A DNA stretch of 64,000 nucleotides, taken from NCBI RefSeq assembly GCF_004766315.1, contig NZ_PVSN01000021.1:1-64000 (forward strand), read 5' to 3'. The translations under genes and the position numbers were made by a program. The notes beneath the pieces are model-generated. The model had not been told where the DNA came from and ran no database searches. It worked only from the letters and a program-made list of their open reading frames with translations. The first letter of the stretch is position 1; each line of letters starts with the position of its first letter. This DNA comes from Weissella confusa (GTDB lineage Bacteria; Bacillota; Bacilli; Lactobacillales; Lactobacillaceae). Shown in pieces: positions 1-64,000 of this stretch.

Positions 1-100
1 GAAGTAAGACCCCTCAGAGATGATGAGGTAGATAGGCTAGAAGTGGAAGTGCGGCGACGCATGGAGCGGACTAGTACTAATGGTTCGAGGACTTAACCAA
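1..100 (+). rRNA. 23S ribosomal RNA, 3' end (partial)
   Basis: The first ~100 bases match the conserved 3' terminus of bacterial 23S rRNA, ending in the typical gaggacttaacca sequence. The rest of the gene lies to the left of the window. It is followed by a ~100-nt spacer and the 5S gene, so this is the end of an rrn operon on the + strand. Confidence 0.93.
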
Positions 101-203
101 GTTGAAAACGTGGTGTAAGGCTCAAACAAAGTTTGAATTTGATATTGACATTATGATTCAGTTTTGAGATAATTAATCTCGTAATGCTAATTAAATTAGT
201 ACG

Positions 204-321
204 TGTCGTGACGATGGCACTGAGGCCACACCTGTTCCCATACCGAACACAGAAGTTAAGCTCAGTAACGCCGAAAGTAGTTGGAGGATCGCTTCCTGCG
301 AGGATAGGAAGTCGCGATGCA
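204..321 (+). rRNA. 5S ribosomal RNA
   Basis: A ~118-nt stretch with the conserved 5S core (cacacctgttcccataccga, then gaagttaagct) and complementary ends gtgtcgtga / tcgcgatgcac. It lies between 23S and a tRNA cluster, as expected for an rrn operon. Ends are accurate to a few bases. Confidence 0.93.
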
Positions 322-324
322 CAT

Positions 325-397
325 GGACGTTTAGCTCAGCTGGGAGAGCACCTGCCTTACAAGCAGGGGGTCACAGGTTCGACCCCTGTAACGTCCA
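325..397 (+). tRNA. tRNA-Val (anticodon TAC)
   Basis: 73-nt cloverleaf; acceptor arms ggacgtt/aacgtcc with discriminator A; anticodon loop cttacaa gives TAC. It starts three bases after the 5S gene. CCA is not encoded. Confidence 0.95.
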
Positions 398-399
398 TT

Positions 400-472
400 G
401 GGTCGTTAGCTCAGTTGGTAGAGCAGTGGACTTTTAATCCATGGGCCCAGGGTTCGAGCCCCTGACGACCCA
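400..472 (+). tRNA. tRNA-Lys (anticodon TTT)
   Basis: 73-nt cloverleaf; acceptor gggtcgt/acgaccc; anticodon loop cttttaa gives TTT. It begins two bases after tRNA-Val. Confidence 0.95.
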
Positions 473-518
473 TTTGGGTGACATCTGAATATTCCGTTAT
501 CCGGTGAATTATTATTAC

Positions 519-591
519 GCCGACTTAGCTCAGTTGGTAGAGCATCGCTCTTGTAAAGCGAGGGTCGAAGGTTCGAGTCCTTTAGTCGGCA
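519..591 (+). tRNA. tRNA-Thr (anticodon TGT)
   Basis: 73-nt cloverleaf; acceptor gccgact/agtcggc; anticodon loop cttgtaa gives TGT; discriminator A. Confidence 0.95.
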
Positions 592-595
592 TCAT

Positions 596-668
596 GCGAA
601 TATAGTTCAGTTGGTAGAACGCTACCTTGCCATGGTAGAGGTCGCGGGTTCGAATCCCGTTATTCGCT
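596..668 (+). tRNA. tRNA-Gly (anticodon GCC)
   Basis: 73-nt cloverleaf; acceptor gcgaata/tattcgc with discriminator T, as usual for glycine; anticodon loop ttgccat gives GCC. Confidence 0.95.
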
Positions 669-671
669 TTT

Positions 672-755
672 GCCGGCTTGGCGGAATAGGCAGACGCACA
701 GGACTTAAAATCCTGCGATGGAAACATCGTACCGGTTCGATCCCGGTAGCCGGCA
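672..755 (+). tRNA. tRNA-Leu (anticodon TAA)
   Basis: 84-nt class II tRNA with a long variable arm; acceptor gccggct/agccggc; anticodon loop cttaaaa gives TAA. Confidence 0.95.
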
Positions 756-764
756 CTTATTAAT

Positions 765-837
765 GGACTTATATGCTAATTGGATAAACACCCCGGCTAC
801 GAACCGGGTATTGCAGGTTCGAGTCCTGCTAGGTCCA
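765..837 (+). tRNA. tRNA-Arg (anticodon ACG), unusual D arm
   Basis: 73 nt; acceptor ggactta/taggtcc; anticodon stem cccgg/ccggg with loop ctacgaa gives ACG; T arm normal. The D stem reads tgct/aaca, with one C-A mismatch, instead of the common gctc/gagc. The other parts are canonical, so it is probably functional. Confidence 0.85.
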
Positions 838-875
838 TTAACAAACGAAAGTTTGTTATCATAGTTTACTCGTTT

Positions 876-949
876 CGGGACGTAGCTCAGCTTGGTAGAG
901 CACCTGGTTTGGGACCAGGGGGTCGCAGGTTCGAATCCTGTCGTCCCGA
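876..949 (+). tRNA. tRNA-Pro (anticodon TGG)
   Basis: 74-nt cloverleaf; acceptor cgggacg/cgtcccg; anticodon loop tttggga gives TGG. Confidence 0.95.
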
Positions 950-973
950 TTTATAACAGAATATGTTATAGTT

Positions 974-1047
974 CGCGGTGTAGCTCAGCTGGCTAGAGCG
1001 TCCGGTTCATACCCGGGAGGTCGAGGGTTCGATCCCCCCCGCCGCGA
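974..1047 (+). tRNA. tRNA-Met, elongator (CAT)
   Basis: 74 nt; acceptor cgcggtg/cgccgcg fully paired (C1-G72); anticodon loop ttcatac gives CAT. The paired first base and the body sequence match elongator tRNA-Met of Firmicutes, not the initiator or Ile2. Confidence 0.88.
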
Positions 1048-1063
1048 TTGACTCAAATAACAA

Positions 1064-1137
1064 GGACCTTTAGCTCAGTTGGTTAGAGCAGACGGCTCAT
1101 AACCGTCCGGTCGTTGGTTCGAGTCCAACAAGGTCCA
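1064..1137 (+). tRNA. tRNA-Ile2 (CAT, lysidine-modified)
   Basis: 74 nt; acceptor ggacctt/aaggtcc; anticodon loop ctcataa gives CAT. The body is the pattern known for the minor tRNA-Ile, whose wobble C is changed to lysidine by TilS to read AUA. Assignment as Ile2 rather than Met rests on family resemblance. Confidence 0.85.
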
Positions 1138-1158
1138 TTACAGACCTTAAGTCTTTAT

Positions 1159-1248
1159 GGAGAATTACCCAAGTCTGGCTGAAGGGAACGGTCTTGAAAA
1201 CCGTCAGGTCGTGAAAGCGGCGCGTGGGTTCGAATCCCACATTCTCCT
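1159..1248 (+). tRNA. tRNA-Ser (anticodon TGA)
   Basis: 90-nt class II tRNA with long variable arm; acceptor ggagaat/attctcc; anticodon loop cttgaaa gives TGA. The base after the acceptor stem is T, whereas bacterial tRNA-Ser usually has G73. Confidence 0.93.
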
Positions 1249-1279
1249 TTGATGTTAAATCATCATCATTATTTATTAT

Positions 1280-1353
<74 letters not shown>

Positions 1354-1390
1354 TTGATTAACTTAGTTAATCACTAAAACAGAAATGTTT

Positions 1391-1464
1391 GGTCGCATGG
1401 TCTAGTTGGTTAGGACGTTCGCCTGTCACGCGAAAGATCACGGGTTCGAATCCCGTTGTGACCG
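1391..1464 (+). tRNA. tRNA-Asp (anticodon GTC)
   Basis: 74 nt; acceptor ggtcgca/tgtgacc with G73; anticodon loop ctgtcac gives GTC. Confidence 0.95.
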
Positions 1465-1471
1465 TTATAAT

Positions 1472-1544
1472 GGCTCGGTAGCTCAGTTGGTAGAGCATAC
1501 GATTGAAGCTCGTAGTGTCGGGGGTTCGATTCCCTCCCGCGCCA
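1472..1544 (+). tRNA. tRNA-Phe (anticodon GAA)
   Basis: 73 nt; anticodon loop ttgaagc gives GAA. The acceptor strands ggctcgg and ccgcgcc pair at six of seven positions, with a T4-C69 mismatch in the middle of the stem. All other arms are normal. Confidence 0.9.
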
Positions 1545-1573
1545 TTGCTCGGAAGAGCAAATTGAATTATTTT

Positions 1574-1645
1574 GCGGATGTAGTACAATGGCTAGTGCTC
1601 CAGCCTTCCAAGCTGGGAATGCGGGTTCGATTCCCGTCGTCCGCT
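1574..1645 (+). tRNA. tRNA-Gly (anticodon TCC)
   Basis: 72 nt; acceptor gcggatg/cgtccgc with T73; anticodon loop cttccaa gives TCC. Second glycine tRNA of the cluster. Confidence 0.94.
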
Positions 1646-1657
1646 TTTTTGTTTTAT

Positions 1658-1731
<74 letters not shown>

Positions 1732-1757
1732 TGGTTGAAAGGTTCAACTTTTGACAT

Positions 1758-1845
1758 GGGGACATACTCAAGAGGCTGAAGAGGCGCCCCTGCTAAGGGT
1801 GTAGGTCGGGAAACTGGCGCGAGGGTTCGAATCCCTCTGTCTCCG
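1758..1845 (+). tRNA. tRNA-Ser (anticodon GCT)
   Basis: 88-nt class II tRNA; acceptor ggggaca/tgtctcc with one G-T pair and the usual G73; anticodon loop ctgctaa gives GCT. Last tRNA of the cluster. Confidence 0.94.
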
Positions 1846-1851
1846 CTACTG

Positions 1852-1880
1852 ATGGTAGATGCTTATCTACCATTTTTTAT
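1852..1880 (+). terminator. terminator 1 of rRNA/tRNA cluster
   Basis: Hairpin atggtagat / atctaccat with a 4-nt loop followed by TTTTTTAT, seven bases after the last tRNA. Confidence 0.9.
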
Positions 1881-1904
1881 TTGCAATTAAATCGACTAAT
1901 GATT

Positions 1905-1939
1905 AGGTGTTATCTGTTCGTCAGATAACACCTTTTTTA
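1905..1939 (+). terminator. terminator 2 of rRNA/tRNA cluster
   Basis: A 12-bp stem aggtgttatctg / cagataacacct with loop ttcgt and a T run. Tandem terminators are expected behind a strongly transcribed stable-RNA operon. Confidence 0.92.
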
Positions 1940-1991
1940 TTTATCACAGCATCGATCTCGATAACTACGATTAGTAATCACAATCTGATTA

Positions 1992-2030
1992 TCACAGCAG
2001 CTGTTGGTCTAGAACCTCCGACATTCTCAG
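1992..2030 (+). repeat. short copy of an intergenic repeat
   Basis: Two blocks here, 1992-2011 and 2013-2030, are identical to blocks at 19434-19453 and 19528-19545, where they are 74 bases apart. This copy looks like an internal-deletion derivative. It lies in the gene-free stretch 1940-2293, which otherwise holds only a possible decayed ORF and the ribosome binding site of the next gene. Confidence 0.7.
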
Positions 2031-2128
2031 ACGTCTTTATCTACATAAAGTAACGCTGCAAAGGCAAATGTTAAAAAATGAAAAATGAGCATAAGCAGTA
2101 TATCTGAGTTACGACCGTATGAGATTTG

Positions 2129-2290
2129 ATGATTGAAAAATGGCGTAGTAGAGGTGATTAGCGTCGTTTGACGTACGAGAGAGCGATTGAATGGTTAATG
2201 ATTACGGGTGTTGAATGTCAATAGAGTGAGCTTGTTAGTGTGCTAAGAACCGATTATGCTGAATGTATCTTATGTAAGCAAGGGGAATAG
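2129..2290 (+). pseudogene. possible decayed small ORF
   Basis: One reading frame from ATG 2129 to TAG 2288 encodes 53 protein-like codons but is broken by TAG at 2159 and 2222. The conceptual product is rich in Glu, Arg, Leu and Cys (for example RLTYERAIEWLMITG). It ends just before the next gene's start. I do not recognise a family, and this could be chance in noncoding DNA. Confidence 0.25.
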
Positions 2291-2293
2291 ATT

Positions 2294-3136
2294 ATGAAGT
2301 TAGTATCAGGGAGCTTGAAGCGCCGACGTGAGCAGTTGGGGATTTCACAAGCAGAGGTTGCAGAAGGCATTTGCCACCAATCACTGTTGTCTCGTATCGA
2401 ACGCACAGACGAAGTTTCTAACATGACGGTGTTGCAAAAGTTGTGTGAACGTTTGCAACTAAACGCAGCTGATATCGCACAAATTAATGAAAATGTGGCA
2501 ACACCCTTAAGTGTTGTGCGTCGCATGATTGAAAAGAATCAAATTGAAGAAGCAGAGGAAGCCTTGCTTAACCCGACGTTGACGACACGTATCCCAATCT
2601 ATGCGATTCCTGAATTCAATGTCCTACGAGCACGTGTGGCTTTATATCATGGGCAAGCTGCAGAGGCTATGCAACTATTGCAAGTCGCACTAGGAGATGT
2701 TGATAAGTATCAGGTTGAATTGACAATCGAAATATTTACAGAGATGGGTGCTACTTGGACAGCACAAGATAAGAATGAATTAGCAGCGGAATGCTTTGAG
2801 CGGGCGTGTGGATTGATTCGCCGATCATCTGTGGACACACAAGCGGCTATGGCATCAGTTATTACACATACATATCGCCATCAAGCAGAAATGTACCTTG
2901 TAAGTGGTTTTGCAGACAAAGCGTTAGAACGGGTAACGGAAGCGTTGCAACTGCTACCAACAACCACAAATTATCACGAGATGGTGGCCTTGCAAACGCT
3001 TCGGATGAAATGCGCGGAGGCACTTGCGTTATCCAATGAAAAGAAAGAAGCGCAATTATTGGCATACGCTGCGGCTGAATTTTCAAAAGACGCGATATTG
3101 AAAGAAGATGTGCGAGGATATGCCGTTTTGGTGTAA
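2294..3136 (+). CDS. XRE-family regulator with TPR-like C-terminal domain
   Basis: A 280-residue probable DNA-binding regulator. Residues ~8-60 form an XRE helix-turn-helix (core RREQLGISQAEVAEG, then SLLSRIER). Residues ~75-280 are almost entirely amphipathic helices of TPR type. This architecture is that of the RRNPP group (Rgg, PlcR, PrgX), cytoplasmic regulators that usually bind short peptides; peptide control here is inference and no cognate peptide gene is seen next door. The ATG is preceded by aagggg. The neighbour downstream is convergent, so it is probably monocistronic. A second protein of similar size and plan is encoded at 33441-34277. Confidence 0.72.
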   Translation: MKLVSGSLKRRREQLGISQAEVAEGICHQSLLSRIERTDEVSNMTVLQKLCERLQLNAADIAQINENVATPLSVVRRMIEKNQIEEAEEALLNPTLTTRIPIYAIPEFNVLRARVALYHGQAAEAMQLLQVALGDVDKYQVELTIEIFTEMGATWTAQDKNELAAECFERACGLIRRSSVDTQAAMASVITHTYRHQAEMYLVSGFADKALERVTEALQLLPTTTNYHEMVALQTLRMKCAEALALSNEKKEAQLLAYAAAEFSKDAILKEDVRGYAVLV

Positions 3137-3168
3137 GAAAAAAAGGTACTACATCGTGTAGCACCTTT
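3137..3168 (-). terminator. convergent terminator
   Basis: Stem aaaggtRctaca around tcg, with a run of T when read on the - strand (A run at 3138-3144 on +). It serves mainly the minus-strand dehydrogenase that stops at 3180 and lies directly behind the + strand regulator. Confidence 0.75.
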
Positions 3169-3179
3169 CAGTCATTAGA

Positions 3180-4124
3180 TTAGTAACCTCGTGAGACGTC
3201 AACGAAGTTGGTTGTTAGCGGCTTACCTGCTAAGAAGTCAGGCAAGTTCTTCATGAATAGTGGGAAGAGGTTACCAGCACGACCTGATGACTCATGTTCT
3301 GCCCAAGTCGTGTGTTGAGTCAAGAGCAAGTTATCATGGTGCCAGAGTGGCGAATCATCTGGAATAGGTTCTACTTCTGTCACATCCAAAGCAGCATAGC
3401 GAATGTCCTGCTTATCTAACGCATCAAGCAAGGCAGTTTGATCGACGGTAGAGCCACGACCAACGTTAACAAACAAAAACAGCTTCTTGAAGTGAGCAAA
3501 TGTTTCTGCGTTAAAGAAATGCTTGGTTGCATCTGTACCTGGTAGCACGCTGATGACGACGGCGACATCTGGTAGTGATGACAAGTCGTCGATGCTAAAG
3601 GTGGCGTCAAAGCCGTCTACGGGGCGCCCAGATGTATTGACGCCATAGACTGGTGTGCCAAAGGCTGATAAGTAGCGCGCAATTTGTTGGCCGATGTGAC
3701 CTGTTCCAAAAATCACGGTAGGTAGTTCAGAAAGCATGTATTGATCAGTGAATTCTTCCCAGTGATTACGGTTTTGATAGACGTTTAGGCCACGGGCAAA
3801 ATGCATCATGTAGCCAATGGTAGATTGTGCAATCGGCACAGACTTCAAACCGCTGGCGTTCGTTAAGAGAATCCCTTGTGCCGATAATTCCTTCAGTGGC
3901 ATATAGTCGACACCAGCAGACATCGTTTGAATCCACTTTAAATGGTTATTAGGCGTTGCTAGGATTTTTGGTCCCAAGGTGGCTGACCACCCATAGCTAA
4001 TGGTGACGTTAGCCAAAGCATCATCACTAATTGTGTCTGGTGTTGTAACAGTCACGCCAAGTTCGGTTAGTTGCGCAATGTCGGCATCACGCAATGGTTG
4101 AACAGCGAGTAATAGTTGAGACAT
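3180..4124 (-). CDS. D-2-hydroxyacid dehydrogenase family protein
   Basis: A 314-residue cytoplasmic NAD(P)-dependent oxidoreductase of the D-isomer-specific 2-hydroxyacid dehydrogenase family. The Rossmann fingerprint GTGHIG is at ~140-145. The conserved VNVGRGSTVD, which carries the substrate-binding Arg, lies near 220, an acidic DVTEVEP follows, and TQHTTW carries the probable catalytic His near 280. Such enzymes interconvert 2-oxo acids and D-2-hydroxy acids; the substrate cannot be read from sequence, and it is more divergent than classical D-lactate dehydrogenase. It is transcribed alone, with its own terminator. The ATG is preceded by aggagggc on the minus strand. Confidence 0.8.
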   Translation of the reverse strand: MSQLLLAVQPLRDADIAQLTELGVTVTTPDTISDDALANVTISYGWSATLGPKILATPNNHLKWIQTMSAGVDYMPLKELSAQGILLTNASGLKSVPIAQSTIGYMMHFARGLNVYQNRNHWEEFTDQYMLSELPTVIFGTGHIGQQIARYLSAFGTPVYGVNTSGRPVDGFDATFSIDDLSSLPDVAVVISVLPGTDATKHFFNAETFAHFKKLFLFVNVGRGSTVDQTALLDALDKQDIRYAALDVTEVEPIPDDSPLWHHDNLLLTQHTTWAEHESSGRAGNLFPLFMKNLPDFLAGKPLTTNFVDVSRGY

Positions 4125-4205
4125 AGTCTAGCCCTCCTGTGGTTATTTACGCTTAGTTTATGACAAAATATCAGTATCGTCTATTAATATACACGGATTA
4201 CCTTT

Positions 4206-4238
4206 TTGACGCACTAAAAGTTAGTGCCTTGTTATAAT
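4206..4238 (+). promoter_or_regulatory. promoter with internal palindrome (ECF gene)
   Basis: TTGACG at 4206-4211 and TATAAT at 4233-4238 are 21 bp apart, too far for a standard promoter. The spacer is largely the perfect inverted repeat GCACTAA-aag-TTAGTGC (4211-4227). That suggests an operator, or an activator-dependent, over-spaced promoter, for the transporter gene at 4270. Confidence 0.5.
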
Positions 4239-4269
4239 AACCTCACAGAAATAAAAGAGGATATTTATT

Positions 4270-4887
4270 ATGATGAATTCACAAAACAAGACGCGTCGTT
4301 TGGTGCTTACAGCTTTGTTTATTGCAATTATTTTGGTTCAATCAATCGTTCCTTGGTTGGGATTGTTGTCAATTACGCCAGCAGCTGGTGTTGGGGTTCA
4401 AGTTCAAATAATTAGTGTAACGGTGGCAATCGGAGCTATGGTTCTCGGACCGCGTGTTGGTGCACTACTTGGATTTGTTTGGGGTGCTTACTCACTTTGG
4501 ATGGCATGGTCAAACGTACCAAGTATCGGCGGTATGATCTTCCGTAACCCAATCACGGCATTGTTGCCTCGTATTCTGGTTGGACTAATCGTTGGATTGA
4601 TTTACTGGTACGTTGTACGCAATCGTTCACTTGCACGACAAACGGGTTGGATTGTCTTCTTGGGCGGACTATCAGCGTTCTTGAACACGTTCTTTGTCTT
4701 GCTTTCAACTTGGATTGGTTTCTCAGTGATGCACACAACGTTTACGGGTATTCCAACATCAGGATTGGCTAACTGGTTGATCTTTGGTGTCGCTGGTGTG
4801 AATGGATTGGTTGAAATCGTTGTATCAGCTATCTTGGTACCATTGATTGGCATGCCAGTCTTAACTGTATTGAAGCGCTTAAACTAA
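4270..4887 (+). CDS. ECF transporter S component (substrate unknown)
   Basis: A 205-residue integral membrane protein with about six hydrophobic segments and a positively charged start ([20 protein letters not shown]), typical of the substrate-binding S subunit of energy-coupling factor vitamin importers. S components dock on the shared EcfT/EcfA1/EcfA2 module, which is not in this window. The alanine-rich first helix and the [18 protein letters not shown] stretch fit the group. Vitamin specificity (pantothenate, riboflavin, folate or other) cannot be decided here. It is monocistronic, between its own promoter and a strong terminator. No riboswitch is evident in the short leader. Confidence 0.75.
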
Positions 4888-4901
4888 ATATTAGACCGAA
4901 A

Positions 4902-4937
4902 AACTGGAACTGACTTTATGTCGGTTCCAGTTTTTTT
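4902..4937 (+). terminator. terminator after ECF gene
   Basis: Stem aactggaactgac / gtcggttccagtt, loop tttat, followed by seven T. Confidence 0.9.
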
Positions 4938-5079
4938 GTTGATACTATGAACAAAGTATTAAGTCCTAATATATCAGTAGCATAAATCGGACCAGAACTG
5001 TACAATTAAAGAGTAAGTGAGCACTTATTAAGAGCTTGGGAAAGCAAATAATTTTTTGAGACAGTAGGAGGCAAGTTTT

Positions 5080-6552
5080 ATGAACTTGATCGAAGGACTT
5101 TCCATTTTGGACCTGGCTCGAATTCAGTTCGCAATGACAACGATTTTTCACTTTTTCTTCGTGCCATTGTCAATTGGTTTGGGACTAGTTGTCGCCATCA
5201 TGGAAACGATGTATGTGGTCAAAAAGGATGACCAATACAAGCGTATGGCAAAGTTCTGGGGAAAGATTTTCCTATTGAGTTTTGCGGTTGGAGTTGTTAC
5301 GGGTATTATTCAGGAGTTCCAATTTGGAATGAATTGGTCACGTTACTCACGTTATGTTGGAGATATCTTCGGACCAGCTTTGGCTGTCGAGGCGTTGGTT
5401 GCGTTCTTTATGGAATCAACGTTCTTGGGCCTTTGGATGTTTGGCTGGGAACGCTTCAACAAGAAACTACACTTGGTCTTCATTTGGTTGACGACGCTAG
5501 GATCAGCTTTTTCAGCTTTGTGGATTCTGGCAGCCAACTCATTTATGCAAAACCCAGTTGGTTTCAAGGTTGATCACAAGTTCGACCGTGCCGTTTTGGT
5601 CGATTTCCCGGCCTTGCTACAAAATCACCAATTGTGGTTGGAATTCCCACACGTTATTTTTGGGACATTCCTAACTGGATCATTCGTGGTCATTGGTGTA
5701 TCAGCTTGGTCATTGCTACGTAAGCCAAACAGTAACCTAGATTTCTTTAAGAAGTCAATTAAGGTTGCGGCAGTGGTAGCGTTGATTGGAACTGCAGGTA
5801 TTGGTTTGACTGGTGATCGCCACTCACTATACTTGCAAGACGATCAGCCAATGAAGTTTGCAGCAACAGAAGGTTTGGATGAAAACGGCGGTGGCAAGGA
5901 TAAGCAAGAGCCATGGTCAGTTGTTGCATACACTAACCCAAAGACACATGAAGTGGAATGGTCATTGGACATTCCATATGTGTTGTCTATCTTGGCACAC
6001 CACTCATTGACTGGTGAAAACAAGGGTTGGACAGAGATTAATAAGGAATTGCACGAGAAGTATGATGTGAAGTTTGGTCATGATATGAACTATTACTTGC
6101 CAAACAACACCATCTACTATGCCTTCCGTGTCATGGCAGTATCAGCTGGGGCGTTTGGTTTGTTGGCAGTTGTTGCCTTGTGGGCCGTCCGTAAGAAGTC
6201 AAAGCTTGATATTACGAAGTACCGTTGGGCCCTTTGGATTTTCGGCCTATCAATGTTCTTGCCATTCTTGGCACAAACAGCCGGTTGGTTGATTACGGAG
6301 CTTGGTCGTGCACCATGGGTCGTTTATGGTGTGCTTACGATTGCTGATGCCGTGTCACCAAACGTGTCATTCGCCTCATTGCTAACGTCTAACATCTTGT
6401 ACTTCGCAACATTTGCTGCACTAGGTGGCTTGATGTTCATGTTGGCACGTCGTGTTATGATTGCCGGACCAGATATCGTTGATGATAAGCCGGAAGCTCA
6501 GGATGTTGATCCATTCTCAGCTGAAGCATTTGATGCAGGAAAGGAGGCTTAA
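5080..6552 (+). CDS. cydA: cytochrome bd ubiquinol oxidase subunit I
   Basis: 490 residues, about nine membrane helices. Subunit I of cytochrome bd oxidises quinol on the outer face and carries the haem groups used to reduce O2 to water. The conserved N-terminal ARIQFAMTTIFHFFF supplies a haem-ligand His (~24). GDRHSLYLQ and the short following loop are the Firmicutes-type Q-loop region, and GRAPWVVYG matches the conserved GRxPW motif. aggagg precedes the ATG. It begins a cydAB-CydCD operon. No haem synthesis genes are seen here, and many lactic acid bacteria need added haem to use this oxidase. Confidence 0.96.
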   Translation: MNLIEGLSILDLARIQFAMTTIFHFFFVPLSIGLGLVVAIMETMYVVKKDDQYKRMAKFWGKIFLLSFAVGVVTGIIQEFQFGMNWSRYSRYVGDIFGPALAVEALVAFFMESTFLGLWMFGWERFNKKLHLVFIWLTTLGSAFSALWILAANSFMQNPVGFKVDHKFDRAVLVDFPALLQNHQLWLEFPHVIFGTFLTGSFVVIGVSAWSLLRKPNSNLDFFKKSIKVAAVVALIGTAGIGLTGDRHSLYLQDDQPMKFAATEGLDENGGGKDKQEPWSVVAYTNPKTHEVEWSLDIPYVLSILAHHSLTGENKGWTEINKELHEKYDVKFGHDMNYYLPNNTIYYAFRVMAVSAGAFGLLAVVALWAVRKKSKLDITKYRWALWIFGLSMFLPFLAQTAGWLITELGRAPWVVYGVLTIADAVSPNVSFASLLTSNILYFATFAALGGLMFMLARRVMIAGPDIVDDKPEAQDVDPFSAEAFDAGKEA

Positions 6553-6554
6553 TC

Positions 6555-7565
6555 ATGACAGGATTTCAAATTTTATGGTTCGTATTGATTGCCATCTTGT
6601 TTGCAGGATTCTTCTTCCTAGAAGGGTTTGACTTCGGAGTTGGAATGGCCTTGAAGGGCTTGGCTAAGAATGAACATGAAGAAGATGCCCTCATCGAATC
6701 AATCGGCCCTCACTGGGATGGTAATGAAGTTTGGTTGATTACGGCTGGTGGTGCCATGTTCGCGGCAATGCCATTCTGGTACGCATCACTATTTTCAGGG
6801 TTCTACTTAATGCTATTTGCGATTTTGATTGGCTTGATTTACCGAGGTGTTTCATTCGAGTTCCGTGAGCAAATGCGTACGGCAAAGTACCGCAATTTGT
6901 GGACGACAATCTCAGCGGTTGCAGCTTTGATTGTGCCATTCCTATTCGGTGTTTTGTTCACAGACGTTGTTCAAGGAATGCCATTGGACAAGGCTGGTGA
7001 TATGTCAGCAACGTTCTTTGACTACTTCAACATTTTCTCAATTGTTGGTGGGGTCGCCGTTGCGTTGTTGTCATACATCCACGGATTAAATTACCTACGA
7101 TTGAAGCTTGAAGAAGGTGACTTGCACGATCGTATCCAATCACAATTAAAGGTTTTGTACCCCGTTTTGTTGGTTGGTGAAGTTGCGTTTGCAATCACGT
7201 TGTTTATCTTCACCGATTTCTTTGCTAAGAAGCCACTTATTACGTTGGCATTCCTAGCAGTCATCGTTTTGTTGACGGTTATCGCTTGGGTAACCGGCTT
7301 GAAGCGTTCAAATGTTTGGTCATTTATCGCTTTGGGACTCACAATCATTTCGGTTGTGTTGTTGCTATTCACGGGATTGTTCCCACGTGTTATTGTTGGG
7401 GACAATCCAGCGATGTCATTGTTGTTGAAGAACGCGACTTCAACACCATACACGTTGAAGTGGATGACAATGATTGCCTTCACGGCTTTGCCAATTGTGT
7501 TGGCTTATCAAATTTGGAGCTTCTATATCTTCCGCAAGCGTATTGTTGTGAAGAAGGCAGCTTAA
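6555..7565 (+). CDS. cydB: cytochrome bd ubiquinol oxidase subunit II
   Basis: 336 residues with about eight membrane helices. CydB is the partner of CydA in the bd-type terminal oxidase. The N-terminus FFLEGFDFGVGMAL and GPHWDGNEVWLITAGGAMFAAMP are signature stretches of the family. It starts two bases after cydA with aaggagg overlapping the end of cydA, so the two are translationally linked. Confidence 0.96.
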   Translation: MTGFQILWFVLIAILFAGFFFLEGFDFGVGMALKGLAKNEHEEDALIESIGPHWDGNEVWLITAGGAMFAAMPFWYASLFSGFYLMLFAILIGLIYRGVSFEFREQMRTAKYRNLWTTISAVAALIVPFLFGVLFTDVVQGMPLDKAGDMSATFFDYFNIFSIVGGVAVALLSYIHGLNYLRLKLEEGDLHDRIQSQLKVLYPVLLVGEVAFAITLFIFTDFFAKKPLITLAFLAVIVLLTVIAWVTGLKRSNVWSFIALGLTIISVVLLLFTGLFPRVIVGDNPAMSLLLKNATSTPYTLKWMTMIAFTALPIVLAYQIWSFYIFRKRIVVKKAA

Positions 7566-7578
7566 CATAAAACAATCA

Positions 7579-7611
7579 GAGGGGATCAAGTGTGTGCTTG
7601 GTCCTCTTTAT
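7579..7611 (+). terminator. hairpin between cydB and cydC (attenuator-like)
   Basis: About 10 bp of stem, gaggggatcaag / cttggtcctc, with a 6-nt loop and only a short T-rich tail (tttatac). It could lower expression of the exporter genes relative to the oxidase subunits, or mark a processing site. It is weaker than the other terminators in the window. Confidence 0.5.
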
Positions 7612-7640
7612 ACATATTAGTTAGATGGAGAAAAGGCATT

Positions 7641-9374
7641 ATGTTAGATAAAAGATTATTTAAGTTTCCTGGTGCTAGAAAAGCGTTGGGAATCTTGTCG
7701 GTGCTGACGTTGATTCAGGCTTTGGCGATTATTGGCCAGGGACGCTTTTTAAGTGTAGCGATTACTGACTTGTGGCAAGGCCATAAGTTAGGCGCCGTTG
7801 TGACGCCGGTCTTGATTTTTGTGGGGGCGTACTTGATACGTCAGTTGATGGGCGTCGCCAAGCAGTATGCCTTATCACCATTTGCTGATGCCACAACGGC
7901 GTCATTGCAGACACAACTTACAGAAAAGTACGCGGCGCTTGGACCACGCGTGGTCGCGAACCAAGGAACGGGGAAGTCGGTTACTTTGGCAGTAGAAGGG
8001 ATTTACCAGGTTCATGACTATTTGACGCTGGTATTAGTTAAGCTATTCGACATGAGTATTATTCCTTGGTTGATTTTGGCTTATGTTGCCATGATTAACT
8101 GGGAGCAAGCCGTCTTTCTGTTCTTCATTTATCCAGTTATCGTGCTATTTATGATTGTCTTGGGGATGGCTGCCCAGGCGAAAGCTGATCGGGAGTATGC
8201 CACTTTCAATCGCCTTTCAAATCACTTCGTTGACTCTTTGCGTGGCTTAACGACTTTGAAGCAATTAGGCTTGTCAAAGCAATACGCGAATAATATTTAT
8301 GAAGTATCAGAAGACCACCGTAAAGCGACCATGAGTACTTTGAAGATTGCTATTCTTTCAACATTTGCGTTGGACTTCTTTACAACACTTTCGATTGCGG
8401 TTGTGGCGCTATTTTTAGGATTGGGATTAATGGATGGCACGATGACGCTATTACCAGCGTTGACTATTTTGGTCTTAGCACCGGAATATTTCTTGCCCAT
8501 TCGTAATTTTGCGAATGATTACCACGCCACGTTGAACGGGAAAAATGCGTTGGCTGATATTATGGCTTTGCTAGATCAACCAGTAGCTACGGATACGGAT
8601 GCATATGAGGCATCTAGCCAACGTTGGCGTGAAAACGACGAACTACAATTAACAGACGTTTCTTACACGTATCCAGAAGCCGCTGAACCAGCATTGCGTC
8701 ATATCAATTTGGACTTCAAAGGATATGAGCGTGTCGCATTGGTTGGAACATCTGGCTCAGGAAAATCAACGTTGCTGAATTTAATTGGTGGATTCCTAAA
8801 CGGTGAGGGTGATGTGTCATTAAACGGGCAACAATTACCGCATTTGCAGCAGCGCGCTTGGCAGGAACAAATCCAAGTCCTACCACAACAACCGTATATC
8901 TTTCACGATACTTTACGTCGTAATCTAGCGTTTTATGCCCCAGAGGCGACGGACGAAAAAATTCGTGAGGCGATTGAAACGGTTGGCTTGTCAGCGTGGT
9001 TCGAAGCACTACCAGAAGGGCTGGACACAATCATTGGTGAGGGTGCGATGCAGACATCTGGTGGTCAAGCACAACGTATTGGTTTAGCGAGAATTATGCT
9101 TGATGATAATCGACGTGTGTTGCTGTTGGACGAGCCAACGGCCCACTTGGATATTGAAACTGAAGTGCGCTTAAAGGAAACGATGCTGCCTTTGTTTGAC
9201 AAACGTTTAGTTATTTTTGCGACACATCGTTTGCATTGGTTAACTGAAATGGATTTGATTATCGTGATGCGCGATGGGCAAATTGTTGAACAAGGAACCT
9301 TGCCAGAGCTGATGGCCAATAAGGGTTACTTTGTTGAATTGCAAGCAGCGATGCGAGGTGCAACACATGAATAA
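7641..9374 (+). CDS. cydC: CydC/CydD-type heterodimeric ABC exporter subunit (first)
   Basis: 577-residue half-transporter: six N-terminal membrane helices (~1-310) and a C-terminal ATPase with Walker A GTSGSGKST, signature SGGQAQR and Walker B LLLDEPTAHLD. With the next gene it forms the CydDC exporter, needed for assembly of cytochrome bd and linked in other bacteria to thiol or haem transport. The start at ATG 7641 follows ggagaaaagg; an upstream in-frame start would add 17 residues of non-family sequence. The C/D labels are by gene order, as in Bacillus cydABCD. Confidence 0.88.
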   Translation: MLDKRLFKFPGARKALGILSVLTLIQALAIIGQGRFLSVAITDLWQGHKLGAVVTPVLIFVGAYLIRQLMGVAKQYALSPFADATTASLQTQLTEKYAALGPRVVANQGTGKSVTLAVEGIYQVHDYLTLVLVKLFDMSIIPWLILAYVAMINWEQAVFLFFIYPVIVLFMIVLGMAAQAKADREYATFNRLSNHFVDSLRGLTTLKQLGLSKQYANNIYEVSEDHRKATMSTLKIAILSTFALDFFTTLSIAVVALFLGLGLMDGTMTLLPALTILVLAPEYFLPIRNFANDYHATLNGKNALADIMALLDQPVATDTDAYEASSQRWRENDELQLTDVSYTYPEAAEPALRHINLDFKGYERVALVGTSGSGKSTLLNLIGGFLNGEGDVSLNGQQLPHLQQRAWQEQIQVLPQQPYIFHDTLRRNLAFYAPEATDEKIREAIETVGLSAWFEALPEGLDTIIGEGAMQTSGGQAQRIGLARIMLDDNRRVLLLDEPTAHLDIETEVRLKETMLPLFDKRLVIFATHRLHWLTEMDLIIVMRDGQIVEQGTLPELMANKGYFVELQAAMRGATHE

Positions 9375-11121
9375 ATTAATGAGTTTAATTAAAAACGATA
9401 CTTGGGTCTTTCCATATTTAAAATCGTATAAAAAGTTATTAGTCCTGATTATTTTCTTGGGCTTTATGACGACATTTTCTGGTGCAGCCTTGATGTTCAC
9501 GTCGGGATTCTTGATTTCACGTTCAGCGCAAATGCCAGAAAACATTCTGATGGTGTATGTGCCAATCGTACTGACTCGTGCATTTGGAATTGGTCGTCCG
9601 TCATTCAAGTACGCCCAACGCTTAGTGTCACACAACTGGGTATTGCGAATTGTCTCAACATTCCGTCGCCGTTTGTACGAATTAGTTGAAACGGGAACGA
9701 AGTCGGTTTATGCAAAGTCACAAACGGGTGAAGTCCTAAATGTATTGGCAAATGACTTGTTCAAAATTGAGAACTTCTATTTGCGCACGTTATTCCCAAC
9801 GATTATTGGGCTAGTCATTTATGCGCTGATTGGCATCGGGGTCGGTGTGTTTGACTGGGGATTTGCCTTAGCGATTTTGCTTGTGTTGGCGATGACGACA
9901 ATTTTGGCGCCGATGGTAACTTTGGCGGTCAATGGTGCCCGCGATTTTAAGCAACAACAATTAGAGGGGCAACTTTATACCGATTTGACGGATACTGTCA
10001 TGGGGTTGCAAGATTGGGTCCTAGCTGGTCGAACGGCTGAATTGGCTGAGCGTCAGAAGCAAGATTTTGCAGCAATAAATAAGATTAAGGTGCAACAAGC
10101 ACACTTTAATTGGTGGCGTGATTTTGGTGGTGCCATGATTATTGGTGCAGTTGCGATCTTGCTGATGATGTTTGCCACGTCACGATTTGGTGGTGATAGC
10201 TTTGGTGTGAATTGGATTGCTGCCTTCGTACTGGCAATTTTTCCGGCTGAAGATGCCCTAACGACAATCAGTTCCGGGGTTGGCGAATGGCCACGTTATC
10301 AAGATTCAATTGTCCGACTTAATGAGATGGATAAAGAAGCGACCCAAGAAAATAGTGAGTCAGTCACACAACAATCAGCACCTGAGCAATCTGATATTAT
10401 CTTTGATCACGTGTCATTTGGTTATACAGATGAACCTGTCTTGCAAGATTTGTCATTGCAGGTGCCAGCTGGTGAACGATTGGCCATATTGGGACAGTCT
10501 GGTGCTGGAAAGACAACCTTGCTAAAGTTACTGTTGGGCGATGAGAACCCAACGGCCGGTACAATTATAATTGGCGGTGTATCTGTGGCTGCTTTGTCTG
10601 ATACGCGCGCATCGATTATTTCTGTGCTGGATCAACAGCCATACTTGTTTGCAAGTACGGTAGCGAATAATTTGCGCCTGGGAAATTTGCATGCTTCTGA
10701 TGAACAACTTTGGAAAGTGCTAGAGAAAGTTAATTTGGCGACGCTGGTTCATGGGTTACCAAATCAATTAGAAACACCAATGACTGAAATGGGAAGTCGT
10801 TTTTCAGGTGGTGAACGTCAACGATTTGCTTTGGCCCGAATTTTGCTACAAGATACACCAATTGTTATTCTTGATGAGCCAACAGTGGCGCTAGATCCGA
10901 TTACTGAATTACAAGTGTTGCAAACTATTTTTGCGACGTTGCAAGACAAGACGGTTATCTGGGTTACACACCACTTGACCGGAATTGAGCTGGTTGATAA
11001 GGTTATTTTTGTAGAAAATAAAGCGATTAGCATGGCGGGTACACCGGCGGACTTGATGGCAACTGAGCCACGTTTCCAACGTTTGTTGGCGCTAGACCAC
11101 GGTGATTTACCGATTAATTAG
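9367..11121 (+). CDS. cydD: CydC/CydD-type heterodimeric ABC exporter subunit (second)
   Basis: 584 residues, with an N-terminal six-helix membrane domain and an ATPase with Walker A GQSGAGKTT, signature FSGGERQR and Walker B VILDEPTVALD. It overlaps the preceding gene by eight bases, so the two subunits are translated together. The ATG at 9367 is chosen over an earlier in-frame codon that lies inside cydC. The transmembrane part (SGAALMFTSGFLISRSA) resembles the subunit usually called CydC in E. coli, so the C/D naming is arbitrary. Confidence 0.88.
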   Translation: MNKLMSLIKNDTWVFPYLKSYKKLLVLIIFLGFMTTFSGAALMFTSGFLISRSAQMPENILMVYVPIVLTRAFGIGRPSFKYAQRLVSHNWVLRIVSTFRRRLYELVETGTKSVYAKSQTGEVLNVLANDLFKIENFYLRTLFPTIIGLVIYALIGIGVGVFDWGFALAILLVLAMTTILAPMVTLAVNGARDFKQQQLEGQLYTDLTDTVMGLQDWVLAGRTAELAERQKQDFAAINKIKVQQAHFNWWRDFGGAMIIGAVAILLMMFATSRFGGDSFGVNWIAAFVLAIFPAEDALTTISSGVGEWPRYQDSIVRLNEMDKEATQENSESVTQQSAPEQSDIIFDHVSFGYTDEPVLQDLSLQVPAGERLAILGQSGAGKTTLLKLLLGDENPTAGTIIIGGVSVAALSDTRASIISVLDQQPYLFASTVANNLRLGNLHASDEQLWKVLEKVNLATLVHGLPNQLETPMTEMGSRFSGGERQRFALARILLQDTPIVILDEPTVALDPITELQVLQTIFATLQDKTVIWVTHHLTGIELVDKVIFVENKAISMAGTPADLMATEPRFQRLLALDHGDLPIN

Positions 11122-11145
11122 GATAATGAAGAAAGGAGATATGTG

Positions 11146-11817
11146 ATGGCTAGTAAGAAAAAACAACAGTGGCGTAAGAGACTGCTTCAAATTCACCCAT
11201 CACATTTCTTCGTAAAAAAAGGGCGCCTGCAACGGGGCCGTGTTATTTTAGTGATTGCCCTTGTCGGTGGCCTAGCATTGTGGCAAACTGATATACAACA
11301 TCAGCGTGTCGAAGCAACGACGCCGGTCAGTGAGTTACCCCTTAATGAACTAACACATGAACAGTTTATTGACCGATTAGCCCCAGAGGCACAAAGTTTG
11401 CAAGCGCAATATGGTGTGAAGGCATCAATCAGTATTGCCCAAGCTGCGTTAGAATCAGATTGGGGACGCTCGGAATTAGCAGCGAAATATAATAATTTTT
11501 TTGGTGTAAAAGCCTCAGCAGTCATGCCAAGTGTTACACTATCTACTAAAGAGTTTGTTAACGATGAATGGGTGACGGTTAACGCCGCATTTCGAACGTA
11601 TGCTGATTGGCGTAGTTCGATGACGGACCACGCGTTGCTGTTAGTAAACGGTACGTCTGATAATCCACAACGCTATCAGGCAGTTCTGCAGGCGACCGAC
11701 TATCAGACAGCTGCGTATGCGCTGGTTAGCGGGGGATATGCAACTGATCCCGGGTATGCTGAAAAAATCATTCGCATGATTGAAACTTATAACTTGAACC
11801 AATATGATGTAAATTAG
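11146..11817 (+). CDS. GH73 N-acetylglucosaminidase (autolysin-like), membrane-anchored
   Basis: 223 residues. A lysine/arginine-rich start, a single membrane segment at ~34-50 (VILVIALVGGLALW) and an extracellular glucosaminidase domain at ~70-220. IAQAALESDWGRSELA contains the probable catalytic Glu; NNFFGVK and the FRTYADWRSSMTDHA stretch are typical of family 73. It should cleave the GlcNAc-MurNAc bond of peptidoglycan outside the membrane. There is no wall-binding repeat, so it stays tethered. Start ATG 11146 has aggag seven bases upstream; the GTG at 11143 is too close. It follows cydD by 24 bases. Confidence 0.82.
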   Translation: MASKKKQQWRKRLLQIHPSHFFVKKGRLQRGRVILVIALVGGLALWQTDIQHQRVEATTPVSELPLNELTHEQFIDRLAPEAQSLQAQYGVKASISIAQAALESDWGRSELAAKYNNFFGVKASAVMPSVTLSTKEFVNDEWVTVNAAFRTYADWRSSMTDHALLLVNGTSDNPQRYQAVLQATDYQTAAYALVSGGYATDPGYAEKIIRMIETYNLNQYDVN

Positions 11818-11840
11818 CAAGAAATGAAGCGAGAAAAATT

Positions 11841-12962
11841 ATGAGCCTTGAATTTTTACCAGGATCGACAATCGGTATCCTTGGCGACGGAGTAACAAGC
11901 CGTACTTTGGCCCAAAGTGCCCATAACATGGGATATAACGTGGCTGCGTACAGCACGAAGCCAGATGCACCAGTGTTGGCTGAAGCAGATTATCGATTTG
12001 TTGAACAAGGAAATCAGCAGACAGAATTTGACAGTTTTATGGCATTGCCATCGATGATAACGTATACGTCTTCGTGGTTACCAGCCAATATGATTACTGG
12101 ATTGCAATCAGCTCGTTTGCCACAAGGCACGGAATTGCTGGAATTAACAGATGACCATGCATTGGGACGCGCCTTTTCTGAAGCGCAATCATTCAACATC
12201 TTGCCATATGCAACGGTTAGTTCTTTGGATGAAGTTGCGCACGCGGCAGCTGAACTTGGTTATCCAGTTGTGGTCAAGCCAATTTTCAAGCACAAGCATC
12301 ATGATGATACGGTCATCCTTCGTGGCGACTGGGACTTGGGGCTTGTTGCACCAATGATTGACGGTGGTACCTTGATTGTTGAAACGTGGCTTGATGATGC
12401 GCAAGAGTTTGCGATGACGGCAGTACGCGGGGTTAATGGTGACATTAAGACTTACCCATTGCGTCAAACAATGGTTGCCCAGCAACATTTGCGTCGTGCT
12501 TGGACAGTTGGCGATATTGCTGACGATCTTATGACGGTGATGCTGGGTGTGACGGAACGTGTTGGGGATGTCTTGCAGTATATTGGGGCATACAATGTGG
12601 CATTTTTCTACAGCGCAACAGGTAACTTGTATGTCCGTGATATTGCTGCCGGAATCCCACCAACAGCGACTTTGTATGATGCAACGACTAATGTTTCAGT
12701 GGCTGAACAACATCTACGTGCCATTACGGGGCAAGCGTTGACCGACGTCTTCATGTCGCAAGCAGCGGTTTATATGCCATTCACGACTGATCAAATCGAT
12801 GCCTTGAGTCGTCACTGGGGCATTCAATCAAATTGGAAGTTTGCCTTCTACCAAAACGATATGATGTTGCCACAGGCTGGCCACGTTTTGGCGTGTGGTT
12901 CATCAGCGAACCAATTGTTTAATCAATTGCACGTCGCAGGTGTTTGGGAATTTGAAGAATAA
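11841..12962 (+). CDS. PurK-like ATP-grasp protein, divergent paralogue
   Basis: 373 residues, exactly the length of the true PurK encoded at 42810. The plan is the same: an N-terminal nucleotide-fold region (GILGDGVTSRTLAQSAHNMGY), a shared LPQGTELLELT segment, then an ATP-grasp region with YPVVVKPIF. It lacks PurK hallmarks: the GGGQLG loop is GDGVTS and the [12 protein letters not shown] signature is replaced by VRDIAAGIPPTA. A carboxyaminoimidazole ribonucleotide synthase role is therefore unlikely; a different small-molecule ligase or an inactive relative is more plausible. It lies 23 bases after the autolysin gene, probably in the same transcript, closed by a strong terminator. Confidence 0.65.
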   Translation: MSLEFLPGSTIGILGDGVTSRTLAQSAHNMGYNVAAYSTKPDAPVLAEADYRFVEQGNQQTEFDSFMALPSMITYTSSWLPANMITGLQSARLPQGTELLELTDDHALGRAFSEAQSFNILPYATVSSLDEVAHAAAELGYPVVVKPIFKHKHHDDTVILRGDWDLGLVAPMIDGGTLIVETWLDDAQEFAMTAVRGVNGDIKTYPLRQTMVAQQHLRRAWTVGDIADDLMTVMLGVTERVGDVLQYIGAYNVAFFYSATGNLYVRDIAAGIPPTATLYDATTNVSVAEQHLRAITGQALTDVFMSQAAVYMPFTTDQIDALSRHWGIQSNWKFAFYQNDMMLPQAGHVLACGSSANQLFNQLHVAGVWEFEE

Positions 12963-12973
12963 TTGTTATATGC

Positions 12974-13014
12974 AAAAGGCTACGCACTGAGTAATTCAGT
13001 GCGTAGCCTTTTTG
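12974..13014 (+). terminator. terminator of the cyd-to-ATP-grasp transcript
   Basis: 16-bp stem from aaaggctacgcactga, loop gtaat, followed by five T. Confidence 0.93.
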
Positions 13015-13017
13015 GTA

Positions 13018-13055
13018 TAAAAATAGTGGCTGTCACAATTTCTGTAACAGCCACT
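13018..13055 (-). terminator. terminator of the small DUF4044 gene
   Basis: Read on the minus strand: agtggctgt / acagccact stem followed by ATTTTTA, 13 bases after the stop of the small gene at 13068. Confidence 0.8.
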
Positions 13056-13067
13056 CACTAAAATGCA

Positions 13068-13187
13068 TTAACCCATCATCACTTGGAACAATGTGATGAA
13101 GACACCAAGAACTGACAAGATCAACATCAAAATGACAAATCCTTGGATGACTTTTTGCATAGTAGACTTTTGCTTCTTCTTTGCCAT
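13068..13187 (-). CDS. DUF4044-type single-pass small membrane protein
   Basis: A 39-residue protein. It has a lysine-rich start (MAKKKQKSTMQK) and one hydrophobic helix (~14-38). Size and pattern match the DUF4044 family, tiny membrane proteins common in Lactobacillales with unknown function. The ATG is preceded on the minus strand by aaagaggattacttc (gagg as RBS). It stands alone between a terminator and the divergent gene at 13307. Being conserved in kind and carrying its own terminator, it is very probably a real gene. Confidence 0.8.
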   Translation of the reverse strand: MAKKKQKSTMQKVIQGFVILMLILSVLGVFITLFQVMMG

Positions 13188-13306
13188 GAAGTAATCCTCT
13201 TTTTCTTAATTACATCTATTGTACCAAGATTTCAGTTCAAATGTCACAGACGTTTAAATTCACGGTATAATATAATAATTGAAGAACGAAAAGGGGAAAC
13301 AACGAT

Positions 13307-13675
13307 ATGCTTACAACGCTAAACTGGCCATTAACGGTTGCCTTAGCATTTGCGACATGGATTGGCTTAATTTTGTTTCACCGCTTGTTTCGCCGTTTGA
13401 CCTGGCCAAAGTGGATGCGTCCCATTGATTTAGCGACATTGGTTGCTTGGTGGGCGATTGAAGTGATTAGTTTCCAAGTATGGCATTTATTTTTGTTACC
13501 ACCAGTTTTGTTTATGTTTGTTCTGTGGGGCATTGGCTTGGCTTTGTACCAAGGATTTGTTCGTCAAACATTTACGATGAAGTCTTTTTGGATGATGTGG
13601 TGGCGCATTGTTGGTTTAGGTAGTTTTGTAGCGTTGATTGGCTTGACCATCTTCGCGTTCATTTTAACGAAATAG
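13307..13675 (+). CDS. DUF3397-type membrane protein
   Basis: 122 residues with four predicted membrane helices. The stretch from [10 protein letters not shown] through [10 protein letters not shown] to WRIVGLGSF fits the DUF3397 family of Lactobacillales, whose function is unknown. In many lactobacilli a DUF3397 gene sits beside mraZ; here it is ~49 kb from mraZ and instead leads a group with csp and nudF-type genes. The ATG follows aaaagggg. Family assignment is from memory of the pattern. Confidence 0.65.
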
Positions 13676-13689
13676 AGAGAAAAATAGTT

Positions 13690-13911
13690 ATGGAAAAAAT
13701 TGATGGATACGTTAAGACTTGGAATGCCGACAAAGGATTTGGTTTTATTGAGTTGAAGGGTGAAGACGACGTGTTCGTTCACTTCTCAGCGATTGAAACA
13801 CCTCATGTTCGTGACTTGGAAGTCGGCGAACCAGTAAAGTTGGTTGTTGTACAAGGCGTACGTGGCCCACAAGCAGCAGCAGTTGAAGTTTGGAGCTCTG
13901 AGGAGAACTAA
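13690..13911 (+). CDS. cold-shock domain protein
   Basis: 73 residues, a single cold-shock domain. RNP1 (KGFGFIE) is at ~17-23 and RNP2 (VFVHF) at ~33-37. Such proteins bind single-stranded RNA/DNA and act as RNA chaperones. The usual KWF near the start is KTW here, and the C-terminal half is less like CspA, so it is a divergent member. It begins 14 bases after the DUF3397 gene, and its 3' end carries the gaggag RBS of the next gene. Confidence 0.88.
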
Positions 13912-13912
13912 C

Positions 13913-14485
13913 ATGGCGGATGAATTTGAAGCAAAGTTTCGTGAAGAAGTCATTTCAGAAGAAGAAGTTTACAATGGTCACATTATTCGGGTAGTTAATC
14001 AAACGGTTACGTTACCTGATGGCCGTGAGTCTAAGCGTGAGGTGGTGCATCACAGTGGTGCTATTGCTGTGCTTGCCTTAACGGATGACGATAAGATGAT
14101 TTTGGAGCGTCAATGGCGTGCACCAGTTCAAAAGGTAACGACGGAAGTGCCAGCTGGTAAGGTGGATGGTCGTGATCATAATCCATTGGATACGGTTAAT
14201 CGTGAGTTAAATGAGGAGACTCGTTTGACGGCTGGTAAAATTGAAAAGATTGCCGGTTTCTACACGTCAATTGGCTTTGCGGATGAATTCATGACGTTGT
14301 ATCTAGCAACTGATTTAAAGCCAGTGACTGATGAATTGCCACAAGATGATGACGAGCAAATCGATTTGCTTTATGTTGATTTTGATGAAGCAACGCGATT
14401 GTTTGAAGCTGGTGAATTAGACGACGGTAAGACAGCGATGGCGTACCTTTACTGGAAGACGCTTCGTTTGGCAGGTAAGGCATAA
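13913..14485 (+). CDS. nudF: Nudix hydrolase, ADP-ribose pyrophosphatase type
   Basis: 190 residues. The Nudix box is visible as GKVDGRDHNPLDTVNREL followed by NEET; the metal-binding RELNEE core is intact. LERQWRAPVQKVTTEVPAGK before the box is the pattern of ADP-ribose pyrophosphatases (NudF), which hydrolyse ADP-ribose to AMP and ribose 5-phosphate. Start ATG 13913 lies one base after the csp stop; earlier in-frame codons are inside csp. Its stop overlaps the next start as TAATG. Confidence 0.85.
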   Translation: MADEFEAKFREEVISEEEVYNGHIIRVVNQTVTLPDGRESKREVVHHSGAIAVLALTDDDKMILERQWRAPVQKVTTEVPAGKVDGRDHNPLDTVNRELNEETRLTAGKIEKIAGFYTSIGFADEFMTLYLATDLKPVTDELPQDDDEQIDLLYVDFDEATRLFEAGELDDGKTAMAYLYWKTLRLAGKA

Positions 14486-14799
14486 TGTTTGGATTCAAGC
14501 GTAAACGACCGGATGAGAATGTCCCAGATGAAGATTATAGCTTTGCTGGTGAATTTGAAACCCCAGAGAACACGCAGGAACGCCTAAGCCGATTGCGCGG
14601 TGAGGCTGAGCCAACCAACACACCACTTACGCGTGAAGAACACCGTTTGAGCGGTAAGGGTCGCTACGAATTAGATCCAGTAACCCGTCGTTTGACGGAA
14701 GCGGGTAAGACAGCGCGTTTGAAGCGTCGCTTAAATATCACGATGTTAGTTTTGGTCGTGTTAATTGTGGTGACATACCTGGTGTTGTTCCTACTATAG
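14485..14799 (+). CDS. unknown tail-anchored membrane protein
   Basis: 104 residues, not recognised as a named family. The first ~80 residues are very charged (many Arg, Glu, Asp) and followed by one hydrophobic helix (~84-103, ITMLVLVVLIVVTYLVLFLL) ending the protein, so it is probably anchored by its C-terminus with the charged part in the cytoplasm. It sits between the Nudix gene (1-bp overlap) and mtnN, an arrangement I recall in other lactobacilli, which suggests a conserved if unknown role. Confidence 0.7.
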   Translation: MFGFKRKRPDENVPDEDYSFAGEFETPENTQERLSRLRGEAEPTNTPLTREEHRLSGKGRYELDPVTRRLTEAGKTARLKRRLNITMLVLVVLIVVTYLVLFLL

Positions 14800-14836
14800 T
14801 ACAGAAGTAAAAGTTGAAAGTGAGATTTTGAGAGAT

Positions 14837-15529
14837 ATGCGTTACGGTATTATTAATGCAATGGCCGAAGAAAAGGCAGCCCTAGTGGCAGCGATGACTG
14901 ATGAGAAGCAATCAACTATCGCTGGTAAGTTGTTCCACCACGGTAAGATTGGCAACGTTGATGTCGTTGTTGTGGAGTCTGGTATTGGTAAGGTTGCATC
15001 AGCTTTGACGACGACTTTGTTGATTACCAACTTTGCGGTTGATGCAGTGATTAACTCAGGTTCTGCTGGTGCTTTGGGTGCGGATTTGCGTATCGGTGAC
15101 GTTGTCGTCGCTAGCGAATTGGCATACTCAGATGCAGACGCACGTGCCTTTGGTTACGATTATGGTCAAGTACCACAACAACCAGCTCGTTTTGTAACTG
15201 ACGCAACGCTTTCAGCTGGTTTGGCTGAAGCTTATGGGGATGTCACAGACGCACGTTTGGTTCGTGGTTTGATTGTGACGAGCGATTCATTTATTTCAGG
15301 TGATGAGCAAAAGCAAAACATCTTGACGTACTTCCCAGAAGCCCAATCAGCTGAAATGGAAGGTGCATCAATTGCTCAAGTTGCGCACTACTTCGATGTA
15401 CCATTTGCTGTTGTCCGTGCTATTTCAGATAACGCTAATGGTGAAGCTGGTCCAACGTTTGATGAGTTTATCATCGAAGCGGGTAAGCAATCAGCACAAG
15501 TGTTGATTGACTTCTTTAACAAGCAATAA
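14837..15529 (+). CDS. mtnN: 5'-methylthioadenosine/S-adenosylhomocysteine nucleosidase
   Basis: 230 residues. The enzyme cleaves adenine from methylthioadenosine and S-adenosylhomocysteine, a step in methyl-cycle recycling and in AI-2 formation with LuxS. Visible family features: GIINAMAEEKA at the start, ESGIGKV, INSGSAGAL and SAEMEGASIAQVA with the substrate-binding Met/Glu; catalytic Asp in RAISDNA. I chose ATG 14837 because the product then begins MRYGII, the usual family start; an in-frame TTG at 14828 is possible. It ends with a strong terminator. Confidence 0.94.
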   Translation: MRYGIINAMAEEKAALVAAMTDEKQSTIAGKLFHHGKIGNVDVVVVESGIGKVASALTTTLLITNFAVDAVINSGSAGALGADLRIGDVVVASELAYSDADARAFGYDYGQVPQQPARFVTDATLSAGLAEAYGDVTDARLVRGLIVTSDSFISGDEQKQNILTYFPEAQSAEMEGASIAQVAHYFDVPFAVVRAISDNANGEAGPTFDEFIIEAGKQSAQVLIDFFNKQ

Positions 15530-15534
15530 TGATG

Positions 15535-15576
15535 AAGGCTATTATTCCAGTAGGGGGTAATGGCCTTTTTGTTTTG
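15535..15576 (+). terminator. terminator after mtnN
   Basis: 14-bp stem aaggctattattcc / ggggtaatggcctt with some G-T pairs, loop agtag, then TTTTTGTTTT. The ~200 bases to 15774 are A/T-rich with no gene. Confidence 0.88.
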
Positions 15577-15774
15577 TAGTTAGCGGCGACACAAACCTCA
15601 AATAAGACGTTAATCACGGCAATAATGTCAGTTTCCTACTATAATATAGTCAGCAATAGTGAATAATAAAATTAACTTACAAAAAGTACACCTTTTTATT
15701 TCCCATTTAAATTTACTTCTGGTATTCTAATTACATTCAATAAGAGAATCACATAAACGAAGGAGCATCCGAAT

Positions 15775-16673
15775 ATGACTATCCGTGGAATTCACCACTT
15801 GACGACGATTACGTCAGATTCACCAAAGATTTTTGATTTCTTCTCAGGTGTTATGGGTCTTCACTTGATTAAGAAGACTGTTAACCAAGACGACGTACGT
15901 ACGTACCACTTGTACTTTACTGATGACATGGGATCAGCTGGAACGGTTTTGACGAATACGGTGTTAAGCACGATGCTGAAACTCACGAAGAGTTCGGTGT
16001 TAAGTACTTGGACTTCGAAGACTTCGACGGACAATTGTACGCCTTGGAGTCAAACGAGAAGAACACGGGTACTTGGGCTGAAGGTACGCCATGGCAATAC
16101 TCATCAGTTGAGCCAGAGCACGCTATCCTAGGTTTGGGTGCACAATTGTTGACGATCAACAACGAGAACGCAATGCACATGGTTTTGACATCTGTATTGG
16201 GTGCTAAGGAAGTTGCTCGCGACGGCGATGACGTTTTGTACGAATTCGACAACGCTGGTTTCGGTGGTCAAGTTCACACGCGTTTGGTACGTTTGTTGCC
16301 ACGTGGTTTGCAAGGTTACGGAAACGCGCACCACTTCGCCTTGGCAGTTGATGATGAAACGGCTTTGAACTTCTGGATCAACCGTTTGCGTCAATTGGGA
16401 TTCCAAGACTCAGGCTTCGTGGATCGATTCTACTTCAAGTCAGAGTACTTCCGTCCAACACCAGGAATCTTGTTCGAAATCGCTACGAACGGACCAGGAT
16501 TCTTGCAAGACGAGACGTACGAAGAGGCAGGACACCACTTGGAGTTGCCACCATTCTTGGAGAACATGCGTGATGAAATCGAAGCTGGTTTGATTCCATT
16601 TAACTCAGCTGAAGATGATTTGCCATCACCAGAAGTGTTCAAGAAGAACGTTTCTGATAATGCAGAAAACTAA
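15775..16673 (+). pseudogene. ring-cleaving dioxygenase (MhqO-like, VOC), broken by internal deletion
   Basis: The N-terminal ~60 codons (MTIRGIHHLTTITSD to TDDMGSAGT) are in one frame. From about 15953 the family sequence continues in another frame (FDEYGVKHDAETHEEFGVKY, then DFEDFDGQ) to 16671. About 40 residues expected between the two parts are missing, with a frame change, so an internal out-of-frame deletion is the simplest reading. Intact members are ~310-320-residue metal-dependent VOC proteins, like B. subtilis MhqO in quinone detoxification. The 3' part still shows the biased codons of a highly expressed gene, so the break is recent or an assembly error. Confidence 0.8.
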
Positions 16674-16684
16674 TTAATATGATT

Positions 16685-16723
16685 GAAGCAGGACGTAAGC
16701 AGCGCTTATGACCTGCTTCTTTT
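16685..16723 (+). terminator. terminator after the dioxygenase pseudogene
   Basis: Stem gaagcagg / cctgcttc continued inward by cgtaagc / gcttatg, then TTTT. Confidence 0.85.
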
Positions 16724-16741
16724 GTATCTGGACACTATTGC

Positions 16742-16771
16742 TTGTTAAAAGTTAGCGCTTACAGGTATAAT
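16742..16771 (+). promoter_or_regulatory. promoter with palindromic spacer (MhqD-like gene)
   Basis: TTGTTA (16742-16747) and TATAAT (16766-16771), 18 bp apart. The spacer holds the near-palindrome GTTAGCGCTTAC, a candidate repressor site. Confidence 0.65.
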
Positions 16772-16801
16772 GGAGACACAATTTGAACGGAGAATAGGAC
16801 G

Positions 16802-17638
16802 ATGGCCAAGAAAAAGTATAAGAACAACATTCGACACGCCTATGTATCAGGTGATCCTGATTTAGCACCATTGCTATTGCTACACGGTACTGGTGGAGAT
16901 GAAACGGATTTGCTTGAAATTGCCGAATTTATGGCACCTGAAAATCCAAAGATTTCTATTCGTGGTCGTGTTAGTGAAAAAGGCATGAATCGTTATTTTG
17001 AACGCTACGAAGAAGGTGAGTTCAATCTAGAGTCACTTCACGCAGAAACGGATTGGTTGGTTGATGCGGTTCATGAGCTTTCTAAGCGCTACGAATTGCA
17101 CGAAGAATCAATGATTATGATGGGATTCTCAAACGGGGCGAACGTCGGGGCACACGCCATGATGGCCCGCGAAGATACACCATGGAAGACGGCGTTGCTG
17201 TTCCACGCGATGTCAGTTGAACGCTTGGGTGATGATATTCAAGATTTGACGGATTCACGTGTGTTTGCAACGTTCGGTGAGTTTGACCCAATCATTTCTG
17301 AGACAAACTTTGATATGTTGACTGAAGACTTGCGTAAGGGTGGGGCATTGTTGTCTACGTTTGCGACGAAGACGTCACACACAATGTCACAACCTGAAAT
17401 GCAAGCTGCAAAGCTTTGGTTGGATGCCAACGACTTGTTGGACGTGGATGACGAGCCTGAATGGCCAGCATCATTGATGTACGGCGCGGACGAACATGAT
17501 CACGATCACGGACACGATCATGGTCATGACCATGGACACGACCACCACCACCACGAAGAGGATGACCACGAGTGGCACTACCCAGATGGTCAACCTGCCG
17601 ATGATGAAGATGTAGTGGAAAAGTTGCCCGAAGACTAG
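16802..17638 (+). CDS. alpha/beta hydrolase (MhqD-like) with His-rich tail
   Basis: 278 residues. Residues 1-~220 are a phospholipase/carboxylesterase-type alpha/beta hydrolase: oxyanion-loop LLLHGTGGDE, nucleophile elbow MGFSNGAN (Ser), acid in GEFDPI and His in KTSHTMS. The family includes MhqD, the hydrolase partner of the MhqO dioxygenase in quinone resistance; the broken mhqO-like gene lies just upstream. Residues ~230-260 form an unusual tail with 14 histidines, mostly HD and HG repeats plus HHHH, probably binding Zn, Ni or Fe. It has its own promoter. Cytoplasmic, with no signal peptide. Confidence 0.82.
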   Translation: MAKKKYKNNIRHAYVSGDPDLAPLLLLHGTGGDETDLLEIAEFMAPENPKISIRGRVSEKGMNRYFERYEEGEFNLESLHAETDWLVDAVHELSKRYELHEESMIMMGFSNGANVGAHAMMAREDTPWKTALLFHAMSVERLGDDIQDLTDSRVFATFGEFDPIISETNFDMLTEDLRKGGALLSTFATKTSHTMSQPEMQAAKLWLDANDLLDVDDEPEWPASLMYGADEHDHDHGHDHGHDHGHDHHHHEEDDHEWHYPDGQPADDEDVVEKLPED

Positions 17639-17680
17639 TAAACTTATTCACATAAGAACTAGTTAAGAGGAGATGTCACA

Positions 17681-18022
17681 ATGGCATTTGAAACAACAGT
17701 AAATGTAGCTGGGGATTCAGTAACTTACCACTTTAACCCGCAATTGAAGAAGTATGCATTGGGTGACACGGGCTTCGTGACTAACAACGCTGGTGCGTAC
17801 GTCATGCAACGCTCACTTGAGCCGGCTAAGGGACTTGCTAATGCAATCAAGCTCAAAGTCGTTGTGAACAAGGACTTGACGGGTATGAAAATCAAGACAG
17901 TTAACCCAAATGGGGCAGCAACTGTTAACATTTTCGCCCGCAAAGATAACGAAGAGATGGTCGAGTTGTACCATTTCTACTTGAATGAGCTAGTTGATCG
18001 TGAGATTTTGACGGTCGACTAG
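17681..18022 (+). CDS. DUF1831 family protein
   Basis: 113 residues. The whole length matches the pattern of DUF1831 proteins of lactobacilli (KKYALGDTGF, then QRSLEPAKGL, then VVNKDLTGMKI and VNIF). Function unknown; in many lactobacilli the gene lies beside a cysteine desulfurase gene, hinting at sulfur or Fe-S metabolism, but no such neighbour is present here. The ATG follows agaggagatgtcaca. It is terminated by a strong hairpin. Confidence 0.8.
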   Translation: MAFETTVNVAGDSVTYHFNPQLKKYALGDTGFVTNNAGAYVMQRSLEPAKGLANAIKLKVVVNKDLTGMKIKTVNPNGAATVNIFARKDNEEMVELYHFYLNELVDREILTVD

Positions 18023-18036
18023 GTCGTATATATAGA

Positions 18037-18073
18037 AAAGAGCATTCCAGTCGCGATTGGAATGCTCTTTTTT
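18037..18073 (+). terminator. terminator after DUF1831 gene
   Basis: 13-bp stem aaagagcattcca / ttggaatgctctt followed by seven T. Confidence 0.93.
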
Positions 18074-18532
18074 AAGCACGAAATGTTAAGGAATCCTTTA
18101 GTTTAGGGCTTTTCTGGTAGTCAGCTGCTATCCAAAAGTTAACGAAATGTTGAATCGTTACTTTTATATTGTAACAATCGTGACATAAAAGGGGCCAATA
18201 AACTAAATTTAAACCTAATTTTACGTAATTAGTCCCGAAAAAGCCCGGAATATGGCGAATGTTAACTGGTTAATAATATTTTTTAAAAGACTATTCTAAT
18301 CGACATTTGAGCACTTATTTTTAGTAATATTACGTAAATGTTACACGAAAGGTCGGTTTAGGCAATTATGACGTTACGTAATGACTTCATTTTGTAACAA
18401 AACAACCGCTCTGATTGATAAACTAATACATGTTGTTAAGAGATACAGGTGTCACACATTAGCGATGATCCTAATGGCGTGTACCTGATAGTAATTGAAA
18501 AGATAGAGTTAATTAGAAGGAGAGTTTTTCCC
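18074..18532 (+). promoter_or_regulatory. long A/T-rich control region of the LysM protein
   Basis: 459 gene-free bases. The 8-bp palindrome TTACGTAA occurs three times (18221, 18330, 18374), and TGTAAC-type half sites occur near 18167, 18341 (inverted) and 18395. The latter resemble WalR half sites (TGTWAH), a regulator of wall hydrolases, but no perfect tandem pair is present. I could not assign a single promoter with confidence. aaggag precedes the ATG at 18533. Confidence 0.5.
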
Positions 18533-19342
18533 ATGAATAAGAAGATGATTACTGCATTGACTGTTGCTGGTTTGGCTACGTTCGCTATGGCCGAAAACGC
18601 ATCTGCAGATACGTACACGGTACAATCAGGTGACACGTTGTCACAAATTGCAGCTAACCACAACACGACGGTTGACACTTTGGTTGCCAACAACAACATT
18701 GCTGATGCTAACGTAATCTTCGTTGGTCAACAAGTTGAAATTGACGGTGTTGCTTCAAACGCTTCATACGACGCAACGCAAGCTGATGTTGCTGCTGTTG
18801 TTGCTTCACAAGCACCTGTTACGCAAGAAGTATCATACACGGCACCTGTAACGACTGTTGATTACACAGCACAATCAGAAGCACCAGTTGCACAAGAAGT
18901 ATCATACACGGCACCTGTAACGACTGTTGATTACACAGCACAATCAGAAGCACCAGTTGCACAAGAAGTATCATACACGGCACCTGTAACGACTGTTGAT
19001 TACACAGCACAATCAGAAGCACCAGTTGCACAAGAAGTATCATACACGGCACCTGCCGCAACGACTACGACTACAACGACTGCTGCCGCTTCAGGTTCAA
19101 CTTATGATCAATTTATCGCTGCTGGTGGTACTGATGCTTTGTGGACGGCTATCGTTATGCCTGAATCAGGTGGAAACCCAGATGCATCAAACGGTCAATA
19201 CAAGGGATTGGGTCAAACGAACCAATCATGGGGAACGGGTAGCGTTTCTGACCAAACTGCAGGTATGTTGAACTACGCAACGTCACGTTACGGTTCAGTT
19301 GATTCAGCAATTGCCTTCCGTGCAGCTAACAGTTGGTGGTAA
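18533..19342 (+). CDS. secreted LysM protein with Apf/transglycosylase-like C-terminus
   Basis: 269 residues. Signal peptide at 1-~27 (MNKKMITALTVAGLATFAMA, then ENASA before DTYTV); one LysM domain at ~28-72 (YTVQSGDTLSQIAANHN), which binds peptidoglycan; a low-complexity linker of perfect 23-residue repeats (VSYTAPVTTVDYTAQSEAPV core) at ~98-175; and a C-terminal domain ending GSVDSAIAFRAANSWW. That ending, with MPESGGNPDA and KGLGQTNQSWG, is typical of aggregation-promoting-factor/resuscitation-type wall proteins and may have lysozyme-like activity. Codon bias is strong, so it is probably abundant. Start 18533 gives a clean signal peptide. Confidence 0.88.
   Translation: MNKKMITALTVAGLATFAMAENASADTYTVQSGDTLSQIAANHNTTVDTLVANNNIADANVIFVGQQVEIDGVASNASYDATQADVAAVVASQAPVTQEVSYTAPVTTVDYTAQSEAPVAQEVSYTAPVTTVDYTAQSEAPVAQEVSYTAPVTTVDYTAQSEAPVAQEVSYTAPAATTTTTTTAAASGSTYDQFIAAGGTDALWTAIVMPESGGNPDASNGQYKGLGQTNQSWGTGSVSDQTAGMLNYATSRYGSVDSAIAFRAANSWW
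18824..19052 (+). repeat. perfect 69-bp tandem repeats in the LysM gene
   Basis: The unit beginning caagaagtatcatacacgg recurs at 18824, 18893, 18962 and 19031 (the last partial), exactly 69 bp apart and apparently without substitutions. It encodes 23 residues per unit, so unit gain or loss keeps the frame. Confidence 0.95.
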
Positions 19343-19380
19343 GATACTGCTTTAAATAAGAAAATACATCGATAACACAA

Positions 19381-19417
19381 AACCGCCACACTTCAAATTC
19401 GAAGTGTGGCGGTTATT
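19381..19417 (+). terminator. terminator after the LysM gene
   Basis: 14-bp stem aaccgccacacttc / gaagtgtggcggtt, loop aaattc, short T-rich tail. Confidence 0.85.
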
Positions 19418-19424
19418 TGTTTAC

Positions 19425-19569
19425 TCTGCTTTGTCACAGCAGCTGTTGGTCTAAAACGCCTGACTTCAGTCAGACGTAAGACCAAAGACGCACCTGATAA
19501 GGGCGACTTGGTCACGTCGGAGGTTAAAACCTCCGACATTCTCAGTCTGCTTTATGTGTATCAGCAGCT
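19425..19569 (+). repeat. structured intergenic repeat, long copy
   Basis: Shares two identical blocks with 1992-2030. It contains hairpins ctgac-ttca-gtcag (19460-19473) and tcggaggtt-aa-aacctccga (19517-19536), and GGTCT/AGACC complementary ends around the first one. The unit is flanked by tctgcttt...cagcagct direct repeats at 19425-19444 and 19546-19569. The right end overlaps the 3' end of the minus-strand gene at 19542. No open frame; possibly a small mobile or RNA element. Confidence 0.6.
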
Positions 19570-19802
19570 ACCGGAAACGTTAGGATAGAACCCTTTACAG
19601 GCCACATCCAGTACTTGTCGTTTGCGAGGAGTTGCATTTGTGCTGAATAGACATCGGTCGGTGTTGAAACCGTGGTGATGTCTGTCAGGTGGCTATAATC
19701 AAAACGATTTGGCACCAATATTTGTGAGACAAGGTGGCGGTCATCGTCGATTAAAATGCCTTCACCTTGATCGTCGTTTGCAAGAATAAGTAAACGTTCC
19801 AT
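19542..19802 (-). CDS. hypothetical protein (86 aa)
   Basis: Unrecognised soluble protein, MERLLILANDDQGEGILIDD at the start; acidic, with no membrane segment. ATG 19802 is preferred because acggagcaaatc lies just upstream; an in-frame GTG at 19832 would overlap the neighbouring gene. It starts 19 bases after that gene, so the two are cotranscribed. Its last codons lie within the intergenic repeat at 19546-19569, which may have replaced an older C-terminus. Confidence 0.62.
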   Translation of the reverse strand: MERLLILANDDQGEGILIDDDRHLVSQILVPNRFDYSHLTDITTVSTPTDVYSAQMQLLANDKYWMWPVKGSILTFPVAADTHKAD

Positions 19803-19821
19803 GATTTGCTCCGTTCTATGA

Positions 19822-20472
19822 TTAAATGTCACGGAATAACTCTTGCCAAGCAGCTTTGTTTAACTTCGGCTTCTTACGTCGTGGTTGGCGTTCTTTTGGC
19901 ACGTAGGTTGCTTTCTTGTACTGACGGACAATTTCAGCCTGTACATCCTTTTCCAAAGGTAATTCGTTGGAGACAAAATCAACCGCATCAATCGGGAAGT
20001 CAGGATAGGCGGTGTGGTTATCAATGAACCACGCACGCATTTCTGAATTGAGGCCAGCATGACGACGAATACGCTGCAATAGCTCATCGAGGCCAAAGTC
20101 CAAGTGATGAATCTGAGTCTGCAATTGACGCATCACCGCTTCTGGAATACCGATGTGATCAGCAAAGTGGGTGATGCCGAGCTTAATGAGCTTGCCATCC
20201 TCGTTTTGCAACACATATTGGTGCTTCAATCGGCGACCACAGTCACAATACAACTGTGGTCCAGAGTTACTATCGTAGTTATCGTTGTAGTTGTAGGCAA
20301 CAAATTCCCAATTTTTACCATGGCCAACCAAATTCTGATCAACAAACAGTGATGTGTGTTGATAGCGAATGTGCTGTTTTAAGACAGCCTGCTGTTCGGT
20401 CGTTAAGTTACGCCATGTTTCTTGTCGTCGCTCACGAGTCAGAGCGACTTTTTTTGTTTTTGCAGTTGCCAT
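19822..20472 (-). CDS. conserved hypothetical protein with CDCG motif
   Basis: 216 residues, basic at both ends (ATAKTKKVALTRERR at the start, KERQPRRKKPKLNK near the end). The middle has YCDCGRRLKHQYVLQNE then LIKLGITHFADHIGIP, a compact pattern with a C-x-C pair and nearby His that could bind metal or contact nucleic acid; I recall similar proteins in lactobacilli without a name. Function unknown. It follows nrdI on the minus strand after 49 bases and precedes the 86-residue gene. Confidence 0.65.
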   Translation of the reverse strand: MATAKTKKVALTRERRQETWRNLTTEQQAVLKQHIRYQHTSLFVDQNLVGHGKNWEFVAYNYNDNYDSNSGPQLYCDCGRRLKHQYVLQNEDGKLIKLGITHFADHIGIPEAVMRQLQTQIHHLDFGLDELLQRIRRHAGLNSEMRAWFIDNHTAYPDFPIDAVDFVSNELPLEKDVQAEIVRQYKKATYVPKERQPRRKKPKLNKAAWQELFRDI

Positions 20473-20521
20473 TTGACGCTCCTTTCATGGTTAAATCGCA
20501 TGACAACTATTATACGCTTGC

Positions 20522-20971
20522 TTAGTACCCAGCCTCAACTAGACGTTGATGCATAGCTTTGTAAACGCGTTCTACATCACGTGGTGTGCCACGTAGCTCG
20601 TAGTTAGCGATGACTGGTGCATTAAACGCTTGTGCGTAACGGCGCGCAGTGAGAATGTACTGTGCGTTGAAATTCTTATTACCAGATCCGACGATGCCTA
20701 ATAATTGCTGCGCGTTATCGCCGGCCTCGATTTGGTCGTACAAGGCGTTAGTCATAATTTCATGTACGCCGTTGTCAATCCCATTACCACCATCTAGGTA
20801 CGTTGGGACCAAAGCAAAATAAGGTGCGACTTCATCGGTATCAGCACTGCCGTCCGAAATTTCTACGGGTTCAAACTCAAGTTCACCTTGTTCATGAGCG
20901 TAAGTCACAAGGTTTTTAACGAATGACCGCGTATTTCCGGAAATTGATATATACAAAAGACGAACTTTCAT
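20522..20971 (-). CDS. nrdI: class Ib ribonucleotide reductase flavoprotein NrdI
   Basis: 149 residues. NrdI is a flavodoxin-like protein that feeds oxidant to NrdF to assemble its dimanganese-tyrosyl radical cofactor. FMN-binding start LYISISGNTRSFV, then VPTYLDGGNG and GIVGSGNKNFNAQY are family signatures. ATG 20971 is preceded by gaggaaaacaac; longer in-frame starts add unrelated residues. It is divergent from nrdH rather than part of the nrdHEF transcript. Confidence 0.93.
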   Translation of the reverse strand: MKVRLLYISISGNTRSFVKNLVTYAHEQGELEFEPVEISDGSADTDEVAPYFALVPTYLDGGNGIDNGVHEIMTNALYDQIEAGDNAQQLLGIVGSGNKNFNAQYILTARRYAQAFNAPVIANYELRGTPRDVERVYKAMHQRLVEAGY

Positions 20972-21151
20972 GTTGTTTTCCTCATATGTTTCTTTACCAT
21001 TTATTCCACTATACACTAGCACAATCACAAAAAACACACCCTTTTTGTACATAACGGAAAGTTATATTTAATGATTTTGTAATAAACTATTCGGAAGGTT
21101 GATTTGGCGGTAAATAGCGCTGTCAAGGCTTTTTTCTTCAAAAGTTACGCC

Positions 21152-21180
21152 TTGCATTCTGTTATGTACCTGACTATACT
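21152..21180 (+). promoter_or_regulatory. nrdHE promoter
   Basis: TTGCAT (21152-21157) and TATACT (21175-21180) with a 17-bp spacer, 60 bases before nrdH. Confidence 0.7.
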
Positions 21181-21239
21181 CAGAGACAGATATTAGCAAA
21201 TGTCAGAAAATATAAAACCGAAAGATAAAGGTGAATAAT

Positions 21240-21476
21240 ATGCAAAACGTTACTGTATATACGAATAACAACTGTGTGCAATGCATGATGACAAAGAAGA
21301 CGTTGGCACAATATGGGGTTAGCTACGTTGAAAAGAATGTTGAAGAAGATGAAGCAGCATTGACTTTCTTGAAGGATCAAGGTTACCAAGCTGTACCAGT
21401 TGTGTTCACAAACGATGCTGAGCCGATCAAGGGCTTCCGACCTGACTTGTTGGCACAACTTGCCAAAGCAATGTAA
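21240..21476 (+). CDS. nrdH: glutaredoxin-like protein NrdH
   Basis: 78 residues. NrdH is the thioredoxin-reductase-dependent electron donor of class Ib ribonucleotide reductase. The redox motif CVQC is at residues 12-15; AVPVVF and the C-terminal GFRPDLLAQL are typical. The start ATG 21240 lies eight bases after aaagg; a GTG three codons earlier overlaps that RBS. Confidence 0.95.
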   Translation: MQNVTVYTNNNCVQCMMTKKTLAQYGVSYVEKNVEEDEAALTFLKDQGYQAVPVVFTNDAEPIKGFRPDLLAQLAKAM

Positions 21477-21505
21477 CGACACAAACAGCTAGTTGTTGGC
21501 AATAC

Positions 21506-21552
21506 TACCTAAACGTCGGTGCAGCCATGGGGGTTCCGCTTTACGTTAGGTA
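21506..21552 (+). promoter_or_regulatory. stem-loop in the nrdH-nrdE spacer
   Basis: tacctaaacgt / acgttaggta form a ~10-bp stem with one bulge around a G/C-rich loop, ending 16 bases before nrdE. No T run, so not a terminator; perhaps an RNA-stability or translation element. Confidence 0.5.
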
Positions 21553-21568
21553 ACACGGGGGAAATGAT

Positions 21569-23740
21569 ATGTCACTTGCTACTTTGGACCTAGATAAGGT
21601 CACCTACTTTGATTTAAATAATGAATTGAATATTCCCAAGGATAACAGCATCCAATTGGGAAAGGACAAGGAAGCTTTAGAAGCCTTCTTGGCAGAAAAC
21701 GTTCGACCAAACACGCTCCAATTCGATTCCCTTCGTGATCGCTTCGATTATTTAATCGAACATGATTTTGTGGATCAAAAGATGTTGGACAGTTATTCAT
21801 TTTCGTTCATTGAACGTTTGTATGACTATCTAAAGAGTCAAGATTTCCAATTTAAGTCTTTCATGGCTGCGTACAAGTTTTATGCGCAATATGCTGTTAA
21901 GACTAACGATGGTGATTATTATGTCGAAAACTACATTGATCGTGTTGCTATGAACGCGTTGTTCTACGGCGCTGGTAATGAAGAGTTGGCATTGAACTTG
22001 GCTGATGAAATGATTCACCAACGTTATCAGCCAGCCACGCCATCATTCTTGAACGCGGGTCGTTCACGACGTGGTGAGTTGGTGTCATGTTTTATTTTGC
22101 AAACGACTGATGATATGAATGCAATTGGTCGTGTGATTAACTCAGCATTGCAGTTGTCAAAGATTGGTGGTGGGGTTGGTATTAACCTATCAAACTTGCG
22201 TGAAGCAGGTGCACCAATTAAGGGGATTGCGAATGCCGCTTCAGGTGTTGTGCCGGTGATGAAGTTGTTGGAAGATTCATTCTCATACTCAAACCAAATG
22301 GGACAACGAAATGGGGCTGGTGTGGCTTATTTGTCAGTCTTCCACCCAGACATTATGGGTTTCTTGGCGGCCAAGAAGGAAAACGCGGATGAAAAGGTAC
22401 GTGTGAAGACGTTGTCACTTGGTGTAACCGTACCAGATAAGTTCTACGACTTGATTCGTTCGAACGCTGATATGTTCTTGTTCTCACCTTATGATGTTGA
22501 ACGTGAATATGGTGAGCCATTTAACTACGTTGATATCACGGCCGAGTATGACAACATGGTTCGTAATCCACGTATTAAGAAGACTAAGATTCGTGCGCGT
22601 GACTTGGAAAACGAAATTTCAAAGATGCAACAAGAATCAGGTTATCCATACGTGATTAACATTGATACGGTGAATGCAGCTAATCCAATTCACGGTAAGG
22701 TTGTGTCATCAAATCTTTGCTCAGAGATTTTGCAAGTGCAAAAAGCTTCTGAAATTGGTAATGATCAACAATACTACAAGATGGGGTCAGATGTTTCATG
22801 TAACTTGGGGTCAACTAACATCGTAAATATGATGGAAACGACTGACTTTGAACGTTCAGTGGACACAATGGTTCGTGCGTTGACGTTCGTTTCTGACAAC
22901 TCTAACTTGGATATTGTCCCTTCAGTGCAAAATGGAAATCGTGAATTGCATGCTGTTGGCTTGGGTGCAATGGGGTTGCACGCATTCTTTGCTAAGAACC
23001 ACATGCACTATGGGGATGAAGAAGCGATTGACTTTACCAACGCCTACTTCTTGATGTTGAATTACTACACATTGCTAGCTTCAAATAAGATTGCTAAAGA
23101 ACGCGGTGAATCATTCTTTGAGTTTGAAAAGTCAGCTTATGCCGATGGCTCATACTTCAATAAGTATCTGATGGCTGATTGGTCGCCAAAGACTGATAAG
23201 GTTAAGGCAATTTTTGAGAAGCACCATTTCCCAACTAAGCACGATTGGGCAATGCTCAAGGAATCTATCCAAAAGCACGGCTTGTACAATGCTTATCGTA
23301 TGGCGATTGCGCCAACGGGATCAATTTCATACGTTAATGATTCAACGGCATCTTTGCACCCAATCATTAACAAGATTGAGGAACGTCAAGAAAAGAAGAT
23401 TGGTAAGATTTACTACCCAGCACCGTACTTGGGTACGGATACATTGCCATACTACGAATCAGCGTATAACTTGGATATGCGTAAGGTGATTGATGTTTAT
23501 GCCACGGCACAACAACACATTGATCAAGGGATGGCTTTAACGTTGTTTATGCGTTCAACAATTCCAGCTGGCTTGTATGAGTGGAAGAATGGGCGCACTG
23601 AAAAGATGACGACCCGTGATTTGAACATCTTACGCATGTATGCTTATCACAAGGGCATCAAGTCAATTTACTACGTTCGAACTTATACCGATGACATGGA
23701 AGAGTTTGGCGTGAATGAGTGTGAAAGCTGCTCAATCTGA
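21569..23740 (+). CDS. nrdE: class Ib ribonucleoside-diphosphate reductase, alpha subunit
   Basis: 723 residues, the usual NrdE length. It reduces ribonucleoside diphosphates to deoxyribonucleotides. Visible: PATPSFLNAGRSRRGELVSCFI with one active-site Cys, SKIGGGVGINLSNLR, the NLCSEI segment with the radical Cys, the second redox Cys in SDVSCNLGSTN, the APTGSISY motif, and the C-terminal shuttle pair CESC accepting electrons from NrdH. The short N-terminus lacks the ATP-cone typical of class Ia. Start ATG 21569 has gggggaaa upstream. Confidence 0.97.
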   Translation: MSLATLDLDKVTYFDLNNELNIPKDNSIQLGKDKEALEAFLAENVRPNTLQFDSLRDRFDYLIEHDFVDQKMLDSYSFSFIERLYDYLKSQDFQFKSFMAAYKFYAQYAVKTNDGDYYVENYIDRVAMNALFYGAGNEELALNLADEMIHQRYQPATPSFLNAGRSRRGELVSCFILQTTDDMNAIGRVINSALQLSKIGGGVGINLSNLREAGAPIKGIANAASGVVPVMKLLEDSFSYSNQMGQRNGAGVAYLSVFHPDIMGFLAAKKENADEKVRVKTLSLGVTVPDKFYDLIRSNADMFLFSPYDVEREYGEPFNYVDITAEYDNMVRNPRIKKTKIRARDLENEISKMQQESGYPYVINIDTVNAANPIHGKVVSSNLCSEILQVQKASEIGNDQQYYKMGSDVSCNLGSTNIVNMMETTDFERSVDTMVRALTFVSDNSNLDIVPSVQNGNRELHAVGLGAMGLHAFFAKNHMHYGDEEAIDFTNAYFLMLNYYTLLASNKIAKERGESFFEFEKSAYADGSYFNKYLMADWSPKTDKVKAIFEKHHFPTKHDWAMLKESIQKHGLYNAYRMAIAPTGSISYVNDSTASLHPIINKIEERQEKKIGKIYYPAPYLGTDTLPYYESAYNLDMRKVIDVYATAQQHIDQGMALTLFMRSTIPAGLYEWKNGRTEKMTTRDLNILRMYAYHKGIKSIYYVRTYTDDMEEFGVNECESCSI

Positions 23741-23777
23741 TTAATTGGAATTGCGCACACTAAAAATGCAGAGCTGG

Positions 23778-23838
23778 TATAATCAACACCAGTAGCTCAG
23801 AAAACGGTCAGTGAGTGAATGACTTCCTGGCCGTTTTC
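23778..23838 (+). promoter_or_regulatory. nrdF promoter and 5' hairpin
   Basis: Extended -10 TGG-TATAAT at 23778-23783 (upstream TTGCGC at 23751 is 21 bp away). The predicted RNA starts near 23790 and immediately folds a perfect 12-bp hairpin, gaaaacggtcag (23800-23811) with ctggccgttttc (23827-23838), 15-nt loop. No T tail follows; the RBS aaggaga does. Probably a 5' stabilising or translation-control structure. Confidence 0.65.
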
Positions 23839-23857
23839 GACTGAAGGAGAACATCGA

Positions 23858-24820
23858 ATGACTGAAGGATATGTTGCAATCAACTGGAATAATGTTGAGG
23901 ACGCAATCGACAAGGCGACTTGGGAAAAGTTGACTGAACAATTTTGGCTAGACACGCGTATTCCGTTGTCAAATGACTTGGATGATTGGCGTAAGATGGC
24001 TGAAAACGAACACTACTTGGTGGGTCACGTATTTGGTGGCTTGACGTTGCTTGATACGCTTCAATCACAAGATGGTATGGCATCATTGAAGAAGTCCGTT
24101 CGTACACAACACGAAGAAGCGGTATTGAACAATATCGAGTTTATGGAATCTGTTCACGCGAAGTCATACTCATCAATTTTTGAAACGTTGAACACGCCAG
24201 CTGAGATTGAAGAGATTTTCGACTGGACAAATACCAATGAATTTTTGCAGTACAAGGCGCAACGAATTAACCAGATTTACCAAACTGGGGATGACCTACA
24301 AAAGAAGGTGGCGTCTGTATTCTTGGAAACGTTCTTGTTCTACTCAGGGTTCTACACGCCACTTTGGTACCTAGGCCACAACAAGTTGAACAACGTTGCT
24401 GAAATCATTAAGTTGATTTTGCGTGATGAATCAGTTCACGGAACTTACATTGGTTACAAGTTCCAATTAGGCTTCAATGAGTTGCCTGAAGACAAGCAAG
24501 AAGAAATGAAGATGTGGATGTATGACTTGTTGTTGGATTTGTACAACAACGAAGAAAACTACACGAAGCATCTGTACGATGAAATCGGTTGGACGGAATC
24601 AGTGCTAACATTCTTGCGTTATAACGCAAACAAGGCATTGATGAACCTAGGTCAAGATCCACTGTTCCCTGATGGGGCAGAAGATGTTAACCCAATTGTG
24701 ATGAATGGTATTTCAACGACAACGTCTAACCACGACTTCTTCTCACAAGTCGGAAATGGTTACCGTTTGGGTCAAGTCGAAGTGATGGAAGACGATGACT
24801 ACAACATTGGCTTGGATTAG
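23858..24820 (+). CDS. nrdF: class Ib ribonucleoside-diphosphate reductase, beta subunit
   Basis: 320 residues, ferritin-like. NrdF holds the dimetal site and tyrosyl radical that starts catalysis in NrdE. Metal ligands can be seen in helices with RTQHEEAVLNNIEFMESVHAKSYSS (E and H), ETFLFYSGFY and RDESVHGTYIG (E, H). The C-terminal tail EDDDYNIGLD probably docks on NrdE. Start 23858 follows aaggaga; an earlier in-frame start at 23819 lies inside the hairpin. It has its own promoter besides read-through from nrdE. Confidence 0.96.
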   Translation: MTEGYVAINWNNVEDAIDKATWEKLTEQFWLDTRIPLSNDLDDWRKMAENEHYLVGHVFGGLTLLDTLQSQDGMASLKKSVRTQHEEAVLNNIEFMESVHAKSYSSIFETLNTPAEIEEIFDWTNTNEFLQYKAQRINQIYQTGDDLQKKVASVFLETFLFYSGFYTPLWYLGHNKLNNVAEIIKLILRDESVHGTYIGYKFQLGFNELPEDKQEEMKMWMYDLLLDLYNNEENYTKHLYDEIGWTESVLTFLRYNANKALMNLGQDPLFPDGAEDVNPIVMNGISTTTSNHDFFSQVGNGYRLGQVEVMEDDDYNIGLD

Positions 24821-24821
24821 G

Positions 24822-24850
24822 TTGCATTACAAAAATTAAAATGTTATCAT
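24822..24850 (+). promoter_or_regulatory. promoter of the trpXYZ leader
   Basis: TTGCAT (24822-24827), 17-bp spacer, TATCAT (24845-24850) with an extended TG element. It starts two bases after nrdF ends. Confidence 0.7.
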
Positions 24851-24884
24851 AATTCTCAAGATGAAACGTTAGGTGGAAACAGTT

Positions 24885-24929
24885 ATGTTTAAGACGACAG
24901 TACAATTGAATGGTTGGTGGCGCAGCTAA
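24885..24929 (+). CDS. putative Trp leader peptide (14 aa, tandem Trp)
   Basis: ATG 24885 to TAA 24929 encodes MFKTTVQLNGWWRS. aggtgg lies eight bases before the ATG. The two adjacent TGG codons (24915-24920), close to the stop and ~90-100 bases before an intrinsic terminator, in front of a TrpXYZ-type importer, are the classic layout of a translation-coupled tryptophan attenuator. No T-box motif is present in this leader. Seen directly: ORF, RBS, Trp codons, hairpins. Inferred: that ribosome stalling controls termination. It is too short for ordinary gene finders. Confidence 0.75.
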   Translation: MFKTTVQLNGWWRS

Positions 24930-24934
24930 CGCGT

Positions 24935-24960
24935 CCGAACTGTGGTTGAAGCAGATTCGG
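24935..24960 (+). promoter_or_regulatory. leader hairpin with alternative pairing to the terminator
   Basis: ccgaactg (24935-24942) pairs with cagattcgg (24952-24960, one bulge). The segment gcagat (24951-24956) can instead pair with gtctgc (25021-25026), part of the terminator's 5' arm. The two folds exclude each other, as expected in an attenuator, though which fold dominates was not computed. Confidence 0.5.
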
Positions 24961-25015
24961 TACGTGCTCTTTTGGAGCGTAAGTATTGAGTCTGTGCCGA
25001 CTGATTTCCGTTAAC

Positions 25016-25054
25016 GAAAGGTCTGCACGGGTTACCGCGCAGGCCTTTCTTTTT
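25016..25054 (+). terminator. attenuator terminator 1 of trpXYZ leader
   Basis: 11-bp stem gaaaggtctgc / gcaggcctttc (one G-T), 12-nt loop, then TTTTT. Confidence 0.85.
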
Positions 25055-25098
25055 ACCGCGAAAGGGGCACGCAAGGTGACTCTTTCGCGGTTTTATTT
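25055..25098 (+). terminator. terminator-like hairpin 2 of trpXYZ leader
   Basis: 10-bp stem accgcgaaag / ctttcgcggt followed by TTTTATTTT, directly after the first hairpin and 26 bases before trpX. Confidence 0.75.
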
Positions 25099-25123
25099 TG
25101 CAATTATTTACGGGGTAAAGGTT

Positions 25124-26110
25124 ATGAACAAGAAAGTATTGACTGCTGTCGGCTTATTAGCTGCAGTGCTTGTTGCAGCAGGGGTCCAAGAATCAATCGC
25201 GGAACATAAAGCAGCTAAGGTCCCAACAGTGGGCGTTTTGCAATTTATGTCACACCCAGCATTGGATGCGATTAATAAGGGTATCAAGGAAGGTTTGGCG
25301 GATAGTGGATACACAGTGGGCAAGGATGTCAAAATTGATTTCCAAAATGCGCAAGGTGATCAATCTAACTTGAAGACGATGTCAACAAAGTTTGAGAACG
25401 AAGGTGCTGCTGTCTCAGTTGGTATTGCAACACCGGCAGCGGTTGCGTTGGCCAATACAATTAATGATAAGCCGGTTGTGTTTTCGGCTTCAACGAACCC
25501 AATGAGTGCCAAGTTAGTCAAGAGCTACGAGAAGCCAGGTGGCAATGTCACGGGTGTTTCTGATCAGGCACCACTCGAGGCGCAATTGAAGATGATGAAA
25601 GAATTTTTGCCAGACATGAAGACACTGGGTGTTATCTACACATCATCAGATGACTCAGCCACGACTGAAGCTCGCAAGATGATTGCGCTGGCTGAGAAGG
25701 CGGGACTAAAGGTGAAGGCGTACTCAATCGCATCATCAAATGATTTGAATCAAACGTCACTACAAATGGTTGAAAACCATAACGTTGACGCTGTCTTTGT
25801 GCCAACTGATAACACGATTGCTGGGGCCATGACAACATTGATTAAGAACACGGACGCCGCTAAGGTGCCAGTGTTCCCAACGGCCGATACGATGGTTAAA
25901 GATGGTGGTGTTGCCGCTGAATCAATCAACCAGAAAAACATTGGTGTTATGACTGGGAAGATGGTTGCAAAGATTTTGAAGGGGGCTAATCCTATGACGT
26001 TGCCAGTTGATTTTACAAAGACTGGTGAATTGGTTGTGAACAAGGCCCAACTTGAGAAGTTAGGGTTAACGATGCCAAAGGGCTACGATCACGCGAAGTT
26101 CGTGAAGTAA
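25124..26110 (+). CDS. trpX: ABC transporter substrate-binding protein, TrpX type
   Basis: 328 residues of the ABC_sub_bind family (COG2984): TVGVLQFMSHPALDAINKG, GIATPAAVALANT, VFSASTNPMSAKLV, GVSDQAP. Family members in Firmicutes, called TrpX, are predicted tryptophan-binding components because their genes are often under Trp-specific control; the leader here supports this. The N-terminus is one hydrophobic helix (VLTAVGLLAAVLVAAG) without the lipobox Cys usual for Gram-positive binding proteins, so it is probably held by an uncleaved signal anchor. ATG 25124 follows aaagg. Confidence 0.82.
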   Translation: MNKKVLTAVGLLAAVLVAAGVQESIAEHKAAKVPTVGVLQFMSHPALDAINKGIKEGLADSGYTVGKDVKIDFQNAQGDQSNLKTMSTKFENEGAAVSVGIATPAAVALANTINDKPVVFSASTNPMSAKLVKSYEKPGGNVTGVSDQAPLEAQLKMMKEFLPDMKTLGVIYTSSDDSATTEARKMIALAEKAGLKVKAYSIASSNDLNQTSLQMVENHNVDAVFVPTDNTIAGAMTTLIKNTDAAKVPVFPTADTMVKDGGVAAESINQKNIGVMTGKMVAKILKGANPMTLPVDFTKTGELVVNKAQLEKLGLTMPKGYDHAKFVK

Positions 26111-26120
26111 GGAGAACGGT

Positions 26121-27023
26121 ATGAATATTTTAGTTTCAGCGATTGGACAAGGACTCTTGTGGGCGACACTTGGAATTGGGTTGTTTTTGACTTTTCGTAT
26201 CTTGGATTTCCCAGATATGACAGTTGAAGGAACTTTTCCGCTTGGTGCCGCAACGGCGGTTACGTTGATTTCAAACGGTATGAATCCAGGCTTGGCGAGT
26301 TTGATTGCGGCTGGTGCGGGTGCATTGGCGGGGTTGGTGACCGGCTTGATTTACACCAAGGGTAAGGTGCCGATTTTGTTGGCTGGTATTTTGACAATGA
26401 CGGCGGTTTACTCAATTAACCTGCGTATCATGGGTCAGGCCAACCGTTCTTTACTTGGTAAAGGGACCCTATTTTCAGCAGACTTCCTAGATTTCTTGCC
26501 TAAGAACTTCCCAACGGTGGTTGTTGGATTGGTAATCATTGTGGTTGTAACGGCAGCGACGGCTATTTTCTTGCAAACAGAACTTGGTCAAGCATTCATT
26601 GTGACGGGTGACAACCGTGCGATGGCGCGTTCGCTTGGTGTTAATACAGATAACATGACGATTATGGGGTTGATGATTTCTAACGGTTTGATTGGCTTGG
26701 GTGGTGCATTAGTTGCACAAAACAACGGCTTTGCGGACGTTAACATGGGAATCGGTATCATCGTCGTCGCTTTGGCGTCAATCATCATTGGTGAGGTTGT
26801 GTTCACTGATCAAATGTCTTTGACAGATCGTTTGGTAACGATTGTCATTGGTTCTGTACTGTACCGCTTCGTGTTGGTTATCGTGCTTTACTTGGGCTTC
26901 AACGCCAACGATTTGAACTTGTTCAGTGCTGTTGTGCTTGGTGTGGCCTTGACGTTGCCACAACTTCGCAAAGTGTTGAAACTAGATAGTGTTTTGAAGA
27001 AGGGGGTCGCCTCACATGACTAA
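26121..27023 (+). CDS. trpY: ABC transporter permease, TrpY type
   Basis: 300 residues, about eight to nine membrane helices, of the branched-chain-type permease family (COG4120). FLTFRILDFPDMTVEGTFPLGAA at the start is a strong signature of the group paired with TrpX-type binding proteins. It begins ten bases after trpX and overlaps trpZ by eight bases, so the three form one transcript. It should form the translocation pore for tryptophan or a similar compound. Confidence 0.85.
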   Translation: MNILVSAIGQGLLWATLGIGLFLTFRILDFPDMTVEGTFPLGAATAVTLISNGMNPGLASLIAAGAGALAGLVTGLIYTKGKVPILLAGILTMTAVYSINLRIMGQANRSLLGKGTLFSADFLDFLPKNFPTVVVGLVIIVVVTAATAIFLQTELGQAFIVTGDNRAMARSLGVNTDNMTIMGLMISNGLIGLGGALVAQNNGFADVNMGIGIIVVALASIIIGEVVFTDQMSLTDRLVTIVIGSVLYRFVLVIVLYLGFNANDLNLFSAVVLGVALTLPQLRKVLKLDSVLKKGVASHD

Positions 27024-27786
27024 GACAAGTTTACGATTAGAAAATGCTACGGTGGTGGTTAACCAAGGTACGCCTGAAGAAAAAACAATCTTGAATGATG
27101 TTTCATTGACGTTGAACGAAGGTGATTTTGTCACAGTGTTGGGATCTAACGGTGCTGGTAAGTCAACGTTGTTCAATGTTATCGCTGGCTCACTTGCATT
27201 GACGAGCGGACACATTTACCTAGGTGATGAGGATGTCACGCGATTGTCTGAAACGCAGCGCACGAAGTTTTTGGCGCGTGTGTTCCAAGACCCTAAGTTG
27301 GGTACGGCGCCTCGTATGACGGTGGCAGAGAACTTATTGTTTGCGGAACGTCGCGGGTTGTCACGTCGTTTGAAGGGACGTGGCTTGACGAAAGAAAAGT
27401 TGGCTGATTTTGCCAAAGTCGCTGCGACGATGGGAAATGGTTTGGATTCACGTCTGAATGTCGCGACGGGCGACTTGTCTGGTGGACAACGTCAAGCGCT
27501 ATCATTTTTGATGGCCACGCGTTTGCGTCCAGAATTGTTGTTGCTCGATGAGCACACAGCGGCGTTGGACCCAAAGACGAGTGAGCAATTGATGGCTGTG
27601 ACTGACCAACGCATTCGTGAGGATCACTTGACGGCTTTGATGATTACGCACCACTTGGAAGATGCGATTCAATACGGTAATCGTTTGATTATCATGTCAG
27701 CTGGTCAAATCTCACTAGATGTGTCAGGTGAAGAAAAGCAACAATTGACGGTTCCTGATTTGTTGGGTTACTTTAACCGTTATTAA
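27016..27786 (+). CDS. trpZ: ABC transporter ATP-binding protein, TrpZ type
   Basis: 256-residue ATPase: Walker A GSNGAGKST, Q-loop RVFQDPKLGTAPRMT, signature DLSGGQRQALS and Walker B LLLLDEHTAALDPKT. The His after the catalytic Glu (DEHTAALD) is characteristic of the COG1101 group that pairs with TrpX/TrpY. It drives the importer, and a strong terminator follows. Confidence 0.88.
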   Translation: MTKTSLRLENATVVVNQGTPEEKTILNDVSLTLNEGDFVTVLGSNGAGKSTLFNVIAGSLALTSGHIYLGDEDVTRLSETQRTKFLARVFQDPKLGTAPRMTVAENLLFAERRGLSRRLKGRGLTKEKLADFAKVAATMGNGLDSRLNVATGDLSGGQRQALSFLMATRLRPELLLLDEHTAALDPKTSEQLMAVTDQRIREDHLTALMITHHLEDAIQYGNRLIIMSAGQISLDVSGEEKQQLTVPDLLGYFNRY

Positions 27787-27799
27787 CATAAGCATAAGT

Positions 27800-27831
27800 G
27801 AGGACAACGTTTCGGTGTTGTCCTCTTTTTT
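27800..27831 (+). terminator. terminator after trpXYZ
   Basis: Stem gaggacaac / gttgtcctc followed by TTTTTT. Confidence 0.92.
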
Positions 27832-27907
27832 GATCACAGACATATTCGCCCCATCACGGTGACAAAAGTGGTAAATTAAAAGGTGAGTTTTTTTACGGAG
27901 GTGTGAG

Positions 27908-29458
27908 ATGAAAATTGATCGGACACGCTTGCTAACAGTTGGTCGAGCCGTGGTGGTCGGCATTCTGGTTGGTATCGTCGTCAGTACATTTCGTTGGTTG
28001 GTTGAGCTGATTCTAGATCAGTGGCGCCATGTCTATCATCAACTTGTTGTTTCACCAGATAAGGGCTTCTGGTTGGCCGGCACAATAATTGCCATGATTC
28101 TATTTACATTCATTGTTGGCCAAATCATTAAAGGTGACCCTAACGTTAACGGGTCTGGTATTCCGCAAGTTGAAGGGCAGTTGGCGGGACAGATGACGGT
28201 TAATCCGTTCTCTGTTTTGTGGCGTAAATTTACAGCTGGACTATTAACAATTGGTTCAGGTGCGATGCTTGGTCGTGAAGGGCCATCAATTCAGCTGGGC
28301 GCCGCGGTTGCCCAATTATATGGTGAGAAGCGTGGCTTTGATTCACGTAACAACAAACTAATGATTGCAATGGGGGCTGCAGCGGGCTTGTCAGCTGCAT
28401 TCGGAGCGCCAGTTGCTGGTACATTATTTGTGCTTGAAGAGGTTTACCGCACGTTCTCAATGCTGGTTTGGCTAGGTGCATTAACAAGCGCCGTTGTTGC
28501 GGACATGGTCTCGGTTAATGTCTTTGGTCTGACGCCAGTGCTTAGCATGACTAATCTGCATCACTTGCCACTAGCAGACTATGCCTGGTTGCCAGTCTTG
28601 GGTATTTTATTGGGCTTGTTCGGTTACGCTTATCAACGTGCAACCTTGTGGGCACCTAACATGTTCCGCTGGTTGAAGTGGCTACCACGTCACTACCACT
28701 TTATTGTCGTCTTCCTATTGTTGATTCCGGTTGGTATCTGGGCGCCACAAGCCCTTGGCGGTAGTGCAAGCTTGATTTTGCATGATGCTAACTTTATGCC
28801 GACGATTGGTGTCTTGATTGGTCTGATTATTTTGCGCTTTGTATACTCAACGATTGCGTTTGGCTCAGGGGTGCCAGGTGGTATCTTCTTACCAATCCTA
28901 ACGTTGGGGGCATTGTCAGGCGCTTTGTTTGGTGCGGTACTTGTTCATTTTGGTTTGCTTGCACCAATCAATGTAATGAATATGATGATTGTCGGCATGG
29001 CTGGTTACTTCGCAAGTATCTCAAAAGCACCATTTACAGCCATTGTATTGATTGCTGAAATGGTGGGATCAATGACGCACTTAGTTGCTATGGCAATCGT
29101 GGCATTGATTGCTTATCTAGTGGTCGATTTCTTAGGTGGTGAACCAATTTATGAGTCATTGTTGGCTCGCTTGCATTTGCCAGATCAACTATCTGCTTTG
29201 CGCGGTCGTCTTGAAGAAATGACGTTTGTTGTGGCGCCAGGTAGTTCACTTGAAGATGCCGAAGTGCGTCAACTGCAATTGCCACGAGGTGTTTTGATTC
29301 AACGTATCCGTCGTGGTCGTGAAGAGCACTTGCCAAATGGTGATTTCATATTACAAGTTGGGGATGAATTGTCATTGTTGACTGATGAAGCACAATTCAA
29401 GCAGGTTTGGGCTGTGATGCAAGATTTGAATAAGGAAACGGAGACGCAACATGGATAA
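27908..29458 (+). CDS. ClC-family chloride channel/antiporter with TrkA-C domain
   Basis: 516 residues: a ClC membrane core to ~430 with the ion-path motifs GSGIPQVEG (82-86), GREGPSIQLG (gating Glu 124) and GSGVPGGIFLP, then a cytoplasmic TrkA-C-like domain (~445-510, SSLEDAEVRQLQLPRG). These are canonical chloride-type motifs, not the altered ones of the fluoride-specific ClC-F branch. It overlaps the first of two Fluc/CrcB genes by eight bases, so all three are translated together, which suggests a shared role in halide handling. ggaggtgtgag precedes the ATG. Confidence 0.9.
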   Translation: MKIDRTRLLTVGRAVVVGILVGIVVSTFRWLVELILDQWRHVYHQLVVSPDKGFWLAGTIIAMILFTFIVGQIIKGDPNVNGSGIPQVEGQLAGQMTVNPFSVLWRKFTAGLLTIGSGAMLGREGPSIQLGAAVAQLYGEKRGFDSRNNKLMIAMGAAAGLSAAFGAPVAGTLFVLEEVYRTFSMLVWLGALTSAVVADMVSVNVFGLTPVLSMTNLHHLPLADYAWLPVLGILLGLFGYAYQRATLWAPNMFRWLKWLPRHYHFIVVFLLLIPVGIWAPQALGGSASLILHDANFMPTIGVLIGLIILRFVYSTIAFGSGVPGGIFLPILTLGALSGALFGAVLVHFGLLAPINVMNMMIVGMAGYFASISKAPFTAIVLIAEMVGSMTHLVAMAIVALIAYLVVDFLGGEPIYESLLARLHLPDQLSALRGRLEEMTFVVAPGSSLEDAEVRQLQLPRGVLIQRIRRGREEHLPNGDFILQVGDELSLLTDEAQFKQVWAVMQDLNKETETQHG

Positions 29459-29825
29459 GTTGTTTTGGCAACGTTTACTAGCTGTGGGCGTTGGGGGCTT
29501 TTTTGGTGGGGCATTACGTGAATTGCTTGCGTTGCTCATCCAAGTAACGTCTTTTCCATTGTCTACGTTAGTCATTAATCTAACCGGTACCTTCGTATCA
29601 GCATTCTTAGTTGTGATTTGGTCAAAGAAAATTACGCTGGCCCAACCCTTGGCCGACTTTATTATGGTTGGGGTGCTAGGCGCCTATACAACGTACTCAA
29701 CAGCCATTTTGGATATGGTTAAGCATGGTTGGGTAATCGGCTTTGTCTATATTGTCTTAAGCATTGTCGGCGGTGTATTAGTTGTGTATGCCGGTCGTGC
29801 GCTCGCTGAAAAGGTGGTGGCGTAG
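29451..29825 (+). CDS. crcB1: Fluc/CrcB fluoride channel subunit 1
   Basis: 124 residues, four membrane helices. Fluc proteins are small dual-topology fluoride channels. GGFFGGALRELL, VINLTGTFVSAFL (the conserved Asn) and GVLGAYTTYSTAILD (the TTYS filter segment) are signature stretches. Its partner follows immediately; bacteria with two copies usually build an antiparallel heterodimer. Confidence 0.92.
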   Translation: MDKLFWQRLLAVGVGGFFGGALRELLALLIQVTSFPLSTLVINLTGTFVSAFLVVIWSKKITLAQPLADFIMVGVLGAYTTYSTAILDMVKHGWVIGFVYIVLSIVGGVLVVYAGRALAEKVVA

Positions 29826-29826
29826 G

Positions 29827-30192
29827 ATGTTGATACAAATTGGACTAGCTGGGTTAGGTGCAGTGATTGGCTCAATGGGTCGCTTTTCACTTTTGGAAAT
29901 GGCACCCAAGGTATTTGGCACGGCGAGCGCTTGGATGGTAATGGTCATTAATTTAACGGCCACATTTTTAATTGGTATTTTGTTCGGCATGCACTTGCCA
30001 CTGTTACAAAATACATTCTGGGCAACCGGTATTATGGGTGGTTATTCTACTTTTTCAACACCCATCGTTGAGCTCGCCAATGGGTTGCCTAATCGATCAG
30101 AACGAACCCGAGTTTTGTTGAAAACCGTATTGGCTTTTGCTGGTGGTGTACCAGTATTGCTGATTGGTTTTTGGCTAGGGTCGCTATTCTAA
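29827..30192 (+). CDS. crcB2: Fluc/CrcB fluoride channel subunit 2
   Basis: 121 residues, four membrane helices. IGLAGLGAVIGSMGRF, MVINLTATFLIGILFG and GIMGGYSTFSTPIVE match the Fluc family. Start ATG 29827, one base after the crcB1 stop, with ggtgg upstream; an earlier in-frame start lies inside crcB1. With crcB1 it is expected to form the two-sided fluoride channel. No fluoride riboswitch was seen before the operon. Confidence 0.92.
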   Translation: MLIQIGLAGLGAVIGSMGRFSLLEMAPKVFGTASAWMVMVINLTATFLIGILFGMHLPLLQNTFWATGIMGGYSTFSTPIVELANGLPNRSERTRVLLKTVLAFAGGVPVLLIGFWLGSLF

Positions 30193-30244
30193 TCATTTCG
30201 TGTTAAATTGATACACGACATATACAATTTTGGAGTTGGATATT

Positions 30245-31117
30245 ATGAGTAAGATTGCAGTTTTAGTTGATAGTTCTAGTTATATTGCGCCAGCTGATTT
30301 GGCAGCATTGAACATCTATCAAATCAACGATCCTATTATGATGGGTGAGCAAGTTTTTCATGAAAATGAGAGCTGGGCATCTCAAGAAGAATTTTACACA
30401 TTTCAGCGCACAGCTGAACCGGCATTGACGACGTCTCAACCAGAAATCGGTTCGTTCATGACTAAGTTTGATGAATTAGCTGACGCAGGTTACACAGATG
30501 TCATTGTTGTCGTGCTGTCATCAGGTATTTCAGGTGCCTTCTCGTCACTTGAATCATTGGCTGGTACGGTGGAGAACATTAACGTTCACGTATGGGATTC
30601 ACAAATTGCTGCTAGTGGGGCCGGAAATCAAGCTAAGTTAGCAGCTGAAATGGTGATGGCTGGAAAAGAAGTGCCAGCTATCCTAGCGCGTTTGGAAGAA
30701 CTACGTGCGACAACGAAGGCGTTGTTCGCTGTGGATGAAATTCGTCACTTGCAACGCACTGGTCGCATTTCTGGTGGCCAAGTAACGTTGGGGTCATTGC
30801 TAAACATCAAACCATTGCTAACCTTTGAAGATACGAAGATTATTGCCATTGGTAAGGAACGTGCGATGAAGCGTGCCTGGAAGAAGATTGAAGCTGACTT
30901 TAAGGCAGTTCACGATAGTGTGGATTACAAGATTCGTGCCACGATTGTGGATGGTAACAATCCTGATTTGGCTGATCAATGGGCAGCTGATTTGACGGAA
31001 CAATTCCCTGATATTGTTGTTGAACGTAGCATCATCGGACCTTACATCGGTGTTCACACTGGCGAAAAGGCAATGGGACTTATCTGGGCCCAAGACTACA
31101 AAACATTAGAAATTTAA
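30245..31117 (+). CDS. DegV family fatty-acid-binding protein
   Basis: 290 residues. DegV proteins bind fatty acids, and their FakB members hand them to the FakA kinase for phospholipid synthesis. IAVLVDSSSYI at the start, TSQPEIGSF, VVLSSGISGAFSS and the HLQRTGRISGG segment are family signatures. FakA is not in the window, so FakB function is inferred only. ATG 30245 follows ggagttgga; the ORF could extend five codons upstream. Confidence 0.9.
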   Translation: MSKIAVLVDSSSYIAPADLAALNIYQINDPIMMGEQVFHENESWASQEEFYTFQRTAEPALTTSQPEIGSFMTKFDELADAGYTDVIVVVLSSGISGAFSSLESLAGTVENINVHVWDSQIAASGAGNQAKLAAEMVMAGKEVPAILARLEELRATTKALFAVDEIRHLQRTGRISGGQVTLGSLLNIKPLLTFEDTKIIAIGKERAMKRAWKKIEADFKAVHDSVDYKIRATIVDGNNPDLADQWAADLTEQFPDIVVERSIIGPYIGVHTGEKAMGLIWAQDYKTLEI

Positions 31118-31120
31118 GTA

Positions 31121-31159
31121 AAAGGTCTATACCAACTATTGTGTGGTATAGACCTTTTT
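31121..31159 (+). terminator. terminator after degV
   Basis: Stem aaaggtctatacc / ggtatagaccttt followed by TTT. Confidence 0.92.
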
Positions 31160-31163
31160 AGCG

Positions 31164-31212
31164 TTGTCAAAATAGGGCATAAGCGTAAAATAGGTAACAT
31201 TGGTATACAAAA
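31164..31212 (+). promoter_or_regulatory. promoter and possible NagR-type site before the PTS gene
   Basis: TTGTCA (31164-31169), 16-bp spacer, TAAAAT (31186-31191). Just downstream ttggtatacaa (31200-31210) is almost palindromic around GTATAC and resembles GntR/NagR-type operators. Regulator identity is a guess. Confidence 0.5.
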
Positions 31213-31245
31213 TATCTTTAGGAATTATTAGTAGGGGATTTACAA

Positions 31246-33267
31246 ATGAAGGACTATCTACAACGAATGGGTCGTTCATTGATGTTGCCTGTTTCAGTTT
31301 TGCCAGCTGCTGCTTTGTTGGCTGGTATCGGAAACTGGATTATGCGCATCGATGGTTCAGTCGCCCAATCGATTGGAAACTTTTTAGCAATTGCTGGTAA
31401 CGGTGTCTTAGGACAATTGGCATTGTTGTTCGCTGTCGGTCTTGCACTTGGAATGGTGCAAAAGAAGGAAGCTGGTGCGGTGGCTTTGGCTGCTGTCGTG
31501 GCATACGAGTTGCCAGTCTTCTTGTTGGCACCGGCACAAATCGCCACGTTGACGAATGTGAAAGTCGCACATGTTAATCCGGCATTTGAGGCATTGGTAA
31601 ATAACAACGTCTTGCTTGGAATTGTGGCTGGACTAGTTGCAGCTGCTTTGTACAACCGTTTCAGTGAAGTTCGCTTGCCAACGGCGCTTGCGTTCTTTAG
31701 TGGTAAGCGTTCAGTACCAATTATTTCTGCGGTGGCGATGTTGGTTATCTCAGTTGCGCTATTGTTTGTGTGGCCACCAGTATACACGGGCTTGGTAACG
31801 TTCGCTAAGTTTATCTCAGGTCTTGGCTGGGTTGGTGCTGGTTTGTATGGATTCTTCAACCGTATGTTGATTCCAACGGGATTGCACCACGCATTGAACT
31901 CTGTGTTCTGGTTTAACATTGCTGGTATTAATGATATCGGAAATTACTGGGCATCAACTGGTACAAAGGGTATCACTGGTATGTACCAAGCTGGCTTCTT
32001 CCCAGTTATGATGTTTGGTTTGCCAGCTGGTGCGTTTGCGATTTATCGTCAAGCGCGTCCAGCCCAAAAGAAGCGCGTTGGATCATTGATGTTGGCTGCT
32101 GGAATCGCTGCCTTCTTCACTGGTGTAACAGAACCACTGGAATTCTCATTCATGTTCGTAGCATGGCCTTTGTATGTCATCCACGCTATTTTGATGGGAT
32201 TGTCATTGGCAATTGCAGCCTTCTTCCACTGGACGTCAGGATTTACGTTCTCAGGTGGTTTGGTTGATTACGTTTTGAGTTTCTCAATGCCATTGGCTAA
32301 CAAGCCTTACATGTTGCTTGTGCAAGGTCTTGTGTTTGCTGTTTTGTACTACGCAATCTTTACGTTTGCGATTAAGAAGTTCAACTTGATGACACCTGGA
32401 CGTGATCCTAAGGATGACGACGATGCAGCTAACAACGTTCAAGTTGGTAAGGCTGCAACGGTTGGTGGCGAAGATAAGTATCTCCGCACGGCACGTATGG
32501 TTTGGTCAGCACTTGGTGGGGATGCTTCTGCTAAGGAAAACTTGACGTACCTTTACAACTGCACGACGCGTTTGCGTTACAAGATGACAGATACGTCATT
32601 GGCTGACGTTGATGCCTTGAAGAAGACACCTGGTGTTATGGGTGTTAACGTTTTGGATGATCACCAAATTCACATTGTTATCGGTCCGGATGTGCAATTC
32701 GTTGCCGACAACGTTGAAAAGATTTACAACGGTGAAATTTCATCTAAGTTGGAGAATCCATTGTCTGCTGACGAAGCAAAGCCAGTGGATTATGCTCCAG
32801 CTGGTAAGGAAGAAAACTTCTTTGCCATTGCAAATGGCTCATTGCTTCACATTGAGCACGTTCAAGATGAGACGTTCGCGTCAAAGATGATGGGTGATGG
32901 TTTCGCAATTGAACCAGCTGATAACAACATTACCGCGCCATTGGATGCTGAAGTAACCATGGTTGCACCAACAAAGCACGCTATTGGTTTGCGTACGGAA
33001 AGTGGTTTGGAAGTGTTGGTTCACATGGGAATTAACACCGTTGAAATGAACGGAGAACCATTTGATGTGAAGGTATCAGTTGGCGATAAGGTTAAGCACG
33101 GTGACTTGCTTGCAACGATGGATATCGGAGCAGTTAAGGCAGCGGGTAAGCTTGCCGCGACGATGGTTATCTTCATGGGCTTGGCTGAAAATGCTGAAGT
33201 TAAGGTAGATGACGAGGATATCTTTGATGGTATCGGCGGCAACTATGTTGGACGCGTTATCTTTTAA
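31246..33267 (+). CDS. nagE: PTS transporter, EIICBA, N-acetylglucosamine/glucose type
   Basis: 673 residues with three fused domains: membrane EIIC (~1-370), EIIB (~405-480) with the phosphorylated Cys in LYNCTTRLRY, and EIIA (~530-670) with the His in VLVHMGINTVEMNG. It takes up and phosphorylates a hexose at the expense of PEP. The EIIC start (MLPVSVLPAAALLAGIGNW) and NRMLIPTGLHHALN are typical of the NagE branch; glucose cannot be excluded. It is monocistronic with its own promoter and terminator. Confidence 0.85.
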   Translation: MKDYLQRMGRSLMLPVSVLPAAALLAGIGNWIMRIDGSVAQSIGNFLAIAGNGVLGQLALLFAVGLALGMVQKKEAGAVALAAVVAYELPVFLLAPAQIATLTNVKVAHVNPAFEALVNNNVLLGIVAGLVAAALYNRFSEVRLPTALAFFSGKRSVPIISAVAMLVISVALLFVWPPVYTGLVTFAKFISGLGWVGAGLYGFFNRMLIPTGLHHALNSVFWFNIAGINDIGNYWASTGTKGITGMYQAGFFPVMMFGLPAGAFAIYRQARPAQKKRVGSLMLAAGIAAFFTGVTEPLEFSFMFVAWPLYVIHAILMGLSLAIAAFFHWTSGFTFSGGLVDYVLSFSMPLANKPYMLLVQGLVFAVLYYAIFTFAIKKFNLMTPGRDPKDDDDAANNVQVGKAATVGGEDKYLRTARMVWSALGGDASAKENLTYLYNCTTRLRYKMTDTSLADVDALKKTPGVMGVNVLDDHQIHIVIGPDVQFVADNVEKIYNGEISSKLENPLSADEAKPVDYAPAGKEENFFAIANGSLLHIEHVQDETFASKMMGDGFAIEPADNNITAPLDAEVTMVAPTKHAIGLRTESGLEVLVHMGINTVEMNGEPFDVKVSVGDKVKHGDLLATMDIGAVKAAGKLAATMVIFMGLAENAEVKVDDEDIFDGIGGNYVGRVIF

Positions 33268-33283
33268 TCACATATAATTAAGG

Positions 33284-33312
33284 AAGCTCGAACGAACTGT
33301 TCGGGCTTTTTT
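33284..33312 (+). terminator. terminator after nagE
   Basis: Stem aagctcgaac / gttcgggctt followed by T run. Confidence 0.9.
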
Positions 33313-33338
33313 ACTGAAAGAAAAGTAAGCATTTTTTG

Positions 33339-33367
33339 TTGAACGTATGTTCCGTGGGTGGTACACT
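33339..33367 (+). promoter_or_regulatory. promoter of the 33441 regulator gene
   Basis: TTGAAC, 17-bp spacer, TACACT with an extended TG. Downstream, up to the ATG, are the small inverted repeats gtac...gtac and gcac...gtgc. Confidence 0.55.
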
Positions 33368-33440
33368 CAAACATGAGCGTACGGGCACGATTGTGCAGAG
33401 AAATAATTATATAGAGAGATTTGTTTAGAAGGTAAAACGA

Positions 33441-34277
33441 ATGAGCTTAATTAATCGTGAACGAATAAATGAAATTCGACAGGCAAATGACATTCCTGTC
33501 CGGGAGTTGGCAAATATCGGTATTAGCCGAAACCGTTACTACCGTTATTTGAATGAAGAAAACGATTTGCCTGCTGAAGGGTTCATTTCGTTGATGAGTC
33601 ATTTGCTTTTAACGGGTGCCGAAATTAATACGGAATTGGTTAACGGGCAAGACACGGTTGAAGGATTGATGAACGAGTTGCTAGACGCTAACCGTAAGCG
33701 CGATCCTGAGACGATTAAGGAAGTTAGTCGACGTAGCTATCAACTATTCCGTAACACCATGGCGCGTGGCTTCTTGCGCGTGGCGAGTTTGGCAGGCGTC
33801 CTACATGCGCGATTGATTCCTGATGAGCATGCACAAATTGCCCAACAGATTTTGATTGATTCATTTGAGGCTGTTAAGATTTGGCGCGAAATGGACGTTG
33901 CGCTATTGTATCCGGTAATTGCTGAAGTCGAGCAAAAGGATGCTTTCAACTATTTGTCAGTTATTTGGCAAAAAGCATGGCCTCACGGTACGATGGAGCG
34001 CCTAAATGCAACGACAGCACGTTATCTAATTGAATTGCTTAAGGCGGATGAATTTGATTTAGAGACGTTTAAACAAGTGGCTGACTGGATGGCTAACCAA
34101 GCTAAGAGTGCAATGAGCTTCGCTTGGTGGGCAACCGTGGTTAGTCAGTTGGAAAACCACGAATGGGATGCAGTAAAGCAACAAGTTGCAAATGCCGCTG
34201 CTATTGGCATGACTGATATGGCTGATTTAGCCGAAGAATTGGTAACGGTTTGGTATCAACGTGCTGAAAATAGGTAA
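33441..34277 (+). CDS. probable HTH regulator with helical C-terminal domain
   Basis: 278 residues. The first ~60 look like a small helix-turn-helix (REIRQANDIPVRELANIGISR, then NRYYRYLNEE). The rest is all-helical with no transmembrane segment (~75-275), which resembles Rgg/RRNPP regulators in plan. Similarity is weak, so this is a structural guess rather than a family match. Size and layout parallel the regulator at 2294. Target genes and any peptide ligand are unknown; it lies alone between terminators. Confidence 0.5.
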   Translation: MSLINRERINEIRQANDIPVRELANIGISRNRYYRYLNEENDLPAEGFISLMSHLLLTGAEINTELVNGQDTVEGLMNELLDANRKRDPETIKEVSRRSYQLFRNTMARGFLRVASLAGVLHARLIPDEHAQIAQQILIDSFEAVKIWREMDVALLYPVIAEVEQKDAFNYLSVIWQKAWPHGTMERLNATTARYLIELLKADEFDLETFKQVADWMANQAKSAMSFAWWATVVSQLENHEWDAVKQQVANAAAIGMTDMADLAEELVTVWYQRAENR

Positions 34278-34280
34278 AAG

Positions 34281-34313
34281 AAAAGGAGAGTGAACATAGG
34301 TTCCTCTCCTTTT
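34281..34313. terminator. bidirectional terminator between convergent genes
   Basis: aaaaggagag / ctctcctttt stem extended inward by gaac / gttc. A and T runs on both sides suit both strands. Confidence 0.88.
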
Positions 34314-34316
34314 ACT

Positions 34317-34661
34317 TTATTTGTTGGCAATCACTTCGATGTGGTTGCCCTCGAAATCATCAAGATGAAAAATGATGTGACGACCATCTTCTGATTCGGT
34401 TGCTGGCTTTGCTTGGGTGACGTAGTAGTTGATGAAGTGGTTTTCAACCGTTTCCTTATGGTTGCGAACTGTTACCTGAACTGTAATTGGTTCAGCGTCT
34501 GGATCTTCTTCAAACACAATTGATTGTTGGTCGAAGTATAGGTGACGTGACTCATTTTCACCAAATTCAGTTGGTAAATCAAACACTTCACGGTAAAAGC
34601 GAACCGCACGAGCAACGTTTTTGCTTGGAATACGGAGTGGGGTAAACTTACGAACACGCAT
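34317..34661 (-). CDS. VOC/glyoxalase-superfamily protein
   Basis: 114 residues, single VOC domain (FTPLRIPSKNVARAVRFYREVFDLPTEF at the start, FEGNHIEVIANK at the end). Such domains bind metal and act as lyases, dioxygenases or antibiotic-binding proteins. The specific role is unknown. ATG 34661 has aaggaag eight bases upstream; earlier in-frame codons add residues not typical of the fold. Confidence 0.8.
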   Translation of the reverse strand: MRVRKFTPLRIPSKNVARAVRFYREVFDLPTEFGENESRHLYFDQQSIVFEEDPDAEPITVQVTVRNHKETVENHFINYYVTQAKPATESEDGRHIIFHLDDFEGNHIEVIANK

Positions 34662-34767
34662 TAAACAAACTTCCTTTTTTATTTTCAATTATACGCTGTG
34701 ATTGATAAAAATCACATTTTTGGAAAAATTGGTGTTTGCGCCCTCTTTATTAATGGAGGTGCGACGA

Positions 34768-35202
34768 ATGTTACAAACAATCAAATCGGTTGCTGAGTTG
34801 GGACAATACTTGGCGAATGAATATGGTGATAAGCCACAAGAAAGTTGCTGGTTAATTGCGGTTAATACACAAATGCGTGTGCTTGAGCTACAACAAGTGG
34901 CACAAGGAACGTTAGATGGGGTATCGATTCACCCGCGCGACATCTTTAGGAGATTGGTGGCGTTGAATGCCTATGGGTTTATTTTGGTTCATAATCATCC
35001 GAGCGGTAATTTAAAAGCATCGCTAGCGGATCGACTTTTTATGCGACAACTAGCGTATTGCAGCACCTTGATGCAGGTACATTTTTTCGATTTTATGATT
35101 ATTGGATTAGACGGTTTTGTGAGCCTAAGAGCGACAGGGGAGTTACCCAAAATCGGCCTTGAAACCCTGTATGATTTATGGACGGATGCTAACAACTTGT
35201 GA
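34768..35202 (+). CDS. radC: short RadC-type JAB-domain protein
   Basis: 144 residues, only the C-terminal JAB1/MPN-like domain of the RadC family. The metal site is in ILVHNHPSGNLKAS followed by Asp in LADRLF; SIHPRDIFRRLVALNA is the conserved stretch before it. Full-length RadC proteins (~220 residues) have an extra helix-hairpin-helix region that is absent here. The biochemical role of RadC is unsettled. ATG 34768 has ggaggtg six bases upstream. It precedes mreB, as in many lactobacilli. Confidence 0.82.
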   Translation: MLQTIKSVAELGQYLANEYGDKPQESCWLIAVNTQMRVLELQQVAQGTLDGVSIHPRDIFRRLVALNAYGFILVHNHPSGNLKASLADRLFMRQLAYCSTLMQVHFFDFMIIGLDGFVSLRATGELPKIGLETLYDLWTDANNL

Positions 35203-35291
35203 TACACTAAATAAGAAATTAATGTGGCGTTTTTATGTAGTGCCATACGATGAATGATAATAAAAATTAGTAAAGAAAAGGGATAAAAACC

Positions 35292-36296
35292 GTGTTTTCA
35301 TTTGGAACTCGAAATGTCGGAATCGACCTAGGAACTGCCAACACGTTGGTATACATTGAAGGTAAGGGAATCGTCTTGCGCGAGCCATCAGTAGTTGCGC
35401 GCAACACAAAGACAAACGAGGTTGTTGCCGTTGGTGCAGCTGCCCGTGATATGTTGGGTCGTACGCCAGGTTCAATCAAGGCTATCCGCCCAATGCGCGA
35501 TGGTGTTATCGCTGATTACGAAACAACTGTTGCGATGTTGAAGTACTACCTAGGCAAGGCCTTGGGTGGTCGTGGCTCAAAGCCATACGTTACAATCGGT
35601 GTACCATCTGGTGTAACGGCTGTTGAGCGTCGTGCAGTAATCGATGCTGCCCGTGTTGCTGGTGCTCGTGACGCCTACGTGATTGAAGAGCCATTCGCAG
35701 CCGCTGTTGGTGCCGGTTTGCCAGTTATGGAACCAACTGGATCAATGGTTGTTGACCTTGGTGGTGGAACGACTGACGTTGCCACGATTTCATTGGGTGG
35801 TATCGTGTCATCACGTTCAATCCGTATGGCTGGTGATAAGCTTGATGAAGCTATCATGTCATACATCCGCCAAAAGTACTCAGTATTGATTGGTGAGCAA
35901 ACGGCAGAACGTTTGAAGATGGAAGTTGGATCAGCTGATGTTGAAGCTGCCAAGGACATGGAAGGTACAATGGCTCGCGGTCGTGACTTGGTAACTGGTT
36001 TGCCAAAGACGATTGATATCGAAGCGACTGATGTTGCCGAAGCTATCAAGGATGGCATTGCTGAAATCATCGTTGCTATTAAGGAGACGTTGGAAGCGAC
36101 GTCTCCAGAAATTGCAGCTGACGTTATCGACCACGGTATCGTTTTGACTGGTGGTGGTGCTATGTTGAAGCACCTTGATGAAGTAATTGCTGAAGCAACT
36201 AAGGTGCCAGTATTCGTTGCACCAGAGCCATTGGATGCAGTTGCCATCGGTACTGGTGAAGCATTGAAGTCAATCGATGTTTTGAAGAACAACTAA
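35292..36296 (+). CDS. mreB: rod-shape-determining protein MreB
   Basis: 334 residues, bacterial actin. It forms membrane-bound filaments that direct side-wall synthesis. The phosphate-1 motif [12 protein letters not shown] is at the start, [17 protein letters not shown] and [17 protein letters not shown] match the phosphate-2 and adenosine motifs. Strong codon bias suggests high expression. It is followed by an attenuator-like hairpin and mreC. Confidence 0.97.
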
Positions 36297-36308
36297 TCAA
36301 TTTTAACG

Positions 36309-36340
36309 ATAACGCCGCACCATTCGGTGTGGCGTTATTT
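36309..36340 (+). terminator. partial terminator between mreB and mreC
   Basis: 13-bp stem ataacgccgcacc / ggtgtggcgttat with a 4-nt loop and only a short T tail; may set a lower level for mreC than for mreB. Confidence 0.65.
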
Positions 36341-36371
36341 GTTAGCAAAACTGACGAAAGGCATGTTTGAT

Positions 36372-37223
36372 ATGAAGAATATCTTAACTTCACGACGTTT
36401 GGTTGTAGCGGTTATCGTTGCAATCGTGACAATCGGTGTGATTGTCATTAGTTCGCGAGCACAAAACTCTCAAAAAGAACCTTCTTTGCCAACGCGTGTT
36501 GTGTCCGACGTTTCAGGTTGGGTATCAAGTGTTGTCAGTTCACCAGTTAAAGCAGTTAGCGGTGGATATGAGGCAGTCTCAGGGTTGCTAAACACATACA
36601 AAGAAAATCAAGCATTAACTGAAAAGGTTGATGATTTAGCACAAGCGAAGGTGCAATTGCAAACGTTGCAAGCCGAAAATCGTGCATTGAAGGATCAATT
36701 GCAAATCGAAAACACGTTGACCGACTATAAGGTTGTTAATGCGGTTGTTATTTCACGTTCACCAAGTAATTGGCAATCACAATTGATTGTTAACAAGGGA
36801 TCAAATGCAGGCATCAAGAAGGGTATGTCTGTGATGGGTTCTGGTGGTTTGATTGGTCGCGTCTCTGAAGTGAATACAACGAACTCGAAGGTTGAGTTGT
36901 TATCTGATGACAGCCAAGTTGCGGATCGTTTTACAATCCGTGTGGCCAACAAGAACGGCGATGTTGTTGACGGTATTGTGACCAGCTTCAATCAAGAAAA
37001 GAACTTGATTGTGATGGGACAAATTACGTCAGATGTCGCTTTGGAAAAGGGTGATCTTGTCACGACCAGTGGTTTGGGTGGTGTTACGCCAGCTGGACTT
37101 TACGTTGGTAAGGTACAAAAGGTTAGCCAAGATGACTACGGTCTATCAAAGAAGATTTACATTAAGCCAGCAACGGACTTTAACAATATTCCAGTTGTTA
37201 GTGTGGCTATCCCACAACAATAG
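36372..37223 (+). CDS. mreC: rod-shape-determining protein MreC
   Basis: 283 residues: one membrane helix (~11-28), a coiled coil (~75-115, QALTEKVDDLAQAKVQLQTLQAE) and a beta-rich extracellular domain (~120-283) with VISRSPSNWQSQLIVNKGSNAGI typical of MreC. It links MreB filaments to penicillin-binding proteins. Start 36372 is preferred because aaagg is ~10 bases upstream; an ATG at 36363 is too close to it. Its last codons and stop lie inside a 33-bp inverted repeat. Confidence 0.95.
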   Translation: MKNILTSRRLVVAVIVAIVTIGVIVISSRAQNSQKEPSLPTRVVSDVSGWVSSVVSSPVKAVSGGYEAVSGLLNTYKENQALTEKVDDLAQAKVQLQTLQAENRALKDQLQIENTLTDYKVVNAVVISRSPSNWQSQLIVNKGSNAGIKKGMSVMGSGGLIGRVSEVNTTNSKVELLSDDSQVADRFTIRVANKNGDVVDGIVTSFNQEKNLIVMGQITSDVALEKGDLVTTSGLGGVTPAGLYVGKVQKVSQDDYGLSKKIYIKPATDFNNIPVVSVAIPQQ

Positions 37224-37909
37224 CAAAAAAAGACGTCACGCTCTGCAAAACGCAGGGTGTGACGTCTTTTTTTGCTATTGTTGTCTCGGTAATACAAGAC
37301 ATGGCGCCCATTTAAAGGCTGTAAATGACGATTATTATGGTCATAATGCACATGGAACTCAGCTAATTGGGCCGCTGAAATAGTCATTGGTTGTTCTAAC
37401 ACATACCAGTCGACATTTTCAGATAGCGGTGGCGTTGTTAGCGAACCGATGTAATGATAGTATGACCGGTTCGTTGGTAACAAGTCGGTAACCTCGCATG
37501 AGAAAACGGACTCGTCATCAATACGGTTTAAAATGCTAGCAAACGTTTCTGATGGGGCACCTAGTCTTAAGAAGACGCCGATCACTGCCAAACGCCCGTC
37601 GGCACCTTCGTGCACGAAATGAATTTCACCATCATATGTCTGGCCATCGAGGGTATGCTCGCTGGGGGCGTGGACGTGAAACTGTTTCAAACGGAACGGA
37701 CGATTAGCGATTATCGCTGTTCCTGTTAGCCCAACCTCTAAACCTTGGCCAGTGTCGCGAACGTAATTGGCATTAAGGTCGTAGTACAATTCTAATGACG
37801 CAGGGTAGTCAATCTTGTCAGTGGCTTTGCTTGTAATCGCGATTGGCGATTGCATTAAACCAGCTGTCAGTGACCAAGACTCTTGCGCATCATAATTGAG
37901 TTTTTGCAT
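37157..37909 (-). CDS. alpha-carbonic anhydrase with read-through C-terminal extension
   Basis: 250 residues. Residues 1-209 are a complete alpha-class carbonic anhydrase (CO2 to bicarbonate): QSPIAI, the zinc ligands in FHVHAPSEH (His 78, 80) and EIHFVH (His 97), and GSLTTPPLSENVDW. There is no signal peptide, so it is cytoplasmic, unusual for this class. The frame does not stop at the usual place but runs through the mreC terminator palindrome and 64 bases into mreC antisense, adding 41 Lys/Arg- and Cys-containing residues. The extension begins exactly at the palindrome border (37282). It separates mreC from mreD on the opposite strand. aaggg precedes its ATG. Confidence 0.85.
   Translation of the reverse strand: MQKLNYDAQESWSLTAGLMQSPIAITSKATDKIDYPASLELYYDLNANYVRDTGQGLEVGLTGTAIIANRPFRLKQFHVHAPSEHTLDGQTYDGEIHFVHEGADGRLAVIGVFLRLGAPSETFASILNRIDDESVFSCEVTDLLPTNRSYYHYIGSLTTPPLSENVDWYVLEQPMTISAAQLAEFHVHYDHNNRHLQPLNGRHVLYYRDNNSKKRRHTLRFAERDVFFCYCCGIATLTTGILLKSVAGLM
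37212..37282. terminator. 33-bp near-perfect inverted repeat (bidirectional terminator)
   Basis: Arms 37212-37244 and 37250-37282 are complementary over all 33 bases with two G-T pairs, loop aaaac. The arms carry A7/T7 runs, so both mreC and the carbonic anhydrase can terminate here. The left arm contains the last mreC codons and its TAG. Confidence 0.9.
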
Positions 37910-38023
37910 GAATCTAGTCCCTTCTGAAGTGTCTCTCTCTCCTCAGAACACTTTTAGTGTATCAACAGTCCGGGAAATTGGCCAGAGGGTTTTTAAGAGT
38001 CGTGCAATAAATGTGACAATTTG

Positions 38024-38051
38024 TTGACGTTCGACAAGTGGTAGGGATAAT
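38024..38051 (+). promoter_or_regulatory. promoter of mreD
   Basis: TTGACG (38024-38029), 16-bp spacer, GATAAT (38046-38051). Needed because the carbonic anhydrase gene cuts mreD off from mreBC. Confidence 0.65.
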
Positions 38052-38096
38052 ATAGTAGAAGCTACAAACAATCGTAGTGCTTAATGGAGAAGATAA

Positions 38097-38720
38097 ATGT
38101 TGAAATACGTGCACACCTCATGGTTACATTTTGTCCTGGTGTATATCGCAATCATGCTAGACGGGGGGATTGCGCTGTACTTTGCACCAGTGCTATTTAA
38201 AATGCCGATGTCGGCCAGCCCATATCTATCATTGATTGTCATGATGATGCCGGTGCTGACCGGAACGGTTACGCAAATGAAGGAACGCAGTTTATATATT
38301 GCGGCCTTCCTAGGCGGCTTGCTGTTTGATATTTTTTATTCGGGTTTGATTGGTATTTCAATGATTGGTTTCCCGTTGACGGTATGGCTTGCTAGCAAGT
38401 TGCAACGTTACTTACCAACGTCATTTATTTCATCAGTTGCGGTTTGGTTTGTGTCGATGAGCATGTACTTGGTGTTTGATTACGCTGGGTTTGGTATCAT
38501 CAACCTAACCAATTTGAACATTCCGGACTTCATTATTTTCCACATGTTCCCAACGTTGATTGTTAATTTGCTATTGTTGGTCTTGGTATACGGTCTGCTA
38601 AATTACTGGTATCACGCAACACGTCAACCAGATATTTCAGCATATAATGTTGATGATAGTGACTTGAATGGGCGCATGCCATCATTAAATTCGAAGTCAC
38701 GATCACGTTCGATTCGTTAG
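38097..38720 (+). CDS. mreD: rod-shape-determining protein MreD
   Basis: 207 residues with five to six membrane helices and a hydrophilic tail rich in Ser and Arg (SLNSKSRSRSIR). Weak primary conservation is usual for MreD; position after mreC, length and topology support the call, and FLGGLLFDIFYSGLIGISM is the typical stretch. Works with MreC/RodA in side-wall synthesis. gagaag lies before the ATG. It is separated from mreC by the reversed carbonic anhydrase gene. Confidence 0.85.
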   Translation: MLKYVHTSWLHFVLVYIAIMLDGGIALYFAPVLFKMPMSASPYLSLIVMMMPVLTGTVTQMKERSLYIAAFLGGLLFDIFYSGLIGISMIGFPLTVWLASKLQRYLPTSFISSVAVWFVSMSMYLVFDYAGFGIINLTNLNIPDFIIFHMFPTLIVNLLLLVLVYGLLNYWYHATRQPDISAYNVDDSDLNGRMPSLNSKSRSRSIR

Positions 38721-38735
38721 TCCGGTTTGAAACTG

Positions 38736-39032
38736 TTGACTTACGACACTAATTACTTTAAAGTAATCCCATAAAGATTTGATTGGACGAGTAGTCTAAC
38801 GTCGGTGCTAAGAGAGTTGCGCAGAAGCTGGGAAGCAACCATCGGCCTAGATGAACCACACCCATGATTATCGATACATCACAAAATGTATCCGGATCGC
38901 CTCGTTATAGGCGCGCGCCTGGTTAAATCAGGGGCTAGAGTGTTGGTTGGTAACAACTAACAAAATTGAGGTGGAACCACGATTTTTATCGTCCTCAAGT
39001 AACCTATTTTTGGGTTGCTTGAGGACTTTTTT
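38736..39032 (+). promoter_or_regulatory. T-box leader, probable His specifier
   Basis: Promoter TTGACT / TAAAGT (38736-38764). Stem I carries agtag, tcta/taga and cggtg/catcg helices, the agagag box with a ttgc/gcaa hairpin, and the specifier-loop pattern gaac-CAC-a at 38853-38860, which reads His. The T-box sequence gaggtggaaccacg (38968-38981) precedes a terminator stem gtcctcaagtaacc / gggttgcttgaggac with T run (38991-39032). Uncharged tRNA would favour the antiterminator. The base after TGG is A, which would pair with a U73 discriminator and is unexpected for tRNA-His. Confidence 0.85.
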
Positions 39033-39056
39033 ATTGCAGGAAATGGAGTACAAGGT

Positions 39057-39701
39057 ATGGATTACATGATGCAAATTATGCCAAGTTTGCTGGATGGACT
39101 TAAGATGACCATCGGTGTCTTCGCATTAACTTTAATTGGATCAGTGCCGTTGGGAATTTTGGTGGCATTGGCATTGAAATCAGATATTTTCTTGTTGCGC
39201 TGGGTAACGAATGGTTATATCTGGGTGATGCGTGGCACGCCATTGTTGCTTCAAATTGTGTTTGTCTACTATGGGTTGAGTTTAGCTCACATTGTGACAT
39301 TCCCACGTTTTGAAGCCGCGGTCATCACATTTATTATTAACTATGCTGCGTACTTCGCTGAGATTTTCCGTGGGGGGCTACAAAGCATTCCGCAAGGACA
39401 ATATGATGGCGCAAAAGTACTTGGTCTAACCCGCTGGCAAACGATGCGTAAGATTGTTTTGCCACAAGTGGTTAAGATTGTGATGCCATCAGTTGGAAAC
39501 GAAGTGGTGACGCTGGTTAAGGATACGTCTTTGGTCTACGTTATCGGTTTGGGCGACTTGATGCGTGCTGGTAATATTGCGGCCTCACGTGACGTTACGT
39601 TGGCACCCTATCTACTAGTCGGTTTGCTATATTTGATTTTGACGGCAGTCGCAACCGTGTTGCTACGTCGAATTGAAACGAATATGAACTACTATCGTTA
39701 A
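39057..39701 (+). CDS. polar amino acid ABC transporter permease (HisM type)
   Basis: 214 residues, five membrane helices. The family motif is complete: WVMRGTPLLLQIVFVYYGL near 80, and the EAA loop QSIPQGQYDGAKVLGLTRWQTMRKIVLPQ near 130. Start ATG 39057 follows ggagtacaagg, just beyond the T-box terminator. With the next two genes it forms an importer matching the predicted histidine system (hisXYZ) of Lactobacillales that is controlled by His T-boxes; substrate is inferred from the leader. Confidence 0.85.
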   Translation: MDYMMQIMPSLLDGLKMTIGVFALTLIGSVPLGILVALALKSDIFLLRWVTNGYIWVMRGTPLLLQIVFVYYGLSLAHIVTFPRFEAAVITFIINYAAYFAEIFRGGLQSIPQGQYDGAKVLGLTRWQTMRKIVLPQVVKIVMPSVGNEVVTLVKDTSLVYVIGLGDLMRAGNIAASRDVTLAPYLLVGLLYLILTAVATVLLRRIETNMNYYR

Positions 39702-39713
39702 GGAGTAAGAAGA

Positions 39714-40352
39714 ATGCTAGAAATTAAAAACTTAGCTAAGTCATATGACACGCGCACGATTTTTAAGAACATGAATCTTACAGTTAACGACGGTGAGGTT
39801 TTGAGTATTGTTGGTCCTTCAGGTATTGGTAAGACAACGTTCTTGCGAATCGTTGCTGGTTTACTACCTGCAGATCAAGGTGAGTTAATTCTGAACGGTG
39901 AGTCGCTTGATTTAACTGGTGAACGCACCGGCGCCCAAGTTGGGGTTATTTTCCAAGACTTTAATTTGTTTCCACAATATACCGTGAAGGAAAATGTGAT
40001 GTTGGCACCACAAATGGTGCACAATGAGTCAAAGGCTGAGGCTGCCGAAAATGCAGACCGCTTGCTAGCGGATTTGGGATTGACGGCCCAAGCAGACCAA
40101 TATCCATTCCAGTTGTCTGGTGGACAAAAGCAACGTGTTGCCATCGCACGTGCATTGGCGATGAAGCCTGGTATTTTGGCATATGATGAACCAACATCTG
40201 GTTTGGATGCTGAATCAACGGAACGTGTTATTGCAGTGATTAAGCAGTTGCAAGCGCAAGGTGTGACGCAATTGATTGTTACTCACGATTTGCCATTTGC
40301 TGAGGCCGTGGCTGATAAGACCTTTGATTTTGGGACGGATGTTGAACGATAG
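39714..40352 (+). CDS. polar amino acid ABC transporter ATPase
   Basis: 212 residues. Walker A GPSGIGKTT, Q-loop IFQDFNLFPQYTV, signature LSGGQKQRVAIARAL and Walker B ILAYDEPTSGLD. NLFPQYTVKENV is typical of the GlnQ/HisP branch. It is slightly shorter than usual (~240), ending soon after the H-loop THDLPFAEAVAD. It starts 12 bases after the permease gene with aaggag upstream. Confidence 0.9.
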   Translation: MLEIKNLAKSYDTRTIFKNMNLTVNDGEVLSIVGPSGIGKTTFLRIVAGLLPADQGELILNGESLDLTGERTGAQVGVIFQDFNLFPQYTVKENVMLAPQMVHNESKAEAAENADRLLADLGLTAQADQYPFQLSGGQKQRVAIARALAMKPGILAYDEPTSGLDAESTERVIAVIKQLQAQGVTQLIVTHDLPFAEAVADKTFDFGTDVER

Positions 40353-40364
40353 GGGGCTGTCGCA

Positions 40365-41198
40365 ATGAAAAAGAAGATTAACTGGCGCCGACAGATTATC
40401 GGTAACGGAATTGTGCTGGCAGTGTTAGCGTTGCTGGTTGGATTTGTTTGGTATCGCACGACGCACGCACAAGACACTTGGCGCCAAATGACGGCTGACA
40501 AAACTGTTGTCGTTGGTTTGGACGATACGTATGTGCCAATGGGCTTCCGCGACAAGTCAGGTAAGTTGGTTGGGTACGACGTTGATTTGGCACGGGCAAC
40601 ATTCAAGAAGTTGGGCCTAAAGGTTAAGTTCCAAGCAATTGACTGGTCAATGAAGGAAACTGAACTTGATACGGGTCACATTGATATGATTTGGAATGGT
40701 TACACGATTACACCAGCCCGTGCCAAGAAGGTTGCCTTCTCGGTACCATACCACAATGATTCCCAAGTGTTGGTAACGATGCAACGCGATCACATTAACA
40801 CGATTAAGGATATGGCTGGCAAGACGCTCGCTGCACAAACTGGTTCGGCTGGACTAACGTTGTTTAACGACAAGCCAAAGGTGTTGAAGAGCTTCCTTGG
40901 GTCAGCGCCTGTGCAATACGACACCTTTGATAAGGCGTTGAACGACTTGCAAGTTGGCCGAGTGAATGCGGTATTGATTGATTCAGACTACGCCCGTTAT
41001 TACGTTGCGCACGAGTCAAATCCAGCCGAGTTCAAGGTCATCAAGACTGGTTACGGACAAGACGCTTATGGTATCGGTTTCCGTAAGGGTGATGTAACGT
41101 TGCGTGAAAAGGTTAACGGTGTGATTAATGAGTTCAAGAAGGACGGCACACTGGACAAGATTTCTGAGCGCTACTTTGGCACGAAAAACGCAGATTAA
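40365..41198 (+). CDS. polar amino acid ABC transporter substrate-binding protein
   Basis: 277 residues, SBP family 3 fold: VVVGLDDTYVPMGFRDKSGKLVGYDVDLA, IDMIWNGYTIT, and GFRKGDVTLREKVN. The N-terminus is basic with one hydrophobic helix (IVLAVLALLVGFVWY) and no lipobox Cys, so it is probably membrane-anchored by an uncleaved signal. It likely delivers histidine, judged only from the T-box. It ends 10 bases before a strong terminator. Confidence 0.88.
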   Translation: MKKKINWRRQIIGNGIVLAVLALLVGFVWYRTTHAQDTWRQMTADKTVVVGLDDTYVPMGFRDKSGKLVGYDVDLARATFKKLGLKVKFQAIDWSMKETELDTGHIDMIWNGYTITPARAKKVAFSVPYHNDSQVLVTMQRDHINTIKDMAGKTLAAQTGSAGLTLFNDKPKVLKSFLGSAPVQYDTFDKALNDLQVGRVNAVLIDSDYARYYVAHESNPAEFKVIKTGYGQDAYGIGFRKGDVTLREKVNGVINEFKKDGTLDKISERYFGTKNAD

Positions 41199-41208
41199 TT
41201 GATTTAGG

Positions 41209-41239
41209 AGACAACCTCGTGATGGGGTTGTCTTTTTTT
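41209..41239 (+). terminator. terminator after the His-type transporter
   Basis: Stem agacaacc / ggttgtct followed by seven T. Confidence 0.92.
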
Positions 41240-41298
41240 GTTTGTGCGCAAGTGGTGGCAAAATTTACGAACAATAATTGCTTAACACCATCAACCAA

Positions 41299-41387
41299 AA
41301 AATTCCAACCGTATTCGAAACGATTCAACAACTTTTGAAGGACGCAGTTAACGTTTGAAAAACGAATGTTCGGTCGAATGGAATTTT
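41299..41387 (+). promoter_or_regulatory. structured, PurBox-like leader upstream of ribB
   Basis: aaaattcca (41299-41307) pairs with tggaatttt (41379-41387), continued by ttcg/cgaa; inside lie hairpins ttcaa/ttgaa and cgttt/aaacg, giving a branched fold. The same DNA carries four CGAA/TTCG cores (41314-41378), one in aatgttcgg (reverse complement ccgaacatt), the core of a PurR box. No FMN-riboswitch consensus is visible. Whether it acts as DNA operator or RNA is open. Confidence 0.5.
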
Positions 41388-41482
41388 AACCAGCTGAAAG
41401 TGGGTTGTATCAAATCGGTTTGTCCGTAAGCTTAGTTGTGTAACCAAATCACTTCGGATGGCTAAAAGGAGAAGTTTTAATC

Positions 41483-42112
41483 ATGAAGACGACGTTTGAC
41501 ACAGTTGCTGATGCATTGACCGTATTGCGCCAAGGAGGCGTTATCATCTTGGCGGATGATGAAAGCCGTGAGAATGAAGGTGATCTTGTCGCGCTTGCCC
41601 AAGATATTACGCCGGAAACTGTTCACATGATGTTGCGAGAAGCGGCTGGCTTGATGTGCACGCCAGTCGGTCCTGAAATCGCTGAGCGTTTGGGGTTCAC
41701 AGATATGGTGGCGGAATCAACGGACCCACATCAAACACCATTTACGTACACAGTCGATGGCACTTTTGAGGCAACTGGTGTCACAACCGGTGTGTCAGCG
41801 ATGGATCGTGCCGCAACGATTCGCCAAATTGCGAACCCAATGGCTACCCGTGCTGACGTTAACGCACCTGGTCACACGCAACCTTTGACGGCCAAGGAAG
41901 GTGGTTTGGCAACGCGTATTGGGCACACAGAGGCCGCCGTTGATCTGGCACGTTTGGTTGGGTCAGAACCAGCTGCCGTTATTATTGAAGTCTTGAAGGA
42001 AGACGGTACGATGGCCCGTCGTGATGATTTGTTTGAGATGTCTGAACGATTGGATATCCCATTTATTACAATCGAACAAATTAGTGCTTACATGACGGTG
42101 CCAGCTGTCTAA
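41483..42112 (+). CDS. ribB: 3,4-dihydroxy-2-butanone 4-phosphate synthase (stand-alone)
   Basis: 209 residues. Converts ribulose 5-phosphate to DHBP and formate for riboflavin synthesis. The metal/acid cluster DDESRENEGDL (~25-35) and the FTYTVDGTF, THPGH-like APGHTQPL and GHTEAAVDLARL stretches are intact. It is the single-domain form, without the GTP cyclohydrolase II half usual in Firmicutes RibBA, and no other rib gene is nearby. ggag precedes the ATG. It lies immediately before the purine operon, with its own terminator. Confidence 0.92.
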   Translation: MKTTFDTVADALTVLRQGGVIILADDESRENEGDLVALAQDITPETVHMMLREAAGLMCTPVGPEIAERLGFTDMVAESTDPHQTPFTYTVDGTFEATGVTTGVSAMDRAATIRQIANPMATRADVNAPGHTQPLTAKEGGLATRIGHTEAAVDLARLVGSEPAAVIIEVLKEDGTMARRDDLFEMSERLDIPFITIEQISAYMTVPAV

Positions 42113-42123
42113 TTAAAATGATG

Positions 42124-42157
42124 AGAGGTTCGGATTTACATCCGGACCTCTTTTTTT
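42124..42157 (+). terminator. terminator after ribB
   Basis: Stem agaggttcggat / atccggacctct, loop ttac, then seven T. Confidence 0.93.
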
Positions 42158-42210
42158 GTCAAAAGCATCAGGTTAAACGGGAATGTTTGTTTAATTTTGT
42201 GAAGAAAACG

Positions 42211-42310
42211 ATTAAACACGAATATTTATTTTTCATTTGTATTACTTCGTGAATAAAAACTGTACATTTAGAACAAACGGTGGTTAAATCATCTTGTAAA
42301 TACGAACGAA
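42211..42310 (+). promoter_or_regulatory. purine operon control region with PurBox-like sites
   Basis: Three CGAA-core sites: aaacacgaatattta (42214-42228), an inverted one attacttcgtga (42241-42252), and aaatacgaacgaa near 42297-42309. Two boxes facing each other ~23 bp core to core resemble the paired PurBoxes bound by PurR with PRPP in Firmicutes. A -10-like TGTACATT lies at 42261-42268. No purine riboswitch is evident. Confidence 0.5.
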
Positions 42311-42328
42311 AAGAATGGGGAGAACATA

Positions 42329-42817
42329 ATGAATCGTGTTTCAGTAATAATGGGATCGATATCAGATTGGCCAACGATGAAAGAAGCGGTAGCAATTCTG
42401 GAACAATTTGATGTAACAGTCGAAACACATATCATTTCAGCTCATCGGATGCCGACGGAGATGGCAACTTACGCGGCTAATGCTCGCGAAGCTGGGGTGG
42501 ACGTGATTATTGCCGGTGCTGGTGGCGCAGCTCACCTGCCGGGGATGGTCGCTGCACAAACCACATTGCCTGTTATTGGGGTGCCAATGAAGACGAAAAC
42601 GTTAAATGGGGTTGATTCATTATTGAGTATCGTACAAATGCCCGCAGGTGTGCCGGTTGGTACGGTTGCTATTGGTGAAGCGGGCGCCAAAAACGCCGCT
42701 TACTATGCACTTCAAATGCTTTCAATTACAAATCAAACGTTGGTGACAGAACTTGAAGCATTCCGTGAAAAGCAAGCGCAAAAAGCACGTGAGAGTGAGG
42801 AGCAGTTACATGACTAA
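42329..42817 (+). CDS. purE: N5-CAIR mutase (phosphoribosylaminoimidazole carboxylase catalytic subunit)
   Basis: 162 residues, first gene of the purine operon. PurE moves the carboxyl group of N5-CAIR to give [14 protein letters not shown] at the start, SAHRMP (catalytic His) and [11 protein letters not shown] are signature motifs. ggggag lies before the ATG. It overlaps purK by eight bases. Confidence 0.96.
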
Positions 42818-43931
42818 ACCCATTTTGCCACCGGCCACACTTGGGATTGTTGGTGGCGGACAACTTGGCCAAATGATGGCCTTAGCGGCTAAGCCAATGG
42901 GATATCGCGTAGTGGTGCTGGACCCACAGATTAACGCACCAGCTGCCCAAATCGCGGACCAACAGTTGGTTGCAAATTACGATGATGAATCTGCGCTACG
43001 CAATTTGGCGGATATTGCCGATGTCATTACGTATGAATTTGAAAATGTCAGTCAAGAAGCGTTGACAAATGCAGTGCCAGCTAAGCAGTTGCCACAAGGA
43101 ACACAACTGTTGCACATCACAGCTAACCGCTTGCGTGAAAAAACATTTATCGCGGATTTGGGATTGCCAGTTGCACCATTCGCGGCCGTCGATAATGTCG
43201 TCGCTTTGGATGCTAGTTGCCATAAGGTGTCATTACCAGCGATTCTGAAAACTGTTGAAGGTGGTTATGACGGTCACGGTCAGTGGGACATTCCAAATCA
43301 GGAAGCTTTGGCAAACTTATTGGCACACTGGGATGTGCCGGTTAACACGCCGATGATCTTGGAAAAGCAGGTGACATTTGATCGCGAGCTAAGTGTGATG
43401 GTTGCCCGTGATATTTCGGGTGATATTAGAACTTGGCCTGTGACGGTCAATGAACATCAGAATCACATTTTGCATGTGTCAGCTGCACCAGCGTCATTAT
43501 CAGACAAAATTGCGGATGAAATTGCTCACATTGCCAAAACGTTAGCGAACGCGTTGAACCTTGTTGGTGTACTTGGTATTGAAATGTTTGTGGCTGGTGA
43601 CCAGGTATATGTGAATGAATTGGCACCGCGCCCACACAATTCAGGCCACTTCACCATTGAAGCAACCAACGTTTCACAATTTGAAGGGCATGTGCGTAGT
43701 GTGTTGGGATTACCGATTCCAGAAATTAAGCAGTGGGCACCAGCGATGATGTTGAATTTACTAGGGGATGACATCAATCGCGCTCGCCGTGAGTTGGTCG
43801 ACCATCCTGACTGGCATATGCATGATTACGGGAAAGATGACGTGAAGCCCGGACGAAAGATAGGGCATATCACGGTGACAGGATTACGAGAAATGAAGGC
43901 ATTACGTGCATGGGGGCATCAAAAGGGATGA
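42810..43931 (+). CDS. purK: N5-carboxyaminoimidazole ribonucleotide synthase
   Basis: 373 residues, ATP-grasp enzyme that carboxylates AIR with bicarbonate and ATP. The N-terminal [44 protein letters not shown] and [17 protein letters not shown] motifs are complete. The ATG 42810 follows gtgaggagcagttac; an upstream in-frame start would add 19 residues read from purE sequence. A divergent same-length relative lies at 11841. Its stop overlaps purC as ATGA. Confidence 0.95.
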
Positions 43932-44650
43932 TTACACAAGAAGCGTTGCTAACAACGGGTAAAGCAAAAGCCGTGTATGCGACTAGCGACCCACAAATTC
44001 TTTGGTTGCATAGTTTGGATCAAGCGACAGCATTGAACGGTAAGCAAAAAGAACATATTCCGGATAAGGGACGTTTGACGACACAAATTAGTAGCTTGTT
44101 ATTCGAGATGCTAAATCAGGCTGGTATTAAGACACATTATCTGTCACCAGTTGATGAGACGGACATTTTGGTCACGCGTCTGACGATGGTGCCGATTGAG
44201 GTTGTGGTTCGAAACTTTGCGGTGGGTCACTTTGCTTCACGTTTTGATGTTGAACCGATGACACCGCTTGTTCCGGTGGTTGAAGAGTATTACTACAAGC
44301 ATGATGACTTAGATGATCCGGCGCTGAATGCGTCTCAAGCGGTGGCGTTAAAGCTAGCGACACCGGCGCAATTGACAGAGATTTCTGACATTACGGCGCG
44401 TGTCAATCAATTGCTGACCGAGAAGTTTAAAACAATTGGGATTAAATTACTCGATTTCAAAATTGAATTTGGCTTAGATGACCAAGGTGCATTGGTCTTG
44501 GGGGATGAATTGTCACCAGATAATATGCGCTTGATTGACGATGCAACGGGTGCTTCGCTTGATAAGGATGTTTTCCGACGTGGCGAAGGCGACTTGCGTG
44601 ATGAATATGAAATTGTATTGCACCGTTTGAATGAAACAAAAGGAGAATAA
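43928..44650 (+). CDS. purC: SAICAR synthase
   Basis: 240 residues. Joins CAIR and aspartate with ATP. GKAKAVYATSDP near the start (ATP site), VEVVVRNFAVGHFASRF and KIEFGLDDQGALVLGDELSPDNMRL are conserved. ATG 43928 overlaps the purK stop by four bases, which implies translational coupling. An ATG at 43910 would add six residues and has no clear RBS. Confidence 0.94.
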   Translation: MITQEALLTTGKAKAVYATSDPQILWLHSLDQATALNGKQKEHIPDKGRLTTQISSLLFEMLNQAGIKTHYLSPVDETDILVTRLTMVPIEVVVRNFAVGHFASRFDVEPMTPLVPVVEEYYYKHDDLDDPALNASQAVALKLATPAQLTEISDITARVNQLLTEKFKTIGIKLLDFKIEFGLDDQGALVLGDELSPDNMRLIDDATGASLDKDVFRRGEGDLRDEYEIVLHRLNETKGE

Positions 44651-44653
44651 CCC

Positions 44654-44911
44654 ATGTTTTTAGCTAAGATTTACGTCACATACAAGCCCTCAATTCTTGA
44701 TCCACAAGGTGAGGTGATCAAATCAGCTTTGCACCGCATGAATTTTGAAACGGTTGAAACTGTGACGCAAGGTAAGTATTTTGAAGTCACGATGAACAAC
44801 GATGATGAGGCAGCGGCTTACGATGAAGCAGTGGCTTATACGGAAGCGCTTCTGATTAACCCAAATACTGAAACGTATCGAATTGACCTACTTAAGTCAG
44901 TGGAGGCGTAA
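44654..44911 (+). CDS. purS: FGAM synthase subunit PurS
   Basis: 85 residues. PurS bridges PurL and PurQ in the three-part formylglycinamidine synthase of Gram-positives. [25 protein letters not shown] and the C-terminal [13 protein letters not shown] match the family. It begins three bases after purC with aaaaggag upstream. Confidence 0.95.
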
Positions 44912-44913
44912 AC

Positions 44914-45591
44914 ATGAAAGCAGCGGTGGTTCGTTTTCCAGGATCAAATTGTGATTTTGATATGTATTACGCCTTGCAAGATTTTGGCGTAGACGTGGCG
45001 TTTGTCGATGAAAAAGCCACGTCACTAGCAGGTTTTGATGCAGTCTTTCTACCAGGTGGCTTTTCATATGGCGACTATCTCCGTACTGGGGCGGTTGCGC
45101 GCTTTGCACCTGTGATGGACGCTGTTCGAACAGCAGCTGATGACCACAAATTGGTGGTTGGTATCTGCAACGGCTTCCAAATTTTGACGGAAGCGGGGCT
45201 ATTACCAGGCCAACTCAAGATGAACGAGCATCCAGGTTTCATTTGTGATGAAGTGCCACTTGAAATCGCCAATCAAAACTCACACTTCTCAAAGGCGTAT
45301 GAAACGCAAACGGTGATGTTGCCGGTTGCCCACGGAGAAGGCCAATATGTTGCCGATGAAGCAACATTAGAAGACTTACGCGACAACAACCAAATCATCT
45401 TTAAGTATCGAACAAACGTGAACGGTTCAATGGATCAAATTGCCGGGATTTCAAATCGTAACGGTAACGTATTCGGCATGATGCCACACCCAGAGCGTGC
45501 GGTCGATGCGTTGCTTGGTAATACAGATGGTCAGGCATTTTTCAAAAGTTTGTTAACCCCAATTATGACGGAGGCGTTGGTAACCGAATGA
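44914..45591 (+). CDS. purQ: FGAM synthase subunit I (glutaminase)
   Basis: 225 residues, class I glutamine amidotransferase that releases ammonia for Pur[15 protein letters not shown], the nucleophile Cys in [14 protein letters not shown], and the catalytic His/Glu in MMPHPERA are present. It overlaps purL by four bases. Confidence 0.96.
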
Positions 45592-47810
45592 CAACAGCAA
45601 CAACCACATATGAACCAACCGCAGAAATGGTTCGTAATGAAAAAATTTATCTCGCATGGGGTCTGACTGAGGCCGAATATGATGCAATTGTCGCCAAGCT
45701 TGATCGACTACCGAATTACACCGAAGCAGGTTTGTTTTCGGCCATGTGGTCAGAGCACGTTTCGTACAAAAAGTCTAAGCCGGTTCTACGCACGTTCTGG
45801 TCACGCAATGAGCGCGTGTTACAAGGCCCAGGTGAAGGTGCCGGTATTTTAGATATCGGGGATGGCCAAGCGGTTGTTTTCAAGGCGGAATCTCACAATC
45901 ACCCATCAGCCGTTGAACCATACGAAGGCGCTGCAACAGGAGTTGGCGGTATTCTACGTGATATTTTCTCAATGGGGGCGCAACCAGTTGCTGTCTTGGA
46001 TAGTTTGCGTTTCGGTGAGCTCGACAATGCCACGACTAAGCATCTATTGGACGGTGTAATTGACGGTATTGCTGGTTATGGTAATGCCATTGGGATTCCG
46101 ACAGTTGGTGGTGAAATTGGTTTTGATGCCGTTTATCAAGGTAATCCGCTAGTTAACGTGATGGCGGTTGGTGTGATTGATCAAGCAGCGATGCAGGTTG
46201 GACGTGCTGAAGGAATTGGTAATACGGTCATGTACGTCGGTGCTAAAACTGGTCGTGATGGTATTCATGGCGCGACTTTTGCGTCAGCCGAATTTTCATC
46301 AGATGAAGATCAAAATCGCTCAGCGGTTCAAGTTGGTGATCCGTTCATGGAAAAGTTGGTCATGGATGCCACGCTAAAGGTCATTCGTGAACATGGTGAC
46401 GTTATTGTCGGTGTGCAAGACATGGGTGCAGCTGGCCTTGTATCATCTTCAGCTGAGATGGCGGGCAAGGCTGGCATGGGGATGCAATTGAACTTGGACC
46501 TCGTCCCACAACGTGAAGCCGGCATGACACCGTATGAATTGATGCTGTCAGAATCACAAGAACGCATGTTGTTGGTTGTGGCAGCTGGCCATGAAGCTGA
46601 AGTACAAGAGGTCTTTGAAGATGCTGGCCTTGATGCGGTTGCCATTGGAACGGTGACAGATACTGGCCGTTACGAATTGCTTTGTCATGGTGACGTGGCA
46701 GCTGATGTACCCGTTGATTTTCTAACGACGGCACCCAAGCAAGACATGCCACAAGCAACGCCAGCTCGTTTAAACGAACCAAGTGCTGATTTTGTGCCTG
46801 GCACTGTTGATGGTGCCGCAACGCTTGCTGATTTGTTGCAACAACCAATAATCGCGTCTAAAGCATCATTGTTCCGTCATTTTGACAGCATGGTGCGGGC
46901 TGATACGGTTGTGAAACCAGGTGGCGACGCTGCCGTGGTTCGTTTGCGCGGTACCAAGAAAGCATTGGCGATGACGACTGACGTGAATAGTCGTTTCACC
47001 TATCTTGATCCTTATATTGGTGGTCAACTGGCGGTGGCTGAAGCGGCCGGTAATGTGGTTGCGACTGGCGCCCAACCGATTGGGATTACAGATTGCTTGA
47101 ATTTTGGTAATCCAGACGACCCAGAAATTTACTATGAGCTAGCGCAGTCGGTGGCCGGCATCAACCAAATGGCGAAGCAGTTGAATACGCCGGTTATCTC
47201 TGGAAACGTGTCACTTTACAACGAAACTGACGGGCAAGCTATTTATCCAACGCCGATGATCGGTATGGCTGGGTTGCACGAAGACGTGAAGATGATTACG
47301 ACCATCAGTTTTAAAAATGCGGGTGATGTTATTTACGTCCTTGGTGCAACTGATGCCGATTTTAATGGGTCAGAATTACAAAAGATGATGACTGGCGATA
47401 TTGCTGGTCGTTTACGCGACTTTGACATGACGGAAATTCAAGCCACACAAGCAAAGCTACTAAACACGATTGCAGCTGATTTAGTTGCGAGTGCACACAA
47501 CATTGCCGAAGGTGGTTTGGGCGTCGCATTGGCAGAAAGTACGTTTAAGACGCCATTTGGGGCAGAGGTGCAGTGGCAAGTACCAACAGCTTGGTTGTTT
47601 AGTGAAACACCTGGTCGTTTCGTGGTATCGGTGCCTGCAGTCAACGTCACTGCGTTTGAAGAATTGATGGGCGCTACCGCAACGAAGCTTGGTGTGGTTA
47701 CTGCAGGTGATGCGATTCAAATGCGTACGACAACAGACGAACTCAATCTATCAAAAACAACATTGCAAAAGAACTATGAGGAGGCCATCACATGGCAACG
47801 CAACCAGTGA
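45588..47810 (+). CDS. purL: FGAM synthase subunit II
   Basis: 740 residues, the small-type PurL working with PurS and Pur[53 protein letters not shown] (ATP/metal site) and the second-half [22 protein letters not shown] are typical. It overlaps purF by 19 bases. Confidence 0.97.
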
Positions 47811-49327
47811 GTGAGAGTCGATCACTGAATGAAGAATGTGGCATTTTCGGCGTCTGGGGACATCAATCAGCAGCCGATTTGACCTATTATGGGTTGCACG
47901 CTTTGCAACACCGCGGTCAAGAAGGTGCTGGTATCGTGGCCAACAAGCAGGGGCATCTTTGGCAAGAACGTGGACTTGGTTTGTTGAGCGACGTGTTCAG
48001 TGACCCAAGTCGCTTGCAACATTTGCAAGGACAATCAGCCATTGGTCACGTGCGATACGCAACGGCTGGTTCAGCCGGAATTGAAAACATTCAACCACTG
48101 ATGGTGAATTTTTCAGATATGCAATTATCACTTGCACATAATGGCAACATCACGAATGCTTTGTCGCTACGTCGTTCATTGGAGCAAAACGGTGCGATTT
48201 TCCAATCATCATCAGATACGGAAGTGCTATTACATTTGATTCGCCGTTCAACGGCGTCAACGTTCTATGACAAATTGAAGGATGCTTTGCGTACAGTGTG
48301 CGGTGGCTTTGCTTTTTTGCTACTAACACCAACTGCTATGTATGCAGCACTAGACCCGCACGGATTCCGTCCGTTTGTGGTCGGACAATTACCAGATGGT
48401 CAATATATTGTGACCAGTGAAACGGCGGCTTTGAATGCGGTTGGCGCGACGTTTATCCGTGATGTACAACCGGGTGAGTTGATCACGATTGATCAACACG
48501 GTTTGAAGATTGATCACTACACGACTAACACTGATTTGCATATTGATGCGATGGAATACATTTACTTTGCACGACCAGATTCAGATATCTACGGGGTGAA
48601 TGTCCATACGGCTCGTAAGCGGATGGGGCGTTTGTTGGCCGCCGAACAGCCGGTTGAGGCAGACTTGGTTGTTGGTGTCCCAAATTCTTCATTATCAGCT
48701 GCCATGGGTTTTGCGGAAGCCGCTGGTTTGCCTAACGAAATGGGGCTGGTTAAGAATCAATACATTGCTCGAACGTTTATCGAACCAACCCAAGAACGTC
48801 GCGAACGCGCGGCGCGTATGAAGTTGAGCGCCGTGCCGTCAGTTGTGGCCGGTAAGCGCGTAGTCTTGATTGATGATTCGATTGTCCGAGGCACGACATC
48901 TAAGTTTATCGTGCGGATGCTACGTGAAGCCGGCGCGAGTGAGGTTCATATTCGAATTGCTTCGCCAGCTTTCAAGTATCCATCATTCTATGGTGTCGAT
49001 ATGCAGACAACAGAAGAGTTGTTGGCCGCTAATTACACGATGAGTGAAATGCAAGAGATGTTGGGCGTTGATTCATTAGCCTTTCTGTCAGTTGACGGGT
49101 TGGTTGAAGCGATTGACTTGCCATATGAAGGAAACGGGACTGGTTTAACGACTGCCTATTTTGACGGTCACTATCCATCACCGATTTATGATTACGAGCC
49201 AACCTTGGCAGAGGCGAAGGCTGCAGGACAGGTTGACTTTCAACCTGAACCAACAACGACTTACCATCCGAACCAGGTGGCGTCGATTCAAAAACAACAA
49301 TTACAAGATGCACAGACAGTTGGTTAA
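47792..49327 (+). CDS. purF: amidophosphoribosyltransferase
   Basis: 511 residues. Catalyses the committed step, PRPP plus glutamine to phosphoribosylamine. Cys16 in NEECGIFG is the glutaminase nucleophile, exposed after removal of a 15-residue propeptide as in B. subtilis PurF. The PRPP loop [17 protein letters not shown] is near 360. The C-terminus is ~30 residues longer and Gln-rich compared with many homologues. aggaggcc precedes the ATG, inside purL. Confidence 0.96.
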
Positions 49328-49342
49328 TTCATTGGGGGAGTT

Positions 49343-50380
49343 ATGACGAATCAAAATGCATACGCGAATGCAGGCGTTGATGTTGCCGCTGGTGAACAAG
49401 CCGTCGATTTGATGGGCAACGCCGTATCGGCAACTTATACACCGCAAGTACTTGGCGGCATTGGTGGCTTTTGGGCCGCCTTTGCCTTGGGTAATACGTA
49501 TCGTGATCCGGTGTTGATTTCAGGAACGGATGGTGTCGGGACAAAGTTGCTGCTAGCAATTGCGGCCGATAAGCACGATACAATTGGCCAAGATTTAGTT
49601 GCGATGGTGATGAATGATATTTTGGCGCAAGGTGCTAAGCCACTTTTCCTCCTCGACTATCTGGCGATTGCTAAGATGACACCTGAAAAAGTGGCGACCA
49701 TTGTCACTGGTATCGCCCAAGCAACGCAAGCAGTTGGGGCTGCTTTGATTGGTGGTGAATCAGCTGAATTGCCTGGTATGTATGCCCCAAACCACTATGA
49801 TTTGGCTGCGTTCGGTGTCGGCGTTGTTGAGCGCGATGAGATGCTAAATCCGGCTGATGTGGTCGCGGGGGATGTGTTGATTGGATTGCCATCTAGTGGT
49901 GTGCATTCCAACGGCTATGCCTTGGTGCGCGAAGTCTTTGGTATCCACGAAGAATCAGATTTTTTGAAACTACCAACGCGTTTGCAAGAGGCATTGCTAA
50001 AGCCGACCACGTTGTACGCCCCAGCAATTCTACCTTTGCTGGCCCAAAAGATGATTGTCAGCATGGCACATATTACGGGTGGCGGTATCGTTGGCAATCT
50101 GCCCCGTGCGCACGGTGAGCAGGTAACGGCAAACTTGCATTGGGGTTCATGGCCAATGTTACCGATTTTCACGGAGATTCAGACACGTGGCAATTTGACA
50201 GCAACGGACATGTTGGAGACGTTTAACCTTGGTTTGGGCATGATTTTGATTGTGAAAGCGAACCAGGTCGACGCGGCCGTGACGATGTTCCAAGATGCCA
50301 ATCAACCAGCGTTTATCATTGGTGAAATGGTTGCCCGTGAATCAGAACCAATTATCTGGCAAGGAGCGCAACCATGGTGA
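49343..50380 (+). CDS. purM: AIR synthase (phosphoribosylformylglycinamidine cyclo-ligase)
   Basis: 345 residues. Closes the imidazole ring of AIR. NAYANAGVDVAAGEQAVDLM, LISGTDGVGTKLLLA, VAMVMNDILAQGAKPLFLLDYLA and GGESAELPGMY are signature motifs. gggggag lies before the ATG. It overlaps purN by seven bases. Confidence 0.96.
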   Translation: MTNQNAYANAGVDVAAGEQAVDLMGNAVSATYTPQVLGGIGGFWAAFALGNTYRDPVLISGTDGVGTKLLLAIAADKHDTIGQDLVAMVMNDILAQGAKPLFLLDYLAIAKMTPEKVATIVTGIAQATQAVGAALIGGESAELPGMYAPNHYDLAAFGVGVVERDEMLNPADVVAGDVLIGLPSSGVHSNGYALVREVFGIHEESDFLKLPTRLQEALLKPTTLYAPAILPLLAQKMIVSMAHITGGGIVGNLPRAHGEQVTANLHWGSWPMLPIFTEIQTRGNLTATDMLETFNLGLGMILIVKANQVDAAVTMFQDANQPAFIIGEMVARESEPIIWQGAQPW

Positions 50381-50964
50381 ACAAGCCAAAACTTACTGTT
50401 TTTGCGTCAGGCACTGGCTCGAATCTAGCGGCATTGCTGAAAGCTGCCCAAGCCGACACACTCGGTGGTGATATTGTGCGGGTTGTGATTGATCGCAAAA
50501 ACGCCGGGGCGATTGCCATTGCTGAGGCGGCTAATATTCCGGTATTGCAAATTCGCTACCCGGCTTTCGAGTCACGAGAGGCGGCCGAGCAAGAAATTGT
50601 TAAAACGCTAGAGGCGGACGGTGTGACCGGTATTTTATTAGCTGGTTATATGCGTATTTTGACGCCATATATTGTCCAAGCGTTTGAACAACGTATCCTA
50701 AATATTCATCCAGCGTTATTGCCTAGTTTTCCTGGTAATAACGCAATCGCTGACGCCTGGGACGCTGGCGTTAAAGTGACTGGCGTAACGATTCATTATG
50801 TTGATACGGGGGTTGACTCAGGGCAAATTATTGCGCAGACGCCAGTCCTTATTTCAGAAGACGAAACAATTGATGAACTGACTGCACGTATTCACGACGC
50901 GGAACATCATTTGTATCCAGAAACTGTTGCAAAGCTAATTAAAGAAGGAGCATTTCAAGCATGA
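50374..50964 (+). CDS. purN: GAR transformylase (10-formyl-THF dependent)
   Basis: 196 residues. Transfers formyl from 10-formyl-THF to [16 protein letters not shown], the catalytic Asn/His pair in [14 protein letters not shown] and the Asp in [15 protein letters not shown] are all present. It depends on formyl-THF made by fhs at the end of the operon. Confidence 0.96.
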
Positions 50965-52484
50965 CACGAGCACTACTAAGCGTTTCAGATAAGACCGGTT
51001 TGGCGGAGTTTGCCAAGGGACTAGTTGCATTGGGCTATGAGCTGGTTTCAACTGGCGGAACATTGGCAGCGTTACAGACAGCTGATTTACCAGTGACACC
51101 AATCGATGAGGTGACACAATTTCCTGAAATGCTCGATGGACGTGTGAAGACGTTGCACCCACGTGTCCATGCTGGCTTGCTAGCCAAGCGTGACAATCCA
51201 GACCATATGGCAACGTTGGCCGAACATGACATTACGCCAATTGATTTGGTTGTGGTGAATTTGTACCCATTCAAGGAAACGATTCAAAAGCCAGGCGTGA
51301 CATTGGCGGATGCCATTGAGAATATTGATATTGGTGGTCCATCAATGTTGCGTTCAGCGGCTAAAAATTATGCGGCGGTATTACCAGTTGTTGATCCAAC
51401 TGACTATGACGTTGTGCTTGAAAAGCTCCAAACCAACACAATTGATGATGCGTTCCGTCGTCAACTAGGTGCCAAGGTTTTCCGTCACACGGCTGCCTAC
51501 GATGCTTTGATTGCCGACTACTTGACGGAAGAAGAATTCCCAGCGCAAAAGACCGTCACCTATGAATTGTTTGAGCCATTGCGTTATGGCGAAAATAGTC
51601 ACCAACAAGCGGCTGCATACCGCGATGCATTGCCAACGGCGTACTCAGTTTTGTCTGCTGATATTTTGCACGGTAAGCAATTGTCATATAACAATATTCG
51701 TGATGCTGATGCTGCCTTGCGTATTATTGCTGAGTTTGATGAGCCAACCGTTGTGACGGTTAAGCACATGAATCCAGCTGGAATTGGGCAAGGAACGACG
51801 ATTGAAACCGCTTGGGATGCGGCCTTTGCTGCTGATGACATCTCTATTTTTGGTGGCATCGTCGCTTTGAACCGTGAAGTTGATTTGGCGACTGCTGAAA
51901 AGATGCACCAAATTTTCTTGGAGATTATCATTGCGCCAAGCTTTACGCCTGAAGCGTACGATGTGTTGGCTAAGAAGAATTTGCGTTTGTTGACAGTGCC
52001 GTTCACAACGGATGTCCCACAAGAGGTTGAATTGACAGCCGTCCTTGGTGGTGTCGTGATGCAAGAGCGTGACTTGGTATCTGAAACGTTGGCCGATTTC
52101 GAAGTGGTTGGTAATGTGCAACCCACGCCAGCGCAACTTGAAGCGATGATCTTTGCCCAAAAGGCGGTGAAGCACGTGAAGTCAAACGCGATTGTGGTTG
52201 CCCAAAAGGGACAAACGCTTGGCGTTGGGGCGGGCCAACCAAATCGTATCGATTCAGTTAAGATGGCGATTACGAAGGCAAGTGAAAAGCCTGGCTTTGA
52301 AAATGCGGTTTTGGCATCGGACGCCTTCTTCCCAATGGACGACTCAGTAACCTACGCAGCTGAACATGGGATTACGGCAATTGTGGAACCCGGTGGCTCA
52401 ATTAAGGATCAAGCGTCAATCGATAAGGCCAACGAACTTGGCATTGCATTGGTATTTTCTGGCACACGCCACTTTAAGCACTAG
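50961..52484 (+). CDS. purH: bifunctional AICAR transformylase/IMP cyclohydrolase
   Basis: 507 residues. The N-terminal MGS-like cyclohydrolase domain (~1-190: [40 protein letters not shown]) makes IMP. The C-terminal domain (~195-507) formylates AICAR with 10-formyl-THF ([31 protein letters not shown]). Last two steps of IMP synthesis. It overlaps purN by four bases. Confidence 0.97.
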
Positions 52485-52493
52485 GAGAGAGAT

Positions 52494-53771
52494 ATGGCGA
52501 AGGTGATGGTAATTGGGTCCGGGGCCCGCGAACATGCGTTGGCAGAAACGTTTCTGCGAAGTACTGAAGTTGAAGAAGTTATTGTGGTGCCGGGTAATGC
52601 TGGCATGCAGTCAGCGGGTATTCGGACAGTTGATCATGACATGCTGGATGTCACTGGATTGCGTCATCTAGCAGAACAAGAAGCGGTTGATTTGACGTTT
52701 GTTGGTTCAGAGGCGCCCTTGATTGCTGGTGTGGTCGACGTTTTTCAAACAGCAGGGCTAAAGATTTTTGGTCCCACGCAACAAGCTGCGCAGCTAGAAG
52801 GTTCAAAGCAATTTGCCAAGGACGTCATGGCGCAAGCAGGGGTGCCAACCGCTACGTCAGTGATGGTTACCAATGAGTCTAGCGCATTGCAGGCGCTAAA
52901 AAACTTTGACTTGCCACTTGTCATTAAGCAAGATGGTTTGGCAGCCGGCAAGGGCGTGGTGATTTGTCGTGACCGTGAAGATGCTGAAACGATGATTCAA
53001 CTCGCGTATGAACGTCGGGCGGATGCGCCGTTGGTCATTGAGTCATATATGGCGGGTGTGGAGTTTTCAATATTTAGTTTAGTTGGCCCAAATGGTGTCA
53101 TTCACGCACCAATTGCGCAAGATCATAAGCGCCGTTTCGACAATGATCAAGGTCTAAATACTGGTGGTATGGGTGCCTATTCGCCAGTTCGCTGGGTTTC
53201 AGATGAGATTGTGCAAGAAGCCATTCAAACGTTGGTGTTACCAACATTGGACACGATGGCAGCGCGCGCGATGCCGTTCACGGGTGTGTTGTACACAGGT
53301 GTGATGCTGACTGATGACGGTCCTAAAGTCGTCGAATATAATGTGCGCTTTGGTGATCCGGAGGCTCAGGTTGTTTTGCCACAGCTACAAAGTGATTTTT
53401 ATGAACTTATTTCGACACTATTGGCTGGTGAACAACCGAAGGCAATCTGGCAACAGGATGACGTCTATGTTGGCGTCGTGCTGGTGAACCCAAGTTATCC
53501 TGCAACAACTACTGAGCATATCGACCTACCATCATTTTCAATTGCTGACATCAACACATTTTATGCGGGCGTGACGCGAAATGATGATAAACTAATAAGT
53601 AATGGTGGTCGTATCGCCACGGTTGTCGGTCATGCAGCGACGGCGTCACAGGCGCAAGAGATGGTGTATGAGGCAATTGATGCGACACAAACAACATTAG
53701 CTTATCGCCATGATATTGGTTATCAGGCGGTTCGAGAAGAAAATAAGGTGGTATCTGGGGATGCAAACTGA
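52494..53771 (+). CDS. purD: GAR synthetase (phosphoribosylamine--glycine ligase)
   Basis: 425 residues, ATP-grasp enzyme joining glycine to phosphoribosylamine. [16 protein letters not shown] at the start, [43 protein letters not shown] and [15 protein letters not shown] are conserved. aggagaga precedes the ATG. It overlaps fhs by 11 bases. Confidence 0.97.
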
Positions 53772-55422
53772 TATTGAAATTGCACAAGCGGCTGAAGTTT
53801 GGCCAATTGAAAAAATTGCAGAGAAGGCTGGCTTGACGGCAGCTGAATGGGAACCATACGGTCGTGATAAAGCCAAGATTGAAATCGATGAAACTGCCCG
53901 ACAAAATGATTTGGGTAAGTTGATTTTGGTGACGTCAATTAACCCAACACCGGCTGGTGAAGGTAAGTCAACGGTGACGGTTGGCTTGGCTGATGCGCTA
54001 AGTTTGGCTGGTAAGAAGACAATGGTTGCGTTGCGTGAGCCATCACTTGGACCAGTTATGGGCTTGAAGGGTGGTGCCACTGGTGGTGGATACGCCCAAG
54101 TTGTCCCAATGGCTGACATCAACTTGCACTTTACGGGTGATTTCCATGCTTTGACAAGTGCCCACAACACGTTGGCTGCCGTTATCGATAACAGCATCTA
54201 CCAAGGAAATCCTTTGAACATTGACCCACGTCGTTTGCTTTGGAAGCGCGCTTTGGACGTTAATGATCGTGCTTTGCGCCACATTACAATTGGTTTGGGT
54301 GGCCCAACTTCTGGGGTGCCACGTGAAGATGGTTTTGATATCACGGTTGCTTCTGAACTGATGGCTATTTTGACGTTGTCACATGATTTGATGGATATGA
54401 AGGCGCGTATTGAACGCATCGTTATCGGTTACACGTATGACAAGGAACCTGTGACAGTTAAGGACTTGGGCGTTGCTGGGGCGTTGACGACGTTGTTGAA
54501 GGATGCGATTAAGCCAAACTTGGTTCAAACGATTGCCCACACGCCAACGTTGATTCACGGAGGCCCATTTGCCAATATTGCGCAAGGAACCAACTCAGTT
54601 CGCGCAACTAAGACAGCTTTGCAATTGGCGGACTACGTTGTCACTGAAGCTGGTTTCGGGGCTGACTTGGGTGGTGAGAAGTTTTTGGACTTCAAGGTGC
54701 CATTGTTGGGCAAGACACCGGACGCAATTGTCATTGTGGCGACGGTACGTGCGTTGAAGATGCACGGCGGTTTGCCTAAGACGGAATTGACGGAACCTAA
54801 TTTGGACGCTTTGTCAGCTGGCTTGGCTAACTTGGGGCAACACTTGCAGAGTATGTCACGTTACGGCGTGCCAGTTGTCGTTGCCGTTAACCGCTTTGTG
54901 AGTGACACACCTGAAGAAATCGAGATGGTTGAAAATTACGTTCGTGAGCGTGGTGCTGAGGCCTACATGGCTGACGTTTGGGCGCAAGGTGGTGCTGGTG
55001 CGCCAGAGTTGGCGCAAGCGGTTATCGCAGCTACTGAGCAAGAAAGTCACTTTACGCCATTGTATGCACCTGAAGATGATGCTGTCACAAAGATCGAAAA
55101 GATTGTACAAACAATTTACGGCGGTGCTGGTGTTGAGTTGTCAGATAAGGCTGCTAAGCAATTGCGTGAGTTTGCTAAGCGTGGTTGGGATAAGATGCCA
55201 GTTATCATGGCAAAGACGCAATACTCACTAAGTGACGATGCGAAGAAGTTGGGCGCACCGGCGAACTTTAAGATTCATGTGCGTGAATTTGTGCCTAAGT
55301 TAGGCGCTGGCTTCTTGGTTGCCTTGACTGGTTCAATTTTGACGATGCCTGGCTTGCCAAGTCACCCGGCAGCATATGATATTGATATTGATGAAAGCGG
55401 TCAGATTACTGGCTTGTTCTAA
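53761..55422 (+). CDS. fhs: formate--tetrahydrofolate ligase
   Basis: 553 residues. Makes 10-formyl-THF from formate, THF and ATP, the one-carbon donor for PurN and PurH. The P-loop [20 protein letters not shown] is at ~58-77; [22 protein letters not shown] and the [11 protein letters not shown] region follow. ATG 53761 lies within the end of purD; earlier in-frame codons add no family sequence. Its place at the end of the purine operon fits supply on demand. Note that purA and purB are not in this cluster. Confidence 0.95.
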
Positions 55423-55432
55423 AATTGCATAC

Positions 55433-55461
55433 AAAAAGCCGATCTAACTGATCGGCTTTTT
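55433..55461. terminator. bidirectional terminator of the purine operon
   Basis: 12-bp stem aaaaagccgatc / gatcggcttttt, loop taact. It also encodes the last residues (KKPIS) of the convergent GNAT gene. Confidence 0.92.
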
Positions 55462-55905
55462 GTATGCAATGATGTTGTTGTAAGCACCCGTTTTAATGAA
55501 ACCAAGCTTTTCCAAGACACGCTGTGAAGCGACGTTATCAACAAATGTTTCAGCTAGTAGAGTTGTTGGGTTCGGTAGTGCTGCAATAAAGCTGTGTAAA
55601 GCTTGGGTCATAATGCCGTGACCTGTAAACCGGCTATCTAAGAAATAGGCCAGGTCATATTCATTGGGGATGAAGTCGCCGGTTTCTGAGACCCGTGCGT
55701 AGGTGATAATGCTACCGATAATTTGTGATTTATACACGATGGCAGCCTGGAATGGCTGATATAAATCCGTTTCAAACATCATGCGACGTTGCTGCGTGTC
55801 TGCATCGGGCAAACCAGCTCCTTGCATAATTTCAGGTTGTGCGATTAATTTTTCATAGGCATCGAAGTCTGTCGATTGCCAGGAACGTAAGGTGATTTTA
55901 GCCAT
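55444..55905 (-). CDS. GNAT-family N-acetyltransferase
   Basis: 153 residues. The acetyl-CoA fold is visible: LRSWQSTDFDAYEKLI at the start, beta strand AYFLDSRFTGHGIMTQAL with a weak R/Q-x-x-G-x-G/A loop (RFTGHGI), and VASQRVLEKLGF near the end, typical of RimJ/RimL-like enzymes. The substrate is unknown. The stop codon falls within the shared terminator. It is cotranscribed with the PAP2-like gene three bases upstream. Confidence 0.85.
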   Translation of the reverse strand: MAKITLRSWQSTDFDAYEKLIAQPEIMQGAGLPDADTQQRRMMFETDLYQPFQAAIVYKSQIIGSIITYARVSETGDFIPNEYDLAYFLDSRFTGHGIMTQALHSFIAALPNPTTLLAETFVDNVASQRVLEKLGFIKTGAYNNIIAYKKPIS

Positions 55906-55908
55906 TTT

Positions 55909-56556
55909 TTAGAACCATGAATTACTGAATCCGTTCATGCGGTACGCGCGCGGGGCGTAATTACCATAGAACTGTGCGGCGAGTTGTAACCAAGCAATCG
56001 CGAGTAGCCAGCCAGCCACAGCATCAGAAAATGTGTAGTTAGTTGAGAGAATCGTGCCGATAAAGGTGAGAATCCACCCCGTTAAAATAATAATTTGACC
56101 AGCAATTTGACGCGGAAATGATTTCAACTCCGGCACGACAATCTTGCTGAGAAAGAAATAAAGTAACGTGACGAAAAACATGGTATGGGCTGGAAACTGG
56201 GTGACCTGCCCGGCTAAACGGTGGTGAAAAATTAACGAAAAGATGTTAATCAGTAACCAACCGCTGATAGTTGTCAGGACAATCCAAGCAGCTGGAATTT
56301 TGAACTTAAAGCCCCAAAGTAGAAAGGCAAGTGCAAAAATGACCAGGCCAAATAACAAGCCGTGACTAAACAAAACGAATGGTTTAGTTAATGTCGATAG
56401 TGACGCAGGGGCCAGGCTATCTAAAAAATTCTGCTCGGTTGAATCGATCAGGGTCAGCGTTGGTGCGCTGACGAAAGTACTGATGGTTAGAATTAAAAAC
56501 GCCAGTACACTTATTATTAGCATAATAAGCCGGCTTTTAGAGGGCTTAATGATCAT
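55909..56556 (-). CDS. PAP2-superfamily membrane protein, degenerate
   Basis: 215 residues, six hydrophobic helices in the layout of type 2 phosphatidic acid phosphatases. The catalytic motifs are altered: the usual PSGHT is PAHTM (QFPAHTMFF) and the usual R-x-x-x-x-H-x-x-x-D is TNYTFSDAVAG, without the His nucleophile. Activity is therefore doubtful. Start ATG 56556 is 12 bases after aaaggag; an in-frame TTG at 56580 would overlap that site. Confidence 0.7.
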   Translation of the reverse strand: MIIKPSKSRLIMLIISVLAFLILTISTFVSAPTLTLIDSTEQNFLDSLAPASLSTLTKPFVLFSHGLLFGLVIFALAFLLWGFKFKIPAAWIVLTTISGWLLINIFSLIFHHRLAGQVTQFPAHTMFFVTLLYFFLSKIVVPELKSFPRQIAGQIIILTGWILTFIGTILSTNYTFSDAVAGWLLAIAWLQLAAQFYGNYAPRAYRMNGFSNSWF

Positions 56557-56698
56557 GATAATCGACAACTCCTTTAACAACCAATGTGGTTAACTAACTT
56601 TTCCTCTATCGTATCATCAATGTTTTTAAAAAGGGTGTGATTAAGTTTTATGCTTAAGCGGTATTTAAGAAGTTTTTGGGATTAGATTGCGAGTTGGG

Positions 56699-56984
56699 TT
56701 GACGACGCCTGAAAACATGCTTATACTTAGTTTCATAAATTAAATATGACATAGAGGTCGCAACCAACATGAGTGGTCAACCAAGTCGGCAGACAAGGCG
56801 GTTGATTTAAAGGGGCGGTTGCCGAAATGTGTTTTCACGGCGGTGAAACATGTTGGTCCTTACGTGAACAACGGAAGGACTGTCGCAGCAAAATTCGTCG
56901 GCTGCGGAGCGCTATCGACAACACTAATGATTTCAAACGAGGTCCCTAGTTTATGCGATGGTATGAACTGGGGACTTTTTTCGT
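56699..56984 (+). promoter_or_regulatory. lysine riboswitch (L box) with promoter and terminator
   Basis: Promoter TTGACG / TATACT with 17-bp spacer (56699-56727). The aptamer spans ~56749-56916: atagaggtcgc (P1 left), ggggcggttgccgaaatg, gttggtccttacg...ggaaggactgtcgc and gcgctat (P1 right), the conserved L-box blocks in order. A terminator, aggtccctagtt / aactggggactt plus T run, follows at 56940-56982. Lysine should favour termination and switch off lysP. The stretch 56581-56698 before it has no gene. Confidence 0.93.
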
Positions 56985-57024
56985 TCTCACGAGTGCGATT
57001 AGGCCTCTCTATATAGGAGGAATT

Positions 57025-58494
57025 ATGTCAGATAATCAACAGAATCAAGGGACGCTGAAGCGCACGATGAAGACGCGTCACCTGTCAATGATTGCCCTTG
57101 GTGGGACAATCGGAACTGGTTTGTTCGTTGCCTCAGGTGCAACGGTTGCACAAGCTGGACCATTCGGAGCCCTGACTGCTTATGCGGTTATCGGTTTGAT
57201 GGTTTACTTCTTGATGACCAGTTTGGGTGAGATGGCGACTTACATGCCAGTTTCAGGTTCATTCTCAACGTTCGCCGATCGTTTCGTTGATCCTGCTTTC
57301 GGTTTTGCCATGGGTTGGAATTATTGGTTTAATTGGGCAATTACGGTTGCGGTTGAAGCGGCAACGGTCGGTGTGGTCATGGGCTACTGGTTGCCAAATG
57401 TTCCAAGTTGGATTTGGTCAGCACTAGTGTTGCTCTTGATTACGGTCATTAACTTGATGTCAGCTAAGTCATACGCTGAAACTGAGTTCTGGATGGCAAC
57501 AATTAAGGTTGTTGCGGTTGTTGCGTTCTTGGTCATCGGAGTTGCAACGATCTTCGGTATCATGGCTTATCACCCGGATGTCCCACGTAACTTGTCAGCT
57601 GGTGGTAACCACGGATTTGTTGGTGGTGTTGGTGGTATGCTAGCCGTCTTCATGGTGGCTGGTTTCTCATTCCAAGGAACTGAAATGGTTGGTATTACGG
57701 CTGGTGAGTCAGAAACACCAGAAACGTCAGTGCCAACGGCTATCAAGCAAGTCTTCTGGCGTATCCTATTGTTCTACATCCTTGCCATCTTCATTATTGG
57801 GGCATTGATTTACTACAAGGATCCAAACTTGCTCCGTTCAAGTGAAACAAACATTGCGGTCTCACCATTTACTTTGGTCTTTAAGCAAGCTGGTTTGGCT
57901 GCTGCCGCTTCAATTATGAACGCTGTTATCTTGACGTCAGTTATTTCTTCAGCTAACTCTGGTGTATACGCTTCAACGCGTATGTTGTACGCTATGGCCG
58001 TTGAAGGAAAGGCGCCAAAGATATTCGCACGTGTTAACATCAACACGGGTATTCCAGTACCAGCTTTGTTGGCTACGGTTGCCGTTGGTTTGTTGACGTT
58101 CGTCACGTCTGTTTTCGGACCTGGCATCTACTACTACTTGGTGGCTGCTTCAGGTTTGACTGGATTCATCGCTTGGATTGGTATCGCGATTTCACACTAT
58201 CGTTTCCGTCGTGCCTTTGTCGCACAAGGTCGTGATGTGAAGAAGCTCCGCTACCATGCTAAGTGGTTCCCAGTTGGCCCAATCTTGGCTTTGGTATTGT
58301 CAATCGTCGTTGTTGTTGGACAAGATTTGGCATCATTCCAAGGACCAATTTCACACTGGAACTGGTCAGGAATTATCACAACGTACATGTCACTACCATT
58401 GTTTATTGGGTTGTACCTTGGATACAAGATTAAGCACAAGACAAAGTTGCGTAAGTTGACGGAAGTTGATTTGGATACGGACGCACGACAATAA
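57025..58494 (+). CDS. lysP: lysine-specific amino acid permease (APC family)
   Basis: 489 residues, twelve membrane helices. RHLSMIALGGTIGTGLFVASGATVAQAGP, GEMATYMPVSGSFSTFADRFVDPAFGFAMGWNYW and FSFQGTEMVGITAGESE are typical of the LysP branch of amino acid permeases. The lysine riboswitch directly upstream strongly supports lysine as substrate. ATG 57025 follows taggagg; an earlier in-frame codon lies in the terminator. Confidence 0.94.
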   Translation: MSDNQQNQGTLKRTMKTRHLSMIALGGTIGTGLFVASGATVAQAGPFGALTAYAVIGLMVYFLMTSLGEMATYMPVSGSFSTFADRFVDPAFGFAMGWNYWFNWAITVAVEAATVGVVMGYWLPNVPSWIWSALVLLLITVINLMSAKSYAETEFWMATIKVVAVVAFLVIGVATIFGIMAYHPDVPRNLSAGGNHGFVGGVGGMLAVFMVAGFSFQGTEMVGITAGESETPETSVPTAIKQVFWRILLFYILAIFIIGALIYYKDPNLLRSSETNIAVSPFTLVFKQAGLAAAASIMNAVILTSVISSANSGVYASTRMLYAMAVEGKAPKIFARVNINTGIPVPALLATVAVGLLTFVTSVFGPGIYYYLVAASGLTGFIAWIGIAISHYRFRRAFVAQGRDVKKLRYHAKWFPVGPILALVLSIVVVVGQDLASFQGPISHWNWSGIITTYMSLPLFIGLYLGYKIKHKTKLRKLTEVDLDTDARQ

Positions 58495-58502
58495 TAATGT
58501 TC

Positions 58503-58536
58503 AAAAACGCACAAGCTGTAAGCTTGTGTGTTTTTT
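58503..58536 (+). terminator. terminator after lysP
   Basis: Stem aaaacgcacaagct / agcttgtgtgtttt with T run. Confidence 0.9.
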
Positions 58537-58571
58537 GTTTGAATATTGGAACAGATAACAAACAAAAATTG

Positions 58572-58600
58572 TGTACAAAAAAAGTGAAAAATAGTACAAT
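58572..58600 (+). promoter_or_regulatory. promoter of pyk
   Basis: TGTACA (58572-58577) and TACAAT (58595-58600), 17-bp spacer. No cre site recognised. Confidence 0.55.
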
Positions 58601-58656
58601 TAATGTCAGTTAGATAGATACACTATCAACACAAAACGAAGGAGATTTTTCAGATC

Positions 58657-60078
58657 ATGAAGAAGACCAAGATTGTTTCAACGCTTGGACCAGCTAGTTC
58701 TGACGTCGAGACTATTACTAAGTTGATCGAGTCAGGTGCAAACGTTGTACGTTTCAACTTCTCACACGGAGACCACGAAGAGCACTTGGGTCGTATGAAC
58801 GCTGTGCGCGAAGCTGAGAAGATTTCAGGTAAGACTGTAGGATTCTTGTTGGACACTAAGGGTGCCGAAATCCGTACAACTGTTCAAGAGCCAGGTAAGA
58901 TTGAGTTCAACATCGGTGATGTTGTTCGCATCTCAATGGATGCTTCTCTTGAAGGTACTAAGGAAAAGGTTGCCGTAACTTACCCTGGTTTGTTCGACGA
59001 CGTTAAGGTTGGCGGACACGTTTTGTTCGACGACGGTAAGATCGACATGTTGATCACTGAAAAGGACGAAGCTAACCGCGAATTGGTTACTGAAGTTCAA
59101 AACCACGGTTTGTTGGGATCACGTAAGGGTGTTAACGCACCTGGTGTTTCAATCAACTTGCCAGGTATCACTGAAAAGGATGCCGATGACATCCGCTTCG
59201 GTTTGGAACAAGGTATCCAATACATCGCCGCTTCATTCGTACGTAAGCCTTCAGACGTTGAAGACATCCGTGCTTTGTTGGTAGAAGCTGGTAAGGAAGA
59301 CGTTATGATCTTCCCTAAGATCGAATCACAAGAAGGTATCGACAACTTTGCCGAAATCTTGAAGGTTTCTGATGGTTTGATGATTGCTCGTGGAGACATG
59401 GGTGTTGAAATCCCAGCAGAAAACGTTCCTTTGGTACAAAAGGACTTGATCCGCATGATGAACGCTGCCGGTAAGCCAGTTATCACTGCTACTGACATGT
59501 TGGACTCAATGCAAGAGAACCCACGCCCAACGCGTGCCGAAGCTTCCGACGTTGCCAACGCCGTATTTGACGGAACTGACGCTACTATGTTGTCAGGTGA
59601 GTCAGCTAACGGTGCTTACCCAGTTGCTGCTGTTGCTACTATGGCACGCATCGACGAGAAGGCTGAAACTGCTTTGGCAGCAAACGGCCGTCACGTAAAC
59701 GACTTCGACGCATCAGACGTTACTGAATCAGTTGCTGCTGCTGTTGCTACGGCTGCAGAAAACTTGAACGTTAAGGCTATTGTTGCTGCAACGACTTCAG
59801 GTTACACGGCAAAGATGATCTCAAAGTACCGTCCTAACGCTGATATCTTGGCATTGACGTTCGACGAGCGTGTACAACGTTCATTGACGATCTACTGGGG
59901 TGTTCAACCAGTGATCTCAGAAGCAGTGGACAACACTGACGCTTTGATCGAATTGGCTAAGAAGGAAGTTGTTGCTGCAGGTTTGGCAGAAAAGGGTGAT
60001 ACTATCATCGTTACTGCAGGTATTCCTGTAACGACTTCAGGTACGACTAACTTGATGACGATCGTTACGGTCGACTAA
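58657..60078 (+). CDS. pyk: pyruvate kinase
   Basis: 473 residues. PEP plus ADP to pyruvate plus ATP, last step of glycolysis or the phosphoketolase branch. KTKIVSTLGPASS, RFNFSHGDHEEH, FPKIESQEGIDNFAEIL (catalytic Lys), ARGDMGVEIP and TATDMLDSMQENPRPTRAEASDVANAV are signature motifs. It lacks the ~110-residue C-terminal PEP-utiliser domain found in many Firmicutes pyruvate kinases. Codon use is extremely biased, as for a very abundant protein. Confidence 0.97.
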   Translation: MKKTKIVSTLGPASSDVETITKLIESGANVVRFNFSHGDHEEHLGRMNAVREAEKISGKTVGFLLDTKGAEIRTTVQEPGKIEFNIGDVVRISMDASLEGTKEKVAVTYPGLFDDVKVGGHVLFDDGKIDMLITEKDEANRELVTEVQNHGLLGSRKGVNAPGVSINLPGITEKDADDIRFGLEQGIQYIAASFVRKPSDVEDIRALLVEAGKEDVMIFPKIESQEGIDNFAEILKVSDGLMIARGDMGVEIPAENVPLVQKDLIRMMNAAGKPVITATDMLDSMQENPRPTRAEASDVANAVFDGTDATMLSGESANGAYPVAAVATMARIDEKAETALAANGRHVNDFDASDVTESVAAAVATAAENLNVKAIVAATTSGYTAKMISKYRPNADILALTFDERVQRSLTIYWGVQPVISEAVDNTDALIELAKKEVVAAGLAEKGDTIIVTAGIPVTTSGTTNLMTIVTVD

Positions 60079-60097
60079 TTATTAGTTGTTAATTAAG

Positions 60098-60129
60098 AAC
60101 GAGAGATACATTGTATCTCTCGTTTTTTT
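60098..60129 (+). terminator. terminator after pyk
   Basis: Stem aacgagagatac / gtatctctcgtt, loop att, then T run. Confidence 0.93.
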
Positions 60130-60232
60130 GTTGTCGCGAAAAGCAAAGAAGCAGGTTAAAGCAGACAACATTTTTAGGCAACTTTATGTTATTCTGTTGT
60201 TAAGACTATAACGAAGTGATGAGGAAGTGCTG

Positions 60233-61186
60233 ATGAGTTGGCAAGAAATAATTGTTGAGACACAAACTGAGGCTGTTGAAGCTGTCAGCAACATTTTGAT
60301 GGAAGCCGGTGCAGAAGGTATCCAAATCGATGACGCAGCAGATGTGAACAGCTACGAACCTGCTGATGCCACTGTATGGGTTGATTGGGATGTTGTTGAG
60401 CACCGCGAATCAGGTGCGACGGTCGCTGGTTATTTTGCAGAAGACGTTAATTTGCCTGAAGTGATTAACGATGTGCAAATGCGTGTGAACCAATTGGCGT
60501 CATTTGGACTTGATGCAACACCAGGTAAGGTAACAACGAGTGCCGTTAAGGATGAAGACTGGGCAACTGAATGGCAAAAGTACTACCACCCAGTGCGTGT
60601 GACGCGTCATTTGACAGTCGTACCAAAGTGGGAAGAATACCAACCAGCCCAAGAAGGTGAAAAAGTGATTGTTTTGGACGCTGGAATGGCCTTTGGAACT
60701 GGTACCCACCCAACGACACGCTTGATGATGCAAGCGCTTGAAATCGTCGTACGTGGCGGTGAGCGTTTGCTAGACGTTGGAACTGGTTCAGGTGTGCTTG
60801 GTATTGCTGCAAAGTTGTTGGGTGCTGATAAGGTGCTTGGAACTGACATTGATGAGGTTGCCGTTCGATCAGCCCAAGGTAATTTGGATTTGAACCCAGT
60901 TGCCTCAGATATTCAAGTGATGGCCAGCGACTTGCTAAGCGATGTACCGGCCCAAGAATTCGATATCGTCGTGGCGAACATGTTGGCTGAAGTGCTTGTA
61001 CCATTGATTCTACAAGTTGATAGCGTTTTGCGCCCAGGTGGTAAGTTCTTGTTGTCAGGTATTTATGAAGACAAGGCACAAACGATTATTGCGAAGTTGG
61101 AAGAGAATGGCTACGCACTTGATGAAACGATGAAGCTTGGTGAATGGTATGGTTTGATTGCTCACCGTAAAAGCGAGGATGAATAA
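60233..61186 (+). CDS. prmA: ribosomal protein L11 methyltransferase
   Basis: 317 residues. Trimethylates L11. EIIVETQTEAVEAVSNILMEAGAEGIQIDD is the typical N-terminal domain. The SAM site follows: DAGMAFGTGTHPTTRLMMQ, LLDVGTGSGVLGIAAKLLGA, and catalytic VVANMLAEV. ATG 60233 follows gaggaagtgctg. Its TAA overlaps the next ATG. Confidence 0.95.
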   Translation: MSWQEIIVETQTEAVEAVSNILMEAGAEGIQIDDAADVNSYEPADATVWVDWDVVEHRESGATVAGYFAEDVNLPEVINDVQMRVNQLASFGLDATPGKVTTSAVKDEDWATEWQKYYHPVRVTRHLTVVPKWEEYQPAQEGEKVIVLDAGMAFGTGTHPTTRLMMQALEIVVRGGERLLDVGTGSGVLGIAAKLLGADKVLGTDIDEVAVRSAQGNLDLNPVASDIQVMASDLLSDVPAQEFDIVVANMLAEVLVPLILQVDSVLRPGGKFLLSGIYEDKAQTIIAKLEENGYALDETMKLGEWYGLIAHRKSEDE

Positions 61187-61932
61187 TGCAACGTTATTTT
61201 TTGACTGAAGCGCCAGCCGGTCAAGAATTTATTTTGCCAGAAGATGTGCAACATCATTTAATGACCGTCCTTCGTGGTAAGGAAGGGACACAGGCAGAAT
61301 TTGTGTATCCTGATCAACAAACCATGGTGGTGGCTGAAGTAATTCAAATTGCTGATGAAACGACGACAATGCGCGTGGTTGAAGAAGTGGCTACTGATGT
61401 TGAATTGCCAGTGGAGACCACAATCATTCTTGGCCTTGCTAAGGGTGATAAGCCTGAATTGGTTGTTCAAAAAGCGACAGAATTAGGTGTTCACCATGTG
61501 ATTATCGTGGAGACGGATTGGTCGGTTGTACACTGGGGCATGAAGGCCGATAAGAAGCTTGCGCGATTGCAGAAGATTGCCCAAGGGGCTGCTGAACAAT
61601 CGCACCGCTTACGTGTGCCAGATGTGACGTATGTTGAAAAACTACGTGATTTGGTGTTGCCGGATGATATGGTTAAGATTGTTGCCTGGGAAGAGAGCGC
61701 CAAACAGGGTGAAACAGCGCAACTGGTTGCGCAATTCAGTCGTTTGAATGCGGGTGACAAAATTGCCTTTTTGGTTGGACCTGAAGGTGGTTTAAAGGAA
61801 AGTGAGTTAGACTTACTAACGAAGACGTTTGGCTTTGTGCCAGCAGGATTGGGCCCACGTATTTTACGGGCTGAGACTGCACCGCTTTATGCGCTAAGTG
61901 CACTAAGCTACGCACTTGAGTTAGCACGTTAG
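61186..61932 (+). CDS. rsmE: 16S rRNA m3U1498 methyltransferase
   Basis: 248 residues, SPOUT-family enzyme that methylates U1498 of 16S rRNA. MQRYFLTEAPAGQEF with HHLMTVLRGKEG is the PUA-like N-terminal part; IGPEGG-type VGPEGGLKESEL and GLGPRILRAETAPLYALSALSYA are the cofactor knot. It is translationally coupled to prmA, an arrangement common in Firmicutes. Confidence 0.95.
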   Translation: MQRYFLTEAPAGQEFILPEDVQHHLMTVLRGKEGTQAEFVYPDQQTMVVAEVIQIADETTTMRVVEEVATDVELPVETTIILGLAKGDKPELVVQKATELGVHHVIIVETDWSVVHWGMKADKKLARLQKIAQGAAEQSHRLRVPDVTYVEKLRDLVLPDDMVKIVAWEESAKQGETAQLVAQFSRLNAGDKIAFLVGPEGGLKESELDLLTKTFGFVPAGLGPRILRAETAPLYALSALSYALELAR

Positions 61933-61943
61933 AATTTTTAAGG

Positions 61944-61967
61944 TTAACATCGTTGCAGGGATGTTAA
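61944..61967 (+). promoter_or_regulatory. inverted repeat before the 61981 gene
   Basis: TTAACATC-8 nt-GATGTTAA, a perfect 8-bp repeat ending just before the aaagggg RBS. It may act as an operator or as a hairpin near the start codon. Confidence 0.45.
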
Positions 61968-61980
61968 AAGGGGAATTGAT

Positions 61981-62361
61981 ATGAAGCGTTTGAAAGAAGC
62001 GTGGGATTGGCGGTTCTGGATTTGGATGCCAATCTTGGGGTGGTTAGTACCGTTTTTGATTAACGAATCACCGTTGACAGCGAATGTTAAAATTATTTTT
62101 TCATTGTTTGTGGCAAACATGATTTTCAGTGCCATTGCAGGCGCATTCTTGCGTAAGCGAGGGGCGTTCTGGTACTTGATGTTTGTGTGGCCGGTCGTGT
62201 TCTTGGTGTCAGTTTGGCTACATTTGAACTCAGCAATGTACGGCTACTATTTGGCGGCCCTTTATTTCGTCATTGAGTTGTTTGCCTTTACACGTGGACA
62301 AGAGGAAGAAATCGACATCGAGGATCAAATTCCAGTTGATGGCGGCTTCCGCGAAATTTAA
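61981..62361 (+). CDS. unknown membrane protein (126 aa)
   Basis: Not recognised. It starts with a basic, Trp-rich segment (MKRLKEAWDWRFWIWMPILGW), has four hydrophobic helices to ~105, and ends with an acidic cytoplasmic tail (GQEEEIDIEDQIPVDGGFREI). Such a bacterial inner-membrane layout suggests tail interaction with a cytoplasmic partner, but no function can be assigned. aaagggg precedes the ATG. It follows rsmE by 48 bases and ends in its own terminator. Confidence 0.65.
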   Translation: MKRLKEAWDWRFWIWMPILGWLVPFLINESPLTANVKIIFSLFVANMIFSAIAGAFLRKRGAFWYLMFVWPVVFLVSVWLHLNSAMYGYYLAALYFVIELFAFTRGQEEEIDIEDQIPVDGGFREI

Positions 62362-62371
62362 ATAACTATCG

Positions 62372-62405
62372 AAAAAGCGACCTCAGTCTTGAGGTCGCTT
62401 TTTTT
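62372..62405 (+). terminator. terminator before the mraZ region
   Basis: Stem aaaagcgacctca / tgaggtcgctttt followed by T run. Confidence 0.93.
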
Positions 62406-62486
62406 GTGTGGTTTTGGGCACTGAGTGGGGAGTGGGACCTACGACGGCGTAGGTTGAAGTAAACCTATCGATGGCTTAATGGCGTC

Positions 62487-62573
62487 GGTGGGGATGCCGC
62501 CCACTTTTTGTTCAAATCCCCACCACTTTCCACCACCTAATCTTCCCACCCACTGTCCCCCACCTCTCACCAT
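62487..62573 (-). promoter_or_regulatory. reverse-oriented array of MraZ-type boxes
   Basis: CCAC (GTGG on the minus strand) occurs at 62520, 62530, 62550 and 62560, with CCAT at 62570, on a 10-bp grid (only 62540 lacks it), plus off-grid copies at 62501, 62523, 62533 and 62546. A GTGGGGA/TCCCCAC inverted repeat (62488-62494, 62517-62523) borders it. It is the mirror of the array at 62742. Confidence 0.55.
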
Positions 62574-62741
62574 CTTCATAACTAAGTTGTTAACCGTTGG
62601 TATATCAAGGATTTGGCCTTATAACCTTAAAAAATTCTTCATTTTCTAAAGTTATTCGAAAACTTGTAAAGTGACTGTTAAAAAGGAGCGTCAGAGCCGG
62701 TGTAATAGGCTTTTGAACCCTAAAATACACCATATATCCCA

Positions 62742-62786
62742 GTGGTAGAACGTGGGGGTAGGTGGTGGAAGGTGGGAGATTGTGGT
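62742..62786 (+). promoter_or_regulatory. five MraZ-type direct repeats, 10-bp period
   Basis: GTGG occurs at exactly 62742, 62752, 62762, 62772 and 62782. E. coli MraZ represses its own operon through TGGGN repeats with 5-bp spacers, that is the same 10-bp period. The array lies 85 bases before the mraZ ATG. Confidence 0.75.
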
Positions 62787-62870
62787 AAATTAAATGTATT
62801 GAAATGTCGACTATTCTCAATACGCCACAGCATCTGAAATTGCTGAATAAATTGAAAGGGGGTATCGCCG

Positions 62871-63305
62871 ATGTTCATGGGAACTTACCAACACACGTTG
62901 GATACTAAGAACCGGTTGATTATCCCCGCAAAATTCCGCAATCAGTTGGGTGAATCCTTTGTGATTACACGCTGGATGGATCACTCATTGCGTGCCTACA
63001 CGATGCAAGGCTGGGAAGATTTTTCAACTAAGATTAATGCATTGCCAGAAACGAATGCCAAGGCGCGCCAATTTAAGCGTTTTGTCTTCGGTGGTGCGAC
63101 AGAAGTTGAATTCGACAAGCAAGGGCGTGTGAACCTATCACCAACCTTGCGTGAATACGCAAATATCGATAAGGATGTCACGGTCTTCGGTTTGGGTGAT
63201 GATACATTCGAACTTTGGAGTGCCGAGAAGTGGCAAGCTTACGAAGAAGAAACTGCAGAGAATTTTGATGATATTGCTGATGGATTGGAAGACTTGGGCT
63301 TCTAA
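62871..63305 (+). CDS. mraZ: division/cell wall cluster transcriptional repressor MraZ
   Basis: 144 residues, two SpoVT/AbrB-like half-domains, each with the DxxxR motif (DTKNRLIIPAKFR at ~11-23; DKQGRVNLSPTLR at ~84-96). MraZ binds direct repeats upstream of its own gene; a matching array is present. aaaggggg lies before the ATG. First gene of the division and cell wall (dcw) cluster. Confidence 0.96.
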   Translation: MFMGTYQHTLDTKNRLIIPAKFRNQLGESFVITRWMDHSLRAYTMQGWEDFSTKINALPETNAKARQFKRFVFGGATEVEFDKQGRVNLSPTLREYANIDKDVTVFGLGDDTFELWSAEKWQAYEEETAENFDDIADGLEDLGF

Positions 63306-63349
63306 CAGCAAATTGATACGAACTAGAAAGGTCGAACAGGCAATTACAT

Positions 63350-64000
63350 ATGACGGAGTTCAATCACGTAACCGTATTGCTTAACGAAGCAATTGATAAT
63401 TTAAATGTTAAGCCAGACGGAACATATGTTGATGCAACGTTGGGTGGCGGTGGTCATTCACAGTTGTTGGCAAGTCGTTTGACAACCGGAAAGCTTTGGT
63501 CATTTGATCAAGACATCACGGCAATTAACTACAATAAAGAACATTTGGCCACTGAGTTAGCTGAAGGTAAAGTTGCCTTCATTCAAAATAACTTCCGCAA
63601 CTTGCGTGATGCACTTGCTGAGGTTGGGGTCACTGAAATTGATGGTATCGTTTACGATTTGGGTGTGTCATCACCACAATTCGACGACGGACAACGTGGT
63701 TTTTCATATAACTATGATGCACCACTTGATATGCGCATGAATCAATCACAAGAATTGACAGCGCGTACGGTAGTTAACGAGTGGGATTTCCACGACTTGC
63801 TACGAATCTTGTCACGTTACGGTGAAGAAAAGTTCGCTAAGCAAATCGCACGTGCGATTGAGCGACAACGTGAGATTCAACCAATTGAAACGACGTTTGA
63901 ATTGGTTGAAGTCATCAAGTCAGCAATTCCTGCAGCGGCTCGTCGAACGGGTGGTCATCCGGCCAAGCGTTCATTCCAAGCCATTCGAATTGCCGTGAAT
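63350..64000 (+). CDS. rsmH: 16S rRNA m4C1402 methyltransferase RsmH (partial)
   Basis: The first 217 codons are in the window; the gene runs off the right edge. [30 protein letters not shown] (SAM motif I), [21 protein letters not shown] and [19 protein letters not shown] are family signatures. The enzyme methylates C1402 of 16S rRNA. It follows mraZ by 44 bases, the normal order in the dcw cluster (mraZ-rsmH-ftsL-pbp). Confidence 0.96.

Follow-up and report, generated by a model that had tools for sequence, protein, structure and literature searches.

The leader in front of trpXYZ of Weissella confusa, in the 64,000-nucleotide stretch of DNA analysed here (the window), is very probably a transcription attenuator of tryptophan import that senses a ribosome, and belongs to a family, related to the trpB motif of Rfam (RF04312), whose members carry differing sensor codons. 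With slightly less assurance, we consider it likely that RF04312 is itself a homologous family of ribosome-sensing attenuators and not a riboswitch class; that its sensor codons have been exchanged in evolution so as to match the gene behind them; that it spans Lactobacillales, a second Bacillota family (f143, which we take, as a guess, to be Clostridiaceae) and Fusobacterium, as a translating-ribosome counterpart of the T-box; that Rfam has missed the Weissella leader, a divergent Trp member; and that leader codons predict transporter substrates. We found no report in the open-access literature that ties RF04312 to a leader ORF. The argument is built on the leader ORF and its codons, on overlapping helices that undergo compensatory change, and on the match between leader and downstream gene.

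A tryptophan leader ORF and overlapping helices ahead of trpXYZ

The leader lies between nrdF, whose stop codon at 24820 is 64 bases ahead of the ORF, and the importer genes (Table 1). The trpX product scores above the curated cut-off of the tryptophan-specific model NF041285 (438 bits against 390), and the gene is 98 and 97% identical to those of two W. confusa records. A search of this genome found no trpB; tryptophan would therefore have to come by import. The promoter-like site ahead of the ORF is weak, such sites being fewer in the scan than in shuffles. Elsewhere, the window holds a T-box match under the gathering score (38770-38999; 88.3 against 93 bits) and a lysine riboswitch (56744-56922; 93.2 bits).

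Table 1. Features of the trpXYZ leader and the genes behind it (window coordinates)
Feature	Position	Strand	Remarks
Promoter-like site	24826-24853	+	ATTACA, 16 nt, CATAAT; 9/12 consensus match
Shine-Dalgarno of leader ORF	24871-24876	+	AGGTGG
Leader ORF MFKTTVQLNGWWRS*	24885-24929	+	ATG to TAA, 14 sense codons
Tandem Trp codons W11/W12	24915-24920	+	proposed stall site; two codons ahead of stop
Segment 1	24919-24925	+	GGCGCAG; possible decoy partner of segment 4 (24992-24998), by eye
Segment 2	24930-24943	+	predicted to pair with segment 3 while the ribosome waits at Trp
Segment 3	24951-24965	+	common to helices 2:3 and 3:4
Helix 3:4	24951-24995	+	P1 of the trpB motif; predicted to form with segment 2 covered
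Antiterminator 4:5	24992-25030	+	24992-25002 with 25020-25030; inner stem 25005-25008 with 25016-25019
Intrinsic terminator 1 (5:6)	25016-25054	+	hairpin 25016-25049, with T-run
Second terminator	25055-25099	+	hairpin 25055-25091, by eye; T-rich tail
trpX	25124-26110	+	tryptophan ABC transporter substrate-binding protein, NF041285
trpY	26121-27023	+	permease, PF02653
trpZ	27016-27786	+	ATPase, PF00005

The first-pass annotation of this region had described a 14-codon ORF with a good ribosome-binding site and tandem Trp codons two codons before its stop, and all of these are present. To follow them through the genus, trpX was searched for in 28 genomes, yielding 27 intact genes; the gene left out of this set (L028, genome G007) is split into about five blocks, each of about 200 bases, whose order along a single strand is reversed, probably an assembly artefact in a genome of 66% completeness. 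The transporter keeps both ORF and Trp codons in 26 of the 27 intact loci, each with an ORF of exactly 14 codons ending NxWWRx*; the genus does not show the loss of either beside a retained transporter, which the first-pass annotation had named as speaking against its reading. The sole exception, L006, has a leader reduced to its terminator part (1391-1424), and only that part matches the genus model. Alignment of 24 of the 26 leaders, 23 of them distinct (L002 and L003 were left out), shows the Trp codons to be invariant in all 24 rows. The peptides share the C-terminus [QNK][LSF]N[GSNL]WWR[SRFI] and vary freely at the N-terminus, and their Leu, Gly and Arg residues are encoded by differing synonymous codons; taken with the Shine-Dalgarno sequence and the maintained frame, these synonymous codons suggest that the ORF is translated. 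Two genomes of the genus carry a second trpX-like gene of 44% identity (L029, L030), whose leader has a single Trp codon and is, by eye, of the WQSR kind met below, so that both leader types can share one genome.

Downstream of the ORF, the first-pass annotation had found that a simple four-segment model did not emerge by eye, and indeed five or six segments are needed. The hairpin it drew at 24935-24960 is there, as only part of a longer helix (24931-24965). It was right that GCAGAT (24951-24956) has alternative partners; the best of these is 24990-24995, in helix 3:4, rather than the 5' arm of the terminator, and the pairing with that arm has accordingly been replaced by helix 3:4, with 4:5 as antiterminator. 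Both of the terminators that it placed before trpX stand (the second by eye), neither having been reported by a mechanical scan of the plus strand. No antiterminator was found for the second of them. Tandem terminators occur also in several sister loci and in Tyr-leader loci of f143.

Support for these helices among the 23 distinct genus leaders is uneven. The main stem of 3:4 is paired in 96.5% of alignment cells, and 9 of its 13 pairs have changed on both sides; its extensions are not conserved (35.8% of cells paired in the outer, 60.5% in the inner). Helix 2:3 is paired in 85.2% of cells, falling to about 40% or less when slid, with both-side changes at 6 of 13 pairs, and terminator 5:6 in 94.6%, with 44 both-side-change cells against 15.4 in shuffles. 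Antiterminator 4:5 is the weakest: 78.6% of its cells are paired (at most 54% when slid), and it rises above shuffles in three of five measures, double-change pairs (6 against 5.2) and pair types (18 against 18.5) not being among them. Helix 1:4 is also weak, with a mean probability of up to 0.2 in folding of the genus leaders. Compensatory change thus exceeds that of shuffles in helices 2:3, 3:4 and 5:6, with 3:4 and the terminator best supported, though the counts are leaned by shared strands and kinship. That mutually exclusive helices are conserved together is as expected of a switch, 4:5 being its least certain part; and compensatory change above shuffles, together with an ORF whose length is fixed at 14 codons in 26 of 27 loci although its N-terminus is free, amounts to more than chance. 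Conserved ORF, conserved Trp codons and exclusive helices with compensatory changes thus speak, at the level of sequence, for the attenuator that the first-pass annotation had proposed.

Relation to RF04312 and the proposed exchange of sensor codons

In a permissive Rfam scan the window leader matched RF04312 with 21.8 bits and an E-value of 0.88, under the gathering score of 59; the same scan returned an unrelated sRNA family at E 0.033, so the match is by itself a mere hint. According to the accessible part of its published description (PMC11109978), the trpB motif has in common with the window leader a P1 hairpin followed by a terminator, with the antiterminator in the right shoulder of P1, and a position mostly before an amino-acid ABC transporter. 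That part of the description includes neither a leader ORF nor a segment 2, both of which the window leader possesses.

The motif is frequent in the order. RF04312 matched at E<=0.001 in 159 of 295 sampled Lactobacillales genomes, 52 of them above the cut-off; a phylum-wide sample gave 4 of 398 genomes, one of the same order, and the five genomes listed from the species itself or its genus gave no match. We examined 110 Lactobacillales loci among the matches listed (30 returned and the next 80 rows), using a fixed rule for the ORF that covers Shine-Dalgarno sequence, start, length, an end near the motif and a Trp codon. The rule found a Trp ORF in 106 of the 110, against 9-15 of 110 in shuffled upstream DNA and 1 of 110 in reverse complements. 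The rule overlooked the frame of the ORF at L047 and L048, whose inclusion brings Trp leader ORFs to 108 of the 110 listed loci; at L120 the leader frame lacks an ATG and ATT would have to serve as start (by eye), and L133 looks like a chance match. By tblastn the downstream gene is trpX in 101 loci, trpB in 5 and neither in 4. A common end of these leaders is W-Q-[SN]-[W/R/Q], followed in many by Arg. In a set of 80 named trpX loci, which overlaps with the others, the rule found a leader in 72 and none in 6, one being cut by the contig end; L212, whose leader frame lacks an ATG so that CTG would have to start (by eye), makes a 73rd. Two further RF04312 matches, L142 and L143, look like chance terminators.

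Connection of the Weissella leader to these loci was sought from the other side, with a model (R2) built from the genus only and run against 62 loci: 48 from the set of 80 named ones, of which 43 have a leader and 5 have none, plus 14 more. It matched 25 of the 62 at E<=0.001, one of them (L006) by the terminator only. L031, the best RF04312 match in the sample of the order (86.6 bits), was found by R2 over its full length with 48.1 bits (E 1e-10), L107 with 50.5 and L237 with 51.0; other Lactobacillaceae leaders reached up to 51.4 bits, and a leader with three His codons, L242, was found (35.4 bits, E 2e-7). No R2 match was obtained for L141, L259 or L039 at E up to 1. Leaders of intermediate kind exist, ending QLNGWWQSQL* (L210) and QLNIWWQSR* (L228). 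These comparisons make the Weissella leader a relative of RF04312 by homology, if a divergent one; by the Rfam threshold it is not a member. Relatives of the leader extend far beyond the genus, and the first-pass contrast between peptide leaders in proteobacteria and T-boxes in Firmicutes was too narrow.

In f143, RF04312 matched 70 of 206 genomes at E<=0.01, none above the cut-off, and we opened 107 distinct matches among those listed (two, L329 and L335, are overlapping repeats). Among these 107, leaders with HHH number 27, of which 26 stand before hisS or hisZ, and Leu-rich leaders 9, all before one type of NSS symporter. Leaders rich in Phe/Tyr number 55: 34 before another NSS type, 10 before TrpXY-like ABC genes, 6 before BrnQ-like genes, 1 before hisS (L330, whose leader ends FVHYH) and 4 before other genes. 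Three more NSS matches lie on the downstream terminator, with a Tyr leader about 110 nt upstream. The leftover matches, mostly weak, are before unrelated genes, and comprise 2 with chance Trp ORFs, 2 without a sensor run and 9 without an ORF. Leader type and gene share 1.25 bits of information across the 98 ORF-bearing matches, a value inflated by kinship, against at most 0.34 in 2000 shuffles. Names from HMM searches were obtained for ten representatives, and short sequence strings served to class the remaining genes; hisZ of L242 scored under the curated cut-off, and L268 gave only weak permease matches.

Some of these loci are of interest for what they may transport. The HHH leader of L353 precedes an amino-acid ABC binding protein, possibly of a histidine importer. 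BrnQ-like genes follow Phe/Tyr-rich leaders at L248, L252, L272, L279, L280 and L331, those of L248 and L252 matching TIGR00796; the leader codons hint at aromatic, not branched-chain, substrates for these proteins.

Beyond the Bacillota, two Fusobacteriaceae records were searched, and RF04312 matches one of them, from Fusobacterium vincentii, with 68.5 bits, above the cut-off; MKQILTTTMRYWQNWHR* lies just upstream, and no long ORF follows the match within the stretch examined. Across the RF04312 family one scaffold would thus have been kept and fitted with sensor codons for Trp (before trpX and trpB), His (before hisS and hisZ), or Phe/Tyr and Leu (before transporters). T-boxes likewise combine one scaffold with an exchangeable specifier codon and a matching gene; there tRNA binds the RNA, whereas here a translating ribosome would read the codon.

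Folding of the leader with a ribosome in place

In the mechanism that we propose, a ribosome translating the leader of a cell short of Trp-tRNA would wait at W11/W12, leaving segment 2 free to pair with segment 3; segment 4, so released, would pair with the 5' arm of the terminator, and RNA polymerase would read through into trpXYZ. With tryptophan plentiful the ribosome would move to the stop codon and cover segment 2, segment 3 would pair with segment 4, and the 5' arm, left free, would allow the terminator to form.

The window leader was folded as far as the end of the terminator 5' arm with a ribosome placed at each codon in turn. Within the ORF, predicted antiterminator is highest at the tandem Trp codons: its probability is 0.40 and 0.39 with the A-site at the first (W1) and second (W2), 0.33 one codon earlier and 0.25 at codon 2, and does not exceed 0.04 over codons 3-9 or from codon 13 as far as the stop. 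Helix 3:4 has a probability of 0.64 with the ribosome at W1 and 0.99 with it at the stop. Once the ribosome is beyond the stop, 4:5 rises to 0.68-0.98; in the absence of a ribosome 3:4 and 4:5 both stand at 0.8. The lowest-energy fold combines 2:3 with 4:5 at W1. Of two footprints tried, the shorter gives this fold at W2 as well, but lengthening it by two bases abolishes the switch there. When the terminator has been fully transcribed the lowest-energy fold retains it in every ribosome state, so that the switch needs a decision before the terminator is complete.

Equilibrium folding of the 23 distinct genus leaders shows a weaker effect. The mean probability of 4:5 drops from 0.23 at W1 to 0.12 at the stop, and helix 3:4 stays at 0.6 or above with the ribosome at W1 in 15 of the 23, the window's included. 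Shifting the ribosome from stop to W1 raises 2:3 by more than 0.2 in 9 leaders and 4:5 by as much in 5, lowering the latter in 1 (L009); the 4:5 columns of L018-L020 are misaligned. If helix 2:3, the first to be transcribed, is assumed to hold, 13 of the 23 leaders pair the terminator arm more strongly than in the stop state, by a margin above 0.2, and none pairs it less. The weak switching at equilibrium, set beside the result with 2:3 forced, argues that the order of folding during transcription must matter. Arm pairing as a single measure (8 of 21 up, none down and 13 with small changes; L012, L015 and L017, having no terminator by the rule, were left out) is too blunt for the genus, and the helix-by-helix count was used instead.

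The same comparison was more telling in the RF04312 loci. In 108 of them (L120 and L133 were left out) the terminator 5' arm pairs upstream with a mean of 0.67 when the ribosome is at the first Trp codon, against 0.37 at the stop; the change exceeds 0.2 in the expected direction in 82 loci and in the opposite direction in 2, ten shuffle sets giving 8-15 up and 6-20 down. The difference between a ribosome at Trp and one at the stop, which the first-pass annotation had suggested looking for, is predicted for the window leader and for most RF04312 loci, but by the equilibrium model for under half of the genus leaders. Arm pairing peaks from W1 to W1+9, being 0.36 at W1-9, 0.35 at W1+21 and 0.49 at W1-24, and climbs again from W1+33 on, mostly beyond the stop. 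The dip ahead of the Trp codons suggests that a sixth element is at work. The exposed end of the ORF finds its partners mostly in the neighbourhood of segment 4, where 0.39 of its bases pair, as opposed to 0.16 with the 5' strand of P1, and may be a decoy of the terminator arm.

Similar profiles were made for 76 of the first 82 f143 loci (L274 and L306 are among those left out). The peak moves with the sensor codons. That of the HHH leaders (n=19) falls between 12 and 6 nt ahead of the stop, which is the position of the His codons; the Phe/Tyr leaders (n=48) peak between 24 and 9 nt ahead of it and the Leu leaders (n=9) between 18 and 12 nt, in both cases on the sensor codons or no more than one codon away. 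Segments 2 and 3 also fit each other better within their own locus than across loci, in 83 of 91 Lactobacillales leaders, 16 of 17 His leaders and 52 of 54 other f143 leaders (duplicates, loci without leader, L274 and L306 excluded).

Other readings, known systems and meaning

The trpB motif was put forward as a strong riboswitch candidate, with protein binding and classic attenuation left open in the accessible part of the report (PMC11109978). That its structured portion is a true riboswitch or protein binder, the ORF being incidental or minor, would sit well with the many genus leaders that do not switch in equilibrium folding; yet the leader ORF is found in 108 of 110 listed loci, well above controls, and the sensor residues follow the downstream gene, for which reasons we regard this reading as improbable, the more so as the strands of P1 can be explained by pairing with segments 2 and 4. 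A little less probable still is that the conserved peptide end (WWR, WQSR, WQNWRR) arrests its ribosome in the manner of TnaC, by sensing free tryptophan within the exit tunnel and not the supply of Trp-tRNA. Residues beyond Trp are indeed conserved, at times through synonymous codons (CAG TCC CGG in L212), and among 167 distinct ORFs there are 67 that belong to neither the WW nor the WxxW group, almost all of which have a single Trp codon. Against an arrest peptide, the Ser codon is nearly always AGC, which suggests constraint on the RNA; the His, Phe/Tyr and Leu leaders occupy the same scaffold with sensor codons that are mostly repeated, as tRNA sensing predicts; and a stall on abundant tryptophan would turn on a tryptophan importer at the wrong time.

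It is very doubtful that the leader is a degenerate T-box, its Trp-codon region resembling the T-box core and sensing by binding of tRNA. According to the accessible part of one report, trpXYZ of Streptococcus suis has a Trp T-box (PMC9382623), and the present genome has 17 T-box matches in all, none of them on its trpS contig. However, RF00230 gave no match in the leader at its gathering score or at E up to 10, and on this ground the T-box reading was rejected; the frame of the ORF is kept, and the 64 bases between the nrdF stop and the ORF leave little room for a T-box Stem I.

Ribosome sensing by stalling at Trp codons, which we prefer, has the logic of the E. coli trp leader. The trpL peptide too is of 14 residues with tandem Trp, in GWWR, and 13 bases around the Trp codons, GGTTGGTGGCGCA, are identical in trpL (L323, NC_000913.3) and the window (24912-24924), an identity that may be due to chance or convergence. 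In comparison with trpL the window leader has one more alternative helix, and would control import instead of synthesis; the Rfam model of the proteobacterial Trp leader is not among the 7 matches of the window leader at E up to 10. Leader-peptide control is already known in Gram-positives in other forms, to judge from the accessible parts of reports on the ilv-leu attenuator of Staphylococcus aureus (PMC5794164), His leader-peptide attenuators (PMC2965389, PMC9413887) and a uORF with Phe codons before aroF in Acholeplasma (PMC8632094). As described there, each resembles the window leader in having matching codons and an alternative terminator; the likeness is one of description, and the accessible text of the four reports does not link them to RF04312. 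NSS transporters, for their part, have been found with Leu, Phe and Trp T-boxes (PMC2494555, in the part accessible). The leader codons of the RF04312 family may suggest substrates for transporters that have none assigned.

If our reading is true, it would widen the known range of leader-peptide attenuation among Firmicutes, a group whose Trp control is generally described in terms of T-boxes or TRAP. For the trpB motif itself, which has more than 900 representatives according to the accessible part of its description (PMC11109978), the open question of the ligand would be answered: there is probably none, because the ribosome reads the codon. The case would also stand as a warning that surveys of structured RNA which omit the upstream ORF can file attenuators as riboswitches.
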